Below, in pieces: positions 1 through 48,971 of a stretch of 48,971 bases of DNA (its first letter is position 1; each line of letters opens with the position of its first letter). This stretch comes from Phormidesmis priestleyi ULC007. GTDB lineage: Bacteria; Cyanobacteriota; Cyanobacteriia; Leptolyngbyales; Leptolyngbyaceae. Below the pieces are notes generated by a model. That model saw only the letters and a program-made list of their open reading frames with translations, had not been told where the DNA came from and did not search any database. The translations under genes and the position numbers were made by a program. The stretch lies in the NCBI RefSeq assembly GCF_001895925.1, contig NZ_MPPI01000037.1, positions 1-48,971 of the forward strand. Direction: 5' to 3'.

Positions 1-393
1 CCGCTTGCCGTTGAGGACTCGCACCCAGGGGTTGGGCTTTGCTCCATCCTCCGTCGGGTCGCCCAGATGCCGAAACTCGCCGCACTTCGGTAGCGTTGTT
101 AAGTCAATGATCACTTTCAGCGGACTGTCAGAACGGGATAGATGCTGTGCCATCTGTTTCAGCACCGTTTGGCGAGTGGTTCGCAGCACCGACCGGGTAG
201 ACCACCCATAGATATTTAGAAATCGACTCAACGCACTGGCAGATTTTATCGGGCAATGTTGGGGCAAAGCATGACCGGACGCATCTAAAAACAGTCCGAG
301 TAGCGCACTGAAGCTGGTTTTCTGATCGGAACTAGGCATCAATCCGAGTAGAGCGTACACTAATCCTTGGGCGTGTTCCAAGATGGTTTCCAT
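1..393 (-). pseudogene. Transposase N-terminal part, IS4-like, cut by window edge
   Basis: The minus strand reads open for 131 codons from ATG at 391-393 to the first base of the window. The protein contains LTTLPKCGEF followed by WVRVLNGKR, which resembles cyanobacterial IS4-like DDE transposases where an Asp lies in an IDLTTL-type strand. Only the N-terminal third is visible, so it cannot be said whether the gene is intact. It abuts an IS630 remnant, which suggests nested insertions at this end. The IS family assignment is from memory of motif style and is moderately sure; that it is a transposase is more certain. Confidence 0.6.
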
Positions 394-504
394 AACCGTC
401 CCATTGAAATGTTTCTACGCCCTTTCTTTCAGACTTTGAGCTTTTTGGCAACCCCTTGTTGAGACTGGTGCAAGATCTGAGTTACCGTTTTCTAACACCG
501 CTAT

Positions 505-828
505 GATGAATTTGTTTCTTGAACAAGGGGCTGAGGATTTTGCTGATTTTTCGTGGTGATGCAGGTGGATGGTGCTTCTTATCATCGTTCTGGAGATTTG
601 CTCATTCCTGAGAATATTCGCTTGATTTTTCAACCGCCTCGCAGTCCTGAACTTAATCCAACAGAACATATTTGGGAGGAGATCCGAGAGAAACATTTCT
701 ACAATCGAGCCTTTGAGACGCTAGATGCGGTCAGCAATACTCTTTGCAAAGGCTTAAAAGAGCTGATGGACTTACCTGAAAAAATCAGTTCGATGACCTA
801 CTTTCCACATCTCCAAATGACGACTTAG
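505..828 (+). pseudogene. IS630-family transposase C-terminal remnant, frameshifted
   Basis: The reading frame from 559 gives QVDGASYHRSGD, then FQPPRSPELNPTEHIWEEIR, the last catalytic block of IS630/Tc1-like DDE transposases (the Glu after the NPxE motif), and it ends at 828. The preceding piece, MNLFLEQGAEDFADF from 505, belongs to the same protein but lies in another frame and runs into TGA at about 556; one base is missing near 549. The N-terminal two thirds are absent. No terminal repeats are visible. This is a dead fragment. Confidence 0.75.
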
Positions 829-916
829 AACGCGAAACGGTATTAGACATCTATACAATTAATCATCGCTCCAGCAATACCTACCTCTAGTGCATGGCTC
901 TTGCTCTAGACAGCGC

Positions 917-1081
917 TCAGATGCCCTGATCGCTTGTCGGCACCCCTTTCTTCACCAACCAATCTCGAATCGCCTCCTCCAAAGCCGCAGCTTGTGTAAG
1001 TTCCATTCGCGCACAAGCCACCTCAAAGGCAATCTTCAGGTCTTTGGGAAGTTTGCCCCGCACTTCTCTAGTTTCCGCCAT
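917..1081 (-). CDS. Small ribbon-helix-helix-like protein
   Basis: A 54-residue ORF starts at ATG 1079-1081, with an AGGG-type ribosome site about 5 nt upstream on the minus strand, and stops at 917-919. The layout is a short basic strand (REVRGKLP), then two helices (KDLKIAFEVACARM and LTQAAALEEAIRDWLVKKG), as in CopG/ParG-type ribbon-helix-helix DNA-binding proteins or antitoxins. It is divergent from the gene at 1218, and the space between them holds repeated TTTACGTCAT elements that could be its operator. No toxin partner is recognised beside it. The fold is inferred from the pattern. Confidence 0.6.
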   Translation of the reverse strand: MAETREVRGKLPKDLKIAFEVACARMELTQAAALEEAIRDWLVKKGVPTSDQGI

Positions 1082-1148
1082 ATGACCCTATTGCTTAATT
1101 CGGGCTTCATTCTCACATGACGATTTAGAGAAAGTTCAATCTTCCTTA

Positions 1149-1181
1149 ATGACATTTACGTCATAGCGCCTTTACGTCATA
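1149..1181. promoter_or_regulatory. Operator-like repeats in divergent promoter region
   Basis: ATGAC-N6-GTCAT forms an inverted repeat at 1149-1164. The 11-mer TTTACGTCATA occurs at 1155-1165 and again at 1171-1181, a 16-nt spacing. The site lies between the divergent RHH gene (917-1081) and the small gene at 1218. Autoregulation by the RHH protein is inference. Confidence 0.45.
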
Positions 1182-1217
1182 ATGTAAGCAGATTTTTGTT
1201 CATCTGCTCCACTGCAT

Positions 1218-1502
1218 ATGCCGCTTAGTGATCTGCCGAAAGGCTTTCCAGCCACTGTTCCATCTCCCAAATTTCAAATTGGCGATTACATCTGCTGGCA
1301 GCCTCAACCGACCAAAGACTTTGGCATAGTTACTGGACTTCACTATGCCTCTGCTCAACCTCTGCATAGCTGGGCTTGGAAATACACCGTTTGGCTATCT
1401 CTGTCCAGCCCTTCCCAAAGATGGATTAAAAGCGATATGGCTTGGGAGTCGGATCTTGAGCTTGTTCCTATCACCTACGATCTCACCCCGGAACAGCCAT
1501 GA
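1218..1502 (+). CDS. Hypothetical protein, 94 aa
   Basis: I do not recognise a named family. The protein has the block FQIGDYICWQ, then DFGIVTGLHY and WKYTVWLSL, a beta-rich pattern like a small SH3-like barrel that might bind protein or nucleic acid. It overlaps the next gene by 4 nt (ATGA at 1499-1502), implying an operon with translational coupling. It is the first rightward gene of the cargo block, and its promoter probably lies in the repeat-bearing gap at 1082-1217. Confidence 0.55.
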   Translation: MPLSDLPKGFPATVPSPKFQIGDYICWQPQPTKDFGIVTGLHYASAQPLHSWAWKYTVWLSLSSPSQRWIKSDMAWESDLELVPITYDLTPEQP

Positions 1503-1807
1503 GCTTGAGAAATCTGGGAGGACGAGAGCAAGCCTTGCTCAATCTCTATTGCAACTGTCAGTTTGGCATGTCTCCAGCCGATTTCTATGCCAAGTGGAAT
1601 GTTACCCATGCTCAAATCGCGGCAATCTGCGGCTGCTCTGAATCCACTGTCGATCGCTGGTTCCAGCGCAGCAGAAGCAGTCAGCCTCCCGAAACCATTT
1701 ATCTTAGACGGCTGGCCGAGATGGACTTTCTCTGGGAGAACTACGAGCCAATTCCAACCCCGATAAGGCAACAGCTTTGCAGGAGCGATCGCCGTCAACC
1801 TTCATAA
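1499..1807 (+). CDS. Helix-turn-helix domain protein, 102 aa
   Basis: The start codon overlaps the upstream stop in ATGA. Residues about 36-56 (THAQIAAICGCSESTVDRWFQR) form a textbook helix-turn-helix of the homeodomain-like/transposase-resolvase type. The rest is helical with conserved aromatic residues (FYAKW, FLWENYEPIP). It is probably a small DNA-binding regulator of the cargo block. It is not CvkR-like: no MerR-type wing or dimerisation helix is evident. Function beyond DNA binding is unknown. Confidence 0.6.
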   Translation: MSLRNLGGREQALLNLYCNCQFGMSPADFYAKWNVTHAQIAAICGCSESTVDRWFQRSRSSQPPETIYLRRLAEMDFLWENYEPIPTPIRQQLCRSDRRQPS

Positions 1808-1811
1808 AATT

Positions 1812-1826
1812 CCCGCACCGTGCGGG
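1812..1826. promoter_or_regulatory. Perfect GC-rich dyad, possible operator
   Basis: CCCGCAC-C-GTGCGGG is a 7-bp inverted repeat around one central base. It lies just after the HTH gene and 75 nt before the gene at 1901. A one-base loop argues against an RNA hairpin and for a protein-binding dyad, but this is inference. Confidence 0.35.
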
Positions 1827-1900
1827 TATGAGTTTGCTCTCCTAATCAAAGCCTCCTTTAATGGGTTGAATAGTACAACTGCTCGAACCTCCAGCACCTT

Positions 1901-2527
1901 ATGAGTAAACTTGCACTCCAGGAAAACTCAGCCGCGATCGGCAACCAGTTAAAGGCTGAAATTTTGATTCAAGGAACCAAACCCTTGCTCTGGAATCACC
2001 TACAGCCATCCGAATCATTCGGCAAACGTCAAGAGCGCGGTGGCACGGCGGGTAATGACCCAACCGAATGGCAGCGAAATGTTCTGTTCACCGAAGATCG
2101 GCAGCTTTATCTTCTGCCCACTCACATCTTTGGCTGCTTCCGCGATGCTGCTAAATACACGAAGCGAGGTAGAAGCAGCCTCATGAGCCAAATGGTTTCT
2201 ACGTTGCAGGTACAAGACCGCCGCATCTACATCAACCGGTATCTGCCAGAAGAACCCATCAAAGCCAGCGAAGATATTGAGCAGGAAGTCTATATTTTCA
2301 TGAGGGTTGTCAAAAATATTGCGACTCGCGGACACAATATCCGCTACCGGGTCGCTGCTGCTCCTGGGTGGTGCTGCTCCTTCACCTTGCTGTGGGATAA
2401 AACCATCATTTCTAGGCAGGAGATGGAAGCTGTGGCAATTGATGCAGGCAAGCTTGCCGGACTGGCTGACGGGCGATCGATTGGCTACGGCCGCTTCGAG
2501 GTTTTGAATTTCTCTATTCAGGCATAG
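1901..2527 (+). CDS. Phage-like conserved protein with C-terminal GRF motif
   Basis: This 208-residue protein begins with ILIQGTKPLLWNHL (21-34). It continues with LYLLPTHIFGCFRDAAKYTKRG (69-90) and ends in GRSIGYGRFEVLNF (191-204). By memory, this order (a strand with G-x-x-PLL, an AAK helix after a LP-x-x-I turn, a terminal glycine-rich GRF strand) is shared with an uncharacterised protein of bacterial and archaeal phages. The glycine-rich finish also recalls RAMP/Cas7-like folds, but that is speculative. It is followed by the HNH nuclease gene at 2636, and the two probably form a unit. Function unknown. Confidence 0.55.
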   Translation: MSKLALQENSAAIGNQLKAEILIQGTKPLLWNHLQPSESFGKRQERGGTAGNDPTEWQRNVLFTEDRQLYLLPTHIFGCFRDAAKYTKRGRSSLMSQMVSTLQVQDRRIYINRYLPEEPIKASEDIEQEVYIFMRVVKNIATRGHNIRYRVAAAPGWCCSFTLLWDKTIISRQEMEAVAIDAGKLAGLADGRSIGYGRFEVLNFSIQA

Positions 2528-2635
2528 CTACCTAAGAGATCAAAAAGCATTACCTCTTGACTCGGCATGCTTCGGCAAGGCTAGGCGTAGGTTCGGCATG
2601 GCACGGTGACACCTTACTTCAACTGAGATTAAAAG

Positions 2636-2950
2636 ATGACTTGGACAAAACGCCAACATCCGGCACTATGGCACGAAACGTGCAAACAAATCTGGCAAAG
2701 AGACGAAGGGCGCTGCCAAGGACCACACTGCCAGCATCAGCCACTGAACTCTCTATCTCTGAAGAATGCTCACATTGACCACATTCTGGAAGTTTCAAAA
2801 GGTGGCTCAGATGCAAACTCTAATCTGCGAACGCTCTGTCGGCGCTGTCACTGCCTGCGATCCAGCATTGCCCACCAAGGCATGATTGGGGCTGCGCTTA
2901 GCGACGGTGTGATTCCTCCAAATTGGCGAACACTCGTCTGGGAAGGCTAG
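2636..2950 (+). CDS. HNH endonuclease
   Basis: This 104-residue protein carries a complete HNH/McrA-type motif. It has a metal-binding pair C27 and C32, then AHIDHI with H46, D48 and H49, Asn63 in the NLRTL strand, and C68 with C71-H72 (LCRRCH). All canonical positions are present, so it should be catalytically competent on DNA. The gene follows the phage-like gene by 108 nt; that gap contains GCATGC- and GGCATGGCACGG-type partial repeats but no clear hairpin. It could be a nicking or homing-type nuclease carried as cargo or a defence component; the sequence does not settle this. Confidence 0.8.
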   Translation: MTWTKRQHPALWHETCKQIWQRDEGRCQGPHCQHQPLNSLSLKNAHIDHILEVSKGGSDANSNLRTLCRRCHCLRSSIAHQGMIGAALSDGVIPPNWRTLVWEG

Positions 2951-2997
2951 AAAACTCTGCGATTTCCCTACACTTGCACTACTCTCTCTTTAAACCT

Positions 2998-3273
2998 ATG
3001 ACTGACTCAACCTCCACCCATTATTTAATCGATCGCGAAGAACTCCTGAGAATCCGGCAGATCAAGCTTCTAACCAACGATCGAGACTACGTTTTCTTTG
3101 CCCTCCAGATCGACTATCCGGCTAAACTCAACCCCACTATAGAAGTCAGCGCTTTTTGCGAACGATGGGAACTGAGTGATGGAAATTTCTATAAAGCGCT
3201 GGGCGAACTCCGCCAAAAAGGGATTGTCGTCTCGATCGCCAACAGCCTAAATTTGCAATTTCAGTCTTCCTAA
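2998..3273 (+). CDS. Small winged-helix-like protein
   Basis: The 91-residue reading from ATG 2998 is preferred over an in-frame upstream start inside the HNH gene. The block VSAFCERWELSDGNFYKALGELRQKGIVV reads as helix, turn, recognition helix and wing, as in winged-helix DNA-binding domains. The protein is short and ends right after the wing, so it may be an N-terminal remnant of a larger replication or regulatory protein. It is the last cargo gene before cas12k, and the gap to cas12k is 145 nt. Confidence 0.5.
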   Translation: MTDSTSTHYLIDREELLRIRQIKLLTNDRDYVFFALQIDYPAKLNPTIEVSAFCERWELSDGNFYKALGELRQKGIVVSIANSLNLQFQSS

Positions 3274-3418
3274 AATAGTTTAATTGTACTATATTAGTTC
3301 TCAAACTCTACATGCACAAATTTTCTGGACTGGAAGTGAGTCGAAAAACAATTCGAGCGCAGTTAGTAGCAACAGAATCCCGTCGCCAAGCCATCTAGCA
3401 ATTGATGACATAACCCTT

Positions 3419-5174
3419 ATGAGTTTCATCACCGTCCAATGCCGTCTTGTCGCCAGTGAAGAGATTCGTCAGCAGCTTTGGCACCTGATGGCAGATAAAA
3501 ATACGCCTCTTGTGAACAAATTATTAAAGTCCGTCAGCCAGCACGATGACTTTGAAGTCTGGCAGCGCAATGGTACAGTGCCAGACAAATCAGTCCGAGA
3601 ACTATGTAACCCGCTCAAGGTTCATCCTCAATTTGAAGAGCAGCCAGGGCGTTTTTACACCTCAGCTAGTTTGATAGTGACGTACACCTACCAATCCTGG
3701 TTGGAATTACAGCGAAAACGTCGCCGGAGCCTGGATGGGAGGCAACGCTGGCTCAATGTTGTCAAAAGTGATGCTGAGTTAGTTCAAATGAGTGGCTGTA
3801 ACATTCATACAATTCAAAACAAAGCAAAAGAAATTTTGGCACAACTCAATGTACAGTCTCCTGGGGCACAGAATCAACCTAAACAGAAACGCAAGAAAAA
3901 ACAGAATTCAAAAGCCAATGGCGATTTAATGAGCGCGCTGTTTCAAGCGTATGAGACAGTAGATGATGCCTTGAGCCGTTGTGCGATCGCCCACCTACTC
4001 AAAAATGATTGCCAGGTCTGTGAACAGGAGGAAGATCCAGAAGCCTTTGCTCAACGCATCCACGGCAAGCAGAGAAGAATCAAAGAACTCGAAGCGCAAT
4101 TAGCCAGCCGATTACCCAAGGGACGTGACCTCACAGGCGAAGAGTTTTTGGAGGTGTTATCGACTGCGACTGCCAAGGTTCCAGACGATACCATTGAGCA
4201 GATGCTCTGGCAAGCAAAATTACTGGCAAAACCTGCAACTTTACTTTATCCAATTATCTTTGGAAGCCAAACTGACTTACGATGGTCAACTAATGAAAAA
4301 GGGCGGATCTGTGTTGCTTTTAAGGCAAGAGAGCAAACAAGAGGGGGAACCCTGGCAAGCAAACTACCTCACCTTACACTGCTCTTTAGATACTCGGCTC
4401 TTGAGGGCTGAAGGCGTGGAACAGAAACGGCAGGAAGGGATCAGCCGTTTGAAAAAACAGCTAGAAGAGGCTAAAGATCCAGAAGAACTCACTGAGCATC
4501 AGCAGGCATATCTCAAACGCCAGCAATCCACTCTGACTCGCTTACAATGCCTTCCTCAACGCCAAGGTAAACCTCGCTATCAGGGGCAACCGGATATCTT
4601 TGTAGGGGTCAGCATCGGACTTATTAATCCCGTAACCGTTGCGGTTGTTAACGTCAGAACGGGTCACGTTCTTGCATACCGCAGTGTCCGTCAACTTTTG
4701 GGTGACAACTATCGATTATTCAATCGTCATCGGCAACAGCAGCAGCAAAATGCTTTGAAGCGGCATAAGAATCAGACTAAGGGCTATACCCATCAACCTT
4801 CAGAATCTGAACTTGGGCAGTATGTCGATCGCCTGCTAGGAAAATCCATCATTGAATTAGCGCAGCAATTCCAAGCAAGCGGTATTGTCTTACCCCATAC
4901 CCAGAATTTGCGAGAGCATCTGGCGGCTGAAATCAACGCAAGAGCTGAGCGGAAATCCGATTCTAAACAGGTACAAAACAAATATGCTAAGCAGGCTCGG
5001 ATCAGCATCCATCGCTGGAGTTACGATCGCCTTCTGACTGCAATCCGCGCTCAGGCAGAAAAAGCTGACATGACGACTGAAACTGCAACTCAGCCCCGTC
5101 AGGGAACCCCTCAGCACAAGGCAAGAGATGTAGCGATCGCTGCCTATCATTTTCGACAGGTTTCCTCGAATTAA
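3419..5174 (+). pseudogene. cas12k: Cas12k (type V-K effector), internal deletion and frameshift
   Basis: Cas12k is the nuclease-dead effector that guides Tn7-like TnsB/TnsC/TniQ insertion using a crRNA:tracrRNA pair. The start MSFITVQCRLVASEE and the blocks LWHLMADKNTPL, QPGRFYTSA, RCAIAHLLKN and LPKGRDLTGEE match the family closely. The C-terminal half, in the +1 frame, has GEPWQANYLTLHC, GQPDIFVGVSIGL (RuvC-I with the Asp absent, as in all Cas12k), AYRSVRQLLG, SELGQYVDRLL and HRWSYDRL. Between KGRICVAF (about 4300-4320) and EGEPWQ (about 4341) some 55 residues found in other Cas12k proteins are missing, and the frame changes, so the first frame ends at TGA 4409-4411. The two parts sum to about 585 residues against roughly 640 normally. 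It is almost certainly non-functional. Confidence 0.93.
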
Positions 5175-5415
5175 GCAATCAAAATAGTACGACCGAACCT
5201 AGACAAGTTAATATGTGAGACAACAGCGCCGCAGTTCATGCTCAAAAAGCCGCTGAGCTGTGAAAAATGAGGGGTCAGTTTGACCGTTGTAAGACGGTCG
5301 TGCTTTCCGCCCCTAAATAGTTGCCCGGTCACTGACTGCCATCCTGGCTATTATTCATTTTTGAACAATGGATGGGGATCGGAATAAGTTGCATTGAAAA
5401 GAGTCTCTCCTCCAA

Positions 5416-5556
5416 TAGACCTTTTGCGTCGTAAGCTAAAAAATGGCTAAAAGCTTTACGGGTCAGGCATTTCAGCTATTAGTGCCAGAAAACGGCTACA
5501 AGTCTTTTGACATATAAGTTTCAGGGCAATTTCTTCGCTATCACGCAAAAGGTCTA
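5416..5556. mobile_element. 141-bp MITE inside the tracrRNA locus
   Basis: TAGACCTTTTGCGT at 5416-5429 is matched exactly by its inverse ACGCAAAAGGTCTA at 5543-5556. The ends include TA, so a TA target duplication as made by IS630/Tc1-mariner-type transposases is likely. The interior has no ORF and holds further partial stems around GTAAGCT/AGCTTTAC. It separates the 5' stem region of the tracrRNA from its GGTGCGCACCCAGC region. Confidence 0.8.
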
Positions 5557-5623
5557 ATGTAACGCAGGTGCGCACCCAGCAGAAGTGACCCTAGCCTTCA
5601 GCGATGAAGGTACAGCTTAGTCT

Positions 5624-5759
5624 GTAGTAGAGTTGTTGCGAAATAAGCTTGAAAATGCCTAAAAGCCAGTCATGGCAGTCGTTTTAGGCAGTTCAGTGAA
5701 AAACCTCTAGAGGCTTACAGCGTAGAGGTTTCAGCGGCTTTGAGCGTTATTTAACAACA
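5624..5759. mobile_element. Second small inverted-repeat element in tracrRNA locus
   Basis: GTTGTTGCGAAATAA near 5632-5646 is mirrored imperfectly by TTATTTAACAAC near 5748-5758. AGTCT occurs on both sides (5619-5623 and 5760-5764) and may be the target duplication. The interior contains two hairpins, GCCTAAAA/TTTTAGGC and AACCTCT/AGAGGTT, and no ORF. It splits the tracrRNA upstream of the CCTCCGATCAAGGAGG hairpin. The exact ends are uncertain by several bases. Confidence 0.6.
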
Positions 5760-6014
5760 AGTCTTTGGCGGCTATTAATTGCCTCCGATCAAGGAGGAGT
5801 CCTCCAATTATTTTTGGCAAACCGAAGCGAGGACAAAATCCCTGGGAGGTTAGCCAAAACGTTCCGAATCCTTTTGAGATCTGACTTCTAGAACCTTTGT
5901 TGAAGACAACAGGCGATGGTTACTGCAAATGGAAGCTGCTTATTGCAAATGTCAACGCAGCTTTGGTAGTTTCCTTCTAGAAGGGCAGGCTGGGTAAAGG
6001 TTCCAGCTCTGGGA

Positions 6015-6285
6015 GTCGCAGTCAGTCTCCCAGAGAGGGGAGGGCTGAAGGTCTTACGTTCGCTATGACCCCGAAGAGGGCGAGAGTCGCAGTCAGTCTC
6101 CCAGAGAGGGGAGGGCTGAAAGCTGCCTATCCCCTTTGAGCAACACCCGCAGATATGGTCGCAATCAGTCTCCCAGAGAGGGGAGGGCTGAAAGCCGTAC
6201 ATCAAATAAAAAGCGAAAACGATCACAATTGCTCTTAGGAGGGCTGAAAGGAGCACACCCTTGGTAGATGGCGACACTAATGCGC
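6015..6285 (+). CRISPR. Type V-K CRISPR array: three repeats plus shortened repeat
   Basis: Repeats of 37 nt lie at 6086-6122 and 6158-6194, with a 36-nt version (one A lost near its end) at 6015-6050. All share GTCTCCCAGAGAGGGGAGGG and end in CTGAAAG, like the GGGTTGAAAG end of other V-K repeats. Spacers of 35 nt are at 6051-6085, 6123-6157 and 6195-6229. A shortened repeat ending at 6250 then introduces the self-targeting spacer. The third full repeat has one internal substitution (GTCGCAATC). No cas1 or cas2 is nearby, as usual for V-K. None of the first three spacers matches elsewhere in the window by eye. Confidence 0.93.
6237..6285 (+). other. Shortened repeat and tRNA-targeting (homing) spacer
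   Basis: Only the repeat's 3' part survives here (GGAGGGCTGAAAG, ending at 6250), keeping the 8 bases that pair with the tracrRNA anti-repeat. The spacer begins GAGCACACCCTTGGTA (6251-6266), identical to 16 nt of the adjacent tRNA-Thr on the minus strand; identity stops at base 17. A short match behind an atypical repeat is the known form of the homing crRNA in V-K CASTs. The remainder of the spacer runs into the first TnsB-type repeat of the transposon end. Confidence 0.9.
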
Positions 6286-6402
6286 GAAAAGCATTCTGTT
6301 GGCAACTTACGACATTAATGTGCGAAATAATGAGGTTGTGTAGCAGTTTGACCGAAAACGACACTAATGTGCGAACAGTGACATTTAATGTGCGAACGTA
6401 CA
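6273..6402. mobile_element. CAST transposon end with four TnsB-type repeats
   Basis: Four copies of a GACAnTAATGtGCGAA motif lie at 6273-6288, 6311-6326, 6360-6375 and 6380-6396 (the last with one extra T). The element ends at 6402; read from outside it starts TGTACGTTCGCACATTAA, and the TGTAC- start is typical of V-K CAST ends. The flanking TTTAG at 6403-6407 would be the 5-bp target duplication, which predicts the same pentamer beyond the unseen far end. No matching end was found elsewhere in the window. Confidence 0.88.
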
Positions 6403-6414
6403 TTTAGATTTGAA

Positions 6415-6486
6415 AGCCCGTGATCAGGATTGAACTGATGACCTCACCCTTACCAAGGGTGTGCTCTACCACTGAGCCACACGGGC
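6415..6486 (-). tRNA. tRNA-Thr (GGT anticodon)
   Basis: The minus strand gives acceptor GCCCGTG pairing with CACGGGC, D-stem GCTC/GAGC, anticodon stem CACCC/GGGTG around loop TTGGTAA (anticodon GGT), and T-loop GTTCAATCC. The CCA is not encoded. The gene is complete: the transposon sits 12 bp beyond its 3' end, so function is preserved. It is the target of the homing spacer. Confidence 0.95.
6451..6470 (-). other. Homing protospacer and GGTA PAM in tRNA-Thr
   Basis: Bases 6451-6466 on the minus strand equal the first 16 nt of the homing spacer. The four bases directly upstream on that strand (6470 to 6467) read GGTA, fitting the GTN/GGTN PAM known for Cas12k. From the PAM edge to the transposon end at 6402/6403 is 64 bp, inside the 60-66 bp window reported for V-K insertion. 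Confidence 0.9.
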
Positions 6487-6492
6487 ATAAAA

Positions 6493-6541
6493 ATATATAT
6501 AGATGAGAGAAAACTCTTACTTTTACCTTATCTATATATAT
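6493..6541. repeat. Perfect 12-bp AT-rich inverted repeat between two tRNAs
   Basis: ATATATATAGAT at 6493-6504 is mirrored by ATCTATATATAT at 6530-6541 with a 25-nt loop. It lies between tRNA-Tyr (upstream on the minus strand) and tRNA-Thr, and may be a processing or attenuation structure of the tRNA transcript. Confidence 0.6.
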
Positions 6542-6553
6542 CCTACCGTAGAA

Positions 6554-6635
6554 TGGACCGGGTTGGATTTGAACCAACGTAGGCGTAGCCAGCGGATTTA
6601 CAGTCCGCCCCCATTAACCACTCGGGCACCGATCC
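6554..6635 (-). tRNA. tRNA-Tyr (GTA anticodon)
   Basis: The minus strand gives acceptor GGATCGG pairing with CCGGTCC (one G-U), anticodon loop CTGTAAA with anticodon GTA, a long variable arm (class II) around CTACGCCTACG, and T-loop GTTCAAATCC. It is 82 nt with no encoded CCA. It lies about 67 nt upstream of tRNA-Thr on the same strand, so co-transcription is likely. Confidence 0.95.
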
Positions 6636-6697
6636 GATACCCCACGGATACAAATAGTAGCACATCATAGGGGACGATTTGCAATAGGTTAGCGGAG

Positions 6698-8317
6698 TTA
6701 ATTTGAGAAAGTTTTTGAATCAGCAGCATCTACTTGCTGTCGCAGCGCTGGAATCAAGAACTGGGTGAGCGTATAAGCATCGACTCCTAATTCTGTCCGC
6801 TCTTGGGCTGCTAAAATTCCTGCTTGAGCGTGCCACCAAGCGCCGGACTGAATCAGATCGACGCTGATCGAGCTTGTCCTTAAATCTTCGCTGGTTTCTT
6901 TAGGGAGTTTTGCGATCGCTTGAGCCACTAGCCCACCCATCAGCCCCGTTAAGACATCACCACTGCCGCCCCGTGCCAAAGCTGGAGTGCTTTCTGGATT
7001 GATGCGCGTATTGCCTTGGGCATCTGCGATCGCGACTCTTGCCCCTTTGAGCAGGACGATCGCGCCTGTTTGCTGCGCTGCTCTCTGAACGGCTGTCACC
7101 CGACACTCTGTCACTGTTGAATCGGGAAACAGCCGCTTAAACTCCCCTAAATGAGGAGTCAGGATGGTGGGAGCCTGACGATTCTGCAATGTTGGGATGG
7201 TTCCTTGCTGTGCCAGGATGTTTAGACCGTCGGCATCGAGTACTAGAGGACATTGACTGGCGAGAATTTGCTCAACGATCGCAGTCGCGTCAGATGTTAA
7301 ACCTGGTCCACAGGCGATCGCGTCGAACGAAGAGTCAAGACTAAAGGACGAAGGGAATGCTGTGATCGCGCCTTCTGGGGTTTCAGGACAATCGATGATC
7401 AGGGCTTCTGGGAGTTGAGCAGAGAGCGCGGGTTTGAGCGATTCGGGGGCGGCGATCGACAGCATTCCGACTCCACTTGCCCGTGCGCCAAGACCCGTTA
7501 ACAGTGCGCCACCTGCATAGCGACGAGAGCCGCAAACCAACAGCAGATGACCCATTTTATACTTGTGAGTGGTGGGCGGTCGCGATAAGGGCAGCGTTGC
7601 GATCGCGGCTTGAGCAGTTCCGCGTTGAACCAAAGGCGAATCGCCGACCACTGCCAAAACGTCCGTTAAGGGCAAGTCAAGATCGATTAACTCAGCACTG
7701 CCCACGTGTTCTAGTGCCTCTTCTTGCAGAAGTCCCAGTTTCCATAACCCTAGACAAAGAGTTTGAGTCGCCCGAATTGCCACTCCCAAAACCTTCCCGG
7801 TGTCGGTATGTAAACCAGAAGGTAAATCAATGCTGAGAATGGGCTGATGCCAATGGTTAACCTGTTCAATCAGGGGGGCGATCGGGTCAGTCAGCGATCG
7901 TTCTAGCCCAAAACCAAATAAGCCATCAATTAGCAAATCGCAAGTTTGTAGAGACTCTATTTGTGGATGGCAAGGAATTTCTAAACTCGTTGCGTAGCGC
8001 AAATGACCTTCCGTGAGTTCTTTTAGCTTGGAGACTGGGCAGCAGAGCATCACCTCGTAGCCTTTAAAGTGCAACTCACGGGCAACGACTAGCGCATCAC
8101 CGCCGTTGTGTCCGGGCCCGACTAAAATGCCGACGCGGCGAGGGTTGGGCAGTGGGTAGAGTGCGGCGATACGGTGCGCTAACTTTGAGGCAACTTTTTC
8201 CATCAGAGCGGCGATCGGCATCCCGGCAGCAAAAACGCGAGACTCGATCGATCGCATCTGCTCTGCCGTGACAATAATGCGCTGAATCTGCTCTAGTCGG
8301 TCTTGTGGAGAGATCAC
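6698..8317 (-). CDS. nnr: Bifunctional NAD(P)H-hydrate epimerase/dehydratase
   Basis: This 539-residue cytosolic repair enzyme has two domains. The N-terminal YjeF-type epimerase (about 1-215) carries VGPGHNGGDALVVAREL. The C-terminal ATP/ADP-dependent dehydratase of the ribokinase fold (about 225-525) carries CGPGL, LDADGLNIL, LTPHLGEFKRLF and ARGGSGDVLTGLMGGL. Together they epimerise and dehydrate damaged (hydrated) NADH and NADPH. Length and domain order are normal for bacterial Nnr. It lies 59 nt downstream of pstB on the same strand, with no strong terminator seen between them. The start MISPQDRLEQIQ sits just upstream of the conserved VTAEQMRSIE block. Confidence 0.93.
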   Translation of the reverse strand: MISPQDRLEQIQRIIVTAEQMRSIESRVFAAGMPIAALMEKVASKLAHRIAALYPLPNPRRVGILVGPGHNGGDALVVARELHFKGYEVMLCCPVSKLKELTEGHLRYATSLEIPCHPQIESLQTCDLLIDGLFGFGLERSLTDPIAPLIEQVNHWHQPILSIDLPSGLHTDTGKVLGVAIRATQTLCLGLWKLGLLQEEALEHVGSAELIDLDLPLTDVLAVVGDSPLVQRGTAQAAIATLPLSRPPTTHKYKMGHLLLVCGSRRYAGGALLTGLGARASGVGMLSIAAPESLKPALSAQLPEALIIDCPETPEGAITAFPSSFSLDSSFDAIACGPGLTSDATAIVEQILASQCPLVLDADGLNILAQQGTIPTLQNRQAPTILTPHLGEFKRLFPDSTVTECRVTAVQRAAQQTGAIVLLKGARVAIADAQGNTRINPESTPALARGGSGDVLTGLMGGLVAQAIAKLPKETSEDLRTSSISVDLIQSGAWWHAQAGILAAQERTELGVDAYTLTQFLIPALRQQVDAADSKTFSN

Positions 8318-8376
8318 GAGAGAAGTCTTTTGTAAGATCTCTTTTAGGCTAACAGGGAAGTAGAGCGTAGGTTCGT

Positions 8377-9183
8377 CTAACCAAAACGACCGCTAACATA
8401 AGCCTGCGTCGCTTGCTCTTTAGGGCTTTGAAAAATCACTTCTGTGCGATCGTATTCAACGATGTAGCCCGTTCTCTGACCTTTTGCGTTAGCTTCTACG
8501 TTAAAGAAAGCCGTGCGATCGGAGGCGCGAGACGCTTGCTGCATGTTGTGCGTCACAATCAGAATCGTGTATTTCTCTTTGAGTTCTTGCAGTAGGTCTT
8601 CAACTTTTAGGGTCGAGATTGGGTCAAGCGCCGAGCAAGGTTCGTCCATTAAGATCACATCAGGCTGAACGGCGATCGCTCGTGCGATACACAAACGCTG
8701 TTGCTGTCCACCCGATAGGTCAGTCCCCATCGCTTTGAGTTTGTCTTTGATATCATCCCAAAGCGCTGCTTGCTTGAGAGAGCGCTCAACCAACTCATCC
8801 ATATCGCCTTTATAGCCCAGCAGGCGTGGGCCAAACGCAACATTGTCGTAGATAGATTTGGGAAACGGATTTGGCTTTTGAAACACCATGCCAATCTGTC
8901 TCCGCACTTCGACGGGATCGATCTCTGGTGCGTAAAGATCTTGGTCGTGATAGAAGAGCTTGCCATCAAGGTGAAAGGACTTAATCAGGTCATTTAAGCG
9001 ATTAAAGCAGCGCAGCACCGTGCTCTTACCGCAGCCTGACGGGCCAATAAATGCGGTGATCTTGTTTTTAGGAATCTCGATCGAGATATCTCTAACCGCC
9101 AAAAAATCGCCGTAATAGATGTTGAGGTTCTCAGTGCGAAACACCGTCTCGGTTTTGCGAGCGCTTTGAAGTTCGGAAGCCAT
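8377..9183 (-). CDS. pstB: Phosphate ABC transporter ATP-binding protein PstB
   Basis: PstB is the ATPase of the high-affinity phosphate importer PstSCAB. It is 268 residues with Walker [11 protein letters not shown]-loop [14 protein letters not shown] (diagnostic for PstB), signature [14 protein letters not shown], Walker [14 protein letters not shown] and H-loop IVTHNM. It is the last gene of the pstS-pstC-pstA-pstB series transcribed leftward, 95 nt after pstA. All catalytic motifs are intact. PhoB-type control is expected through the pstS promoter. Confidence 0.97.
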
Positions 9184-9278
9184 AAAGTGAGGTTGGGTAG
9201 TGGTAAATAGGGTTGACGTAGACTTGAGGATTCGGACTGATCAAGTCGATCAATAGCTGGGTAGAAGTGCCTCAAAAA

Positions 9279-10151
9279 CTACCGCTTTCTAACAATCCAG
9301 CGCGAAAGAATGCTTGTCACGAGAACCAATGCCACTAACACGAGAGAACCTACCCATGCTAGCTCTTGCTGGCTTTTATAAGGGGCAGTGGCGAAGTCAA
9401 ACACCAATCGAGCCATAGTAGCGGTAGGCTCCCAGACCGATCGTACCCAATAGCGACTGGTAGATGCCGTAAACAAAATGGGTGCGGTTTCTCCGGCTGC
9501 ACGAGCGAGTGCCAGCATCACCCCTGTAATGATTGCCGGAATTGCCGCCGGAAGCACAATCTGCACAGTAGTCTGAAAGCGGGTTGCTCCTAGCCCGATC
9601 GCCGCTTGTCTAAAATCTCTGGGCACTGACTCTAACGATTCGGTTGCGGTTCTAACGATCGTCGGCAGCATTAACACCGCCAGCGCAAACCCGCCTGCCA
9701 CCGCAGAAAAGGTTCCTGTTGCCAGCACCACAAATGCATAAGCAAACGCGCCAATCACGATCGAAGGCACCCCGCTCAACACGTTGGTCAAAAAATTAAT
9801 CGTCTCTGCCAGTTTTGTATCGCGATAAAACTCTGCCAAAAAAATCGCCGCCAGCACCCCAAATGGAATGCTTAATAGTGAAGCGATCCCCACCGTTAGG
9901 AAGGTTCCGACTAGGGCGTTTCCAAAGCCGCCCCCAGTCAAACCCGGTGCGGGAGGAAGTTGAGTAAAGACACTGAGCCTGAAACTAGATGCCCCGTTAA
10001 TCAAGACGTAGGAAAGCACTGCAACGAGCGGAATCAGCGCCAGAGCCGCACACACGAAGGTGATCACCGTCATCACCGAAGAAAATAAAGTGCGAGGCGA
10101 CATCGACGATCGCTTCATGTTGAGTGCCGTCGCAAATTCTGGGCTTGCCAT
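9279..10151 (-). CDS. pstA: Phosphate ABC transporter permease PstA
   Basis: This inner-membrane permease of 290 residues has about six hydrophobic segments. The EAA-type loop is DFRQAAIGLGATRFQTTVQIVLPAAIPAI, and the motif AAGETAPILFTA is typical of PstA. It forms the translocation channel with PstC. It lies 93 nt downstream of pstC in the same operon. Other in-frame starts exist (for example MKRSSMSPRT), so the first 12 or so residues are uncertain. Confidence 0.95.
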   Translation of the reverse strand: MASPEFATALNMKRSSMSPRTLFSSVMTVITFVCAALALIPLVAVLSYVLINGASSFRLSVFTQLPPAPGLTGGGFGNALVGTFLTVGIASLLSIPFGVLAAIFLAEFYRDTKLAETINFLTNVLSGVPSIVIGAFAYAFVVLATGTFSAVAGGFALAVLMLPTIVRTATESLESVPRDFRQAAIGLGATRFQTTVQIVLPAAIPAIITGVMLALARAAGETAPILFTASTSRYWVRSVWEPTATMARLVFDFATAPYKSQQELAWVGSLVLVALVLVTSILSRWIVRKR

Positions 10152-10244
10152 CTTAAATAATTCCTATCGAATCGCTAAATCAATAAAGGTGCCAGGTTTC
10201 AAACGTCAAGTAGATACTCGATTCTGATCCCTGACCCCTGAAAC

Positions 10245-11195
10245 CTAGAGTTTGAGGCTAAAGCGACGCACAATAATTTCTGCTAATACGTTGACGACTA
10301 GAGTCAGCCCAAACAAAATCAATGCTGCATACATCAGAGAAGAGACTTGCAGCCCTCCGGCTTCAGCAAACTGGTTTGCTAACAGCGAAGACACGGTGGA
10401 ACCCTGAGACAAAATCGAGGGACTAATGGAATTGGAATTACCAATCACCATTGTCACCGCCATAGTTTCGCCCATCGCTCGACCCAAAGCCAACATGATG
10501 CCGCCCACAATACCAGAAAATGCTGCCGGAAGAATAACCTGGAAAATGGTTTCCCAGCGTGTTGCCCCTAACCCATATGCCGCCTGACGAATTTCTGCGG
10601 GCACTGCAACTAGAGAATCTCGCGAAATCGCCGCAATGATCGGCAAGATCATGATCGACAGAATGATTCCTGCTACATAAATGCCCGGGCCCGAAGGAGC
10701 AGTGCTAAAGAGAGGAATCCAGCCAAAGTTGGTGTTGAGCCAAATGCCAAATGGCTTGAGTAGAGGAATCAAAACAAAGATGCCCCACAGTCCATAAACC
10801 ACACTGGGGATCGCCGCCAGCAACTCGATCAAGAATACGACGGGCTGTTTAATTCGAGGTGGCAGATAGTCTTCGCTGAGAAATAGGGCAACCCCAATGC
10901 CGATCGGAACCGCAATCAGCAAGGCTATAAATGAAGTGACTAGGGTTCCATAGATTTGGGTCAGTGCCCCAAATACTTCATCGTTAACGCTCCAGCGACT
11001 GGTCGTTAAAAAGCTCAGACCAAATTTTTGAATCGCCGGGAGCGCATCGGTGCCAACTCGAAAGGCGATCGCCAACAAGACAAACCCGACCCCGATCGCA
11101 AACGCCCCAGTTAGCCAAACAAAGGCTTTATCTAAAACGCGCGATGACTGCGATCGCTCCGTCGGCATTGCAGTCTGAGAAGGTGACGTAGCCAT
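10245..11195 (-). CDS. pstC: Phosphate ABC transporter permease PstC
   Basis: This permease of 316 residues has a hydrophobic N-terminal helix (FVWLTGAFAIGVGFVLLAIAF) and five further membrane segments. The EAA loop is EIRQAAYGLGATRWETIFQVILPAAFSGI, and the motif GRAMGETMAVTMVIGN identifies PstC. It pairs with PstA to form the phosphate channel. It lies 66 nt downstream of pstS, with normal family length. Confidence 0.95.
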   Translation of the reverse strand: MATSPSQTAMPTERSQSSRVLDKAFVWLTGAFAIGVGFVLLAIAFRVGTDALPAIQKFGLSFLTTSRWSVNDEVFGALTQIYGTLVTSFIALLIAVPIGIGVALFLSEDYLPPRIKQPVVFLIELLAAIPSVVYGLWGIFVLIPLLKPFGIWLNTNFGWIPLFSTAPSGPGIYVAGIILSIMILPIIAAISRDSLVAVPAEIRQAAYGLGATRWETIFQVILPAAFSGIVGGIMLALGRAMGETMAVTMVIGNSNSISPSILSQGSTVSSLLANQFAEAGGLQVSSLMYAALILFGLTLVVNVLAEIIVRRFSLKL

Positions 11196-11261
11196 AAGAT
11201 CTACTGAAGGGTGAGCAGAATAAAGGTGAGGAGCAAACCAACTGTGTGAGGAGGTCGCCGA

Positions 11262-12401
11262 CTATTTAGCGGACACCTTGATTGTATCTAACGTCGCCGA
11301 AACTTTGGTTGCTAACTCGTCAGGCAGAGGAATATAGCCCAACTCGGTTGCATATTGCTTGCCATCTTTGACAGACCAGCGCAAGAATTCTGCCATTTCT
11401 TTGGCTTTTGCAGCGTCTTTGGGTTGCTCATAAAGCAGCATCCAAGTCAAGCTGACGATCGGATAAGCCTCTTTGCCTGCCGGATCAGGAACCTGTAGCG
11501 CAAAGTCAGCCGGAACCGTTTCTCCTTCAAGGGCCTTTGCCGCTGCTTCTGGCGTGGGAGCAATAAATGCACCTGCTTTGTTTTGCAGCGTGGCAGTTTT
11601 AAGCTGAGTCTGTTTAGCGAAAGAAAACTCGGTGTAGCCGATCGCGCCTTTGGTCTGCTGAATACTTGCGGCTACCCCTTCATTGCCTTTTGCCCCGGTT
11701 CCGGCAGCAGGCCACTCAACGGTTTTGCCTGATCCTGCTTTCCAATTTGGGCAAGCTTTGACGAGATGTTTTGTAAAAATGTCGGTGGTGCCGCTGCCAT
11801 CAGAGCGGTGAACGAAGGTAATCGCGTCACCCGGTAGCGTCACCCCAGCGTTGTCTTTGGCAATTTTGGGATCGTTCCAAGTCTTGATCGAGCCGTCGGC
11901 AATTCCGCAGAAGGCTTCACGAGACAGCTTTAAGTTGTCAACTCCGTCGAGGTTGTAGGCGAATACCACAAATAAGCCTGTCGTAGGAACTTGGATGGCG
12001 CTACCCCGATCGGCAGGCAATTTGCTGCGCTCATCTGGCTTCAACACTGCATCGGTCGCACCAAAGTCAACGGTTTGATCTAAAAATCGCTTAACTCCGG
12101 CACCACTGCCTACCGAGTCATAGCTGATTTGAACGGTTGGCTTTAGCTTGTTATATTCCTGAAACCAGCGTTGATAAACAGGGTTAGGAGCTGTCGCTCC
12201 CGCCCCGCTAATTGAAAGGGTGGCACCTCCGCCAGCAGCAGGGCTGGCGCTTTCAGCAGGAGCGTTAGCTCCAGGAGGGGCGGTTGGCGTTTGCGGGCTG
12301 CAAGCAGCTAACCCCAGGGCAAGGGCGGTCAAGCAGGGAACTTGCTTTGCAAACGCAGGAATTAAGAATCCCCAACGGGTTGCACTTAAGGAAAAGGCCA
12401 T
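11262..12401 (-). CDS. pstS: Phosphate-binding protein PstS
   Basis: This periplasmic receptor of 379 residues has a hydrophobic signal sequence ending in a lipobox-like LALGLAAC (about residues 27-34), followed by a Pro/Ala-rich linker. The core has SISGAGATAPNPVYQRWF, GSGAGVKRFLD, FGATDAV and HRSDGSGTTDIFTKHL, the phosphate-contacting loops of PstS. It heads the pst operon, and a candidate Pho box lies about 50 nt upstream of the start. The lipoprotein state is inferred from the lipobox. The coding strand is complete. Confidence 0.96.
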   Translation of the reverse strand: MAFSLSATRWGFLIPAFAKQVPCLTALALGLAACSPQTPTAPPGANAPAESASPAAGGGATLSISGAGATAPNPVYQRWFQEYNKLKPTVQISYDSVGSGAGVKRFLDQTVDFGATDAVLKPDERSKLPADRGSAIQVPTTGLFVVFAYNLDGVDNLKLSREAFCGIADGSIKTWNDPKIAKDNAGVTLPGDAITFVHRSDGSGTTDIFTKHLVKACPNWKAGSGKTVEWPAAGTGAKGNEGVAASIQQTKGAIGYTEFSFAKQTQLKTATLQNKAGAFIAPTPEAAAKALEGETVPADFALQVPDPAGKEAYPIVSLTWMLLYEQPKDAAKAKEMAEFLRWSVKDGKQYATELGYIPLPDELATKVSATLDTIKVSAK

Positions 12402-12449
12402 AAATTATGAACGGTCTAGTAAATAACCCTACCAGGTTACACCGCGAGA

Positions 12450-12466
12450 GTTAAAGACTCGTTAAG
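12450..12466 (-). promoter_or_regulatory. Candidate Pho box upstream of pstS
   Basis: On the minus strand CTTAACGA-GTC-TTTAAC gives two TTAAC half-sites 11 nt apart, the spacing of the cyanobacterial PhoB (SphR) repeat CTTAACCT-N3. A further GTAACCT lies slightly out of phase. The position, about 50-65 nt before the pstS start, fits a regulatory site. Half-sites are imperfect. Confidence 0.5.
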
Positions 12467-12824
12467 ACGAGCAAGAATGTATTTTTGACTGCTGAAAATA
12501 TTGGTAGAAGTCCGTTTTTATATTCTTAAAATCTTCTATTGTTGGCTTTTGCCCGATTTAAGTAATTATTGATACCTTCAGATCCGTACTTCGCTCAAAA
12601 CTTATTGAAGTCAGAAGCCTTTAACTTGAGAAGCCATCTTCATAAAATTTGTAGAACTTCATAACTCCTGCTTCGGGCTTCTAACCGAGTTGAATCGAGA
12701 GAAACAATTTGCGATCGATTCATTGCAGTTTAGATAAGGGTTAACAACATTGCTAATAAGAATTCGTGTTTTTATAGCTAGACGAAATGCAACGCTTATG
12801 CTTCTCTTTCAGAAAAGATTCCGT

Positions 12825-12830
12825 TATAAT
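12825..12830 (+). promoter_or_regulatory. -10-like TATAAT upstream of the RRM gene
   Basis: A consensus TATAAT lies 104 nt before the rbp start; the -35 region about 17 nt upstream (TTCTCT) is poor. This implies a roughly 100-nt 5' leader. The rest of the pstS-rbp gap (12467-12824) is AT-rich, with no gene or clear repeat seen. Confidence 0.4.
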
Positions 12831-12934
12831 AATTCACGAACAAGAGTTCGGCTACAGTTGCTAAGGACAACTAGCATTCTGCTGCATCCAAAGCACTTAC
12901 CGAGTTCGCCCTCGCATTTGGTTTGGAGAAAACT

Positions 12935-13231
12935 GTGACTATTTACGTTGGAAATCTGGCATTTCAGGCGACAGAAGACGATTTAAAGGAAGTTTTTGGT
13001 GAATATGGCGCAGTCAGCCGAGTCAGCCTTCCCACCGATCGAGAGACGGGCAGAAAGCGGGGCTTTGCGTTTGTGGAGATGGAAGACGAAGCCAAAGAAG
13101 ATGGGGCGATCGCAGAACTGGATGGGGCAGAGTGGCTCGGTCGGGAGTTAAAAGTCAACAAGGCAAAACCGCGAGAGTCTCGTAGCGGAGATGGCGCTCC
13201 TAGCAAAACCTTTACCAAAGCTCGTTATTAG
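12935..13231 (+). CDS. RNA-binding protein with single RRM domain
   Basis: This is a cyanobacterial Rbp-type protein of about 98 residues. RNP2 is IYVGNLAF and RNP1 is RGFAFVEM, followed by AIAELDGAEWLGRELKVNKAKPRE and a short basic tail without the glycine-rich region of some Rbp paralogues. GTG at 12935 is chosen because GGAG at 12925-12928 is 6 nt upstream; a TTG at 12923 would overlap that site. It probably binds mRNA, and family members are often cold-induced or linked to mRNA localisation. A long leader is consistent with post-transcriptional control. Confidence 0.93.
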   Translation: MTIYVGNLAFQATEDDLKEVFGEYGAVSRVSLPTDRETGRKRGFAFVEMEDEAKEDGAIAELDGAEWLGRELKVNKAKPRESRSGDGAPSKTFTKARY

Positions 13232-13248
13232 GTTGAATTTAACAAAGA

Positions 13249-13274
13249 TAGGGACACGGCACGCCATGTCCCTA
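13249..13274. terminator. Hairpin between convergent genes
   Basis: TAGGGACA (13249-13256) is mirrored by TGTCCCTA (13267-13274), with CGGCACGCCA between. It lies between the convergent rbp and DUF937 genes and resembles a dispersed cyanobacterial hairpin element (GGCACGCCATG core). There is no T-run, so the terminator role is inferred from position. Confidence 0.5.
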
Positions 13275-13283
13275 CGCAAATGG

Positions 13284-13811
13284 TTAACCTCGCTGGCTGA
13301 GAAACTGTCCTGCCATGCCCATTACGTCTCCTAGATCGACCGATCCATCGTGGTTGGAATCTAGAAATGTATTGAGAACTGGGTTGCCTGCCTGAGCGTC
13401 TTGAGGGTTAGAACCACTCTGCAAAAGATTGAGCACGATCGGAACTAAAACGGGCAACATTGCCTGAATGGTGCCTGCATTTAGCCCGGTCTGCTGAGAA
13501 ATATCGCTGGCAACTTGCTGCTGTTGACCTTGAGAAAATACGGCTTGAACCGCATCAGGATTGTTTCCTAACCCGCCATATTGGTTGACTAGCGATTGCA
13601 CCTGGTCGCCACCCATTGCAGATTGCTTATCTTGCAAGGACGATCGCACATGATTCCCCAACGCTGACAAAATCGTTTGAGTGGTTCCTGAATCTACTCC
13701 GTGGCTGTTGCCCAATTGCTGTGCCATGCCAAAAATCCCCCCTAACTGATCAGGGTTGGCTTGCTGCTGGGGGTTTCCGACCGCGCTGATAATTTGATCA
13801 AAAAGGCTCAT
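13284..13811 (-). CDS. DUF937 (YidB-like) protein with EF-hand/dockerin-like tail
   Basis: The start MSLFDQIISAVGNPQQQANPDQ at 13811 is preferred to an upstream in-frame ATG, because DUF937 proteins begin this way. About 175 residues are mostly helical, with glutamine-rich stretches and the DUF937 pattern LNAGTIQAMLPVLVPIVLNLL. The C-terminus has DSNHDGSVDLGDVMGMAGQFL, a single calcium-loop-like DxNxDGxVD motif often found at the end of these proteins. The biochemical role is unknown. It converges on rbp. Confidence 0.8.
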   Translation of the reverse strand: MSLFDQIISAVGNPQQQANPDQLGGIFGMAQQLGNSHGVDSGTTQTILSALGNHVRSSLQDKQSAMGGDQVQSLVNQYGGLGNNPDAVQAVFSQGQQQQVASDISQQTGLNAGTIQAMLPVLVPIVLNLLQSGSNPQDAQAGNPVLNTFLDSNHDGSVDLGDVMGMAGQFLSQRG

Positions 13812-14059
13812 AAGACTCCTTGCTTTAACAAGTTTGAAAAATCTCCGCAATCTGAACTTTTGCGTTTCAGCACTAATATTCAGTTAGCCTCTAGAGGATA
13901 GAAAATTCATAATTCAAAGTCAATCGTTGAAATCTGAGGTTTCGTTTAAGCTCAATTAATCTCATGCTTCAGAGACGCTTTGCAGGGGATGGATAAAGCA
14001 GAATAGAAACAAGCACTCTGCTCGCCGATCGCCCATCTGATTAAAACCTGGTTATCTCC

Positions 14060-15664
14060 ATGCCGCTGCCCCGACTTTTGACGCTGATCTTTGGCCTCAC
14101 GCTCATTTTGGGGCTAATGATCTGGCTGATCGATTCGCTCTCTCGACTGTCTTGGCAACTGGCTTACTATCCATTGCTAGGGCCGATTCTGATCTTCTTG
14201 ATCATTGCCCTGCTAGGCGTACTGATTGGGGCGTTTATCTACTATTTCTTTCTATTGCCTCGCAAACAACAGCGCAAACGCTCTCGCCGCAGCGCTCCTA
14301 AAGTTTCACCCATCAAAGCAGAAGCCGCCGAAGAAAATCTCAAAGCCGTGCGGCAGCAGTTGAAGCAGATTCAAGATGAAGTGACGCGGCGAGAAATGTT
14401 GAGCCGATCGCGGGAAATCGAGCAAAATCTCGCCCGTGGTGAACTGATGGTTGTCGTCTTTGGGACGGGATCATCGGGCAAAACATCGCTGGTGAATGCA
14501 CTGATGGGGCGAATGGTCGGAAAAGTAGGCGCACCCATGGGCACCACCGAAGTTGGAGAAACCTATCGGCTGAAATTGAAGGGAGTTGATCGAGAAATCC
14601 TGATCACCGATACCCCAGGGATTCTAGAAGCAGGAGTCGCCGGAACCGAACGAGAAAAGCTTGCTCGCCGACTTGCCACCGAAGCAGACTTGCTGCTGTT
14701 TGTGCTAGACAACGATTTGCGGCAGTCAGAATTTGACCCGATGAAAATGTTGGCAGAGATTGGCAAACGCTCGATCGTGCTTGTCAACAAAGCCGATCTC
14801 TACACAGAAGCCGATTTAGAAACAATTTTGGCTCGGCTGCGAGAACGGGTGCGCGGGGTTGTCTCAACCAATGACGTGATCTCGATCACGGCTAATCCCC
14901 AATCAGTAAAACTAGACACCGGAGAAACCATTCAACCCGAATCGGATATCATGCCGTTAATTCGGCGGATGGCAGCGATTTTGAGAGCAGAAGGCGAAGA
15001 CCTGCTGGCAGACAACATTTTGCTGCAATCGCAACGGCTTGGCGAAGAGGCACGCCGATTAATTGATGGTCAGCGTCGCAGACAGGCAGAAAAGATCGTC
15101 GAGCGGTTTCAGTGGATCGGGGCTGGTGTGATCGCAGTGACTCCGCTTCCGGTCGTGGATTTGTTAGCAACGGCTGCTGTCAATGCCCAAATGGTAGTCG
15201 AGATTGGCAGAGTCTATGGCTGTGAAATTAACATGGAGCGAGGGCGAGAACTGGCTCTATCGTTAGCTAAAACTTTGGTTAGTTTGGGAGTGGTCAAGGG
15301 CGCGATCGAGCTTCTCAGCACTGCCCTTCAACTGAGTGTTGGCGGGTTTCTATTCGGGCGCGCCATTCAAGGCATCAGTGCGGCTTACCTGACTCGCATC
15401 GCAGGCAAAAGCTTTATCGAATACTTCCGGCATGACCAAGATTGGGGCGATGGTGGCATTACCGAAGTAGTTCAGCGTCAGTTTCAACTCAACCGACGAG
15501 ACGAATTTATCAAATCGTTTGTGCAAGATGCGATCACCAAAGTCATCAAACCCTTGCAGCTCGAAGCCAAAATCGAAGATGACGACGAACCTGGTGCTTT
15601 AGTGCAAAGACCAGAACCCTTGGAGATGGAACCCCTCGAAGACACGATCGACGATTGGCGTTAA
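14060..15664 (+). CDS. Membrane-anchored dynamin/Era-like GTPase with DUF697
   Basis: The 534-residue protein has two N-terminal membrane helices (about 8-25 and 38-66) and a basic stretch (PRKQQRKRSRR). A coiled linker precedes a GTPase domain with P-loop GTGSSGKTSLVNAL (135-148), the switch Thr in GTTEVGETYR, DTPG (184-187) and NKAD (about 243-246). The C-terminal helical DUF697 region contains GAGVIAVTPLPVVDLLATAAVNAQMV. It is a conserved cyanobacterial GTPase, presumably acting at a membrane; its substrate is unknown. Its last 66 nt overlap a convergent small gene. Confidence 0.85.
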   Translation: MPLPRLLTLIFGLTLILGLMIWLIDSLSRLSWQLAYYPLLGPILIFLIIALLGVLIGAFIYYFFLLPRKQQRKRSRRSAPKVSPIKAEAAEENLKAVRQQLKQIQDEVTRREMLSRSREIEQNLARGELMVVVFGTGSSGKTSLVNALMGRMVGKVGAPMGTTEVGETYRLKLKGVDREILITDTPGILEAGVAGTEREKLARRLATEADLLLFVLDNDLRQSEFDPMKMLAEIGKRSIVLVNKADLYTEADLETILARLRERVRGVVSTNDVISITANPQSVKLDTGETIQPESDIMPLIRRMAAILRAEGEDLLADNILLQSQRLGEEARRLIDGQRRRQAEKIVERFQWIGAGVIAVTPLPVVDLLATAAVNAQMVVEIGRVYGCEINMERGRELALSLAKTLVSLGVVKGAIELLSTALQLSVGGFLFGRAIQGISAAYLTRIAGKSFIEYFRHDQDWGDGGITEVVQRQFQLNRRDEFIKSFVQDAITKVIKPLQLEAKIEDDDEPGALVQRPEPLEMEPLEDTIDDWR

Positions 15665-15790
15665 TTCAATAATCGGCGCGGGGATCATCTCACCTCGCAT
15701 ATCCAAAAACTGCACGAGAATCAGATAGCCAATGCCTAAAATTAGGGCGATCGCCCCCGTCAAATAAGCCACAACTTTTGAACGATCCAT
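15599..15790 (-). CDS. Small single-pass membrane protein, convergent overlap
   Basis: This 63-residue protein, MDRSKVVAYLTGAIALILGIGYLILVQ onward, has one strong membrane helix (about 6-27). The following FLDMRGEMIPAPI looks like a short conserved cyanobacterial protein known only as hypothetical. Its 3' end overlaps the GTPase gene tail to tail by 66 nt, so the two transcripts are antisense there. The conserved-looking start and helix support it over a chance ORF, with moderate certainty. Confidence 0.6.
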   Translation of the reverse strand: MDRSKVVAYLTGAIALILGIGYLILVQFLDMRGEMIPAPIIELTPIVDRVFEGFHLQGFWSLH

Positions 15791-15927
15791 AAATTACTGA
15801 ATGACTAGAGTTCTCTTTTAAACTAAGTCTAAGCAAGATTTGCCAAACAAAGAATCTCTGACCTCAAAATCAGCCGAATCGAGAATTCGATAAAGTGGTT
15901 TAATATCTACACCTTTGCCGAGACGAA

Positions 15928-16908
15928 ATGGATGCTTCTGTAGATTTACCGAGTCAACCTGCTGAGAACGATCGCCCGATCGTCCTCCAAACTCACGACC
16001 TGAGTAAACGCTACCGCACCGGATTCTGGTTAAATCAGACGGTGGCATCGCTCAAAGACGTGAGCTTGACGGTTTACCAAGGCGAGACTTTTGGGCTATT
16101 GGGACAAAACGGCGCAGGCAAAACCACGCTGCTCAAAACGCTTTTAGGCATCGTGCGCCAAACTTCAGGGCGGGCAACCCTGCTAGGTAAACCGTTGGGC
16201 GATCGCGTCGTCAAACAACGAGTCGGCTATCTGCCAGAAAATCCCTATTTTTATGACTATCTGACAGGCTGGGAAATGCTGAAATTTGCGGCGGGGCTGT
16301 TTCAAGTGCCGCAATCGATTCAGCGCAAACGCATTCCCCAACTGCTCGATCTGGTGGGGTTAGCGCAATCAACCGCCCGCAAAAAACAACTGCGGCAATA
16401 CTCCAAGGGAATGCTGCAACGGATTGGTATGGCACAGGCGCTAATCAACGATCCAGAATTAGTCTTTTTAGATGAGCCGATGTCAGGCTTAGATCCGCTC
16501 GGACGTTATCAACTGCGAGAAATTATTCTGTCGCTTAAGTCTCAAGGCAAGACGATTTTCTTCAACAGTCACGTTTTATCGGATGTTGAGAAGATCTGCG
16601 ATCGCGTTGCCATTCTCGCTCAAGGAGAACTGATTTCTATCGGCTCTCTACAAGATCTGTTGGGCATCGCAGACACCTATCAGGTTAAAGTCAAAGGCGG
16701 CAACCCCGACGTTTTAAAGCAGCGAGTGGTTGATTTAGAATTTCAAGAAGGCTATTGGGTAGGACATCTCAAGGGCGACCCCCAAGATTTTATTGCCAGC
16801 CTGCGTTTAATGAGAGCGCAATTGATTTCGATTCATCTAGCCCGCCCGTCGCTAGAAGAATTTTTTGTGCAGCAGTTGCACGATCGGGGCATTCACTCCA
16901 GCAGTTAA
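15928..16908 (+). CDS. ABC transporter ATP-binding protein (NatA/CcmA type)
   Basis: This 326-residue ATPase has Walker A GQNGAGKTTLLKTLLG, the NatA-type stretch GYLPENPYFYDYLTGWEML, a variant signature QYSKGMLQRIGMAQAL, Walker B LVFLDEPMSGLDP and H-loop FFNSHVLSDVEKICD. A C-terminal domain of about 80 residues ends in LARPSLEEFFV, typical of export-type or ABC-2 ATPases. A permease gene usually follows, but none does here: a 39-codon ORF at 16964-17083 reading LAIAGNNFPQAST is all that precedes the oppositely oriented gene. The partner must be encoded elsewhere. Confidence 0.88.
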   Translation: MDASVDLPSQPAENDRPIVLQTHDLSKRYRTGFWLNQTVASLKDVSLTVYQGETFGLLGQNGAGKTTLLKTLLGIVRQTSGRATLLGKPLGDRVVKQRVGYLPENPYFYDYLTGWEMLKFAAGLFQVPQSIQRKRIPQLLDLVGLAQSTARKKQLRQYSKGMLQRIGMAQALINDPELVFLDEPMSGLDPLGRYQLREIILSLKSQGKTIFFNSHVLSDVEKICDRVAILAQGELISIGSLQDLLGIADTYQVKVKGGNPDVLKQRVVDLEFQEGYWVGHLKGDPQDFIASLRLMRAQLISIHLARPSLEEFFVQQLHDRGIHSSS

Positions 16909-17054
16909 CAATGGTTCGGACAGAATTAGACGACGGTAGCACCGTTGCACACATTACAAGGGAATGCCGAGAAGTTTGGCGATCGCAGGTAACAACTTTC
17001 CGCAGGCTTCGACTAAAGTTGCGGTGCTGGGAAGTGCTTTGATCGTGGCATCAA

Positions 17055-18998
17055 CTATGGTAAAGGAACTCCGGCTGCTTTGAGCGCCAGTGTGAGAACC
17101 ATCTTTGCAGCTTCACTCACCGTTGTCTCACTGGCTTTGTTTGCCATTGCTTTGCCCCAAAGCGTCAATTTTTCCTTTAGAGCAGGATTTTCCCCTGCTT
17201 CTTTTGCCAAATCAGTTGCAACCTGTTGCTGAGAGTCATCGACGGTTACACCCCGATTTTGAAGATGCTGGAGTAAGTCTTGAATCTGCTGAGCCGCTTG
17301 AGTCAGGTCTTGACTCATGTTGATGTACTGAACATTGCTCTGTTGACTGCCAGCTTGAGCAGTATCAACGAAGTTACCAATACTGGAACCCCGGAAGTCA
17401 TATTTGGGTGGTTGATTCTCAGCCATCGTTTCAACAATCCTCTCGATATTGGTATTACTTTGAAGCAGACTTTGACGCAAGAAGCCTACCTCATCTCGAT
17501 ATTCCGAAACCCGTTCCTCTAGCTGTCGAATTTGCCCTTCATAGAGTTGCTTCGCCTGACGCTCGATCACTGCTTTGTCTGCTTCTGGTGGAACTTCCAA
17601 GCGAATTACAACAAAGGCTCCGCCGCTTTTCTTTTCGATCGCCTGAATAGAGATGTTTTCGTCGCCGTACTGCGATCGTAATTCTTGAAAGGATTGGAAG
17701 AACGCTTGCCAGTCGATGCCATCGCGAAAAATCAAATCAACCGTGTCTAAGGCTTTCTGGAATAGTGTTGTAAATTCTCCGGGTGCAAACTCGCTGCTGC
17801 TCGGTCGGCGCTCTCGTTGATTTTCAAGTAAGTAAACAAACTTGGCATCAACAGATTGAAGGTTCGTGGTGCTGTTAATATTCCAGGCTTCGATACACGC
17901 ACCTGTGAGGTATGCACCCATGAAATTAGCGCCAATGGCTTGAGCTTCGGTAAGATCGGTGTGTTGCAGATCGGCACAGATTAGAGTGGCATTACTGAGA
18001 TCAGCATATTTGAGGATTGCGCCATTGAGTTCCGCATCGGTTAAGTCCGCACCTCGAAGATTAGCGCTTTCAAAGTTTTGATTGATGCCTTTGCCTGTGA
18101 CCAAGAGTTCTCGAACGTTGCGACTTGCCAGAATGGAGTCTCCAACCTGAGCGCGGTTCAATTTCTTGGCATCCTTCCAGCAAACCTGAGTCAAAATTGT
18201 TTTCTGCTCGCGGCTATTCGCAAAACTAGTATTTTTGAGCAGTGCGCCTGAGAACGTCGCGCCTGTTAAATCAGCTCCCTGGAAGTTGGTTCCTCCTAAA
18301 GCGCTAAGAACAATGCTAAAGCGTCGAGCCAATGCAAACTTTTCATCTTCTTTAGATACTCGCCAAGCAACATAGAAGCTCAGAAGCACCGTCAAGACTG
18401 CGACTGCGACCGAGACTACAAATGCGCTTGAAACTGCAAATGCGAATGCAAATATAACTGCGACTGCGACTGCGACTGAGACTGCAACTGCAACTGCGAC
18501 TGTGCCTGCGAGTGCGACTGCGAATGCGACTATGCCTGATACTGCGACTGCTACTGCGCCTGATACTGCGAATCCGCCTGCACCTGCAACTGCGAGTGAG
18601 ACTGAGAATGCGGCTGCGGCTACAACGCAGATCAAGATCGTTCCAAATGCTTTAGTCGTTAAACCTTGATGAGCGATTGCGAAGTAAACAGCTATCAACA
18701 TGAAGAGAAGGGATAATCCTGGGAAAATCGTATATTGATTCCTACTTTCTGGTGTGAGAAAGTAGCCAACGATCCCAGCAGTATAGAAGATTGAAATAAA
18801 GTTCAAGATTACTGAAAGCACGAAAGCAATGACGGCTTGGAGAATCACCCAACGCTTTTGCAGTCCTGCCTTTGCCCCAGTAAAGTTTGCGTCTCTCAAA
18901 ATCGCATTGGTAAACTTTGCCCCTCGAATGTCCGCATCCGAAAAATCTGCGCCAGTCAAATCTTGACCTTTGAAATGCTGACCAGAAAAATCTTTCAT
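17055..18998 (-). CDS. Pentapeptide-repeat membrane protein with Val-Ala tract
   Basis: The 647-residue protein starts with pentapeptide repeats (FKGQDLTGADFSDADIRGAKFTNA, about 9-43). It then has membrane helices (about 50-110) and an almost pure Val/Ala/Phe stretch (about 120-215), followed by more A(D/N)LxX repeats (about 230-390). The C-terminal 250 residues are helical and include a coiled coil (YEGQIRQLEERVSEYRDEVGFLRQ) and VQYINMSQDLTQAAQQIQDLLQHL, a tail shared by many cyanobacterial multidomain proteins. Function is unknown; a membrane-anchored scaffold or sensor is possible. The hydrophobic tract is encoded by a decayed hexamer repeat. Confidence 0.8.
   Translation of the reverse strand: MKDFSGQHFKGQDLTGADFSDADIRGAKFTNAILRDANFTGAKAGLQKRWVILQAVIAFVLSVILNFISIFYTAGIVGYFLTPESRNQYTIFPGLSLLFMLIAVYFAIAHQGLTTKAFGTILICVVAAAAFSVSLAVAGAGGFAVSGAVAVAVSGIVAFAVALAGTVAVAVAVSVAVAVAVIFAFAFAVSSAFVVSVAVAVLTVLLSFYVAWRVSKEDEKFALARRFSIVLSALGGTNFQGADLTGATFSGALLKNTSFANSREQKTILTQVCWKDAKKLNRAQVGDSILASRNVRELLVTGKGINQNFESANLRGADLTDAELNGAILKYADLSNATLICADLQHTDLTEAQAIGANFMGAYLTGACIEAWNINSTTNLQSVDAKFVYLLENQRERRPSSSEFAPGEFTTLFQKALDTVDLIFRDGIDWQAFFQSFQELRSQYGDENISIQAIEKKSGGAFVVIRLEVPPEADKAVIERQAKQLYEGQIRQLEERVSEYRDEVGFLRQSLLQSNTNIERIVETMAENQPPKYDFRGSSIGNFVDTAQAGSQQSNVQYINMSQDLTQAAQQIQDLLQHLQNRGVTVDDSQQQVATDLAKEAGENPALKEKLTLWGKAMANKASETTVSEAAKMVLTLALKAAGVPLP
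18396..18623 (-). repeat. Degenerate GTCGCA hexamer tract encoding Val-Ala
   Basis: For about 230 nt the coding strand repeats GTCGCA with drift (GTCGCAGTCGCAGTTGCAGT and variants), giving VAVAVAVSVAVAVA. The tract sits in the hydrophobic part of the pentapeptide protein. It looks like slippage-driven expansion later diversified. Confidence 0.8.
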
Positions 18999-19217
18999 AT
19001 CGGAGCAACGTCAATCGATTTCTCTACAGAAATAACATAGAGATCTCTCAGTTGCTTAAGTGTCGCAGAAATTACTTTTGTTTTATTGAATACCAGCAAC
19101 TAAAACAAGATCTTTTGAACACCGTGGCAACTTGCACATCGAACTGTCAGAAGCTAACCGCGATATATTGATTTCATCGATTCTTTGATAATCTTCGCCA
19201 ATTTCTAGGAGAACTCG

Positions 19218-19454
19218 ATGAGTTCCTCGATCGTTACCGAAATCGTACAGCAAGTCCACGATCTCCCCGATCCTCTCCAACAGCAAGTTCTCGCTTTCGT
19301 CCTGACGCTTCGACAACAGCACCTTGAAAAAGACCCTGATGCCTGGGACATTCTCGAATCACTGACAGGCACGATCGAAGCCCCAGCCGACTGGTCTACC
19401 GAACACGACCATTATTTATACGGTACGCTCAAACGTCCAGCTACAGAATCATGA
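19218..19454 (+). CDS. Antitoxin-like protein of a VapBC-type pair
   Basis: This 78-residue protein, MSSSIVTEIVQQVHDLPDPLQQQVLAFV, has the LPxxLQQxVLxFVxxL helix of short DUF2281-type antitoxin proteins. Its tail is acidic and aromatic (ADWSTEHDHYLYG), the kind that binds a PIN toxin. Its stop overlaps the PIN gene start by 4 nt (ATGA at 19451). The partner toxin is broken, so the antitoxin is a survivor. AGGAG lies about 7 nt before the ATG. Confidence 0.7.
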   Translation: MSSSIVTEIVQQVHDLPDPLQQQVLAFVLTLRQQHLEKDPDAWDILESLTGTIEAPADWSTEHDHYLYGTLKRPATES

Positions 19455-19874
19455 ACCGCGATCGCTTGTTTCTAGATACCGCCTTTATTCAAGCCCTCCT
19501 CAACCCTCGCGATAACTACCACAACTCAGCAAAAGCACTATTTCCACGAGTTCGCAGCGCCGACGAGATTTGGATTACAGAAGCAATCTTTGCTGAAGTT
19601 GGCAATGCGCTCAGTGCATCGAATCGGGATGGAGCTATCAAGTTCATCCAACAGTGCTATCAAACCGATAACATTAGCGTCATCAACATCGACACAGTAC
19701 TCTTTAGACAAGCCTAGATCTTTACAACTCCCGCCCCGATAAAACTTGGGTCTTACGGACTGCATCTCGTTTGTAGTCATGACGATAAATGGCTTAACAG
19801 ACGCTGTAACCGCCGATCGGCACTTTGTCCAAGCAGGCTTTCGCGCCTTAATGCTAGAGCATCCTTCGCCATAA
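19451..19874 (+). pseudogene. PIN-domain toxin (VapC-like), two frameshifts
   Basis: The intact N-terminus has RDRLFLDTAFIQALLNPRDNYH (PIN Asp at LDTAF) and WITEAIFAEVGNALS. After VLFRQA the frame meets TAG at 19718. Adding one base gives DLYNSRPDKTW, and a second added base after TGGG gives LTDCISFVVM, then LTDAVTADRHFVQAGFRALM and a stop at 19872-19874. The last two PIN acidic positions (TDC and TADRHF) are thus still legible. Two single-base losses in an otherwise undecayed gene suggest recent inactivation, or sequencing errors. Confidence 0.8.
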
Positions 19875-19994
19875 ATCCATTCCCAAAGCTAACTTGTTCT
19901 CATTCACGAAACAAATTTTGTCCGAAGTATTGAGTTAATGTGAGACCTTATAAAAAAATAGAATGATGGAATCAAGAACCATATTGGAGGGTTT

Positions 19995-20546
19995 ATGCCG
20001 CTCACTGCTCACGATCTAGAAATCTTCCAGCAGCAGTTTTCCGATTATCAGATGGAATTAGTAGATGGAGAGATCGTTGTTATGAGTCCGTCTGGATTAG
20101 AGCCTGATGAGATAGCGGTTGAGATTTCCCGTCAACTAGCTAACTGGGTCAGACCCCGAAAGCTTGGGCGTGTCTCAGGCTCCAGTGCTGGTTTTAGACT
20201 TCCCAATGCCAATGAAGATGTTCGCGCTCCTGACTGCTCTTTCGTCAAAGCAGAGCGACTGAAACGAACAACAAAGGACTTTGCGCGACTGGTGCCCGAT
20301 CTTGGCTTTGAAGTGGTATCAAAATCAGACTCCCTGGCAAAGCAGCGTCAGAAGGTCAAGTTCTACCTTTCGCTAGGCATGGTTGCTGGAGTGGTGGTTG
20401 ACCCCAGAACGAGGATTGTTGAACTGTTTCGCCCAGGGGAAGACAATCCCACTGTTTTGAGAGATGGGGATGTTTTGACGGTTCCAGAACTCCTTCCAGG
20501 TTGGGAGATGGAGATTGCAAGTATTTGGGCACCAGAGTTTGATTAG
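19995..20546 (+). CDS. Uma2-family endonuclease (DUF820)
   Basis: This 183-residue protein has the Uma2 PD-(D/E)XK-like core: LVDGEIVVMSPSG, then EIAVEISRQLANWV, DVRAPDCSFVKAERL, LGFEVVSKSDSLAKQRQKVKFYLSLG, and the C-terminal beta strands ending LPGWEMEIASIW. The family is greatly expanded in cyanobacteria; its physiological role is unclear and it may be linked to mobile elements. GGAGG lies 9 nt before the ATG. The gene is complete and alone, just after the decayed toxin pair. Confidence 0.88.
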   Translation: MPLTAHDLEIFQQQFSDYQMELVDGEIVVMSPSGLEPDEIAVEISRQLANWVRPRKLGRVSGSSAGFRLPNANEDVRAPDCSFVKAERLKRTTKDFARLVPDLGFEVVSKSDSLAKQRQKVKFYLSLGMVAGVVVDPRTRIVELFRPGEDNPTVLRDGDVLTVPELLPGWEMEIASIWAPEFD

Positions 20547-20610
20547 CCGTCAATTCTGCTGTTTGACCGCTCCTATTCTTCCCTAAAGTGGCAAATTTTC
20601 CTGGAGAATC

Positions 20611-21381
20611 TTGATGAAAAATTCAACGCCCGTCCTGTCCGCTTCGGGATTAATCAAAAGCTTTGGTGGCGTAACGGCGGTTAATAATGCCTCGATCGAG
20701 GTCGCGGCTGGCAGTGTCACTGGGCTAATCGGACCCAACGGCGCAGGCAAAACGACGCTGTTTAATTTACTGTCTAACTTTACTCATCCTGACCAGGGGC
20801 AAGTTTTATTCGACGGGGAGCCGATTCAAAACTTGCAGTCCCACGAAATCGCCCAACGGGGCATGGTTCGCACTTTTCAAGTCGCTCGTGTGCTGTCGCG
20901 ACTGTCAGTGTTAGAGAACTTATTGTTAGCGGCTCAACACCAAACGGGAGAAAAGTTTTGGAACACTTGGCTTTTAGGAAAACAGATTGCTAAAGAAGAA
21001 CGAGAAGCCCGCGATCGCGCCATGGAAATCCTAGAATCAGTCGGACTGGCAGAAAAAGCCCACGACTACGCGGGTGGACTTTCAGGCGGGCAACGCAAAC
21101 TGCTCGAAATTGCCCGATCGCTGATGACTCGACCTAAACTTGTGCTGCTCGACGAGCCTGCGGCAGGAGTCAACCCCACCCTGATCAATCAAATTTGCGA
21201 ATACATCCACTACTGGAACCGTCAGGGACTGTCTTTTTTGATCATCGAACACAACATGGACGTGATTATGTCGCTGTGCGATCGCGTCTGGGTGCTTGCC
21301 GAGGGCAGCAATCTCGCGGTCGGTTCTCCTAGCGAAATTCAAACCAATGCTCAAGTCTTAGAAGCGTATTTGGGGCAATGA
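20611..21381 (+). CDS. LivG-type ABC transporter ATP-binding protein, orphan
   Basis: This 256-residue ATPase has Walker A GPNGAGKTTLFNLL, the HAAT-specific segment RTFQVARVLSRLSVLENLLLAAQ, signature LSGGQRKLLEIARSL, Walker B LVLLDEPAAGVNPTL and H-loop LIIEHNMDVIMSLCD. It is closest to LivG/UrtD ATPases for branched-chain amino acids or urea. No permease, LivF or binding protein is adjacent, so its partners are elsewhere. GGAG lies about 10 nt upstream of the ATG. Confidence 0.88.
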   Translation: MMKNSTPVLSASGLIKSFGGVTAVNNASIEVAAGSVTGLIGPNGAGKTTLFNLLSNFTHPDQGQVLFDGEPIQNLQSHEIAQRGMVRTFQVARVLSRLSVLENLLLAAQHQTGEKFWNTWLLGKQIAKEEREARDRAMEILESVGLAEKAHDYAGGLSGGQRKLLEIARSLMTRPKLVLLDEPAAGVNPTLINQICEYIHYWNRQGLSFLIIEHNMDVIMSLCDRVWVLAEGSNLAVGSPSEIQTNAQVLEAYLGQ

Positions 21382-21467
21382 TCCCCGATGTTCTTCATCC
21401 CAAGGCGGCTGAGAGAAATGAGTTAGGAACGGTATGATTGAAAAGAAGTTAACTTATGTAACGTTCC

Positions 21468-22082
21468 TTGACTGCCACCTTTAAACCCACCGATAGCGTG
21501 ATTCTGCCAGCTAGCTGGAACTTCCTCAGCCCTGTTTGGCAAGGCAACGATCGTGACGTTCAGCAAGGCTTACCCCATAGCCAGTTAGCCCCAACCTGGC
21601 AACTGTTGCTTCTAGGCGATGGTTCTCCGACTCGCCACCTGCAACTGCTCACAGGTGAACCCACTGAAGTAGACGTGATTGACATGTCTGCGATCGGGTT
21701 TGATCACGACAATGCCCCTGACGCGATCGAGATGGTGCCAGGCCCACGATTGCGGCGACAAGTCTGGTTAAGAACTGCCTCCGGTCAGCGATTAGCTTAT
21801 GCAACCTCCTGGTGGGAGCAGAGCCATGTGGACGAATATTTGCAGAACCGATCGCTCCCCATTTGGGCGAGTCTGGCGCGTCTGCGAACTGAGCTATATC
21901 GAGACGTGAAAGGCATTTGTTATGGTGATTCCAGCGTTTTAGAAGCCGCCTTTGAGCAATCGGGGCCCTTTTGGGGAAGACACTATCTCTTCTGGCATCA
22001 CGGGCAACCTCTAACCGTGATTTACGAAGTGTTTTCACCCTACTTACAAAAATATCTTGGTGAAATGCAGCTTCACGATTAA
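21468..22082 (+). CDS. UbiC-like chorismate lyase (DUF98)
   Basis: This 204-residue protein has the cyanobacterial UbiC-like pattern. It contains WQLLLLGDGSPTRHLQLLTGE, RLRRQVWLRTASGQRLAYATSWW (the catalytic Arg region), NRSLPIWASLARLRTELYRDV and GRHYLFWHHGQPLTVIYEVFSPYL (the conserved Glu near the end). The family converts chorismate to 4-hydroxybenzoate and pyruvate for plastoquinone synthesis. The start is a TTG; no in-frame ATG is available, since the ATG upstream is followed at once by a stop. It converges on the acetyltransferase gene, overlapping by 4 nt. Confidence 0.82.
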   Translation: MTATFKPTDSVILPASWNFLSPVWQGNDRDVQQGLPHSQLAPTWQLLLLGDGSPTRHLQLLTGEPTEVDVIDMSAIGFDHDNAPDAIEMVPGPRLRRQVWLRTASGQRLAYATSWWEQSHVDEYLQNRSLPIWASLARLRTELYRDVKGICYGDSSVLEAAFEQSGPFWGRHYLFWHHGQPLTVIYEVFSPYLQKYLGEMQLHD

Positions 22083-22678
22083 GCATCCCGAACAGTTCTG
22101 GGATAGCGAGGACGGCAAGGCGTTCCCCAGCAAACTTGTTGTTCTGGCAATGACGAGAAGACGCTGCTTCTTGCTCCTACTAAAGCGTTTGCTCCAATCT
22201 GAACGCCTGCACCGATGAAGCAATCGGTCGCGACCCAAACTCCATTGCCGATCGCAATAGGCGCAGTCAACAGCCCAAACTTAGGATCTTGAGCATCGTG
22301 ACTTCCGGTACACAAGTAGCTCTTTTGAGAAATCACGCAGTGTTCGCCAATCTGAATCGACTCCAAGCTATAGAAAACCACATCATCACCAATCCAGCTA
22401 TAGTCGCCAATTTCCACCTTCCAGGGATAGGTAAATCGGGCCGTCGGACGAATCAACACCGCTTCGCCAATTTTTGCCCCAAACAACCTCAACAACTGGC
22501 ACCGCACCGAGTTAAACGGGTGAGGCGTTAACGGAAACGCAACTCCTTGCACGAGCCACCACAGCATCACATACCAACCAGGGCGACCACGATCGAACCC
22601 AGTTTGATGATATTGACGCAAATCAATCAGTGGTTTTGCATTCAAAACCGGGGGCAGCTTTGCCGATTCTTGATTCAT
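22079..22678 (-). CDS. WcaF-type hexapeptide acetyltransferase
   Basis: The start MNQESAKLPPVLN at 22678 overlaps the upstream glycosyltransferase stop in ATGA. The 199-residue protein has the WcaF/LbetaH pattern: GWYVMLWWLVQGVAF, then left-handed beta-helix rungs IGEAVLIRPTARFTYPWKVEIGDYSWIG, VISQKSYLCTGSHD, IGNGVWVATDCFIGAGVQIGANALV and the end VCWGTPCRPR. Such enzymes acetylate sugars of colanic acid-like exopolysaccharides. Coupling to the glycosyltransferase supports that role. The exact substrate is unknown. Confidence 0.88.
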   Translation of the reverse strand: MNQESAKLPPVLNAKPLIDLRQYHQTGFDRGRPGWYVMLWWLVQGVAFPLTPHPFNSVRCQLLRLFGAKIGEAVLIRPTARFTYPWKVEIGDYSWIGDDVVFYSLESIQIGEHCVISQKSYLCTGSHDAQDPKFGLLTAPIAIGNGVWVATDCFIGAGVQIGANALVGARSSVFSSLPEQQVCWGTPCRPRYPRTVRDA

Positions 22679-23619
22679 GATTCGGGGTTGGCGATGGCTT
22701 GAGAAGTCGCAATGGGAGCCTCGTTTTTGTTCGTATTCAAAGTGCCACCACATTGACGCAGTTCGTAGAGCTTTACGCCAATTTGGTATTCATATTGACT
22801 CAGTAACCGTCCGTAAATGTAGCCTGCTTTTCCGTCTAAAAAGCCTAGACGAATGATGTAGAAAAGCACGAATCGCAAAAGCGGCTTAAAGGGAAGTCTG
22901 ACCCAAATGTTTTTTAAGAACCGTTTGCGCTGCACAGCATTGCCAAAAAAATTGGCTCCGATCGTGCCCTGCTGATCCTTCCCGTTTAGTCGGTTTAAAT
23001 AAACCTGAGCTTCCCAATTAGAGTAGCGATTGTGTCGTTCTAGCCAGTGATAGAGATCTTTAAAGTCTATGTGCAGCATATCTTGCTTGAGATATCCGAC
23101 TTTTCCGGGCAAGATGACGTGTTCGTGAACTTCGTTATCGCCAGTGTTGCGGATCTCCTCGGTTTTCAGGTTTTCATAACGCCCTTTGGAGTGTTGAAAC
23201 AACCGCAGATTCCAGTCGGGATATTTGCCGCCGTGACGAATCCACTGACCGAGAAAAAAGACTTTGCGGTTGAGATAATAGCCATCACACTCTGACTGCT
23301 GAATTGCCGTCTCGATTTCATCCCACAATTCTGGTGGAATGCGTTCATCACAATCGACAATCAGCACCCATTCATTGCGAAACGGCAGATTTTCTAGCGA
23401 CCAATTTTTCTTTTTAGGCCAACGACCATTGAATTGAAACTGCACCACTTTGGCACCGTGGTTTTGAGCAATCTCGATCGAGCGATCGCTACTCTGAGAG
23501 TCAACCATAAACACTTCATCGGCTCTGGCAACGCTCTCAAGACACGCTGGGAGGTTTGCTTCTTCGTTTCGAGCTGGGATCAGGACAGAAACCGGAATTT
23601 TGGGGAGCTTAGAGTTCAT
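22675..23619 (-). CDS. Glycosyltransferase family 2 (KdtX/WaaE-like)
   Basis: This 314-residue GT-A enzyme has VSVLIPARNEEANLPACLESV, MVDSQSSDRSIEIAQNHGAKVV, the metal-binding VDCDERIPPELWDEI, a WIRHGGKYPDWNLRLF block, EVHEHV and HIDFKDLYHWLERHNRYS. This order is typical of WaaE-like glycosyltransferases that add heptose, glucose or related sugars to lipopolysaccharide cores. The hydrophobic C-terminal piece (RLPFKPLLRFVLFYIIRLG) suggests membrane association. It is co-transcribed with the downstream acetyltransferase (4-nt overlap). Confidence 0.88.
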   Translation of the reverse strand: MNSKLPKIPVSVLIPARNEEANLPACLESVARADEVFMVDSQSSDRSIEIAQNHGAKVVQFQFNGRWPKKKNWSLENLPFRNEWVLIVDCDERIPPELWDEIETAIQQSECDGYYLNRKVFFLGQWIRHGGKYPDWNLRLFQHSKGRYENLKTEEIRNTGDNEVHEHVILPGKVGYLKQDMLHIDFKDLYHWLERHNRYSNWEAQVYLNRLNGKDQQGTIGANFFGNAVQRKRFLKNIWVRLPFKPLLRFVLFYIIRLGFLDGKAGYIYGRLLSQYEYQIGVKLYELRQCGGTLNTNKNEAPIATSQAIANPES

Positions 23620-23795
23620 GGTTCAAAAAATTAGGCGTGAACGCAACTCAGAGTCTAGCTAATATCGCTCTACCCTTAAGTCGAATCGATGTCCTCTAGT
23701 GTTCCCATCTCAGAACTAGCGCATCTACCTGCTGACCAATTCTAAAGTTGCAGGCTGTCTCAATTTTGGCTCGATCGGACAAGGACTGATGGATA

Positions 23796-24515
23796 ATGAG
23801 TTTTCTAGCCCCTCATCCTTTCCTCTTTATGCTGCCTTGGTATATCAATAATGAACTCCTTTTAATCCTGGCTTATTTGCTGGGTTCATTTCCGACGGGC
23901 TATCTGGCAGGACGGTTGCTCAAAGGCATTGATATTCGTGAAGTCGGGTCAGGTTCGACAGGCGCAACCAATGTTTTGCGAACCTTAGGGAAAGTGCCTG
24001 CGATCGTCGTCTTATTGATCGATGTTTTAAAGGGAGCGTTAGCGATCGCAGCAGTAAACTTCGCATTTACCCAGCTACCCGGATGGCTTTATTACACCAA
24101 GGTCGTAGATGTTAATCTCGCCAACTGGCAGCCCTGGATGATCGTTTTAGCGGGGCTGCTTGCCTTATTGGGGCACAGTAAACCGATCTGGCTCAACTTC
24201 AAAGGCGGCAAGTCAGTTGCGACTAGCCTCGGCGTTTTATTAGCAATGGATTGGCGAGTCGGGTTAAGCACGATCGCCGTATTTGCGATCAGTCTCGCCA
24301 TCAGTCGCATCGTGTCCCTCAGTTCGATTACAGGAGCGATCAGCGTCACGGCATTGATGATCGCGTTTCGCCAGCCGTTGCCCTACTGTCTGTTTGCGAT
24401 CGCGGGTGGAATTTATGTGATCTGGCTCCACCGCACCAATATTCAACGCTTGCTCACCGGGACTGAGCCTCGCTTCGGACAAGCGCTGCCTGAACAGCCC
24501 GAAGATGGCGGGTAG
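23796..24515 (+). CDS. plsY: Glycerol-3-phosphate acyltransferase PlsY
   Basis: PlsY transfers acyl groups from acyl-phosphate to glycerol-3-phosphate, the first step of phospholipid and glycolipid synthesis, in the plasma membrane. The three active-site motifs are visible: LLGSFPTGYLAGRLLKGIDIREVGSGSTGATNVLRTLG, GHSKPIWLNFKGGKSVATSLG, and the C-terminal VIWLHRTNIQRLLTGTE. There are five or so membrane segments. The start at 23796 adds about 11 residues before MLPWYIN at 23829, which could be the true start. It converges on lptC with only 5 nt between stops. Confidence 0.95.
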   Translation: MSFLAPHPFLFMLPWYINNELLLILAYLLGSFPTGYLAGRLLKGIDIREVGSGSTGATNVLRTLGKVPAIVVLLIDVLKGALAIAAVNFAFTQLPGWLYYTKVVDVNLANWQPWMIVLAGLLALLGHSKPIWLNFKGGKSVATSLGVLLAMDWRVGLSTIAVFAISLAISRIVSLSSITGAISVTALMIAFRQPLPYCLFAIAGGIYVIWLHRTNIQRLLTGTEPRFGQALPEQPEDGG

Positions 24516-24520
24516 AGGAG

Positions 24521-25684
24521 TTATTGTTTCGGCTGTGGGGTAATCTGCAACTCGACCCTGCCCCCGTTGACGGCAACTTGCTGATCGTCAAGTTTGCCCG
24601 ATGCTCTCGGGCCTGCCAGGCTAAAGGGCGGATTCTCCTGACGATAATTGACGTTGCCCGTGGCTTCAAATTGCTGAGTTGTGATGAACCAAAGCACTCG
24701 ATCAGCATCCAGCTTTGACTGATTTTTCTGTCCGATCCCACGAACATTGCCCACAAGATCGACGGTATTTTTCTGCAAGTCCATTTGTCCCTGATTGGCG
24801 TTTAATGTGACTTGTTGAGGCGGATTTATAATGGTAATCGGCTGGCTAGAGTTGATGGTTTGAGCATCAAGGTTCCAGAGCAAATTATTACTACTGACTT
24901 GCACCCCTTTTTCTTTAGAGTCTAGTTGAGCATTTTGCTGAAGATTGACGGTTTTGGCTTTCAAATCGACATTGGCTTTGTCAGCAGAGCCGCGATCGGT
25001 CAACACTTTGTTTTTGTATTGATCAATCTGAATCGGACGATCGGCGATCACGGTTTCTCCTTTGACATTCCAAGTCAGGTGTTCTGTTCTCATTTGAAGT
25101 TCAGGCTTTTTAGAAGAAGCGACGATCTGACGAAATAGCTCCATCGTCCGAGCGCGAGTTAAAACCCGGCCTTCTTGGGCTGAAAACTGCATTTGTTTAT
25201 GAGTGCCCGTCACATTATTGCGAACCAGCAACATATCTTCGGTGGGTCGCCACTCTAACTCATCGCCCTTTAAGAGCGTGCCGTCTCTGATGTCGGTTGC
25301 AATGATCTTTCCCTTGAGCAAAATAGATTTGCCGTCACCTTTGACTTCACCTTTTTGGGCTGAAATCTGAAAGACAGGTTTGCCGTCTTGATAAAGCTCA
25401 CCTTTTGGGTCTTCAATCACTGCGTTTTTCTGATCTTTGCTATAGCTGGCTTGCTTTGCTTTCACCTTCCACCAGAGCTTGCCCCGATCGTCTGCTTGCT
25501 CTAGAGTCACATCGTTAAACGTGGCATTGCTGTCAAATCGCTGAATTTCTTTAGTGTCTTCTCTCAGTTTGTCAGCAGTTCGGTTGCGATTGAGACAGCC
25601 GCCTACGCTCGTGAGCAATGTGATTAAAAGTAAGTTAAGAGCGATCGTTCGCTGCAAATTTGTTTTTTTAATAGCAGTCAGCAT
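24521..25684 (-). CDS. lptC: LPS export protein LptC, cyanobacterial type
   Basis: This 387-residue protein has an N-terminal hydrophobic segment ending in a lipobox-like SVGGC (about 26-30), then beta-rich OstA/LptC-like repeats: WWKVKAKQASYSKDQKNAVIEDPKGELYQDGKPVF, GKSILLKGKIIATDIRDGTLLKGDELEW and a second similar half. This double-length form is common in cyanobacteria, whereas the enterobacterial LptC is about 190 aa. It would bridge the LptBFG complex and LptA in carrying lipopolysaccharide across the periplasm. A rho-independent terminator of the upstream gene separates their transcripts. Confidence 0.85.
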   Translation of the reverse strand: MLTAIKKTNLQRTIALNLLLITLLTSVGGCLNRNRTADKLREDTKEIQRFDSNATFNDVTLEQADDRGKLWWKVKAKQASYSKDQKNAVIEDPKGELYQDGKPVFQISAQKGEVKGDGKSILLKGKIIATDIRDGTLLKGDELEWRPTEDMLLVRNNVTGTHKQMQFSAQEGRVLTRARTMELFRQIVASSKKPELQMRTEHLTWNVKGETVIADRPIQIDQYKNKVLTDRGSADKANVDLKAKTVNLQQNAQLDSKEKGVQVSSNNLLWNLDAQTINSSQPITIINPPQQVTLNANQGQMDLQKNTVDLVGNVRGIGQKNQSKLDADRVLWFITTQQFEATGNVNYRQENPPFSLAGPRASGKLDDQQVAVNGGRVELQITPQPKQ

Positions 25685-25755
25685 AGAGATAGTTAAAACA
25701 CTTATAAAAGCTTAGACGCGATCGGACGCTAAAATGCTCCCTGGCTGCTTCGCCA

Positions 25756-25790
25756 TAAAAACAAGGGAGTGTGGAAATTCCATCACTCCC
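25756..25790 (-). terminator. Rho-independent terminator after the NYN gene
   Basis: On the minus strand GGGAGTG-A-TGGA-ATT-TCCA-CACTCCC (25790 to 25765) forms an 11-bp hairpin with one bulge, followed by TTGTTTTT. It lies 45 nt downstream of the NYN gene stop and 72 nt before the lptC start. Confidence 0.85.
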
Positions 25791-25834
25791 CTACTATGGC
25801 GGCTATGTAGAGTCATCGGTGATCTACTAAATCG

Positions 25835-26452
25835 CTATCGCATTGAATGGTCATCGTCCGAGTCATCCATGATCCCGATTCCCGTGAGCGGACGGTAAGT
25901 ATAGCTGCGAGGTGTTTTTTGAATATCTTCTTTGATGTTGTCGAGATCGACGTAGCGATCGGCAACGTTGATCAAACTATCACTGGTCATTGACCGTAGA
26001 CTGACTACCTCAACCCGCACCCCGCGATAGCTGACCGCATTCACGGCATAAGCCAAATCCCCATCTCCACTCACCAGCACAGCCGTGTCATATGACCCCA
26101 CCAGCGACATCATATCAATGGCGATCTCGACATCCAGGTTTGCTTTCTTAGAGCCATCGGGTAGCTGCACCAAGTCTTTTGAGATGACTCGATAACCGTT
26201 GCGCCGCATCCACAGCAGAAAGCCCTGTTGTTTTTCATTTGTGCGATCGACCCCAGTATAGAAGAACGATCGCAGGAGACGAGAGCCAGCAGTCAGACGA
26301 CAAAGCAGTTTGGTATAGTCAATTTCGATCCCCAGTTGCAGCGCGGCATAGAAGAGATTGGAGCCGTCAATAAAAATCGCAACTCGACCCCGATTTTCAA
26401 GAACTTGCTCTGGTGAAAATACTATTTCAGATTCGTTTATATGATTCAACAC
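25835..26452 (-). CDS. NYN-domain protein (LabA/DUF88 type)
   Basis: This 205-residue protein has the NYN ribonuclease-like fold of the PIN superfamily. It shows RVAIFIDGSNLFYAALQLG (first Asp), KANLDVEIAIDMMSL (second acidic cluster), TAVLVSGDGDLAYAVNAV (third) and YRGVRVEVVSL. The acidic residues are all present, so RNase activity is possible. Cyanobacterial LabA, linked to circadian output in Synechococcus, belongs to this family, but orthology is not established here. It is followed by a strong terminator. Confidence 0.88.
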   Translation of the reverse strand: MLNHINESEIVFSPEQVLENRGRVAIFIDGSNLFYAALQLGIEIDYTKLLCRLTAGSRLLRSFFYTGVDRTNEKQQGFLLWMRRNGYRVISKDLVQLPDGSKKANLDVEIAIDMMSLVGSYDTAVLVSGDGDLAYAVNAVSYRGVRVEVVSLRSMTSDSLINVADRYVDLDNIKEDIQKTPRSYTYRPLTGIGIMDDSDDDHSMR

Positions 26453-26539
26453 AATTGCTAACCTCAGTTTGTTATGAAAAGTATGGATGTTTAATCTGTA
26501 TGAAATGTAGAAAAACTATGACTTGATCTCTTGACTTAA

Positions 26540-28144
26540 TTAAGAACTTTCCTCTGGAAGCTCTAATTTCTGAAACACAGGATGTGGCTCACCCAGAATT
26601 TGTTTAGCTGGAAGAATTCCCCACGTTTGATGGTTTTGAAAAGTGGTTGAAACATCAATTAAACGAGTGTCAGCAAAATCAGCCGAATAGCCTAACTGTT
26701 GATAAATTTGAGTGCTGACGTTAGGAATAATGGGCGACAAAAGATAGGCTGCTAATCGAACCGATTCTAAAACCGAGTAAAGAACTTGCTCAACGTCGGC
26801 TTGTTTTCCTTGTTTATAGAGTGCCCAGGGTGCTTGCTCGTCAATATATTTGTTGCCCATTCTGACAGAAGTCAAAATCGCATCACAAGCACTGCTAAAG
26901 GCAAGATCGTCGTAAGCTTGAGCCACTTTAGATCCTAACTCTGATCCCACCGCTTTCAAGAAGTTATCAGCCGCAATCTCCTCGCCAGAAATATCGGGAA
27001 CGTGACCTCCACAGTATTTTTGCGCCATCTTTAGCGTTCGATTTAGCAAATTACCTAAATCATTGGCTAAGTCAGCGTTGAGTATATTGACGAAACGAGT
27101 TTCATCAAACACCCCATCTCGACCAAACTCGATTTCCTTAAGGAAATAGTAACGAACGGCATCGGCTCCATAGCGATCGACGAGAGGCACCGGATCAATA
27201 GCATTGCCCGTACTTTTGCCTATTTTCAAACCATCGCGCACCAGAAAACCGTGCCCAAAGACACGATCCGGTAAAGATAACCCTGCCGACATCAGCATTG
27301 CAGGCCAATAGACGGCATGAAAGCGCAGAATGTCTTTGCCAATCAGGTGAATGTTAATCGGCCACCATTTAGACAGGGCATTGTCTAATGTTGGCTCAGC
27401 GTCGGGGTCAAGCAGGGCGGTGATATAACCTAGCAGAGCATCAAACCAAACATAGAGCGTCTGCTTGGGATCAACAGGCACCGGAAACCCCCAGTCTAGG
27501 TTTCGCCGGGAGATCGAAAAATCTCGCAAGCCTTGTCCCACAAAATTTAGCACTTCGTTGCGACGAGTCGCTGGCAAAATAAAGTCGGGCTGGTCTTGAT
27601 AAAGCTGTTCGAGTTTTTGTTGATAGTTTGAGAGGCGAAAGAAATAGTTTTCTTCATCACGCCACTCGGCTTGTTTGTTAGGGTGAATCGCGCAGTAGTG
27701 GTCGTCAAGAAGTTCTCGCTCTTCTTTAAACTCTTCGCAAGCGACACAATACCAACCCTGTTGCTGGCTCAGATAGATGTCGCCGCTTTCCCAAACGCGT
27801 TGAAAGAACTCTTCGACAATGGCAGCATGACGATCGTCTGTGGTGCGAATAAAGCGATCGTAGCGGATGTTGAGTTTATCCCATAGACTTTTGAAGCCTT
27901 CTACAATCAGATCGCAGTGTTCTTGCGGCGATCGCCCCAAGCTTTCAGCCGTGCGCTGAATTTTTTGCCCATGCTCATCGCTTCCGGTCACAAACAGCAC
28001 AGATTTGCCTTGCAATCGCTGGAAACGCGCCATCGCATCGGCTGCGATCGTCGGATACGCGCTACCAATGTGAGGTAAATCGTTTACATAATAGAGCGGT
28101 GTCGTGATGGCAAATCTGTGCTTCTCGGCATTTTCAAAACTCAT
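26540..28144 (-). CDS. metG: Methionyl-tRNA synthetase
   Basis: MetRS charges tRNA-Met. The 534-residue protein has HIGH-type LPHIGSAYPTIAADAMAR (about 24-40), a connective peptide with a reduced zinc site (CVACEEF and a later CAIHP), FVGQGLRDFSISR, HLIGKDILRFHAVYWPAML and the KMSKS-type LKIGKSTGN. A helical anticodon-binding domain follows, with NKYIDEQAPWALYK. There is no C-terminal EMAP/Trbp111-like domain; the length matches the short cyanobacterial form. It is a single gene, divergent from plsC. Confidence 0.96.
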   Translation of the reverse strand: MSFENAEKHRFAITTPLYYVNDLPHIGSAYPTIAADAMARFQRLQGKSVLFVTGSDEHGQKIQRTAESLGRSPQEHCDLIVEGFKSLWDKLNIRYDRFIRTTDDRHAAIVEEFFQRVWESGDIYLSQQQGWYCVACEEFKEERELLDDHYCAIHPNKQAEWRDEENYFFRLSNYQQKLEQLYQDQPDFILPATRRNEVLNFVGQGLRDFSISRRNLDWGFPVPVDPKQTLYVWFDALLGYITALLDPDAEPTLDNALSKWWPINIHLIGKDILRFHAVYWPAMLMSAGLSLPDRVFGHGFLVRDGLKIGKSTGNAIDPVPLVDRYGADAVRYYFLKEIEFGRDGVFDETRFVNILNADLANDLGNLLNRTLKMAQKYCGGHVPDISGEEIAADNFLKAVGSELGSKVAQAYDDLAFSSACDAILTSVRMGNKYIDEQAPWALYKQGKQADVEQVLYSVLESVRLAAYLLSPIIPNVSTQIYQQLGYSADFADTRLIDVSTTFQNHQTWGILPAKQILGEPHPVFQKLELPEESS

Positions 28145-28408
28145 GGATACTATAAAAACAATTCTCTAATCTAAATTAGATAAATAGAGTGACCCCACTC
28201 TCACCTAATCAATATGTACTGATTCTAACCATCAATGCTCTGCAAAATTAGAGAGACAATCTTAAATAACTGAGTAGAGTGTTCAGGGAAACTTATCAAT
28301 TGACTGTCTAAGGTTAAGCAAATATTTACAACTTGAGAGGTTTGTTGCTCTTGCTAAAGTAAAGTTAATAATTAAGTGACTACTCCATAAAACTCTGGTT
28401 CGGTGTGC

Positions 28409-29131
28409 ATGGCTTCTGATAGTCCACTTCAAATTTCGCGGTTGTTGCTCTCGGCAATGGGGATTCAAATGTATCTGCATCATCGCGATCGCGTGCCTCA
28501 GACGGGTGCCACTTTGGTTGTCAGCAACCACCGCAGTTTTCTAGATGCCCCTTTGTTGATGTCGGCAATCGACCGTCCGATTCGATTTGCTTGCCATCAC
28601 TACATGGGTCAAGTGCCCGTGATGCGCGAAGTGGTCAAAAAATTAGGCTGCTTTCCGCTAGAAAGCTCAGGTCAGAAACAGCAGAGCTTTTTCCATCAAG
28701 CCATTCAGCTATTGAAAACTCGGCAGGCAGTTGGTGTGTTTCCAGAAGGAACTGAGCCAATGGTCAACAGTCCCGCCCGATGCGAGATGGGAGAATTTCA
28801 GCGAGGGTTTGCTCATCTCGCTCTCAAAGCCCCGGTGCAAGATTTGGCAGTTTTGCCGATCGCGATCGCCGTTCAAGACGAAATAAAAAGTTCGGCAGTT
28901 CCTTTAAAACTGCTGAGTTTTTTTGATCCCTCTGAGCCACTATTTGATCAGGAGGGCTGGCATCCGTTAGTGGTTTATCAGCGAGTCAATGTTTTAGTAG
29001 GTCGTCCGTTTTGGATCACACCCTCCGATCGGCAAAAATATCAAGGCAAAGGGGCACGCGCGATCGTTCAGCATTTCACCAGCCATTGTCATGACGAAAT
29101 CAACAGCCTGCTGATTCGGGGATGCTATTGA
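28409..29131 (+). CDS. PlsC-type 1-acyl-glycerol-3-phosphate acyltransferase
   Basis: This 240-residue LPLAT-family protein has the catalytic HX4D motif (NHRSFLDAP), the FACHHYMGQVPVMREVVKKLGCFPLE block and the substrate-binding FPEGTEP. It acylates lysophosphatidic acid or a similar acceptor. ATG at 28409 is preferred to a GTG two codons upstream. The next gene, an alpha/beta hydrolase, starts 27 nt after its stop. The pairing recalls plant phytyl ester synthases, which carry hydrolase and acyltransferase domains in one chain; any shared role here is inference. Confidence 0.88.
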   Translation: MASDSPLQISRLLLSAMGIQMYLHHRDRVPQTGATLVVSNHRSFLDAPLLMSAIDRPIRFACHHYMGQVPVMREVVKKLGCFPLESSGQKQQSFFHQAIQLLKTRQAVGVFPEGTEPMVNSPARCEMGEFQRGFAHLALKAPVQDLAVLPIAIAVQDEIKSSAVPLKLLSFFDPSEPLFDQEGWHPLVVYQRVNVLVGRPFWITPSDRQKYQGKGARAIVQHFTSHCHDEINSLLIRGCY

Positions 29132-29158
29132 GATTTTAAGTTTTTAGTTTTTTGTTCC

Positions 29159-30025
29159 ATGATTCAAAGTCACCCTTGCTTTCTCACGCCCAAGACGCTC
29201 AAGCCTAACTATCCGCTATTTGTGTTTTTGCCAGGAATGGACGGAACGGGGCAACTCTTGCGTACCCAGACCGAAGGACTAGAAGCCAAGTTTGATGTGC
29301 GATGTCTGGCAATTCCGTCCGATGATTTGACCAGTTGGGACGAATTGGCCCAGCAGGTAGTCGAGCTAGTCAAAGGCGAACTGGCCAGCGATGATCATCC
29401 TGATCAAAACCAGCGATCGGTCTATCTGTGCGGTGAGTCATTTGGGGGCTGTTTGGCGATGAAGGTCGCTGTTTTAGCACCAGAGCTATTCCAGCGAATC
29501 ATTTTGGTCAACCCAGCTTCATCGTTTAATCGCAGACCCTGGATCTCGTGGGGATCACAAATCAGCCGCTACTTACCAGAAGTTGCTTACCAGTTTTCGT
29601 CGGTGACGTTTTTACCACTTTTGGCATCGTTTGGTCGCATTGCAGAAGACGATCGACAGGCACTCGTTCAAGCAGTTCGATCTGTGCCTCAAAAAACATC
29701 GATTTGGCGAATGTCTCTGCTGCACAAGTTTCAGGTGCCCAGACAGCAGCTAAGACAACTCACTCAGCCCGTTTTGATTATTGCGAGTGCTGATGACAAA
29801 CTGCTGCCGTCGCTGCCAGAAGCCTATCGGTTAAAACGAGCCTTTCAAAATGCCTACGTGGTGGTGCTTCCAGAAAGTGGTCACACCTGCCTCTTAGAGT
29901 CTGGGGTCAATCTCTATGACCTGATGAAAGCCCACGGCTTTTTAGATGAGAATCTCGATACTGAGACAATTTCTGCTGCGGCGAACGGCTCGGTCGATCG
30001 TGGATTGGCAGCCAAAAAGATGTGA
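29159..30025 (+). CDS. Alpha/beta hydrolase, PES/ELT-like
   Basis: This 288-residue protein has the oxyanion region FVFLPGMDGTGQLL, nucleophile elbow CGESFGGCLA (Ser in GESFGG), acid region VLIIASADDKLLPSLPEA and catalytic His in LPESGHTCLLE. The GMDGTG and GESFGG pair is characteristic of esterases related to plant phytyl ester synthase domains. It probably hydrolyses or transfers lipid esters. It likely forms an operon with the upstream acyltransferase (27-nt gap). The last 25 residues are low in structure. Confidence 0.82.
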   Translation: MIQSHPCFLTPKTLKPNYPLFVFLPGMDGTGQLLRTQTEGLEAKFDVRCLAIPSDDLTSWDELAQQVVELVKGELASDDHPDQNQRSVYLCGESFGGCLAMKVAVLAPELFQRIILVNPASSFNRRPWISWGSQISRYLPEVAYQFSSVTFLPLLASFGRIAEDDRQALVQAVRSVPQKTSIWRMSLLHKFQVPRQQLRQLTQPVLIIASADDKLLPSLPEAYRLKRAFQNAYVVVLPESGHTCLLESGVNLYDLMKAHGFLDENLDTETISAAANGSVDRGLAAKKM

Positions 30026-30096
30026 TACTTGGTTTTTTCAAAGATTCTTCTGCGTCTGACGCTTCACTCTTAGGATTCTGGATTAAATAATGGGGG

Positions 30097-30136
30097 ACAG
30101 CCGTCTCGGCTGTTTAAGTCAGGCAAGATGCCTGAC
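30097..30136. repeat. Tandem hairpins of a dispersed cyanobacterial repeat
   Basis: ACAGCCG-TCT-CGGCTGT (30097-30113) and GTCAGGCA-AGA-TGCCTGAC (30118-30136) lie side by side between the convergent hydrolase and manC genes. Both stems are perfect. They probably terminate or insulate the two transcripts and belong to a repeated intergenic family by appearance. Confidence 0.6.
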
Positions 30137-30184
30137 CCACAAAGTTCTCGGAGTTATTTAATTCACGATCCTGAGCCGATTCTC

Positions 30185-31255
30185 TTACAATAAATCTTCA
30201 AATTCCGATCGCGTGTGCAGCGTTTTAAGAATGGTTTTGATCTCTTGAGTTCGGTCTTTTTTGGCAATCAGAGTGACTTTTCCATCGCGGACAACTACCG
30301 TGTCTTCTAAGCCGATCGTCACAATCAGTTCATCGTCATTCGTGGAGTAAAGCAGCGTTCCTTTGGTGTCTAAGCCAACATGCTTTGCCAACTCTACGTT
30401 GGGATTGTCTGCATTTTTGAGCAGTCGCTCGATCGCGGCCCAGTCCCCTAAGTCATCCCAGCCAAAGCTAACAGGCAGCACATAAGCGCGGTCAGTTTTT
30501 TCCATTAGTGCATAGTCAATGCTTTTTCTGGGAAGGGTTGGATAGGCAGCGACTCCCTTCTCTTCAAGCGGAGTCAGAATTTCTGGCGCATGGCGGTGCA
30601 ATTCTTTCAGAGCCACCTTTGCCTGAAAAACAAACATGCCTCCATTCCAGCTAAAGCGACCGCTGTCTAGAAATGCTTGAGCCGTTTCTCGATCGGGCTT
30701 TTCGGTAAAGCGATCAACGCGATAGGCGGGATACCCGGCTGCGCCATAGAGTCCGATTTTCTCGCCCTGCTCAATATAGCCGTAGCCAGTAGCCGCTTGA
30801 TTGCAGGTAATGCCTAGCGTCACGATCGCCGCTTCTTTAACAGCAAGATCGACGGCAGCGGCGAGGGTTTCCTCAAAAATCTCTTGGTTATCGATCCAGT
30901 GATCGGCGGGAAAGAACCCCACGATCGCGCTTTCGCCATAGCGTTTAGCAATCTCTAAGGTGCTCCAAGCGACGGCAGGTGCGGTGTCTCGTCCTTCTGG
31001 CTCGACTAGCAGATTGGCTAGGGGCAATTCGGGAAGCTGTTCTTGAACGCCCTTTGCCAAGTGGGAAGCGGTGACAACCCAAAGATTGTCCCAGCCGTTG
31101 GCGACGTGGAGAAGACGATCGGCAGTTGACTGCAAGAGGCTGCGATCGCTGCCGTCAAGACATAAAAACTGTTTAGGACGGCGTTTGCGGCTCAAAGGCC
31201 AAAAGCGTTCGCCCTTGCCTCCAGCGAGAATAACGGGCACGAGAGGTTGGGTCAT
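30185..31255 (-). CDS. manC: Mannose-1-phosphate guanylyltransferase
   Basis: The enzyme makes GDP-mannose from mannose-1-phosphate and GTP. The 356-residue protein has the nucleotidyltransferase signature ILAGGKGERFWPLSRKRRPKQF, VEPEGRDTAPAVAWSTLEIAKRYG, FFPADHWI, YGYIEQGEKIG, VDRFTEKPDRETA, WNGGMFVF and the C-terminal SFGWDDLGDWAAIERL. The phosphomannose isomerase domain of bifunctional ManC is absent, which is normal for this shorter class. With the phosphohexomutase at 33737 it can supply activated mannose for surface glycans. The start MTQPLVPVILAGG is unambiguous. Confidence 0.94.
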   Translation of the reverse strand: MTQPLVPVILAGGKGERFWPLSRKRRPKQFLCLDGSDRSLLQSTADRLLHVANGWDNLWVVTASHLAKGVQEQLPELPLANLLVEPEGRDTAPAVAWSTLEIAKRYGESAIVGFFPADHWIDNQEIFEETLAAAVDLAVKEAAIVTLGITCNQAATGYGYIEQGEKIGLYGAAGYPAYRVDRFTEKPDRETAQAFLDSGRFSWNGGMFVFQAKVALKELHRHAPEILTPLEEKGVAAYPTLPRKSIDYALMEKTDRAYVLPVSFGWDDLGDWAAIERLLKNADNPNVELAKHVGLDTKGTLLYSTNDDELIVTIGLEDTVVVRDGKVTLIAKKDRTQEIKTILKTLHTRSEFEDLL

Positions 31256-31425
31256 AGTGAATATCTGCTGCGGAGCAAGTCAAATAGGGGGCAAATTTGG
31301 TGCCAAAGCTGGGTTGGCGGTGAGAGAGATCGTTAAGCAGATGAACTCACCGTCACAATCTTAATGAATACCAAAACCTTAAAGCTCCTGAATGACTAGA
31401 TCTTCGCGAAGTCTTTTCAATTCAT

Positions 31426-31443
31426 CCTACCTTTTCAGGTAGG
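31426..31443. promoter_or_regulatory. Hairpin in the manC-LCP intergenic region
   Basis: CCTACCT-TTTC-AGGTAGG is a perfect 7-bp stem with a 4-nt loop, close to the palindrome CTTCGCGAAG at 31402-31411. The 493-nt gap (31256-31748) between the divergent genes holds no convincing ORF. These structures may be operators or part of a long leader of the LCP gene. Confidence 0.4.
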
Positions 31444-31748
31444 GTGATAAGCTTCGCAAAAAGTTCAGGATGTCACAGTGGGCAAATTACTCTGCTTCTA
31501 CTGACTAGCCATAAGGTCGGGTTCAAGGGTAGAATTCCCAGAAGGTTACGCAACGTAACATTTTCTTTAATTGCAAAGAAAAATGCTTTCCCAAAAGTGA
31601 GCAAAGGGCTTTGCAGTCAACCGCTCGGTCGATTCTATCTGAGTAGAGAGAGAAAGCAGGAAATGTTTGGGTTAGGATATCGAGGAATCATTTGGGATGG
31701 TAGTGTAGATAGCTTCTAGTGTCAGGTTAGTTCTTAAGTGGTGGGGAA

Positions 31749-33143
31749 GTGGAACAGTTGAAGAGTCAATCAACGTCGAGACAGCAAGCTGTGCTGGAAA
31801 ACCGTGACGGGCAATCTGCGTCCACTGTTTCCACGTCGGTGCCAATTCCTTTAAAGAATCCTGTTAGAAGCATTACAATCTCTCGCTCCCTATTTTGGGG
31901 CTTTACATTTCTGATTGCTGCGACCGCTTCTGCCACGATCGGCACCACACTGGCGCTGATCGCTCCGCTACCCGGTGCGGTTGCCCCCGCAGAAGGGCAA
32001 AAGATTTTTAATGACCTGTGGCGCAGCGGCTTTCAATATTATGTGGGTCGCCCAGTCAATATTCTGGTGATGGGGATCGATAAAGTCCCTGACGTGCCAG
32101 ACAACTCAGACGAGGTTTTTTCAGGACGTAGCGACACTATGCTGCTGCTGCGAATCGACCCGTCTGATCAAACGGTCAATTTACTCTCGATCCCCAGAGA
32201 TACCCAAGTTGAGATTCCAGGAATTGGGGTGACGAAGATCAATCAGGCAAATGCGAGTGGTGGCCCTGCTTTAGCTCGTCAAGTAGTCACCAACACCCTA
32301 AGCGGAATTGAAGTCGATCGCTACGTGCGCGTCAGCACCAACGCCTTTCGCGAGTTGGTCGATCTGCTAGGTGGTGTCGATATTTATGTGCCTCAACCGA
32401 TGTCTTATGTAGACAACACCCAAAAGCTGAAGATCGATCTAGCTCAAGGCTGGCAAACTTTAAATGGAGACCAAGCCGAGCAGTTTGCGCGATTTCGTCA
32501 CGACAACCTTGGCGATATTGGACGAGTTCAGCGTCAACAAGCATTAATCAAGGCACTGCGATCGAAGTTGGCGAGTCCTTTAATGCTGCCGCGTGTGCCG
32601 AGTCTAATCACGATGATGCAGAAGTACATTGACACAAACCTCAGCGTTGAAGAAATGCTAGCATTGGTTAACTTTGGGCTGAAATTAGACAAAAACGATT
32701 TTAAGATGGTGATGCTGCCGGGACGGTTTAGCGCACCAAACGAGTTTGCAGCCAGCTATTGGATCATGGATCCGCAGGGGCGCGATCGAGTTCTGCAAGA
32801 CTATTTCAAAGTGGGGTCAACTGATGGGTCAAGTGCTGTCAGTGCACCTGTCAAAATTGCGGTGCAAAATGCGTCTAGCCAACCCGAAGCAGGCAATCAG
32901 TTCGTGAGTTATTTGGCCAGCTTGGGCTATGAGAATGTTTATCTGACTCAAGATTGGGCAGACCATCAGGGCAAGACTCAAATCATTGTGCAGCGAGGAG
33001 ATTTGCGATCGGCAAACGCTCTGCAATCAGCGATCGGGTTTGGTGGCATTGAAGCTGCCTCGGTTGGAGACTTAGATTCTGATTTAACCATCCGTGTGGG
33101 GGATGACTGGTTAGCCCAACAGCCCCTTAAATCTAAGAAGTAA
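31749..33143 (+). CDS. LytR-CpsA-Psr (LCP) family protein
   Basis: The 464-residue protein has a cytoplasmic N-terminus, one membrane helix (about 45-72, LFWGFTFLIAATASATIGTTLALIAP) and an extracytoplasmic LCP domain. The LCP core has NILVMGIDK, SDTMLLLRIDPSDQTVNLLSIPRDTQVEIPG, GVTKINQANASGG, VDLLGGVDIYVPQPM, LNGDQAEQFARFRHDNLGDIGRVQRQQALI. A LytR_C-type domain follows (VKIAVQNASSQPEAGNQFVSYLASLGYENVYL). LCP enzymes attach glycopolymers to peptidoglycan. The start is GTG with GGGGA upstream. Nearby manC and mutase genes fit a role in surface polysaccharide. Confidence 0.93.
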   Translation: MEQLKSQSTSRQQAVLENRDGQSASTVSTSVPIPLKNPVRSITISRSLFWGFTFLIAATASATIGTTLALIAPLPGAVAPAEGQKIFNDLWRSGFQYYVGRPVNILVMGIDKVPDVPDNSDEVFSGRSDTMLLLRIDPSDQTVNLLSIPRDTQVEIPGIGVTKINQANASGGPALARQVVTNTLSGIEVDRYVRVSTNAFRELVDLLGGVDIYVPQPMSYVDNTQKLKIDLAQGWQTLNGDQAEQFARFRHDNLGDIGRVQRQQALIKALRSKLASPLMLPRVPSLITMMQKYIDTNLSVEEMLALVNFGLKLDKNDFKMVMLPGRFSAPNEFAASYWIMDPQGRDRVLQDYFKVGSTDGSSAVSAPVKIAVQNASSQPEAGNQFVSYLASLGYENVYLTQDWADHQGKTQIIVQRGDLRSANALQSAIGFGGIEAASVGDLDSDLTIRVGDDWLAQQPLKSKK

Positions 33144-33177
33144 GATAATAAGAATCTGACAGATTTTGCTTTTCCTG

Positions 33178-33729
33178 ATGCATCTGCTCACTCAGAACCC
33201 GATTTCTCAGCAAGCTTTTAAAGGGGTCGCACTCGCGTCTTTCTTAATGCGTATTGTGATTATTTTGGTGTTGGCTTGCCTTTGGGTGTTGCTTGCTGCA
33301 ACGCCTGCCAACGCTCAAAGCAAAACGATTAATTACACCAGCACTCAGCTAGAAAAGCGTGATTTCTCAAATACTGATTTAGAAGGGGGCGTTTTTGTCG
33401 CTGCCGAAATGCGAGAAGCGAACTTTCAAGGCGCTAACCTGAAGAGCGCAATTTTGACCAACGGCAATCTTTTGTCAGCAAATTTGGCCGGGGCAGACTT
33501 AACTTGGGCACTTGCCGATCGCGTCACTTTCTATAAAGCAAACTTGACCAACACCATTTTTGTAGAGGCGACTCTTACGCGCAGCATTTTAGATGAAGCA
33601 GATGTGACGGGGGCAGATTTTACAGATGCGCTGCTCGATCGCTACACGGTCACAAAGCTTTGCAAAACAGCGTCTGGGGTTAATCCAGTCACAGGAGTTG
33701 CCACGCGAGAGAGCCTCGGATGTCCCTAA
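33178..33729 (+). CDS. Secreted pentapeptide-repeat protein
   Basis: The protein has a signal peptide (hydrophobic about 17-42, ending ATPANAQSK), then a right-handed quadrilateral beta-helix of pentapeptide repeats (RDFSNTDLEGGVFVAAEMREANFQGANLKSAIL...ANLAGADL). It ends in a short tail with two cysteines (LCKTASGVNPVTGVATRESLGC), as in other cyanobacterial lumenal or periplasmic family members. ATG at 33178 is chosen over an upstream TTG. It starts 35 nt after the LCP gene. Function is unknown. Confidence 0.87.
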   Translation: MHLLTQNPISQQAFKGVALASFLMRIVIILVLACLWVLLAATPANAQSKTINYTSTQLEKRDFSNTDLEGGVFVAAEMREANFQGANLKSAILTNGNLLSANLAGADLTWALADRVTFYKANLTNTIFVEATLTRSILDEADVTGADFTDALLDRYTVTKLCKTASGVNPVTGVATRESLGCP

Positions 33730-33736
33730 GTATTCA

Positions 33737-35194
33737 TCAAACTGAGCCTGCCCATTCTTTTGCCCAGTTTAAGGTTTGGTTTACCTGCTCGATCGTAGCC
33801 GCTTCGCAGTAGAGCCGCAAAACAGGCTCGGTGCCACTAAAGCGAATCAATAACCAACTCTGATCCGCCAACCGAAATTTATAGCCATCGTCAGTTTGAC
33901 AGTGAATGACTGAGCGTCCGGCAATCTCTTTTAGGGGCTGATTTTGCAGTTGATTTAGAAGCGCTGCCCGAACATCCATGCTGGCGAGGGGCAGATCAAT
34001 GCGATCGTAAACCGCCGTGAACCCTGTTTTGAGTCGAAGCTGGTGATCTTGTTCGCCTAGATCTTGCCCAGTTTGCACCACGGTTTCTAAAAGATAGAGC
34101 GCGGCAAGCAGTGCGTCTCGTTCGGGAATGTGATGCCCATAGCCAATTCCACCCGATTCTTCACCGCCTAAGAGAACCTGAGTTTCTAACATCCGATCGG
34201 CGATATATTTATATCCGATCGGAGTCTCAAACACGGGTAGATTGTGCAATTTGGCAACCTGGGGCATCAAGTCAGAGCCACTCACGGTTTTCACAACTTC
34301 GCCTCGATAGCCCTTCCGAACAAATAAATGCTCAATTAGAATCGGGATCAATACTTGAGAACTGAGGAAGTTGCCTTGCCCGTCTACTGCCGCGATGCGA
34401 TCGGCATCTCCATCAAACACCAATCCCACGACGGGGCTATCACTGCGATAGTCTCGAATTGTTTGTAATAGCTTAGACAAATAGCGAGGCAGCGGTTCAG
34501 GTGCGCCGCCTTCAAATAGGGGATCACGATCGCTGTTCAATTCCTGAATCGGAACTCCCAGCAGTCTTTCTAATCCTGTCGCAGCGGCACCGTGCATGAC
34601 ATCGGCAAACACCGTCAGCTTACCTTGAGCAATGGCTTCTTGAATGGCGACGATATTCACCTGCGATCGCAGCCCCTCACAATAACTCGTCCAGGGATTA
34701 AACATTTGCAGCGAACCCGGCTTCTCGGTCGGTCGTTCTCTGACTTCCGCTTTGATCAAGGCTTCGATCTGCTGCGTCACGTCGGGCGGCACTGATCCCC
34801 CAAATGCACCTTTGACTTTCAGCCCAGAATATCCACCGGGATTGTGACTCGCCGTAATCACGAGGGCACCTAGAGCATTTTGCTGCTTGGCGACCCAGCT
34901 AAAGGCCGGAGTCGGCGCAAAGCATTCAGATAGCAAGACATCAAACCCGATCGCTCTCACCGAGTCAGCCGTTGCTTGGGCAAACTCTTCAGACAAGAAG
35001 CGGCGATCGTAGCCGACGATAATCGTGTTACTCCCGGTTGTGTTGCCATAAACTTTGGCAAGCACCTGAGCCGCAAGCGGGGCAACAAATGTCAGTCGAT
35101 CGAAAGTAAAGTCGGCGGCGATTAGTCCTCGCCACCCGTCGGTGCCAAATTTAATCGGGTTGATCGTCGTCACGATCGGAGCGGAATGAACCAT
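33737..35194 (-). CDS. Phosphoglucomutase/phosphomannomutase
   Basis: This alpha-D-phosphohexomutase of 485 residues has the active-site serine loop VITASHNPGGYSGLKVKG, the metal loop VFDGDADRIAAVD, the sugar-binding loop LGGEESGGIGYGHHIPERD and the phosphate-binding C-terminal RFSGTEPVLRLYCEA. It interconverts hexose 1- and 6-phosphates; whether glucose or mannose is preferred cannot be read. It converges on the pentapeptide gene with 7 nt between stops. With manC nearby, a role in mannose activation is plausible. Confidence 0.93.
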   Translation of the reverse strand: MVHSAPIVTTINPIKFGTDGWRGLIAADFTFDRLTFVAPLAAQVLAKVYGNTTGSNTIIVGYDRRFLSEEFAQATADSVRAIGFDVLLSECFAPTPAFSWVAKQQNALGALVITASHNPGGYSGLKVKGAFGGSVPPDVTQQIEALIKAEVRERPTEKPGSLQMFNPWTSYCEGLRSQVNIVAIQEAIAQGKLTVFADVMHGAAATGLERLLGVPIQELNSDRDPLFEGGAPEPLPRYLSKLLQTIRDYRSDSPVVGLVFDGDADRIAAVDGQGNFLSSQVLIPILIEHLFVRKGYRGEVVKTVSGSDLMPQVAKLHNLPVFETPIGYKYIADRMLETQVLLGGEESGGIGYGHHIPERDALLAALYLLETVVQTGQDLGEQDHQLRLKTGFTAVYDRIDLPLASMDVRAALLNQLQNQPLKEIAGRSVIHCQTDDGYKFRLADQSWLLIRFSGTEPVLRLYCEAATIEQVNQTLNWAKEWAGSV

Positions 35195-35338
35195 GGTGCC
35201 ACAACCTCACTAAAATCTGCCTCGTCTTAGAGTTTATCTAGATGCGCTTTCTGATCTCAGTATTGGGCAGATGCTACACCATAACTTAACAAACCTAGCT
35301 CAAAGCATCCGTGAAATCACTGCCTAAATCCTACCGCT

Positions 35339-37123
35339 TTACACTGGGGAGAGTGCAGCTTCGGTCTGAGTCGAGTTAGCAGCACCCGAATAGACTAAGC
35401 CTCGCTGCATATCCAGGGTGATAATCTCGCCGTCTCGAATCACGGCTGTAGCGTTTTTGACTCCCACAATCACAGGCACTCCCAACCGTAGACCAATGAC
35501 AGCGGCGTGACTCGTGAGACTGCTATCTTCAGTGATGACTCCTGCCGCTTTGCGAATCGCCTCGACATAATCGGCACTCGTGTTAGCCACTACTAAGATC
35601 TCTCCGGCATTGAAGTGAGAAATTTCTGAGCCGATCGCCGCCACTCTAGCCCGTCCGCTGACTGAGCCTTGACCGATGGCGACTCCTTTGCCCCGAATGG
35701 CAGTGACGACTTCAACTTTGATCAAATCAGTCGAGCCAGCAACGCCTTGCAGGGTTCCGGCGGTCATCACGACTAAATCGCCTTCACACACTAAGTCTTT
35801 TTCTTGAGCCACGTTGAGAGCCGCCTGAAAGGTCTGCCAGGTTGAGGGCAAATCTAGCACCAGCAGAGGCTTAATTCCCCAAACAAGCTGAAGTTGCCGG
35901 GCCACGTCAACATGGGGCGTGATTGCCAGAATCGGTGTTTTAGGACGAAACTTTGAGACGTTTCTGGCAGTGGCTCCTGTTTTGGTGAGCGTCATGATGG
36001 CCCCTGCCCCTAGCTGATCTGAGATTCGCCCCACGGCCTGACTGATGGCGTTGGGAATTGAGCGTCCGGCATCTTCTGAAAGGCGCTTGCCTTCTTCTTT
36101 CTCGATTCGCACAGCAATTTGCACCATCGTTGAGACAGCTTCGATCGGGTAGTTGCCCACGGCGGTCTCATTCGAGAGCATCACCGCATCAGTGCCGTCA
36201 AGAATTGCGTTTGCCACATCAGAAATCTCGGCACGAGTCGGACGCGGGCTATTCACCATGCTGTCGAGCATTTGGGTTGCGGTGATCACTGGAATGCCTA
36301 ACCGATTGGCGGTAGCAATCAAGCGCTTTTGCAGAATCGGCACATCCTCGGCAGGAAGCTCAACGCCCAAATCGCCTCGTGCCACCATCACGCCATCTGA
36401 AATCGACAGAATGGCTTCCATCTGCTCGATCGCTTCGTGCTTCTCAATTTTGACAATCACCGGAACGGCTTTTCCGGCGCTGGAAATCAATTCTTTGATT
36501 TCTAAAACGTCTTGAGGATTGCGGACAAAACTCAACGCAACCCAATCTACGCCTTGGTCTAACCCAAACACTAAGTCTTTGCGGTCTTTATCAGTCAGCG
36601 CCTTGATCGACAGATAAACCCCCGGAAAGTTAACCCCTTTGTTGTTAGAAAGTGGGCCGCCGACCACCACGCGGCAATGGAGCGCTTGGGCATCTCGATC
36701 GATCGATTCCACCTTCATTTCGACTCTGCCATCGTCTAGCATAATCGTGGCACCCGAAGGGACTTCTTCAGCCAGCAAATCATAAGTGACCGAGCTGATC
36801 TCTTGAGTTCCGGGGAGCAAACGGCTCGTAAGCGTGAAGGGATCGCCCTTTTTTAGCACGATGGGCCCGTTTTCAAATCGCCCCAGCCGAATTTTGGGGC
36901 CTTGCAAATCTTGCAAAATTCCGACGGGCTGATTTAAGTCGTAAGAGATCTGCCGAATTAGCCGAATGCTCCGCAAATGGTCATCGTGGCTACCGTGGGA
37001 AAAATTGAGGCGTAGCGTGGTTGCCCCAGCTTCAATCAGTTCCCGTAAAACTTCTGGACTACTGGTCGCAGGACCGATCGTCGCGACAATTTTGGTTCTA
37101 CGCTGGGAGGGTTGCAATTGCAT
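35339..37123 (-). CDS. pyk: Pyruvate kinase with C-terminal PEP-utilizer domain
   Basis: The enzyme converts PEP and ADP to pyruvate and ATP. The 594-residue protein has RRTKIVATIGPATSSPEVL, LRLNFSHGSHDDH, IVKIEKHEAIEQMEAIL (catalytic Lys), MVARGDLGVELPAEDVPILQK, ATQMLDSMVNSPRPTRAEISDVANAILDGTDAVMLSNETAVG and a regulatory domain. A further 100 residues contain EDSSLTSHAAVIGLRLGVPVIVG, the PEP-utilizer mobile domain found in cyanobacterial and some bacillar enzymes. All catalytic residues are present. About 145 nt without features separates it from the mutase. Confidence 0.97.
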   Translation of the reverse strand: MQLQPSQRRTKIVATIGPATSSPEVLRELIEAGATTLRLNFSHGSHDDHLRSIRLIRQISYDLNQPVGILQDLQGPKIRLGRFENGPIVLKKGDPFTLTSRLLPGTQEISSVTYDLLAEEVPSGATIMLDDGRVEMKVESIDRDAQALHCRVVVGGPLSNNKGVNFPGVYLSIKALTDKDRKDLVFGLDQGVDWVALSFVRNPQDVLEIKELISSAGKAVPVIVKIEKHEAIEQMEAILSISDGVMVARGDLGVELPAEDVPILQKRLIATANRLGIPVITATQMLDSMVNSPRPTRAEISDVANAILDGTDAVMLSNETAVGNYPIEAVSTMVQIAVRIEKEEGKRLSEDAGRSIPNAISQAVGRISDQLGAGAIMTLTKTGATARNVSKFRPKTPILAITPHVDVARQLQLVWGIKPLLVLDLPSTWQTFQAALNVAQEKDLVCEGDLVVMTAGTLQGVAGSTDLIKVEVVTAIRGKGVAIGQGSVSGRARVAAIGSEISHFNAGEILVVANTSADYVEAIRKAAGVITEDSSLTSHAAVIGLRLGVPVIVGVKNATAVIRDGEIITLDMQRGLVYSGAANSTQTEAALSPV

Positions 37124-37530
37124 GAACAGAATCCGGGAGGCTACAAAGAGTAAAGGATTAAAGTGCGGTGAGGTGATTACCGAGTCTCTTAAATTAAAGG
37201 AATACAGAAATTGTTTTCTAGCCTGAAACTACGAGCAAAAATGGCTGCTTATGGTCAACTAGATCAAGTCACTTGATCGCATCTCAGCTTAGATTAAAAA
37301 AAGCTTATGCAAGTAGTTTAAGCGAAGACTCGCCCCTATTTGCACTTCTGAGAGCAAAGCTTCTATATAAGCATCAGGGATATTACCATGTTTGGCAACG
37401 CTTCAGAAAAAGCATCACAAGAACTTCTCACAGCTAGGCAAGCAATTGGAAAAGTTTGACCTCGATCGTCACGATGCCACTTCTCAAACCCCAAATGGGA
37501 TAATTAAAAAGAGTCCGATCGCCATTCATC

Positions 37531-37779
37531 TCTCTTCTCTCAGATCTCTTAGTCAGCGATATCGGAATGCCCGAAATGGATGGCTATATGCTGATGCAGC
37601 AGGTGCGATCGTGGTCATTAGAGCGCGGCGGACAGATTCTTGCGATCGCCCTGACTGCCTATGCAGGCGAATATGACCAAGAGCAGGCACTCTCGGCAGG
37701 GTTCCGGGCCCATGTATCAAAGCCAGCGGAACCCGATCGACTGATTGCGATCGCGATTCAACTGGCAGGAAAACAGTAG
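37531..37779 (+). pseudogene. Response-regulator receiver domain remnant
   Basis: The frame reads LLVSDIGMPEMDGYMLMQQVR, with the phospho-accepting Asp in SDIGMPEMDG, then ALTAYAGEYDQEQALSAGFRAHVSKPAEPDRLI, with the Thr and Lys switch residues. The N-terminal strands and any kinase portion are missing; sequence upstream is in other frames. It resembles the receiver at the end of a cyanobacterial hybrid histidine kinase. The stretch 37124-37530 otherwise holds the pyk promoter and no recognisable gene. Confidence 0.7.
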
Positions 37780-37798
37780 AGTCTTTGGCTCAGAAATT

Positions 37799-38605
37799 TT
37801 AACGACGGAACAGTTTAGGCAGACGAGGTTTGGCATTAGAACGGATGGCAACTCCTCCATTCAGTCGTTCGCCTGTGCCCCCGTCTTTACGGTCGAGAAA
37901 TGGCTTCAAGTTAATGTCACTTGAGCGCAGAGTTTTAGGGGGAGCGGTTGCACCATTGCGTCCCAAGCCGCGAATTCCTAGCAAGCTACCCAACTGATTG
38001 ATAATATTGCCGTCTGCGCCGTTTTGCCCATAGGTTAAAACGCCCTGGGTTTGTTGCCCACTATCGGCGATCGTCAAGTTTTGAAACACGCGATCGCGGG
38101 TTGTTAAAGGATCTTGTCCGTTGGGTACCGTCAGCACAATGCGACAAGACGGAACTCGATCAGTCGTGACGCAAATCGTGTTGTAACCATTCTCGACGGC
38201 GGTTTTCATCTCCAACAACCCATCAGATCGGTAAGACTCTAACCGACGCGAAATCTCATTACAGCGTCGATCAGAACTCCAACCGCCACCTAAAGCACTC
38301 GGAACCGCCCAGGGATAGGCTCGATTAGGCTGACTCTCTGGCATATACATCACGGTGTATTGGCTGTTAGAGTTTTGGCAAGCAAACCGCACTCCACTCA
38401 ACGGTGGGTTAGGAATCGTAGATCCAGGAATGGTAGTTCCGCCAGTTCCTGGCTCAGTGGGGACAATTACATCACCAGAAGGCGACGTGGTTTGTGCTAC
38501 CAGCACACTATTAGCAGGTGCAGCGATCGCCGCGCTACTCAACAGCATCGCCGCGCCCGTTGCTACGCTAATCTGCAAACCTGTCTTAACCTGCGATCGC
38601 AACAT
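37799..38605 (-). CDS. COP23-domain protein, secreted
   Basis: ATG at 38605 (MLRSQVKTGLQISVATGAAMLLSSAAIAAPANS) gives a clear signal peptide; a longer upstream reading is less likely. The mature part has a Pro/Thr/Gly linker, then the COP23 pattern: FACQNSNSQYTVMYMPE, YPWAVPSALGGGWSSDRRCNEISRRLESYRSDGLLEMKTAVENGYNTICVTT and CRIVLTVPNGQDP. COP23 was described as a circadian oscillating membrane-associated protein in Cyanothece; its function is unknown. The 357-nt gap to crtR (38606-38962) contains promoters for both genes but no further ORF. Confidence 0.85.
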   Translation of the reverse strand: MLRSQVKTGLQISVATGAAMLLSSAAIAAPANSVLVAQTTSPSGDVIVPTEPGTGGTTIPGSTIPNPPLSGVRFACQNSNSQYTVMYMPESQPNRAYPWAVPSALGGGWSSDRRCNEISRRLESYRSDGLLEMKTAVENGYNTICVTTDRVPSCRIVLTVPNGQDPLTTRDRVFQNLTIADSGQQTQGVLTYGQNGADGNIINQLGSLLGIRGLGRNGATAPPKTLRSSDINLKPFLDRKDGGTGERLNGGVAIRSNAKPRLPKLFRR

Positions 38606-38962
38606 TGTAGTCAACCTCAAATATGTAAATAATTTAGACTGGGTGGTGCCCTCGATCGGCGAGAGTTCGCGGCTTCTGGTGGTGCGCCTCAGTCCGATAT
38701 CAACCTCAAAAACCCCTGAAGCCATAAAGCTTTTCGACGAATACGTTTTGTTCGCATCCTGATTACCCAGACCCCGCTTTTTCTACCAGGTTCCCCAGGC
38801 TTTCCAGATTGCTCAACCCGTCTCTTCGTCTGCCGACGCTCGATCGCCACTTGGTTAATGGAATTTCATCTGATTCATCAGTCAAGCTTAACGGGCTTTA
38901 CTTAAGTTCATGATTTTGCGTATCGTATACTACGCGAGGATACGACAAAGGAGAAAGAAACA

Positions 38963-39898
38963 ATGTCGGCGGCAACAAAGCCCCTGACAGTTCCTAAAGA
39001 GTTGCTGGGCCCTCCTGGTGACTTCAATCCAACCCTATTGATTTTTTGGCTCTCGGTGGTTTTAGCGGTGATTTCAACGCTGGGCTATTGGTGCTGGGGT
39101 TGGATCGATTGGTGCTGCTTCTGCATGAATGTTTTGGCGCTTCATATGGTAGGAACCGTGATCCACGATGCCTGTCATGGAGTTGCCCATCGAAATCGAT
39201 TGGTAAACGCTTTACTGGGGCACGGCAGCGCATTTCTGCTGTGTTTCTCATACCCAGTATTTACGCGGGTTCACATGCAGCATCACGCCCATGTGAATGA
39301 CCCCGACAATGACCCTGACCACGTGGTTTCGACGATGGGGCCGCTGTGGATTATCAACGCCCGATTTATGTATCACGAGTTCTTTTTCTTTAAGCGCAAG
39401 CTGTGGCGAAAGAACGAGCTTTTAGAGTGGGGTTTAGCGCGGCTCTCTCTAGGTCTTGTGCTCTATCTGGGATATCACTATGACTTCATTGGATATGTGT
39501 TTAACTTTTGGTTTACCCCATTGGCAGTCGTGGGTCTGGTTTTAGGACTGTTCTTTGATTATTTGCCGCATCGCCCTTTTAAAGAGCGCGATCGCTGGAA
39601 AAACGCCAGAGTTTACCCTAATCGCTTGCTCAATTGGCTGATTATGGGTCAGAACTATCATCTGATTCATCACTTATGGCCTTCGGTGCCGTGGTATCAC
39701 TACGAAGGAGCCTATCTTGCAACAAAGCCGCTTTTAGATGCTAAAGGCAGTCATCAATCGATCGGGCTACTCAAAGAAGACTTTCTGGGTTTCGTCTATG
39801 ACATTTTTCTAGGAATTCGCTTTCATCATAAAAAAGCGCAGGTGGTTGAAGAAATTTTACCGATCGCGAAAACCCCTCAAGAAAACTCTGTCGAATAG
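38963..39898 (+). CDS. crtR: Beta-carotene hydroxylase (CrtR type)
   Basis: CrtR hydroxylates beta-carotene to zeaxanthin in the membrane using a di-iron centre. The 311-residue protein has the fatty-acid-desaturase-like histidine boxes HDACHG (68-73), HMQHHAH (104-110) and NYHLIHHLWP, four or so membrane segments, and the conserved end WYHYEGAYLATKPLLDAKGS. Length and motifs match cyanobacterial CrtR rather than plant CHY/CrtZ. AGGAG lies 11 nt before the ATG. A dyad around GTATCGTATAC at about 38918-38928 sits in its promoter region. Confidence 0.93.
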   Translation: MSAATKPLTVPKELLGPPGDFNPTLLIFWLSVVLAVISTLGYWCWGWIDWCCFCMNVLALHMVGTVIHDACHGVAHRNRLVNALLGHGSAFLLCFSYPVFTRVHMQHHAHVNDPDNDPDHVVSTMGPLWIINARFMYHEFFFFKRKLWRKNELLEWGLARLSLGLVLYLGYHYDFIGYVFNFWFTPLAVVGLVLGLFFDYLPHRPFKERDRWKNARVYPNRLLNWLIMGQNYHLIHHLWPSVPWYHYEGAYLATKPLLDAKGSHQSIGLLKEDFLGFVYDIFLGIRFHHKKAQVVEEILPIAKTPQENSVE

Positions 39899-40010
39899 GT
39901 GAGCCATTTGACAACTCAGAATCTATCTCGATGAAGAGGCTTTTACCTCACTGCTGCGTCAAGATCGGCTTTAGAAAAACTGATTATTTATGTAAGTTTG
40001 AGGGAAAAAA

Positions 40011-40403
40011 ATGTTGGGATATTTCTTTGTAATCTTGTCAACTGCGTTGAGTCTGCTAGTCGTCGATATTGTCCTACCGGGCGTAAATATTGCGTCGTTT
40101 CCATCCGCTTTGATTGCAGGCGTGTCGATCGGTTTAGTCAACGCTTTTGTGAAGCCAATTCTGTCACTGCTGACTCTGCCTATTAATTTCTTAACGCTGG
40201 GCTTGTTTGCGCTCGTCGTCAACGGCATTTGTTTCTCGCTAGCGGCGGCTCTCACTCCAGGGTTTAGCGTTCACGGCACTCTGGCATTTATTCTTGGGCC
40301 TGTAATCTTGTCGTTTGCAAGCACCTTCCTGAATAAGTATTTTGCAGAACGTACTTCTGCCCCCAAACTAGAAAGTACTTCTGATCTCAAAACTGAAGTC
40401 TAG
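40011..40403 (+). CDS. Phage holin family 4-TM membrane protein
   Basis: This 130-residue protein has four membrane segments: FFVILSTALSLLVVDIVLPG, LIAGVSIGLVNAFVKPILSLLTLPI, FLTLGLFALVVNGICFSLAAAL and HGTLAFILGPVILSFASTFL. The NAFVKPILSLLTLPINFLTLGLF signature defines the COG1950/holin superfamily IV group, which is chromosomal and widespread in bacteria. Despite the name there is no lysis context here. Its role is unknown. It is followed by a bidirectional terminator. Confidence 0.88.
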   Translation: MLGYFFVILSTALSLLVVDIVLPGVNIASFPSALIAGVSIGLVNAFVKPILSLLTLPINFLTLGLFALVVNGICFSLAAALTPGFSVHGTLAFILGPVILSFASTFLNKYFAERTSAPKLESTSDLKTEV

Positions 40404-40417
40404 TCTCGTAAAACTGA

Positions 40418-40463
40418 ATTAAAAAAGGGGGTTCGCCATCAGAGTGAATCCCCTTTTTTTAAT
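40418..40463. terminator. Bidirectional rho-independent terminator
   Basis: ATTAAAAAAGGGG and CCCCTTTTTTTAAT are inverted around an 18-20 nt loop, giving a GC stem with A/T tails in both directions. It lies between the convergent holin-family and aroH genes and would serve both. Confidence 0.88.
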
Positions 40464-40476
40464 ATCAAATTGTTTT

Positions 40477-40890
40477 CTAATCTCGCGTTCTAAGTCTCAT
40501 CGGTGAAGCGGTGAGTTGAGCGAGCGTCCAATCAGGTCGAAGGCTCTTGGCGTGTCTCATATAGGGATGATAAATTCTGATTTCTGGGTCAGGCGTGTTG
40601 AAGTGAATCAAGAAGCGAATGCAGCGCTCTAAACTTCCCTCGACATACATTTGCTGCACGTCTAGCAACGGCACATTTGACCAGTGAGGACGCTCACGAG
40701 CGATCGCGGCTGGATAGATGGCATCCAAATCACGAGTTGCGGAAAACGTAGCACTGATGATCTCGTCAAAATCAAGTCGATTATGAGCTTCTAGTTCATC
40801 CAGTAACTCAGTGACCGCTTCTCGAATTGCCTCGACGCTATTAGTCGAGACTGTTGTTGCCCCACGAACCGCTCGAACTCTCCACTGCAC
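40477..40890 (-). CDS. aroH: Chorismate mutase, AroH type
   Basis: This is the trimeric, Bacillus-type monofunctional chorismate mutase (chorismate to prephenate for Phe/Tyr synthesis). The 137-residue protein has WRVRAVRGATTVSTNS (catalytic Arg near the N-terminus), EAVTELLDELEAHN, ISATFSATRDLDAIYPAAIAR (Glu/Thr/Arg active-site segment) and NVPLLDVQQMYVEGSLERCIRFLIHF. The tail IYHPYMRHAKSLRPD is typical. Length is slightly above the Bacillus enzyme (127). Transcribed alone from the gap at 40891-41156. Confidence 0.94.
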   Translation of the reverse strand: MQWRVRAVRGATTVSTNSVEAIREAVTELLDELEAHNRLDFDEIISATFSATRDLDAIYPAAIARERPHWSNVPLLDVQQMYVEGSLERCIRFLIHFNTPDPEIRIYHPYMRHAKSLRPDWTLAQLTASPMRLRTRD

Positions 40891-41065
40891 AGTTTCATCC
40901 CTCCAAGTTTTTGCTAGTTGCTAGCCGAATCAATTGTAGTCGTTCGTGCCTTAACCACTAGCTTATCAAGAGAGTGTGAAGGGATCGGGGATCAAGGATA
41001 AAGGATGAAAAAGTTTTAATTTAAGCAGGTGAATTTGCTGACCTGTTGAATGGAGAGATGATTTA

Positions 41066-41130
41066 AGTAGGGGCAATCCCTCCGTGGTCGCCCTCTATAC
41101 ATTGAAGGTAAGCACGGGGGCGCAACCCCT
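41066..41130. repeat. Dispersed cyanobacterial intergenic repeat
   Basis: TAGGGGCAATCCCTCCGTGG-TCGCCCT and, after a spacer, GGGG-CGCAA-CCCC (41117-41129) resemble the GGGCGACCACGGAGGGATTGCCCCTA repeat found between many cyanobacterial genes. It lies between sppA's 3' end and aroH's 5' end and may act as a transcript-end structure. Confidence 0.45.
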
Positions 41131-41156
41131 ATAGCTATTAAAGGCCCCTTTTTATA

Positions 41157-41999
41157 TCAAGGGCGATATAACCACAACGGAAGCCCGTTCGTAGACAACT
41201 CAAACTCTAGCCAATCGGCACCTGCCGCAAGTCCAGGAACGGTGTAAATGGCGTGGGCAAGACTGTTGTTTGATGTGAGACGGCTGACGAGAGGTTTTTT
41301 CTCCTCAAAAGTGAAGCACTTGGTTTTTTCGGGATCGAGTCCAGCGAGTTCGGCTGCCCAGCGACGGGCATCTTCTTCGGTGCCTAGTCGATCGACAAGT
41401 CCCAGTGCTAAAGCCTGCTGTCCCGTAAAAACGCGACCATCCGCAAAGCTTCTCACAGCTTCGGTGCTCAGATTTCGCCCTTCGGCGACCACTCCCACAA
41501 ACTGCGAATAGCTGACATCAATCAGTTCTTGCAGAATGTGTTTTTCGGGATCGGTAAGTTCGCGATCGAATGCCAAAATATCTTTATAAGGTCCCGATTT
41601 AATCACCTTAAACGATACGCCGACCTTTTCTAGCAAGCGCTCCAAGTTATTGCCCCGTAAAATCACGCCAATGCTGCCTGTGATGGTGCCAGGGTTTGAC
41701 ATGATATGTTGAGCACCCACGCCAATATAAATCCCGCCAGATGCCGAGATGTTGCCAAAACTGGCGACGATTTTGACCTTTTCTTGCAGTCTTTTTAACG
41801 CACAGTAGATTTCGTGAGAATCTGCAACGGTTCCGCCTGGGCTGTCGATCCGCAGCAATAGAGCGGGAAAGCGTCTTTCTTCGACCGATTTAAGGTCTTT
41901 GAGAACGCGATCGCGCATTGCCCCCGCGATCGCGCCTTTAATTTCAATTCGAGCAATTTGTTTGCGAAACCGGGACTTAAAAAGCGAAATCATGGGCAT
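41157..41999 (-). CDS. sppA: Signal peptide peptidase SppA (short form)
   Basis: SppA is a Ser/Lys dyad membrane protease degrading cleaved signal peptides. The 280-residue short form has IARIEIKGAI, RFPALLLRIDSPGGTVADSHEIYCALKRL, VASFGNISASGGIYIGVGAQHIMSNPGTITGSIGVI (the Ser lies in SASGG; the Gly-Ser loop follows) and FADGRVFTGQQALALGLVDRLGTEEDARRWAAELAG. No N-terminal membrane helix is evident, which is odd for the family and common in cyanobacterial paralogues, where membrane association may be peripheral. The Met-Pro-Met start leaves MISLFK as an alternative. Confidence 0.93.
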   Translation of the reverse strand: MPMISLFKSRFRKQIARIEIKGAIAGAMRDRVLKDLKSVEERRFPALLLRIDSPGGTVADSHEIYCALKRLQEKVKIVASFGNISASGGIYIGVGAQHIMSNPGTITGSIGVILRGNNLERLLEKVGVSFKVIKSGPYKDILAFDRELTDPEKHILQELIDVSYSQFVGVVAEGRNLSTEAVRSFADGRVFTGQQALALGLVDRLGTEEDARRWAAELAGLDPEKTKCFTFEEKKPLVSRLTSNNSLAHAIYTVPGLAAGADWLEFELSTNGLPLWLYRP

Positions 42000-42159
42000 T
42001 AAAGAACGGTGAGTGAGAACGACTTAAACTTCTAGTGTGCCTCAATGCAAGTCGCGAGTGGGAAAATTGGGGATCAGAAAAAATTCAACCGTGGCGTTCG
42101 TCACTTAACATAAGTACATAGTCAGATAGAATTAGCCAAAATTTTAGTAGCAGCTAGTC

Positions 42160-43284
42160 ATGCATCTCAAGATCACTGAGTCTCGATCACCGTTTATTCC
42201 TGTGCTGCTGATTGCGCCCTTTTTCCTTTGGGGAACCGCAATGGTCGCGATGAAAGGGGTGATTCCCCACACCACACCATTCTTTATGGCAGGTGTGCGA
42301 TTAGTGCCAGCAGGTGTATTGGTGGTTGTGGCGGGTGCTTTGATGGGCAGACCTCAACCAAAAGGGTGGGCCGCCTGGTTGTGGATTGCGCTCTTTGGCT
42401 TGATAGATGGAACCCTCTTTCAAGGATTTTTAGCCCAAGGTTTGATGAGAACAGGGGCAGGTTTAGGCTCTGTAATGATCGATTCGCAGCCGTTAGCTGT
42501 GGCACTGCTGGCACTCTGGCTATTTGGTGAAACGATCGGACTTTGGGGCTGGCTCGGTCTAGGAATCGGCGTTTTGGGGATCAGTCTGCTGGGTCTACCA
42601 GAAGCCTGGATCGGGTCGGCAGGAGATTGGTTGATGACCGCGATCGCCCACGGGCAATGGACGATCTCTAGTGATCGGTCTATCTCTGACCTTTTTCTCA
42701 GCTTGTTTGACAACGGACAGTGGCTGATGCTGTTAGCAGCGTTATCAATGGCAGTCGGAACCGTGATGGTGCGATATGTTTGCCGCCATGCTGACCCCGT
42801 AACCGCGACGGGATGGCACATGATTTTGGGCGGCTTGCCGTTATTTGCGCTTTCTAATCAGTTAGAATCCGCGCAGTGGGTCGATCTGACGACTGCTAAC
42901 TGGATGGCTTTGGCTTACTCGACGATCTTTGGGAGCGCGATCGCTTACGGGCTATTTTTCTATTTTGCTTCTAGTGGTAGCCTGACGAGTCTCAGTTCTT
43001 TAACCTTTCTCACGCCTGTTTTTGCCCTTTTATTTGGCAATCTGTTTCTTTCAGAAGTGTTGAGTCAGGTGCAATGGTTTGGGGTGTGTCTGACGCTAGT
43101 TAGCATCTATTTGATTAATCAACGAGAGGTGTTGAGCCAGAGATTTAAGCGACTAACTTTCTATGGGGTTTCTCCGGATCAGGAAGATGAAATTCAGAAT
43201 AGGTCTGTGATACTGCAATCTCCGCTAGAAATCAGTGAGATTACGATCGGGTCATTACCGATCGTAGAATCTGAATCTGAGTGA
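42160..43284 (+). CDS. EamA/DMT-family transporter
   Basis: The 374-residue protein has ten predicted membrane segments in two EamA halves: FFLWGTAMVAMKGVIPHTTPFFMAGVRLVPAG in the first, and AYSTIFGSAIAYGLFFYFASSGSLTSLSSLTFLTPVFALLFGNLFLSEVLS in the second. These are the hallmark sequences of drug/metabolite exporters. A cytoplasmic tail of about 55 residues (QRFKRLTFYGV to the end) is rich in acidic residues. The substrate cannot be told. The 160-nt upstream gap has no notable feature. Confidence 0.9.
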   Translation: MHLKITESRSPFIPVLLIAPFFLWGTAMVAMKGVIPHTTPFFMAGVRLVPAGVLVVVAGALMGRPQPKGWAAWLWIALFGLIDGTLFQGFLAQGLMRTGAGLGSVMIDSQPLAVALLALWLFGETIGLWGWLGLGIGVLGISLLGLPEAWIGSAGDWLMTAIAHGQWTISSDRSISDLFLSLFDNGQWLMLLAALSMAVGTVMVRYVCRHADPVTATGWHMILGGLPLFALSNQLESAQWVDLTTANWMALAYSTIFGSAIAYGLFFYFASSGSLTSLSSLTFLTPVFALLFGNLFLSEVLSQVQWFGVCLTLVSIYLINQREVLSQRFKRLTFYGVSPDQEDEIQNRSVILQSPLEISEITIGSLPIVESESE

Positions 43285-43420
43285 TCACCTAAAGTTGGAG
43301 CCTGTCGTTAAGATTCGCGAAACTTTTTTGCGGACAATACAGAGATGGCGGTTAGCATTGAGCTAGCAAGAAAAGACACCTTTATTGGTACGCTAGTCGC
43401 ACTCCCACCTGAGTTCGCTT

Positions 43421-44383
43421 ATGATTTTTCGTCACTCTGGTTGGCTACTGATTACGAGCTTGGCTTGTTTAGGAGCGTTTCCTCAATCGGTCAAAAGTTT
43501 GGTGAGTCAGCCAACCTCACAATTCATAACAACAAATGTGAGCGCGTCTTCGCAAGTTGCTCAAGCTCAGATCTCAGACGGGGCACCTAAAGTTGATCAG
43601 TCGTCTAAAAAGTGGTGGCTTTTGGGTATTGTGACAGTCTCTGCTGTAGGGGGCGGGCTGACATTTTTTGCGTTAAGACGACAATCGCCTTCATCAGAAT
43701 CATCACCGCTGCTCGAACCGTCTACTTTTTCATCAAAACTTATTTTAGAGGATGCGATCGAGCCGCCTGAAGCCAGAGATCTTAATGATGAACCCCCTTC
43801 AACTAATGGTCATCATCCCCAACCGATTCCCGTCTCAGAAACCTTTAAACGCAAAGAACTTCCTGAAGTAAGTCCGACCGAAGATCCCCAGGTTTCTGAA
43901 ACCACTCGACTAGCCAAAATCAGTATTGTTGACGAATTGCTGCGAGAGCTTCGCACCCCTGACCCTGCAAAACGGCAAAAAATCATTTGGGAGTTGGGGC
44001 AACGAGGAGACACGCGCGCCGTTCAGCCGATGGTTGATTTGATGATTGATTCTGACTCAAAGCAGCGCAGTTTAATCTTGTCTGCTCTTTCTGAAATTGG
44101 CACCCGGACGCTCAAACCTCTCAGTCGAGCGCTGGCGATTTCGCTGCAAGATGAGAGCGCAGATGTGCGTAAAAATGCAATTCGGGATTTGACTCGCGTT
44201 TATGACCTGGTTTCTCAAATTAGTCATTTGTTGCATCAAGCGTCTGACGACCCCGATCGAGACGTGCAAGAAACTGCGGTTTGGGCGTTAGGGCAATTAA
44301 ATCGCATGCGATCGGCTCCTACCAGTGCCGAAAATCTACCCGCTTTTAAGCAGTCGGTAAGCCCACCTGAAAACCTGCCGTAA
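43421..44383 (+). CDS. Membrane-anchored HEAT-repeat protein
   Basis: This 320-residue protein has an N-terminal signal or anchor (WLLITSLACLGAFPQSVKSL), a second hydrophobic helix (WWLLGIVTVSAVGGGLTFFALRR, about 65-88), a Pro/Ser/Glu-rich linker, and four or five HEAT-like repeats (DPAKRQKIIWELGQRGDTRAVQPMVDLMIDS, QRSLILSALSEIGTRTLKPLSRAL, DVRKNAIRDLTRVYDL, DVQETAVWALGQL). It is similar to cyanobacterial HEAT proteins that act as scaffolds; the specific partner is unknown. The next gene begins 85 nt downstream. Confidence 0.8.
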   Translation: MIFRHSGWLLITSLACLGAFPQSVKSLVSQPTSQFITTNVSASSQVAQAQISDGAPKVDQSSKKWWLLGIVTVSAVGGGLTFFALRRQSPSSESSPLLEPSTFSSKLILEDAIEPPEARDLNDEPPSTNGHHPQPIPVSETFKRKELPEVSPTEDPQVSETTRLAKISIVDELLRELRTPDPAKRQKIIWELGQRGDTRAVQPMVDLMIDSDSKQRSLILSALSEIGTRTLKPLSRALAISLQDESADVRKNAIRDLTRVYDLVSQISHLLHQASDDPDRDVQETAVWALGQLNRMRSAPTSAENLPAFKQSVSPPENLP

Positions 44384-44467
44384 AGTCGTGAAACCCGCTC
44401 ATAATCCGGCTTTTCGACTGTGAAAGAAAAGCGACAATAGGGGTAGAACCCAGATGGAGCAGAAAGA

Positions 44468-45541
44468 TTGCTAAGTTCTACAGTTCCTGAGATTTCTTCC
44501 CCCAAAGCGCGTTTGTGGATGCCTGAGCAAGTTCTCTTTACCCCTGCTGCCCTGGATGAACCGTGGGGTCAGCAAATTCTTTCGCGAGTCAAGGCGCTAA
44601 ATTTGCCAGTTGAGGCGTTGCCTAAAAATCGTCTAACTGGTTTGCGTGGCGAGACTGAGCGCGAGACCTATGCAATTTCTAAGCGCACGTTAGCGGTGGT
44701 CAATGCACCACCGAGCAGTTTAAAGCTCAGTCCGATTCCGCCGTCTGCTGATTGGCAGTTTCATTTAGCCGAGGGCTGTCCGGCTCATTGTCAATACTGC
44801 TATCTGGCTGGGAGTCTTTCAGGTCCACCTGTGATCCGAGCCTTTGCAAATCTGCCTCAGACGTTGCAAAATCTTGGCAACTATGAGCGATCGCAGAGTC
44901 AAACTTCTTTTGAGGTGAGTTGCTACACCGACCCGCTAGGCATTGAGCATCTAACGGGCAGTTTAGCCGAGTGCATTCGCTATTTTGGGACACGCGACGA
45001 TGGTTATCTGCGTTGGGTGTCGAAATTTGACGGGGTTGATGGCTTGCTAGCTCTTCCGCACAATGGTCACACACGCTGCCGATTTAGTGTGAATGCTGCG
45101 CCGATCAGCGATCGTCTTGAAGGCGGCACGGCATCAGTCACCGATCGCCTCCAGGCATTGAGAAAGCTGGCGTTGCCCCGCGCCCAAGGGGGAGGCTGCT
45201 ATCCGGTTGGGTTAGTGATTGCGCCGATTATGCCGATCGAAGATTGGGAAGAACACTACGATCGCTTGTTTGAGTCGATCAGTGCAGTACTAGATTTTGA
45301 TTGTGACTTGACTTTTGAGCTAATCTCACACCGCTTTACGCCGGGTTCTAAAGAGGTGTTGCAGGGTTGGTATCCTAACAGCAAGCTAGAGATGGATGAG
45401 TCTAAGCGAGTGGTGAAACGCAATAAGTTCGGCGGCGTTAAATACGTTTACGATGCCACCACGATGAAGGCGATGCGTCAGTTTTTTGAGGGGCAAATTC
45501 GCGATCGCTTCCCTCAAGCCAAGATTTTGTATTGGACTTAG
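44468..45541 (+). CDS. Spore photoproduct lyase-family radical SAM protein
   Basis: The 357-residue protein has the radical SAM cluster motif CPAHCQYCYLAGS (C-x3-C-x2-C). It resembles SplB-type enzymes, with VEALPKNRLTGL, FHLAEGC, SFEVSCYTDPLGIEHLTGSLAE, FVSKFD-like WVSKFDGV and RCRFSVNAAPISDRLEGGT. Cyanobacteria do not sporulate, so the family must do something else here, perhaps repair of thymine-type photolesions or other DNA damage. The start codon is TTG (44468) by family alignment to MLSSTVPE; a later ATG at about 44519 (MPEQVLFTP) is also possible. Confidence 0.87.
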   Translation: MLSSTVPEISSPKARLWMPEQVLFTPAALDEPWGQQILSRVKALNLPVEALPKNRLTGLRGETERETYAISKRTLAVVNAPPSSLKLSPIPPSADWQFHLAEGCPAHCQYCYLAGSLSGPPVIRAFANLPQTLQNLGNYERSQSQTSFEVSCYTDPLGIEHLTGSLAECIRYFGTRDDGYLRWVSKFDGVDGLLALPHNGHTRCRFSVNAAPISDRLEGGTASVTDRLQALRKLALPRAQGGGCYPVGLVIAPIMPIEDWEEHYDRLFESISAVLDFDCDLTFELISHRFTPGSKEVLQGWYPNSKLEMDESKRVVKRNKFGGVKYVYDATTMKAMRQFFEGQIRDRFPQAKILYWT

Positions 45542-45568
45542 TACGCTGGCAAAGCTGAATTGCTGATC

Positions 45569-45598
45569 TGTAGAGACGCTCTATAGAACGTTTCTACA
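45569..45598 (+). terminator. Hairpin after the radical SAM gene
   Basis: TGTAGAGACG and CGTTTCTACA pair over 10 bp (one G-U) around CTCTATAGAA. It is a common cyanobacterial intergenic hairpin type and lies 28 nt after the stop. No T-run follows, so terminator function is inferred. Confidence 0.5.
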
Positions 45599-45678
45599 GA
45601 CAGCAACTTTGCACTCTAGTGGGGAAGAGAGAGTTGCGTTTGCGTTAGGCTGAGGCGTAGTTGCGGAGACAGTTCCTA

Positions 45679-46578
45679 ATGGTGAATCAACTTGACTTAA
45701 ATGATTACAAGCAAGGAATTGTGGACTTATACAATCGCAGAAGTCAAACTTACGACGATAGCGAGTGGCATGTACAGATTTGTTACCGTCTTCTTGAGTA
45801 TTCACAGGTGATAGGACTTACGCATTGACAGAATAACCGAAATAGCAGTCGTGCTTTTCAGCCCTTTCAGCTTTATTTTTTCATTTCTTTTTTAGGAATT
45901 TAAAGTCAAAGAAAGGCCTTGCAAAAGGCTGAAACGACCTATTCTCGTTATTCCATAATATGGCTAATTTGTACAGTGCGTAAGTCCTAGGTGAGTTCTG
46001 GGCAGTCTGTACTAGATATTGGAATGGGAACAGGACATCTTGCGATCGCTGCGGCTGAAATCGTTGGAGAGCAGGGTTGGGTAGTTGGAGTAGATCTCTC
46101 TGCTGGGATGTTGGAGCAAGCACAAAGTAAAGCTGACGCATTAAGACTCAGTAACGTTGAGCTTCAACTCGTGGATGCTGAGAATCTCAATTGTTTAAGC
46201 AATCACTTCGACCACATTTTGTGTGCAAACACATTTCCCTGGATAGAAAATAAAGAAGCTACATTACAGTTGTGGCATCGCTTTCTTAAACCTGGAGGCA
46301 GAATCAAAATTCATACTCCTGCCGATACAGCGTACATTGGGGCTGTCATCTTGCGGAAAGTGTTTGCAAAGTACGGCATTTCGCTAGAACTGAGCAATCG
46401 CATTGGTTCTAACGAACAGTGTGAAAGATTGTTGACTGAGGCTGGTTTTGAGACAGTTGAAATTACAACAGAACAGCATGGCAACTATACGAGTTTAGAC
46501 AAAGCCAAGGCAAGTTGGGAAGGAGTTGTTATGTATCCCTCATCTACCTCTTTGAAAATGTCCCCTGATTTAACGTGA
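45679..46578 (+). pseudogene. SAM-dependent methyltransferase split by a MITE
   Basis: The first exon-like piece (45679-45811) reads MVNQLDLNDYKQGIVDLYNRRSQTYDDS, a typical methyltransferase N-terminus. The second piece (from 45995) reads GQSVLDIGMGTGHLAIAAAE (motif I), VVGVDLSAGMLEQAQSKA (motif II), ENLNCLSNHFDHILCANTFPWI and FLKPGGRIKIH. Removing the 178-bp element and one copy of GGTGA joins them exactly as SQVSSGQSVLDIG. The inserted DNA puts TGA in frame after five codons. The C-terminus (SSTSLKMSPDLT) is probably also clipped, by the adjacent IS982 remnant. Its substrate is unknown. Confidence 0.9.
45812..45989. mobile_element. 178-bp MITE with 5-bp target duplication
   Basis: TAGGACTTACGCATTG at the left is inverted in CAGTGCGTAAGTCCTA at the right (one difference). 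GGTGA flanks it on both sides (45807-45811 and 45990-45994). There is no ORF inside; the interior has CCTTTCAGC/GCTGAAACG-like partial stems. It must have been moved in trans by a full-length element not present in the window. Confidence 0.9.
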
Positions 46579-46642
46579 GTTGGACGGAAGATAGAAGCGC
46601 AAAAGGAAAGCTGAGACTACCTTTGAAAGTCATGTAAACCTT

Positions 46643-47248
46643 TTGAGTCTCAGCCTGGACACCATCGTATCGCACTTGGATTTGACTCCCATCTTCGGGG
46701 AGGTGGACGACTTCTGTGAGCAGTTTGAGCAAGCTGGGTCAAGTCAGGCTCAACTCCCTGCCGTACCCGGCACCCGGCACTATCGATCCCGCATGTGCTT
46801 GAGGGAAGTGATGACGATCGTCATCGCGTTTCATGGAGCGGGGCTGAGAACGTTCAAAGACTTTTATAGGTTGACGGTGCTGCCCCACTGGCAGAAAGCC
46901 TTTCCCAACTTGGTCAGTTATAACCGCTTTGTTGAATTGATGCCTTGGGGCTTGATGCTACTGTGCTGCTTCGCCAATACCCGCAAAGGAGAGATGACAG
47001 GCATTGCCTTTATCGACTCCACGCCCCTTGAAGTGTGTCATCCAGCACGCGCTCATGCTCACAACGTCTTTCAAAACCTTGTCGGTTGGGGCAAAAGCTC
47101 AACTGGGTGGAAGTTTGGCTTCAAACTGCATCTGATCATCAACGATCAAGGAGAACGCTTGGCGTTCAAACTCACTCACGCCCATACCGATCACCGCCAA
47201 CCTGTGCCTGAGATGACCCAAGACTTACAGCGCATTTCAGTCTTATGA
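46643..47248 (+). pseudogene. IS982-family transposase, C-terminally truncated
   Basis: The 201-residue reading contains the N-terminal FGEVDDFCEQF, the HYRSRMCLREVMTIVIAFH region, the first catalytic Asp in TGIAFIDSTPLEVCHPAR and GWKFGFKLHLIINDQGE (second Asp region), all typical of IS982 transposases of about 290 residues. It ends QRISVL exactly where an oppositely oriented IS630 fragment begins (47243), so the last catalytic Glu is lost. The start TTG at 46643 is uncertain. The element's left end may have clipped the methyltransferase gene. Confidence 0.82.
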
Positions 47249-47425
47249 AGTACAGTAACAACAGTCAGCAAACCAGTTGCGTAAATGCTCAGGATTAATT
47301 AGGTGCAGAGCGGTTGCAATCAGCGCGTCTACCATTTTGGTCGTCGTGGGAGAGAACTGACGTAAGAACGCTTTGAGTTGTGACCACCAAAGTTCAATGG
47401 GATTAAACTCCGGGGAGTAGGGGTC
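47243..47425 (-). pseudogene. IS630-family transposase C-terminal fragment
   Basis: The minus strand reads YSPEFNPIELWWSQLKAFLRQFSPTTTK, the catalytic Glu block of IS630 transposases, and ends ...CCYCTS before TAA at 47243-47245. The N-terminal part of the transposase is gone; beyond 47425 the sequence (to 47601) is unrelated and probably belongs to the left end of the IS701 copy. It truncated the IS982 gene. Confidence 0.78.
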
Positions 47426-47601
47426 TCAATAGCAATGGAACCAGATTTTGTCTTAAGAGTATTTCAGCAGCAAATTGATAACTTCTACTGATGCCTTTTG
47501 ACGGCATACTACACAGGTCTGGTACTACAGTTGTAGATGTTGAATTCTGACCTGTATTTCGTCTAGAATCAGGGTAAAACCAGCGTTTCAGGGGAGGACT
47601 C

Positions 47602-48971
47602 ATGACTCTCGCCCTTTCCCAAATTACCCTTAATGAAGCGGATGTTGAAGCCAATCTGAAGCAGCTTGAGACCTGGGCCAGCAACTTCGAGACCCTGATG
47701 GTTCGGCTTGCCCCACGCTTCAAACGCGCAGAGCTTCGAGAGCGGGTAAAAGAGTATGTGCAAGGATTGCTCAGTTCAGCCGAGCGGAAGAATAGCTGGC
47801 AGATCACAGAACAACTGGGCAAGTCCACACCCTATGGGATTCAACATCTACTCGGTCGGGCCCAGTGGAGGGCAGATTTGGTGAGAGATGACCTGCAAGC
47901 CTATGTGAATGAAGCGCTAGGGGAGCCGGAAGCGGTATTTGTGATCGATGAAACAGGCTTTCTTAAGCAAGGAGACCACTCTGCTGGGGTGCAACCTCAA
48001 TACAGCGGGATGGGGAGGGATTGAGAATTGTCAGATTGGCGTATTTCTAGGGTATGCTGCCGCCAACGGCTACACCTTAATTGATCGAGAACTCTACTTG
48101 CCGCAACGTTGGATTGACCATCCAGAGCGGTGCGCTCAAGCAGGCATTCCGAGCGACACGCCCTTTGCAACCAAGCCTGTTCTGGCACGACGCATGTTAG
48201 AACGGGCATTTGCGGGAGGACTGCCCGGACGCTGGGTAACCGGGGATGAAGTCTATGGTCGAGATGAGCGCTTGCGACGGTGGTTAGAATCCCGACATCA
48301 AGCCTATGTCCTCACCACCTGGTCAAAAGAGAGCGTGGGTCGAGATGCCTTGTCGATGCGAATCGAGGAACTCGCCGTCAGTTGGCCCCCTGAAGAGTGG
48401 CAACGCCTGAGTTGTGGAACGGGAACGAAGGGAGAGCGCTATTTTGACTGGGCTTGTATGCCGATTAATAGTCCAAGAGGCTACGATTGGCAGCACTGGG
48501 CGCTGGTGCGCCGGGGGATTGAACATCCCGAAGACTGGAGTTATTTCCTGGTGTTTGCGCCGCCTGGAACGTCCTTACAGACGATGGTGACGGTTGCGGG
48601 TCGGCGCTGGACGATTGAAACTTGTTTTGAGAGTGCTAAAGGCGTCGTGGGACTGGATGAGTATGAGGTGCGATCTTGGAAAGGATGGTATCGTCACATG
48701 ACGTTAGCGCTGCTAGCTCATGCCTTCTTAACCGTCACGCGAGCGACTGCTAAAAAGGGGATCTCAACGCTGGCTCATTTCCCACCCCGTCCCTTGTCCC
48801 GGAAGACGAACTCAAGAGCCGGGTGCCCTTGAGCGTTGCGGAACTGCGTCGATTGCTATGGCGATTGGTTTGGCAGCCTCCATTCAGTCCACTCCATTGG
48901 CTGAACGGGTCAGCATGGCGACGACGACATCAAGCGATTGCACAGTTCTATCACTTCAAGCGCCGAGCCTT
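47602..48971 (+). pseudogene. IS701-family transposase, two frameshifts, cut by window end
   Basis: The first frame has QLETWASNFETLMVRLAPRF, RKNSWQITEQLGKSTPYGIQHLLGRAQWRADLVRDDL and FVIDETGFLKQGDHSAGVQ (first catalytic Asp), typical of IS701 transposases. Near 48005 the frame shifts into IENCQIGVFLGYAA, WVTGDEVYGRD (second Asp region), then RRWTIETCFESAKGVVGLDEYEVRSWKGWYRHMTLALLAHA (catalytic Glu). Near 48795 a second shift leads to VPEDELKSRVPLSVAELRRLLW, open to the window edge. The gene is otherwise well preserved, so the loss is recent or includes sequencing error. Confidence 0.88.

What the first reader, a model, noticed from the sequence alone, without database searches (positions are those of the whole stretch)
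6237..6470. Homing crRNA matches tRNA-Thr for 16 nt; GGTA PAM; insertion exactly 64 bp away
Seen directly: spacer bases 6251-6266 equal minus-strand bases 6466-6451 of tRNA-Thr(GGT), the preceding four target bases are GGTA, and the element ends at 6402. The 64-bp spacing falls in the 60-66 bp range known for V-K transposition. The match stopping at base 17 agrees with short-match homing guides. tRNA-Thr(GGT) as the attachment site is a specific, testable trait of this lineage.
Basis: partly seen in the sequence, partly recalled or inferred. Interest (0 to 1): 0.9.

Follow-up and report, generated by a model that had tools for sequence, protein, structure and literature searches.

The report
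Fossil RNA-guided transposon beside tRNA-Thr
A broken-down jumping element in a cyanobacterium still carries the short guide that once parked it just behind a threonine tRNA gene, and comparison with many relatives suggests these guides usually read tRNA genes from one favoured spot.

Summary
A truncated repeat (6238-6250) and spacer (6251-6267) match tRNA-Thr(GGT) over 16 of 17 nt, PAM GGTA. The left end stops at 6402, 64 nt from the PAM and 12 nt past the tRNA.

This is a type V-K CRISPR-associated transposon. Truncated homing guides to tRNA genes are published for this kind, so it is a new member of a known kind. The copy looks dead: cas12k has a deletion and frameshift, two inserts sit in the tracrRNA region, and tnsB, tnsC and tniQ were not found in the assembly.

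The "lineage trait" claim fails.

A survey of 163 loci gave one result I have not seen in print: guides favour one tRNA register (PAM at D-loop G18-G19, spacer nt 22-38), 38 of 62 distinct tRNA guides against 10 expected.

The parts
6415..6486 (-). tRNA-Thr(GGT), the attachment gene
   Evidence: ARAGORN and Rfam RF00005, 68.8 bits
6467..6470 (-). PAM GGTA = tRNA D-loop G18 G19 T A
   Evidence: sequence; register by anticodon position
6450..6466 (-). protospacer, tRNA positions 22-38 (16 of 17 bases match the guide)
6251..6267 (+). 17-nt anchor (homing) spacer; base 17 mismatched
   Evidence: its 16-mer has only two places with <=2 mismatches in the assembly
6238..6250 (+). truncated repeat R* GGAGGGCTGAAAG (13 nt), like the 3' end of the array repeats
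   Evidence: same layout in relatives
6272..6402 (-). left end of the element: TGTACG terminus and repeated TTCGCACATTAATGTCG motifs (putative TnsB sites)
   Evidence: 78% identical to the G131 left end over 96 nt
6403..6407 (.). target-site duplication TTTAG (second copy outside the right end on contig C104)
6015..6194 (+). CRISPR array, three 37-nt repeats
   Evidence: family D1; aligns with relatives
5209..5860 (+). tracrRNA region (limits inferred from the published start site 35 nt after the cas12k stop and from conservation)
   Evidence: alignment with three relatives; PMC9938897 passage
5413..5562 (.). about 145-bp repeat inserted in the tracrRNA region; three more 99% copies in the assembly
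5629..5765 (.). second insert of about 137 bp in the tracrRNA region, absent from G131 and Elainella; no further copy found in the assembly
3419..5174 (+). cas12k, broken: frame A to about 4323, frame B from about 4320; about 170 nt missing relative to Elainella saxicola
   Evidence: NF038191 in two frames; tblastn and blastn
1969..3274 (+). cargo module (208-aa unknown, HNH nuclease, small protein) shared at 85% with the second V-K relic on contig C42

Best explanation
This is the left part of a type V-K CRISPR-associated transposon. Long ago Cas12k, loaded with a short guide made from the truncated repeat and spacer at 6238-6267, recognised the D-loop GGTA and the following bases of tRNA-Thr(GGT) and directed insertion about 64 nt downstream, just past the tRNA 3' end, duplicating TTTAG. 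Shown here: guide, PAM, spacing, both ends, duplication, and the same architecture at the same tRNA in Tildeniella nuda. Inferred from the published mechanism: insertion driven by Cas12k, TniQ, TnsC and TnsB. The copy then decayed: cas12k deletion and frameshift, two inserts in the tracrRNA region, transposition genes not found in the assembly, guide base 17 mismatched. Across the family the guide most often sits in one tRNA register (PAM = G18-G19, spacer = nt 22-38), which places the insertion a few bases past the gene.
For: Exact 16-nt inverted match, PAM and spacing; the 16-mer at only two places in the assembly; right end with the same TTTAG on C104, 157 of 239 aligned bases identical to the T. 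nuda right end; Cas12k family hits; T. nuda element at the same tRNA with a 17-of-17 guide; survey with controls; decay.
Against: The element's middle is not assembled: the window contig starts inside it and C104 stops about 540 bp inside it, so the two ends are linked only by terminus homology and the 5-bp duplication. No empty-site relative was found. The T. nuda element at the same site lacks an obvious 5-bp duplication (CCTTG outside the left end, AAATG outside the right end).
Confidence: 0.93

Rival explanations
1. The 16-nt match is a tRNA fragment left by a tyrosine-recombinase island (att duplication), not a guide.
For: tRNA genes are common integrase sites, and partial tRNA copies occur in relatives.
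Against: The copy is inverted, begins exactly after a 13-nt CRISPR repeat end, and has the V-K PAM and spacing. A guide of this layout was found in 127 of 163 Cas12k loci, 113 of them aimed at a tRNA gene, and the ends carry V-K-type termini with a 5-bp duplication.
Confidence: 0.02
2. The guide did not drive this insertion. The element landed there otherwise (untargeted or by an array spacer) and the matching guide was fixed later.
For: Sequence alone cannot date the guide. Guides differ between closely related elements, so they can be exchanged.
Against: The spacing is 64 nt; in the survey 43 of 62 distinct tRNA guides have a terminus of this type 50-69 nt from the PAM, and 45 of the 55 such termini seen within 140 nt fall there. 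A guide acquired afterwards would be under no such constraint. The 2024 review says nearly all natural V-K insertions are explained by an att guide (PMC11406308).
Confidence: 0.06
3. The element is still mobile, helped by proteins supplied by another element or by parts lost in assembly gaps.
For: Both contigs break inside the element. A second Cas12k exists on C42.
Against: tnsB, tnsC and tniQ were not found in a 99% complete assembly. With the same queries tnsB-like matches were found in 9 of 9 and tniQ-like matches in 6 of 6 other genomes (some of these at 34-48% identity and perhaps from other Tn7-like elements; tnsC had no control). The C42 Cas12k is 36% identical to T. nuda's and lacks its N-terminal part. 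The tracrRNA region is interrupted.
Confidence: 0.07

Closest known systems
Type V-K CAST with truncated repeat and 17-nt anchor spacer (Ziemann et al. 2023, PMC9938897, passages seen; Hsieh & Peters 2021 and Saito et al. 2021 known only as citations, not held)
   Same: R* of about 12-13 nt, 17-nt spacer, GTN PAM, target in a tRNA gene beside the left end, PAM-to-left-end distance in the published 46-82 nt
   Different: Guide matches 16 of 17; cas12k and tracrRNA region broken; transposition genes not found in the assembly
Tildeniella nuda U140 V-K element (G258, JAHHIG010000001.1, L145)
   Same: Same tRNA-Thr(GGT), same PAM and register, same terminal repeats; 17-of-17 guide
   Different: Carries tnsB, tnsC, tniQ and an open cas12k; no clear 5-bp duplication; its Cas12k is in a sister group, not nearest to the window's
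   Same: Nearest Cas12k relatives (SH-aLRT 100 for the three)
   Different: G131's guide targets tRNA-Thr(TGT); on the Elainella contig no guide or left end was found before the contig stops

Membership tests
Type V-K CAST | Cas12k effector | tested here: met
   NF038191 over the cut-off in both halves, but the gene is frameshifted
Type V-K CAST | tnsB, tnsC and tniQ in the element | tested here: inconclusive
   None found in the assembly, but the middle of the element is unassembled; T. nuda has all three. I therefore call this a relic of a V-K CAST, not an intact one
Type V-K CAST | CRISPR array with 37-nt repeats and a tracrRNA beside cas12k | tested here: met
   Array met; the tracrRNA region aligns with relatives but carries two inserts
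Type V-K CAST | left and right ends of V-K type with repeated TnsB-like motifs | tested here: met
   Left end at 6402 and right end on C104; the right-end terminus reads TGCACG, one base off TGTACG
Type V-K CAST | 5-bp target duplication (length recalled) | tested here: met
   TTTAG on both sides
Type V-K homing guide | truncated repeat + 17-nt spacer, GTN PAM, PAM-left end distance in the published 46-82 nt | tested here: met
   13-nt R*, GGTA, 64 nt; 16 of 17 spacer bases match
Type V-K CAST | naturally inactive RuvC site | not tested
   active-site residues not examined
Type V-K CAST | RNA-guided insertion activity | not testable with these tools
   needs a transposition assay

The most novel reading that the evidence does not exclude
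V-K transposons read tRNA genes from a preferred, conserved register. The PAM is the D-loop G18-G19, the 17-nt guide runs from nt 22 to the last base of the anticodon loop (38), and the fixed spacing drops the element 2-14 bp past the gene. They change host tRNA by replacing the guide cassette, largely within this register. That would account for the attachment-site switching that the 2024 review calls unexplained.
Probability: 0.5. Interest if true: 0.65.

Novelty: new member of a known kind. Interest (0 to 1): 0.45.

Why it matters
The element itself is an ordinary, decayed V-K transposon whose guide still fits its target: a clean fossil of RNA-guided homing with both ends and the duplication recovered. 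The wider result is more useful. If V-K guides prefer one tRNA register and swap the guide largely within it, one can predict where an unseen element will sit, which tRNAs can serve (long-arm tRNAs need a later PAM), and why closely related elements use different tRNAs. It also points to 17-nt guides and landing sites behind tRNA genes for RNA-guided insertion tools.

Tried and rejected
Chance match: rejected by the two-places-only result in the assembly and by reversed and shuffled spacer controls. Integrase-type tRNA fragment: rejected (inverted copy after R*, V-K ends, TTTAG duplication). Empty site in relatives: not found. Of 30 fetched loci (the best matches) 27 hold tRNA-Thr(GGT), and the 150 nt past it carry an end of this type only in the window and T. 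nuda (2 of 27). The lipoprotein and tadA beside the right end match nothing but their own locus among the loci held (L037-L078), and the lipoprotein is absent from the same-genus genome G095 (11 of 58 genomes have a match, own included; the neighbourhoods of those ten others were not examined). Idea that the D-loop is preferred over the T-loop because guides there are more specific: not supported (mean matches between isoacceptors in the first 8 nt 3.75 against 4.14). Rfam at gathering thresholds: only tRNAs. Plasmid Cas12k relatives: two distant hits, not followed.

Limits of the survey: set A is 80 places from the upper part of the list (truncated matches G247, G373 and G379 and everything lower down left out); set B is the best 80 of 181 confirmed loci; the sets overlap (for example L083 is G084 and L145 is G258). 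Of 163 loci 36 gave no guide, 14 of them with under 1600 nt in the stretch scanned. The scan forced spacer positions 1-4 to match; without that rule two more loci appear (L096, L138), so mismatches at positions 1-4 are undercounted. Element ends were recognised only by G[TC]ACA; 19 of 62 distinct guides show none at 50-70 nt, and the range quoted was bounded by its own 50-70 filter, so I use. The tree is a quick one in which long branches meet; C42's Cas12k was too short and was dropped from it.

Full report
What was claimed and what is there. The window is the start of contig C8 of a 5.68-Mb cyanobacterial assembly in 118 contigs. At 6238-6250 lies GGAGGGCTGAAAG, like the 3' end of the array repeats at 6015-6194, followed by the spacer 6251-6267. 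Bases 6251-6266 are the exact reverse complement of 6451-6466 in tRNA-Thr(GGT), the PAM reads GGTA, and base 17 differs (guide G, target A). The element's terminus TGTACGTTCGCACATTAAATGTC ends at 6402. PAM to element is 64 nt and tRNA 3' end to element is 12 nt. With up to 2 mismatches the 16-mer occurs only at these two places in the assembly.

The far end. A search of the assembly for the terminus (up to 3 mismatches) gives two places, 6380-6402 and contig C104 177728-177750. The C104 copy is preceded by TTTAG, the same five bases that follow 6402, and 157 of 239 aligned bases are identical to the right end of the Tildeniella nuda element. A chance 5-bp agreement is about 1 in 1024. C104 ends about 540 bp inside the element and C8 begins inside it, so the middle is not assembled. 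Its other refutation, an empty-site relative that still has the repeats, could not be run fully: of 30 loci fetched from relatives, 27 hold tRNA-Thr(GGT), and this end type lies beside it only in the window and T. nuda, but none of those relatives could be shown to have the same flanking genes.

State of the element. Cas12k (NF038191) is hit in two frames, profile 2-305 and 349-629. Against T. nuda it aligns to residues 1-301 in one frame and again from about residue 365 in another; against Elainella saxicola E1 about 170 nt are missing near 4323-4344. The tracrRNA region carries two inserts that G131 and Elainella lack; the first, about 145 bp, has three further 99% copies in the assembly. 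With T. nuda queries, tnsB gives no match in the own genome but matches in 9 of 9 other genomes, and tniQ none but matches in 6 of 6; several of those matches are at 34-48% identity and may belong to other Tn7-like elements, which shows the search reaches that far. tnsC gives no match, with no control run. The second own Cas12k, on C42, also lacks its N-terminal part; it sits beside tRNA-Val(TAC) with a 17-of-17 guide. I conclude that the window element is a relic; loss in assembly gaps is not excluded.

Same tRNA elsewhere. T. nuda (G258 = L145) has an element at the same tRNA-Thr(GGT), with a 17-of-17 guide and the same terminal repeats. G118 uses the same register with one mismatch. G150, G330 and G350 have guides in the same tRNA that start at position 44 with PAM GGTG. 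In a Cas12k tree the window groups with G131 and Elainella (SH-aLRT 100), and G131 targets tRNA-Thr(TGT); T. nuda and G118 are in the sister group with tRNA-Thr(TGT) and tRNA-Ala(CGC) users. So tRNA-Thr(GGT) is not a trait of one lineage.

Survey. I took 163 loci: 80 from the upper part's list (fetched), 80 named loci, and the window, C42 and T. nuda. The sets overlap. A guide after GAAA[GC] with an NGTN target was found in 127 of 163, and 113 of the 127 targets lie in tRNA genes. In 113 of 113 the tRNA points at the element. Without the seed rule 129 of 163 have 0-2 mismatches; reversed or shuffled spacers give 0 of 163 at up to 3, and 6 and 7 at 4.

Register. Of 62 distinct tRNA guide-target pairs, 38 start at tRNA position 21 or 22 with PAM GGTA or GGTT (the D-loop G18-G19), 4 start at 18-19 with AGTG, 10 start at 55-56 in the T-loop, and 10 start elsewhere. 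Picking at random among the NGTN sites of the same tRNAs whose insertion would clear the gene gives 10.1 expected for 21/22; none of 100,000 simulations reached 38 (largest 25). The T-loop is not enriched: 10 against 11.8. Counting each isoacceptor and register once, 18 of 36 are D-loop against 5.4 expected. A terminus of the G[TC]ACA type lies 50-69 nt from the PAM in 43 of 62 distinct guides; of 55 such termini within 140 nt, 45 fall in that range and none inside a tRNA gene; 19 of 62 show none at 50-70 nt. In the D-loop register the element then lies 2-14 nt past the gene. Long-arm tRNAs (Leu, Ser), where a D-loop PAM would bring the insertion into or to the very end of the gene, start at 47 or later in 5 of 5 cases, against starts after 22 in 15 of 57 others (Fisher p 0.0024; three of the five had a D-loop GTN on offer).

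Switching. On the tree (66 labelled tips) the isoacceptor changes at least 41 times, the register 15 times, and D-loop versus not 7 times; shuffles give means of 51, 27 and 22, and none of 2000 was as low in any of the three. The raw counts are not strictly comparable, since there are 20 isoacceptor states and 8 registers, and the isoacceptor too is somewhat conserved. A weaker result: of 34 nearest-neighbour pairs with different isoacceptors, 18 share the register, against 37% expected for random tips. So register is sticky, not fixed. In 9 chosen close pairs with different tRNAs (5 of them in the same register) 4-11 of 17 spacer bases are shared, the last bases of R* are kept, the 120 nt upstream are 36-49% identical and the stretch from spacer to PAM 29-61%, with the identity concentrated in the end repeats. 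This looks like cassette replacement rather than point change; it is an inference from nine pairs. The pairs and tips are not independent, so the probabilities are guides, not proofs.

What is known. A truncated repeat of about 12 nt, a 17-nt anchor spacer, a GTN PAM and a tRNA beside the left end are described in PMC9938897 (passages). PMC12719977 gives 13-nt repeat plus 17-nt spacer (passages). PMC11406308 says most V-K attachment sites are diverse tRNA genes and that their more dynamic use is for unknown reasons (passages and section 3.4). PMC9876797 shows a 17-bp guide-target heteroduplex with S15 and TniQ near its PAM-distal end (passages). The 60-66 bp spacing is recalled from Strecker et al. 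2019. A D-loop register was not found in print by searches for CRISPR-associated transposon + tRNA gene + D-loop + PAM (0 papers), Cas12k + tRNA-Thr (0) and Cas12k + anticodon (2 papers, on other subjects by their listed titles). Hsieh & Peters 2021 and Saito et al. 2021, the likeliest places, are not held, so novelty of the register is open.

Verdict. The register preference is the part worth carrying forward.

Noticed in passing
survey loci (one search list): Guide-target mismatches pile up at spacer positions 14-15 (18 of 40 distinct events, binomial p 8e-6 against a flat spread over 5-17) and are rare at 16-17 (5), across D-loop, T-loop and non-tRNA targets. No explanation; events are not fully independent and positions 1-4 were forced to match.
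   Followed up: partly
window 1969-3274 and contig C42 44705-43397: The two V-K relics of this genome share a 1.3-kb cargo module (HNH nuclease and two unknown proteins) at 85% DNA identity, although the C42 Cas12k is only 36% identical to T. nuda's, which is 49-55% identical to the window's. Cargo seems to have moved between elements.
   Followed up: partly
L046 about 1488-1499 and L067 about 12018-12029: The T. nuda element at the same tRNA shows CCTTG outside the left end and AAATG outside the right end, so no clear 5-bp duplication, though the longer flanks CCTTGAAATG and CCTTAAAATG are alike.
   Followed up: no
window 5413-5562: A short repeat of about 145 bp with inverted ends (TAGACCTTTTGCG, seen by eye) and four copies at 99% or more in the assembly, probably a MITE.
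   Followed up: partly
window 917-1081 (minus): Small ribbon-helix-helix protein (PF21432) about 2.3 kb from cas12k; V-K elements can carry Arc-type regulators, described as next to the cas12k start.
   Followed up: no
L038 about 1345-1400 and G197:C1:2196925-2196979: Partial copies of tRNA-Tyr and tRNA-Thr near the intact genes in relatives, possibly scars of other integrations.
   Followed up: no
L078 947-1500: A small lipoprotein gene reads across the right end of the element, so the insertion probably changed its last residues.
   Followed up: no
14 survey loci without tRNA target: Eleven distinct guides match DNA where ARAGORN calls no tRNA, for example GACTGCCTGACTC in L156, L159 and L182; these targets were not identified.
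   Followed up: no
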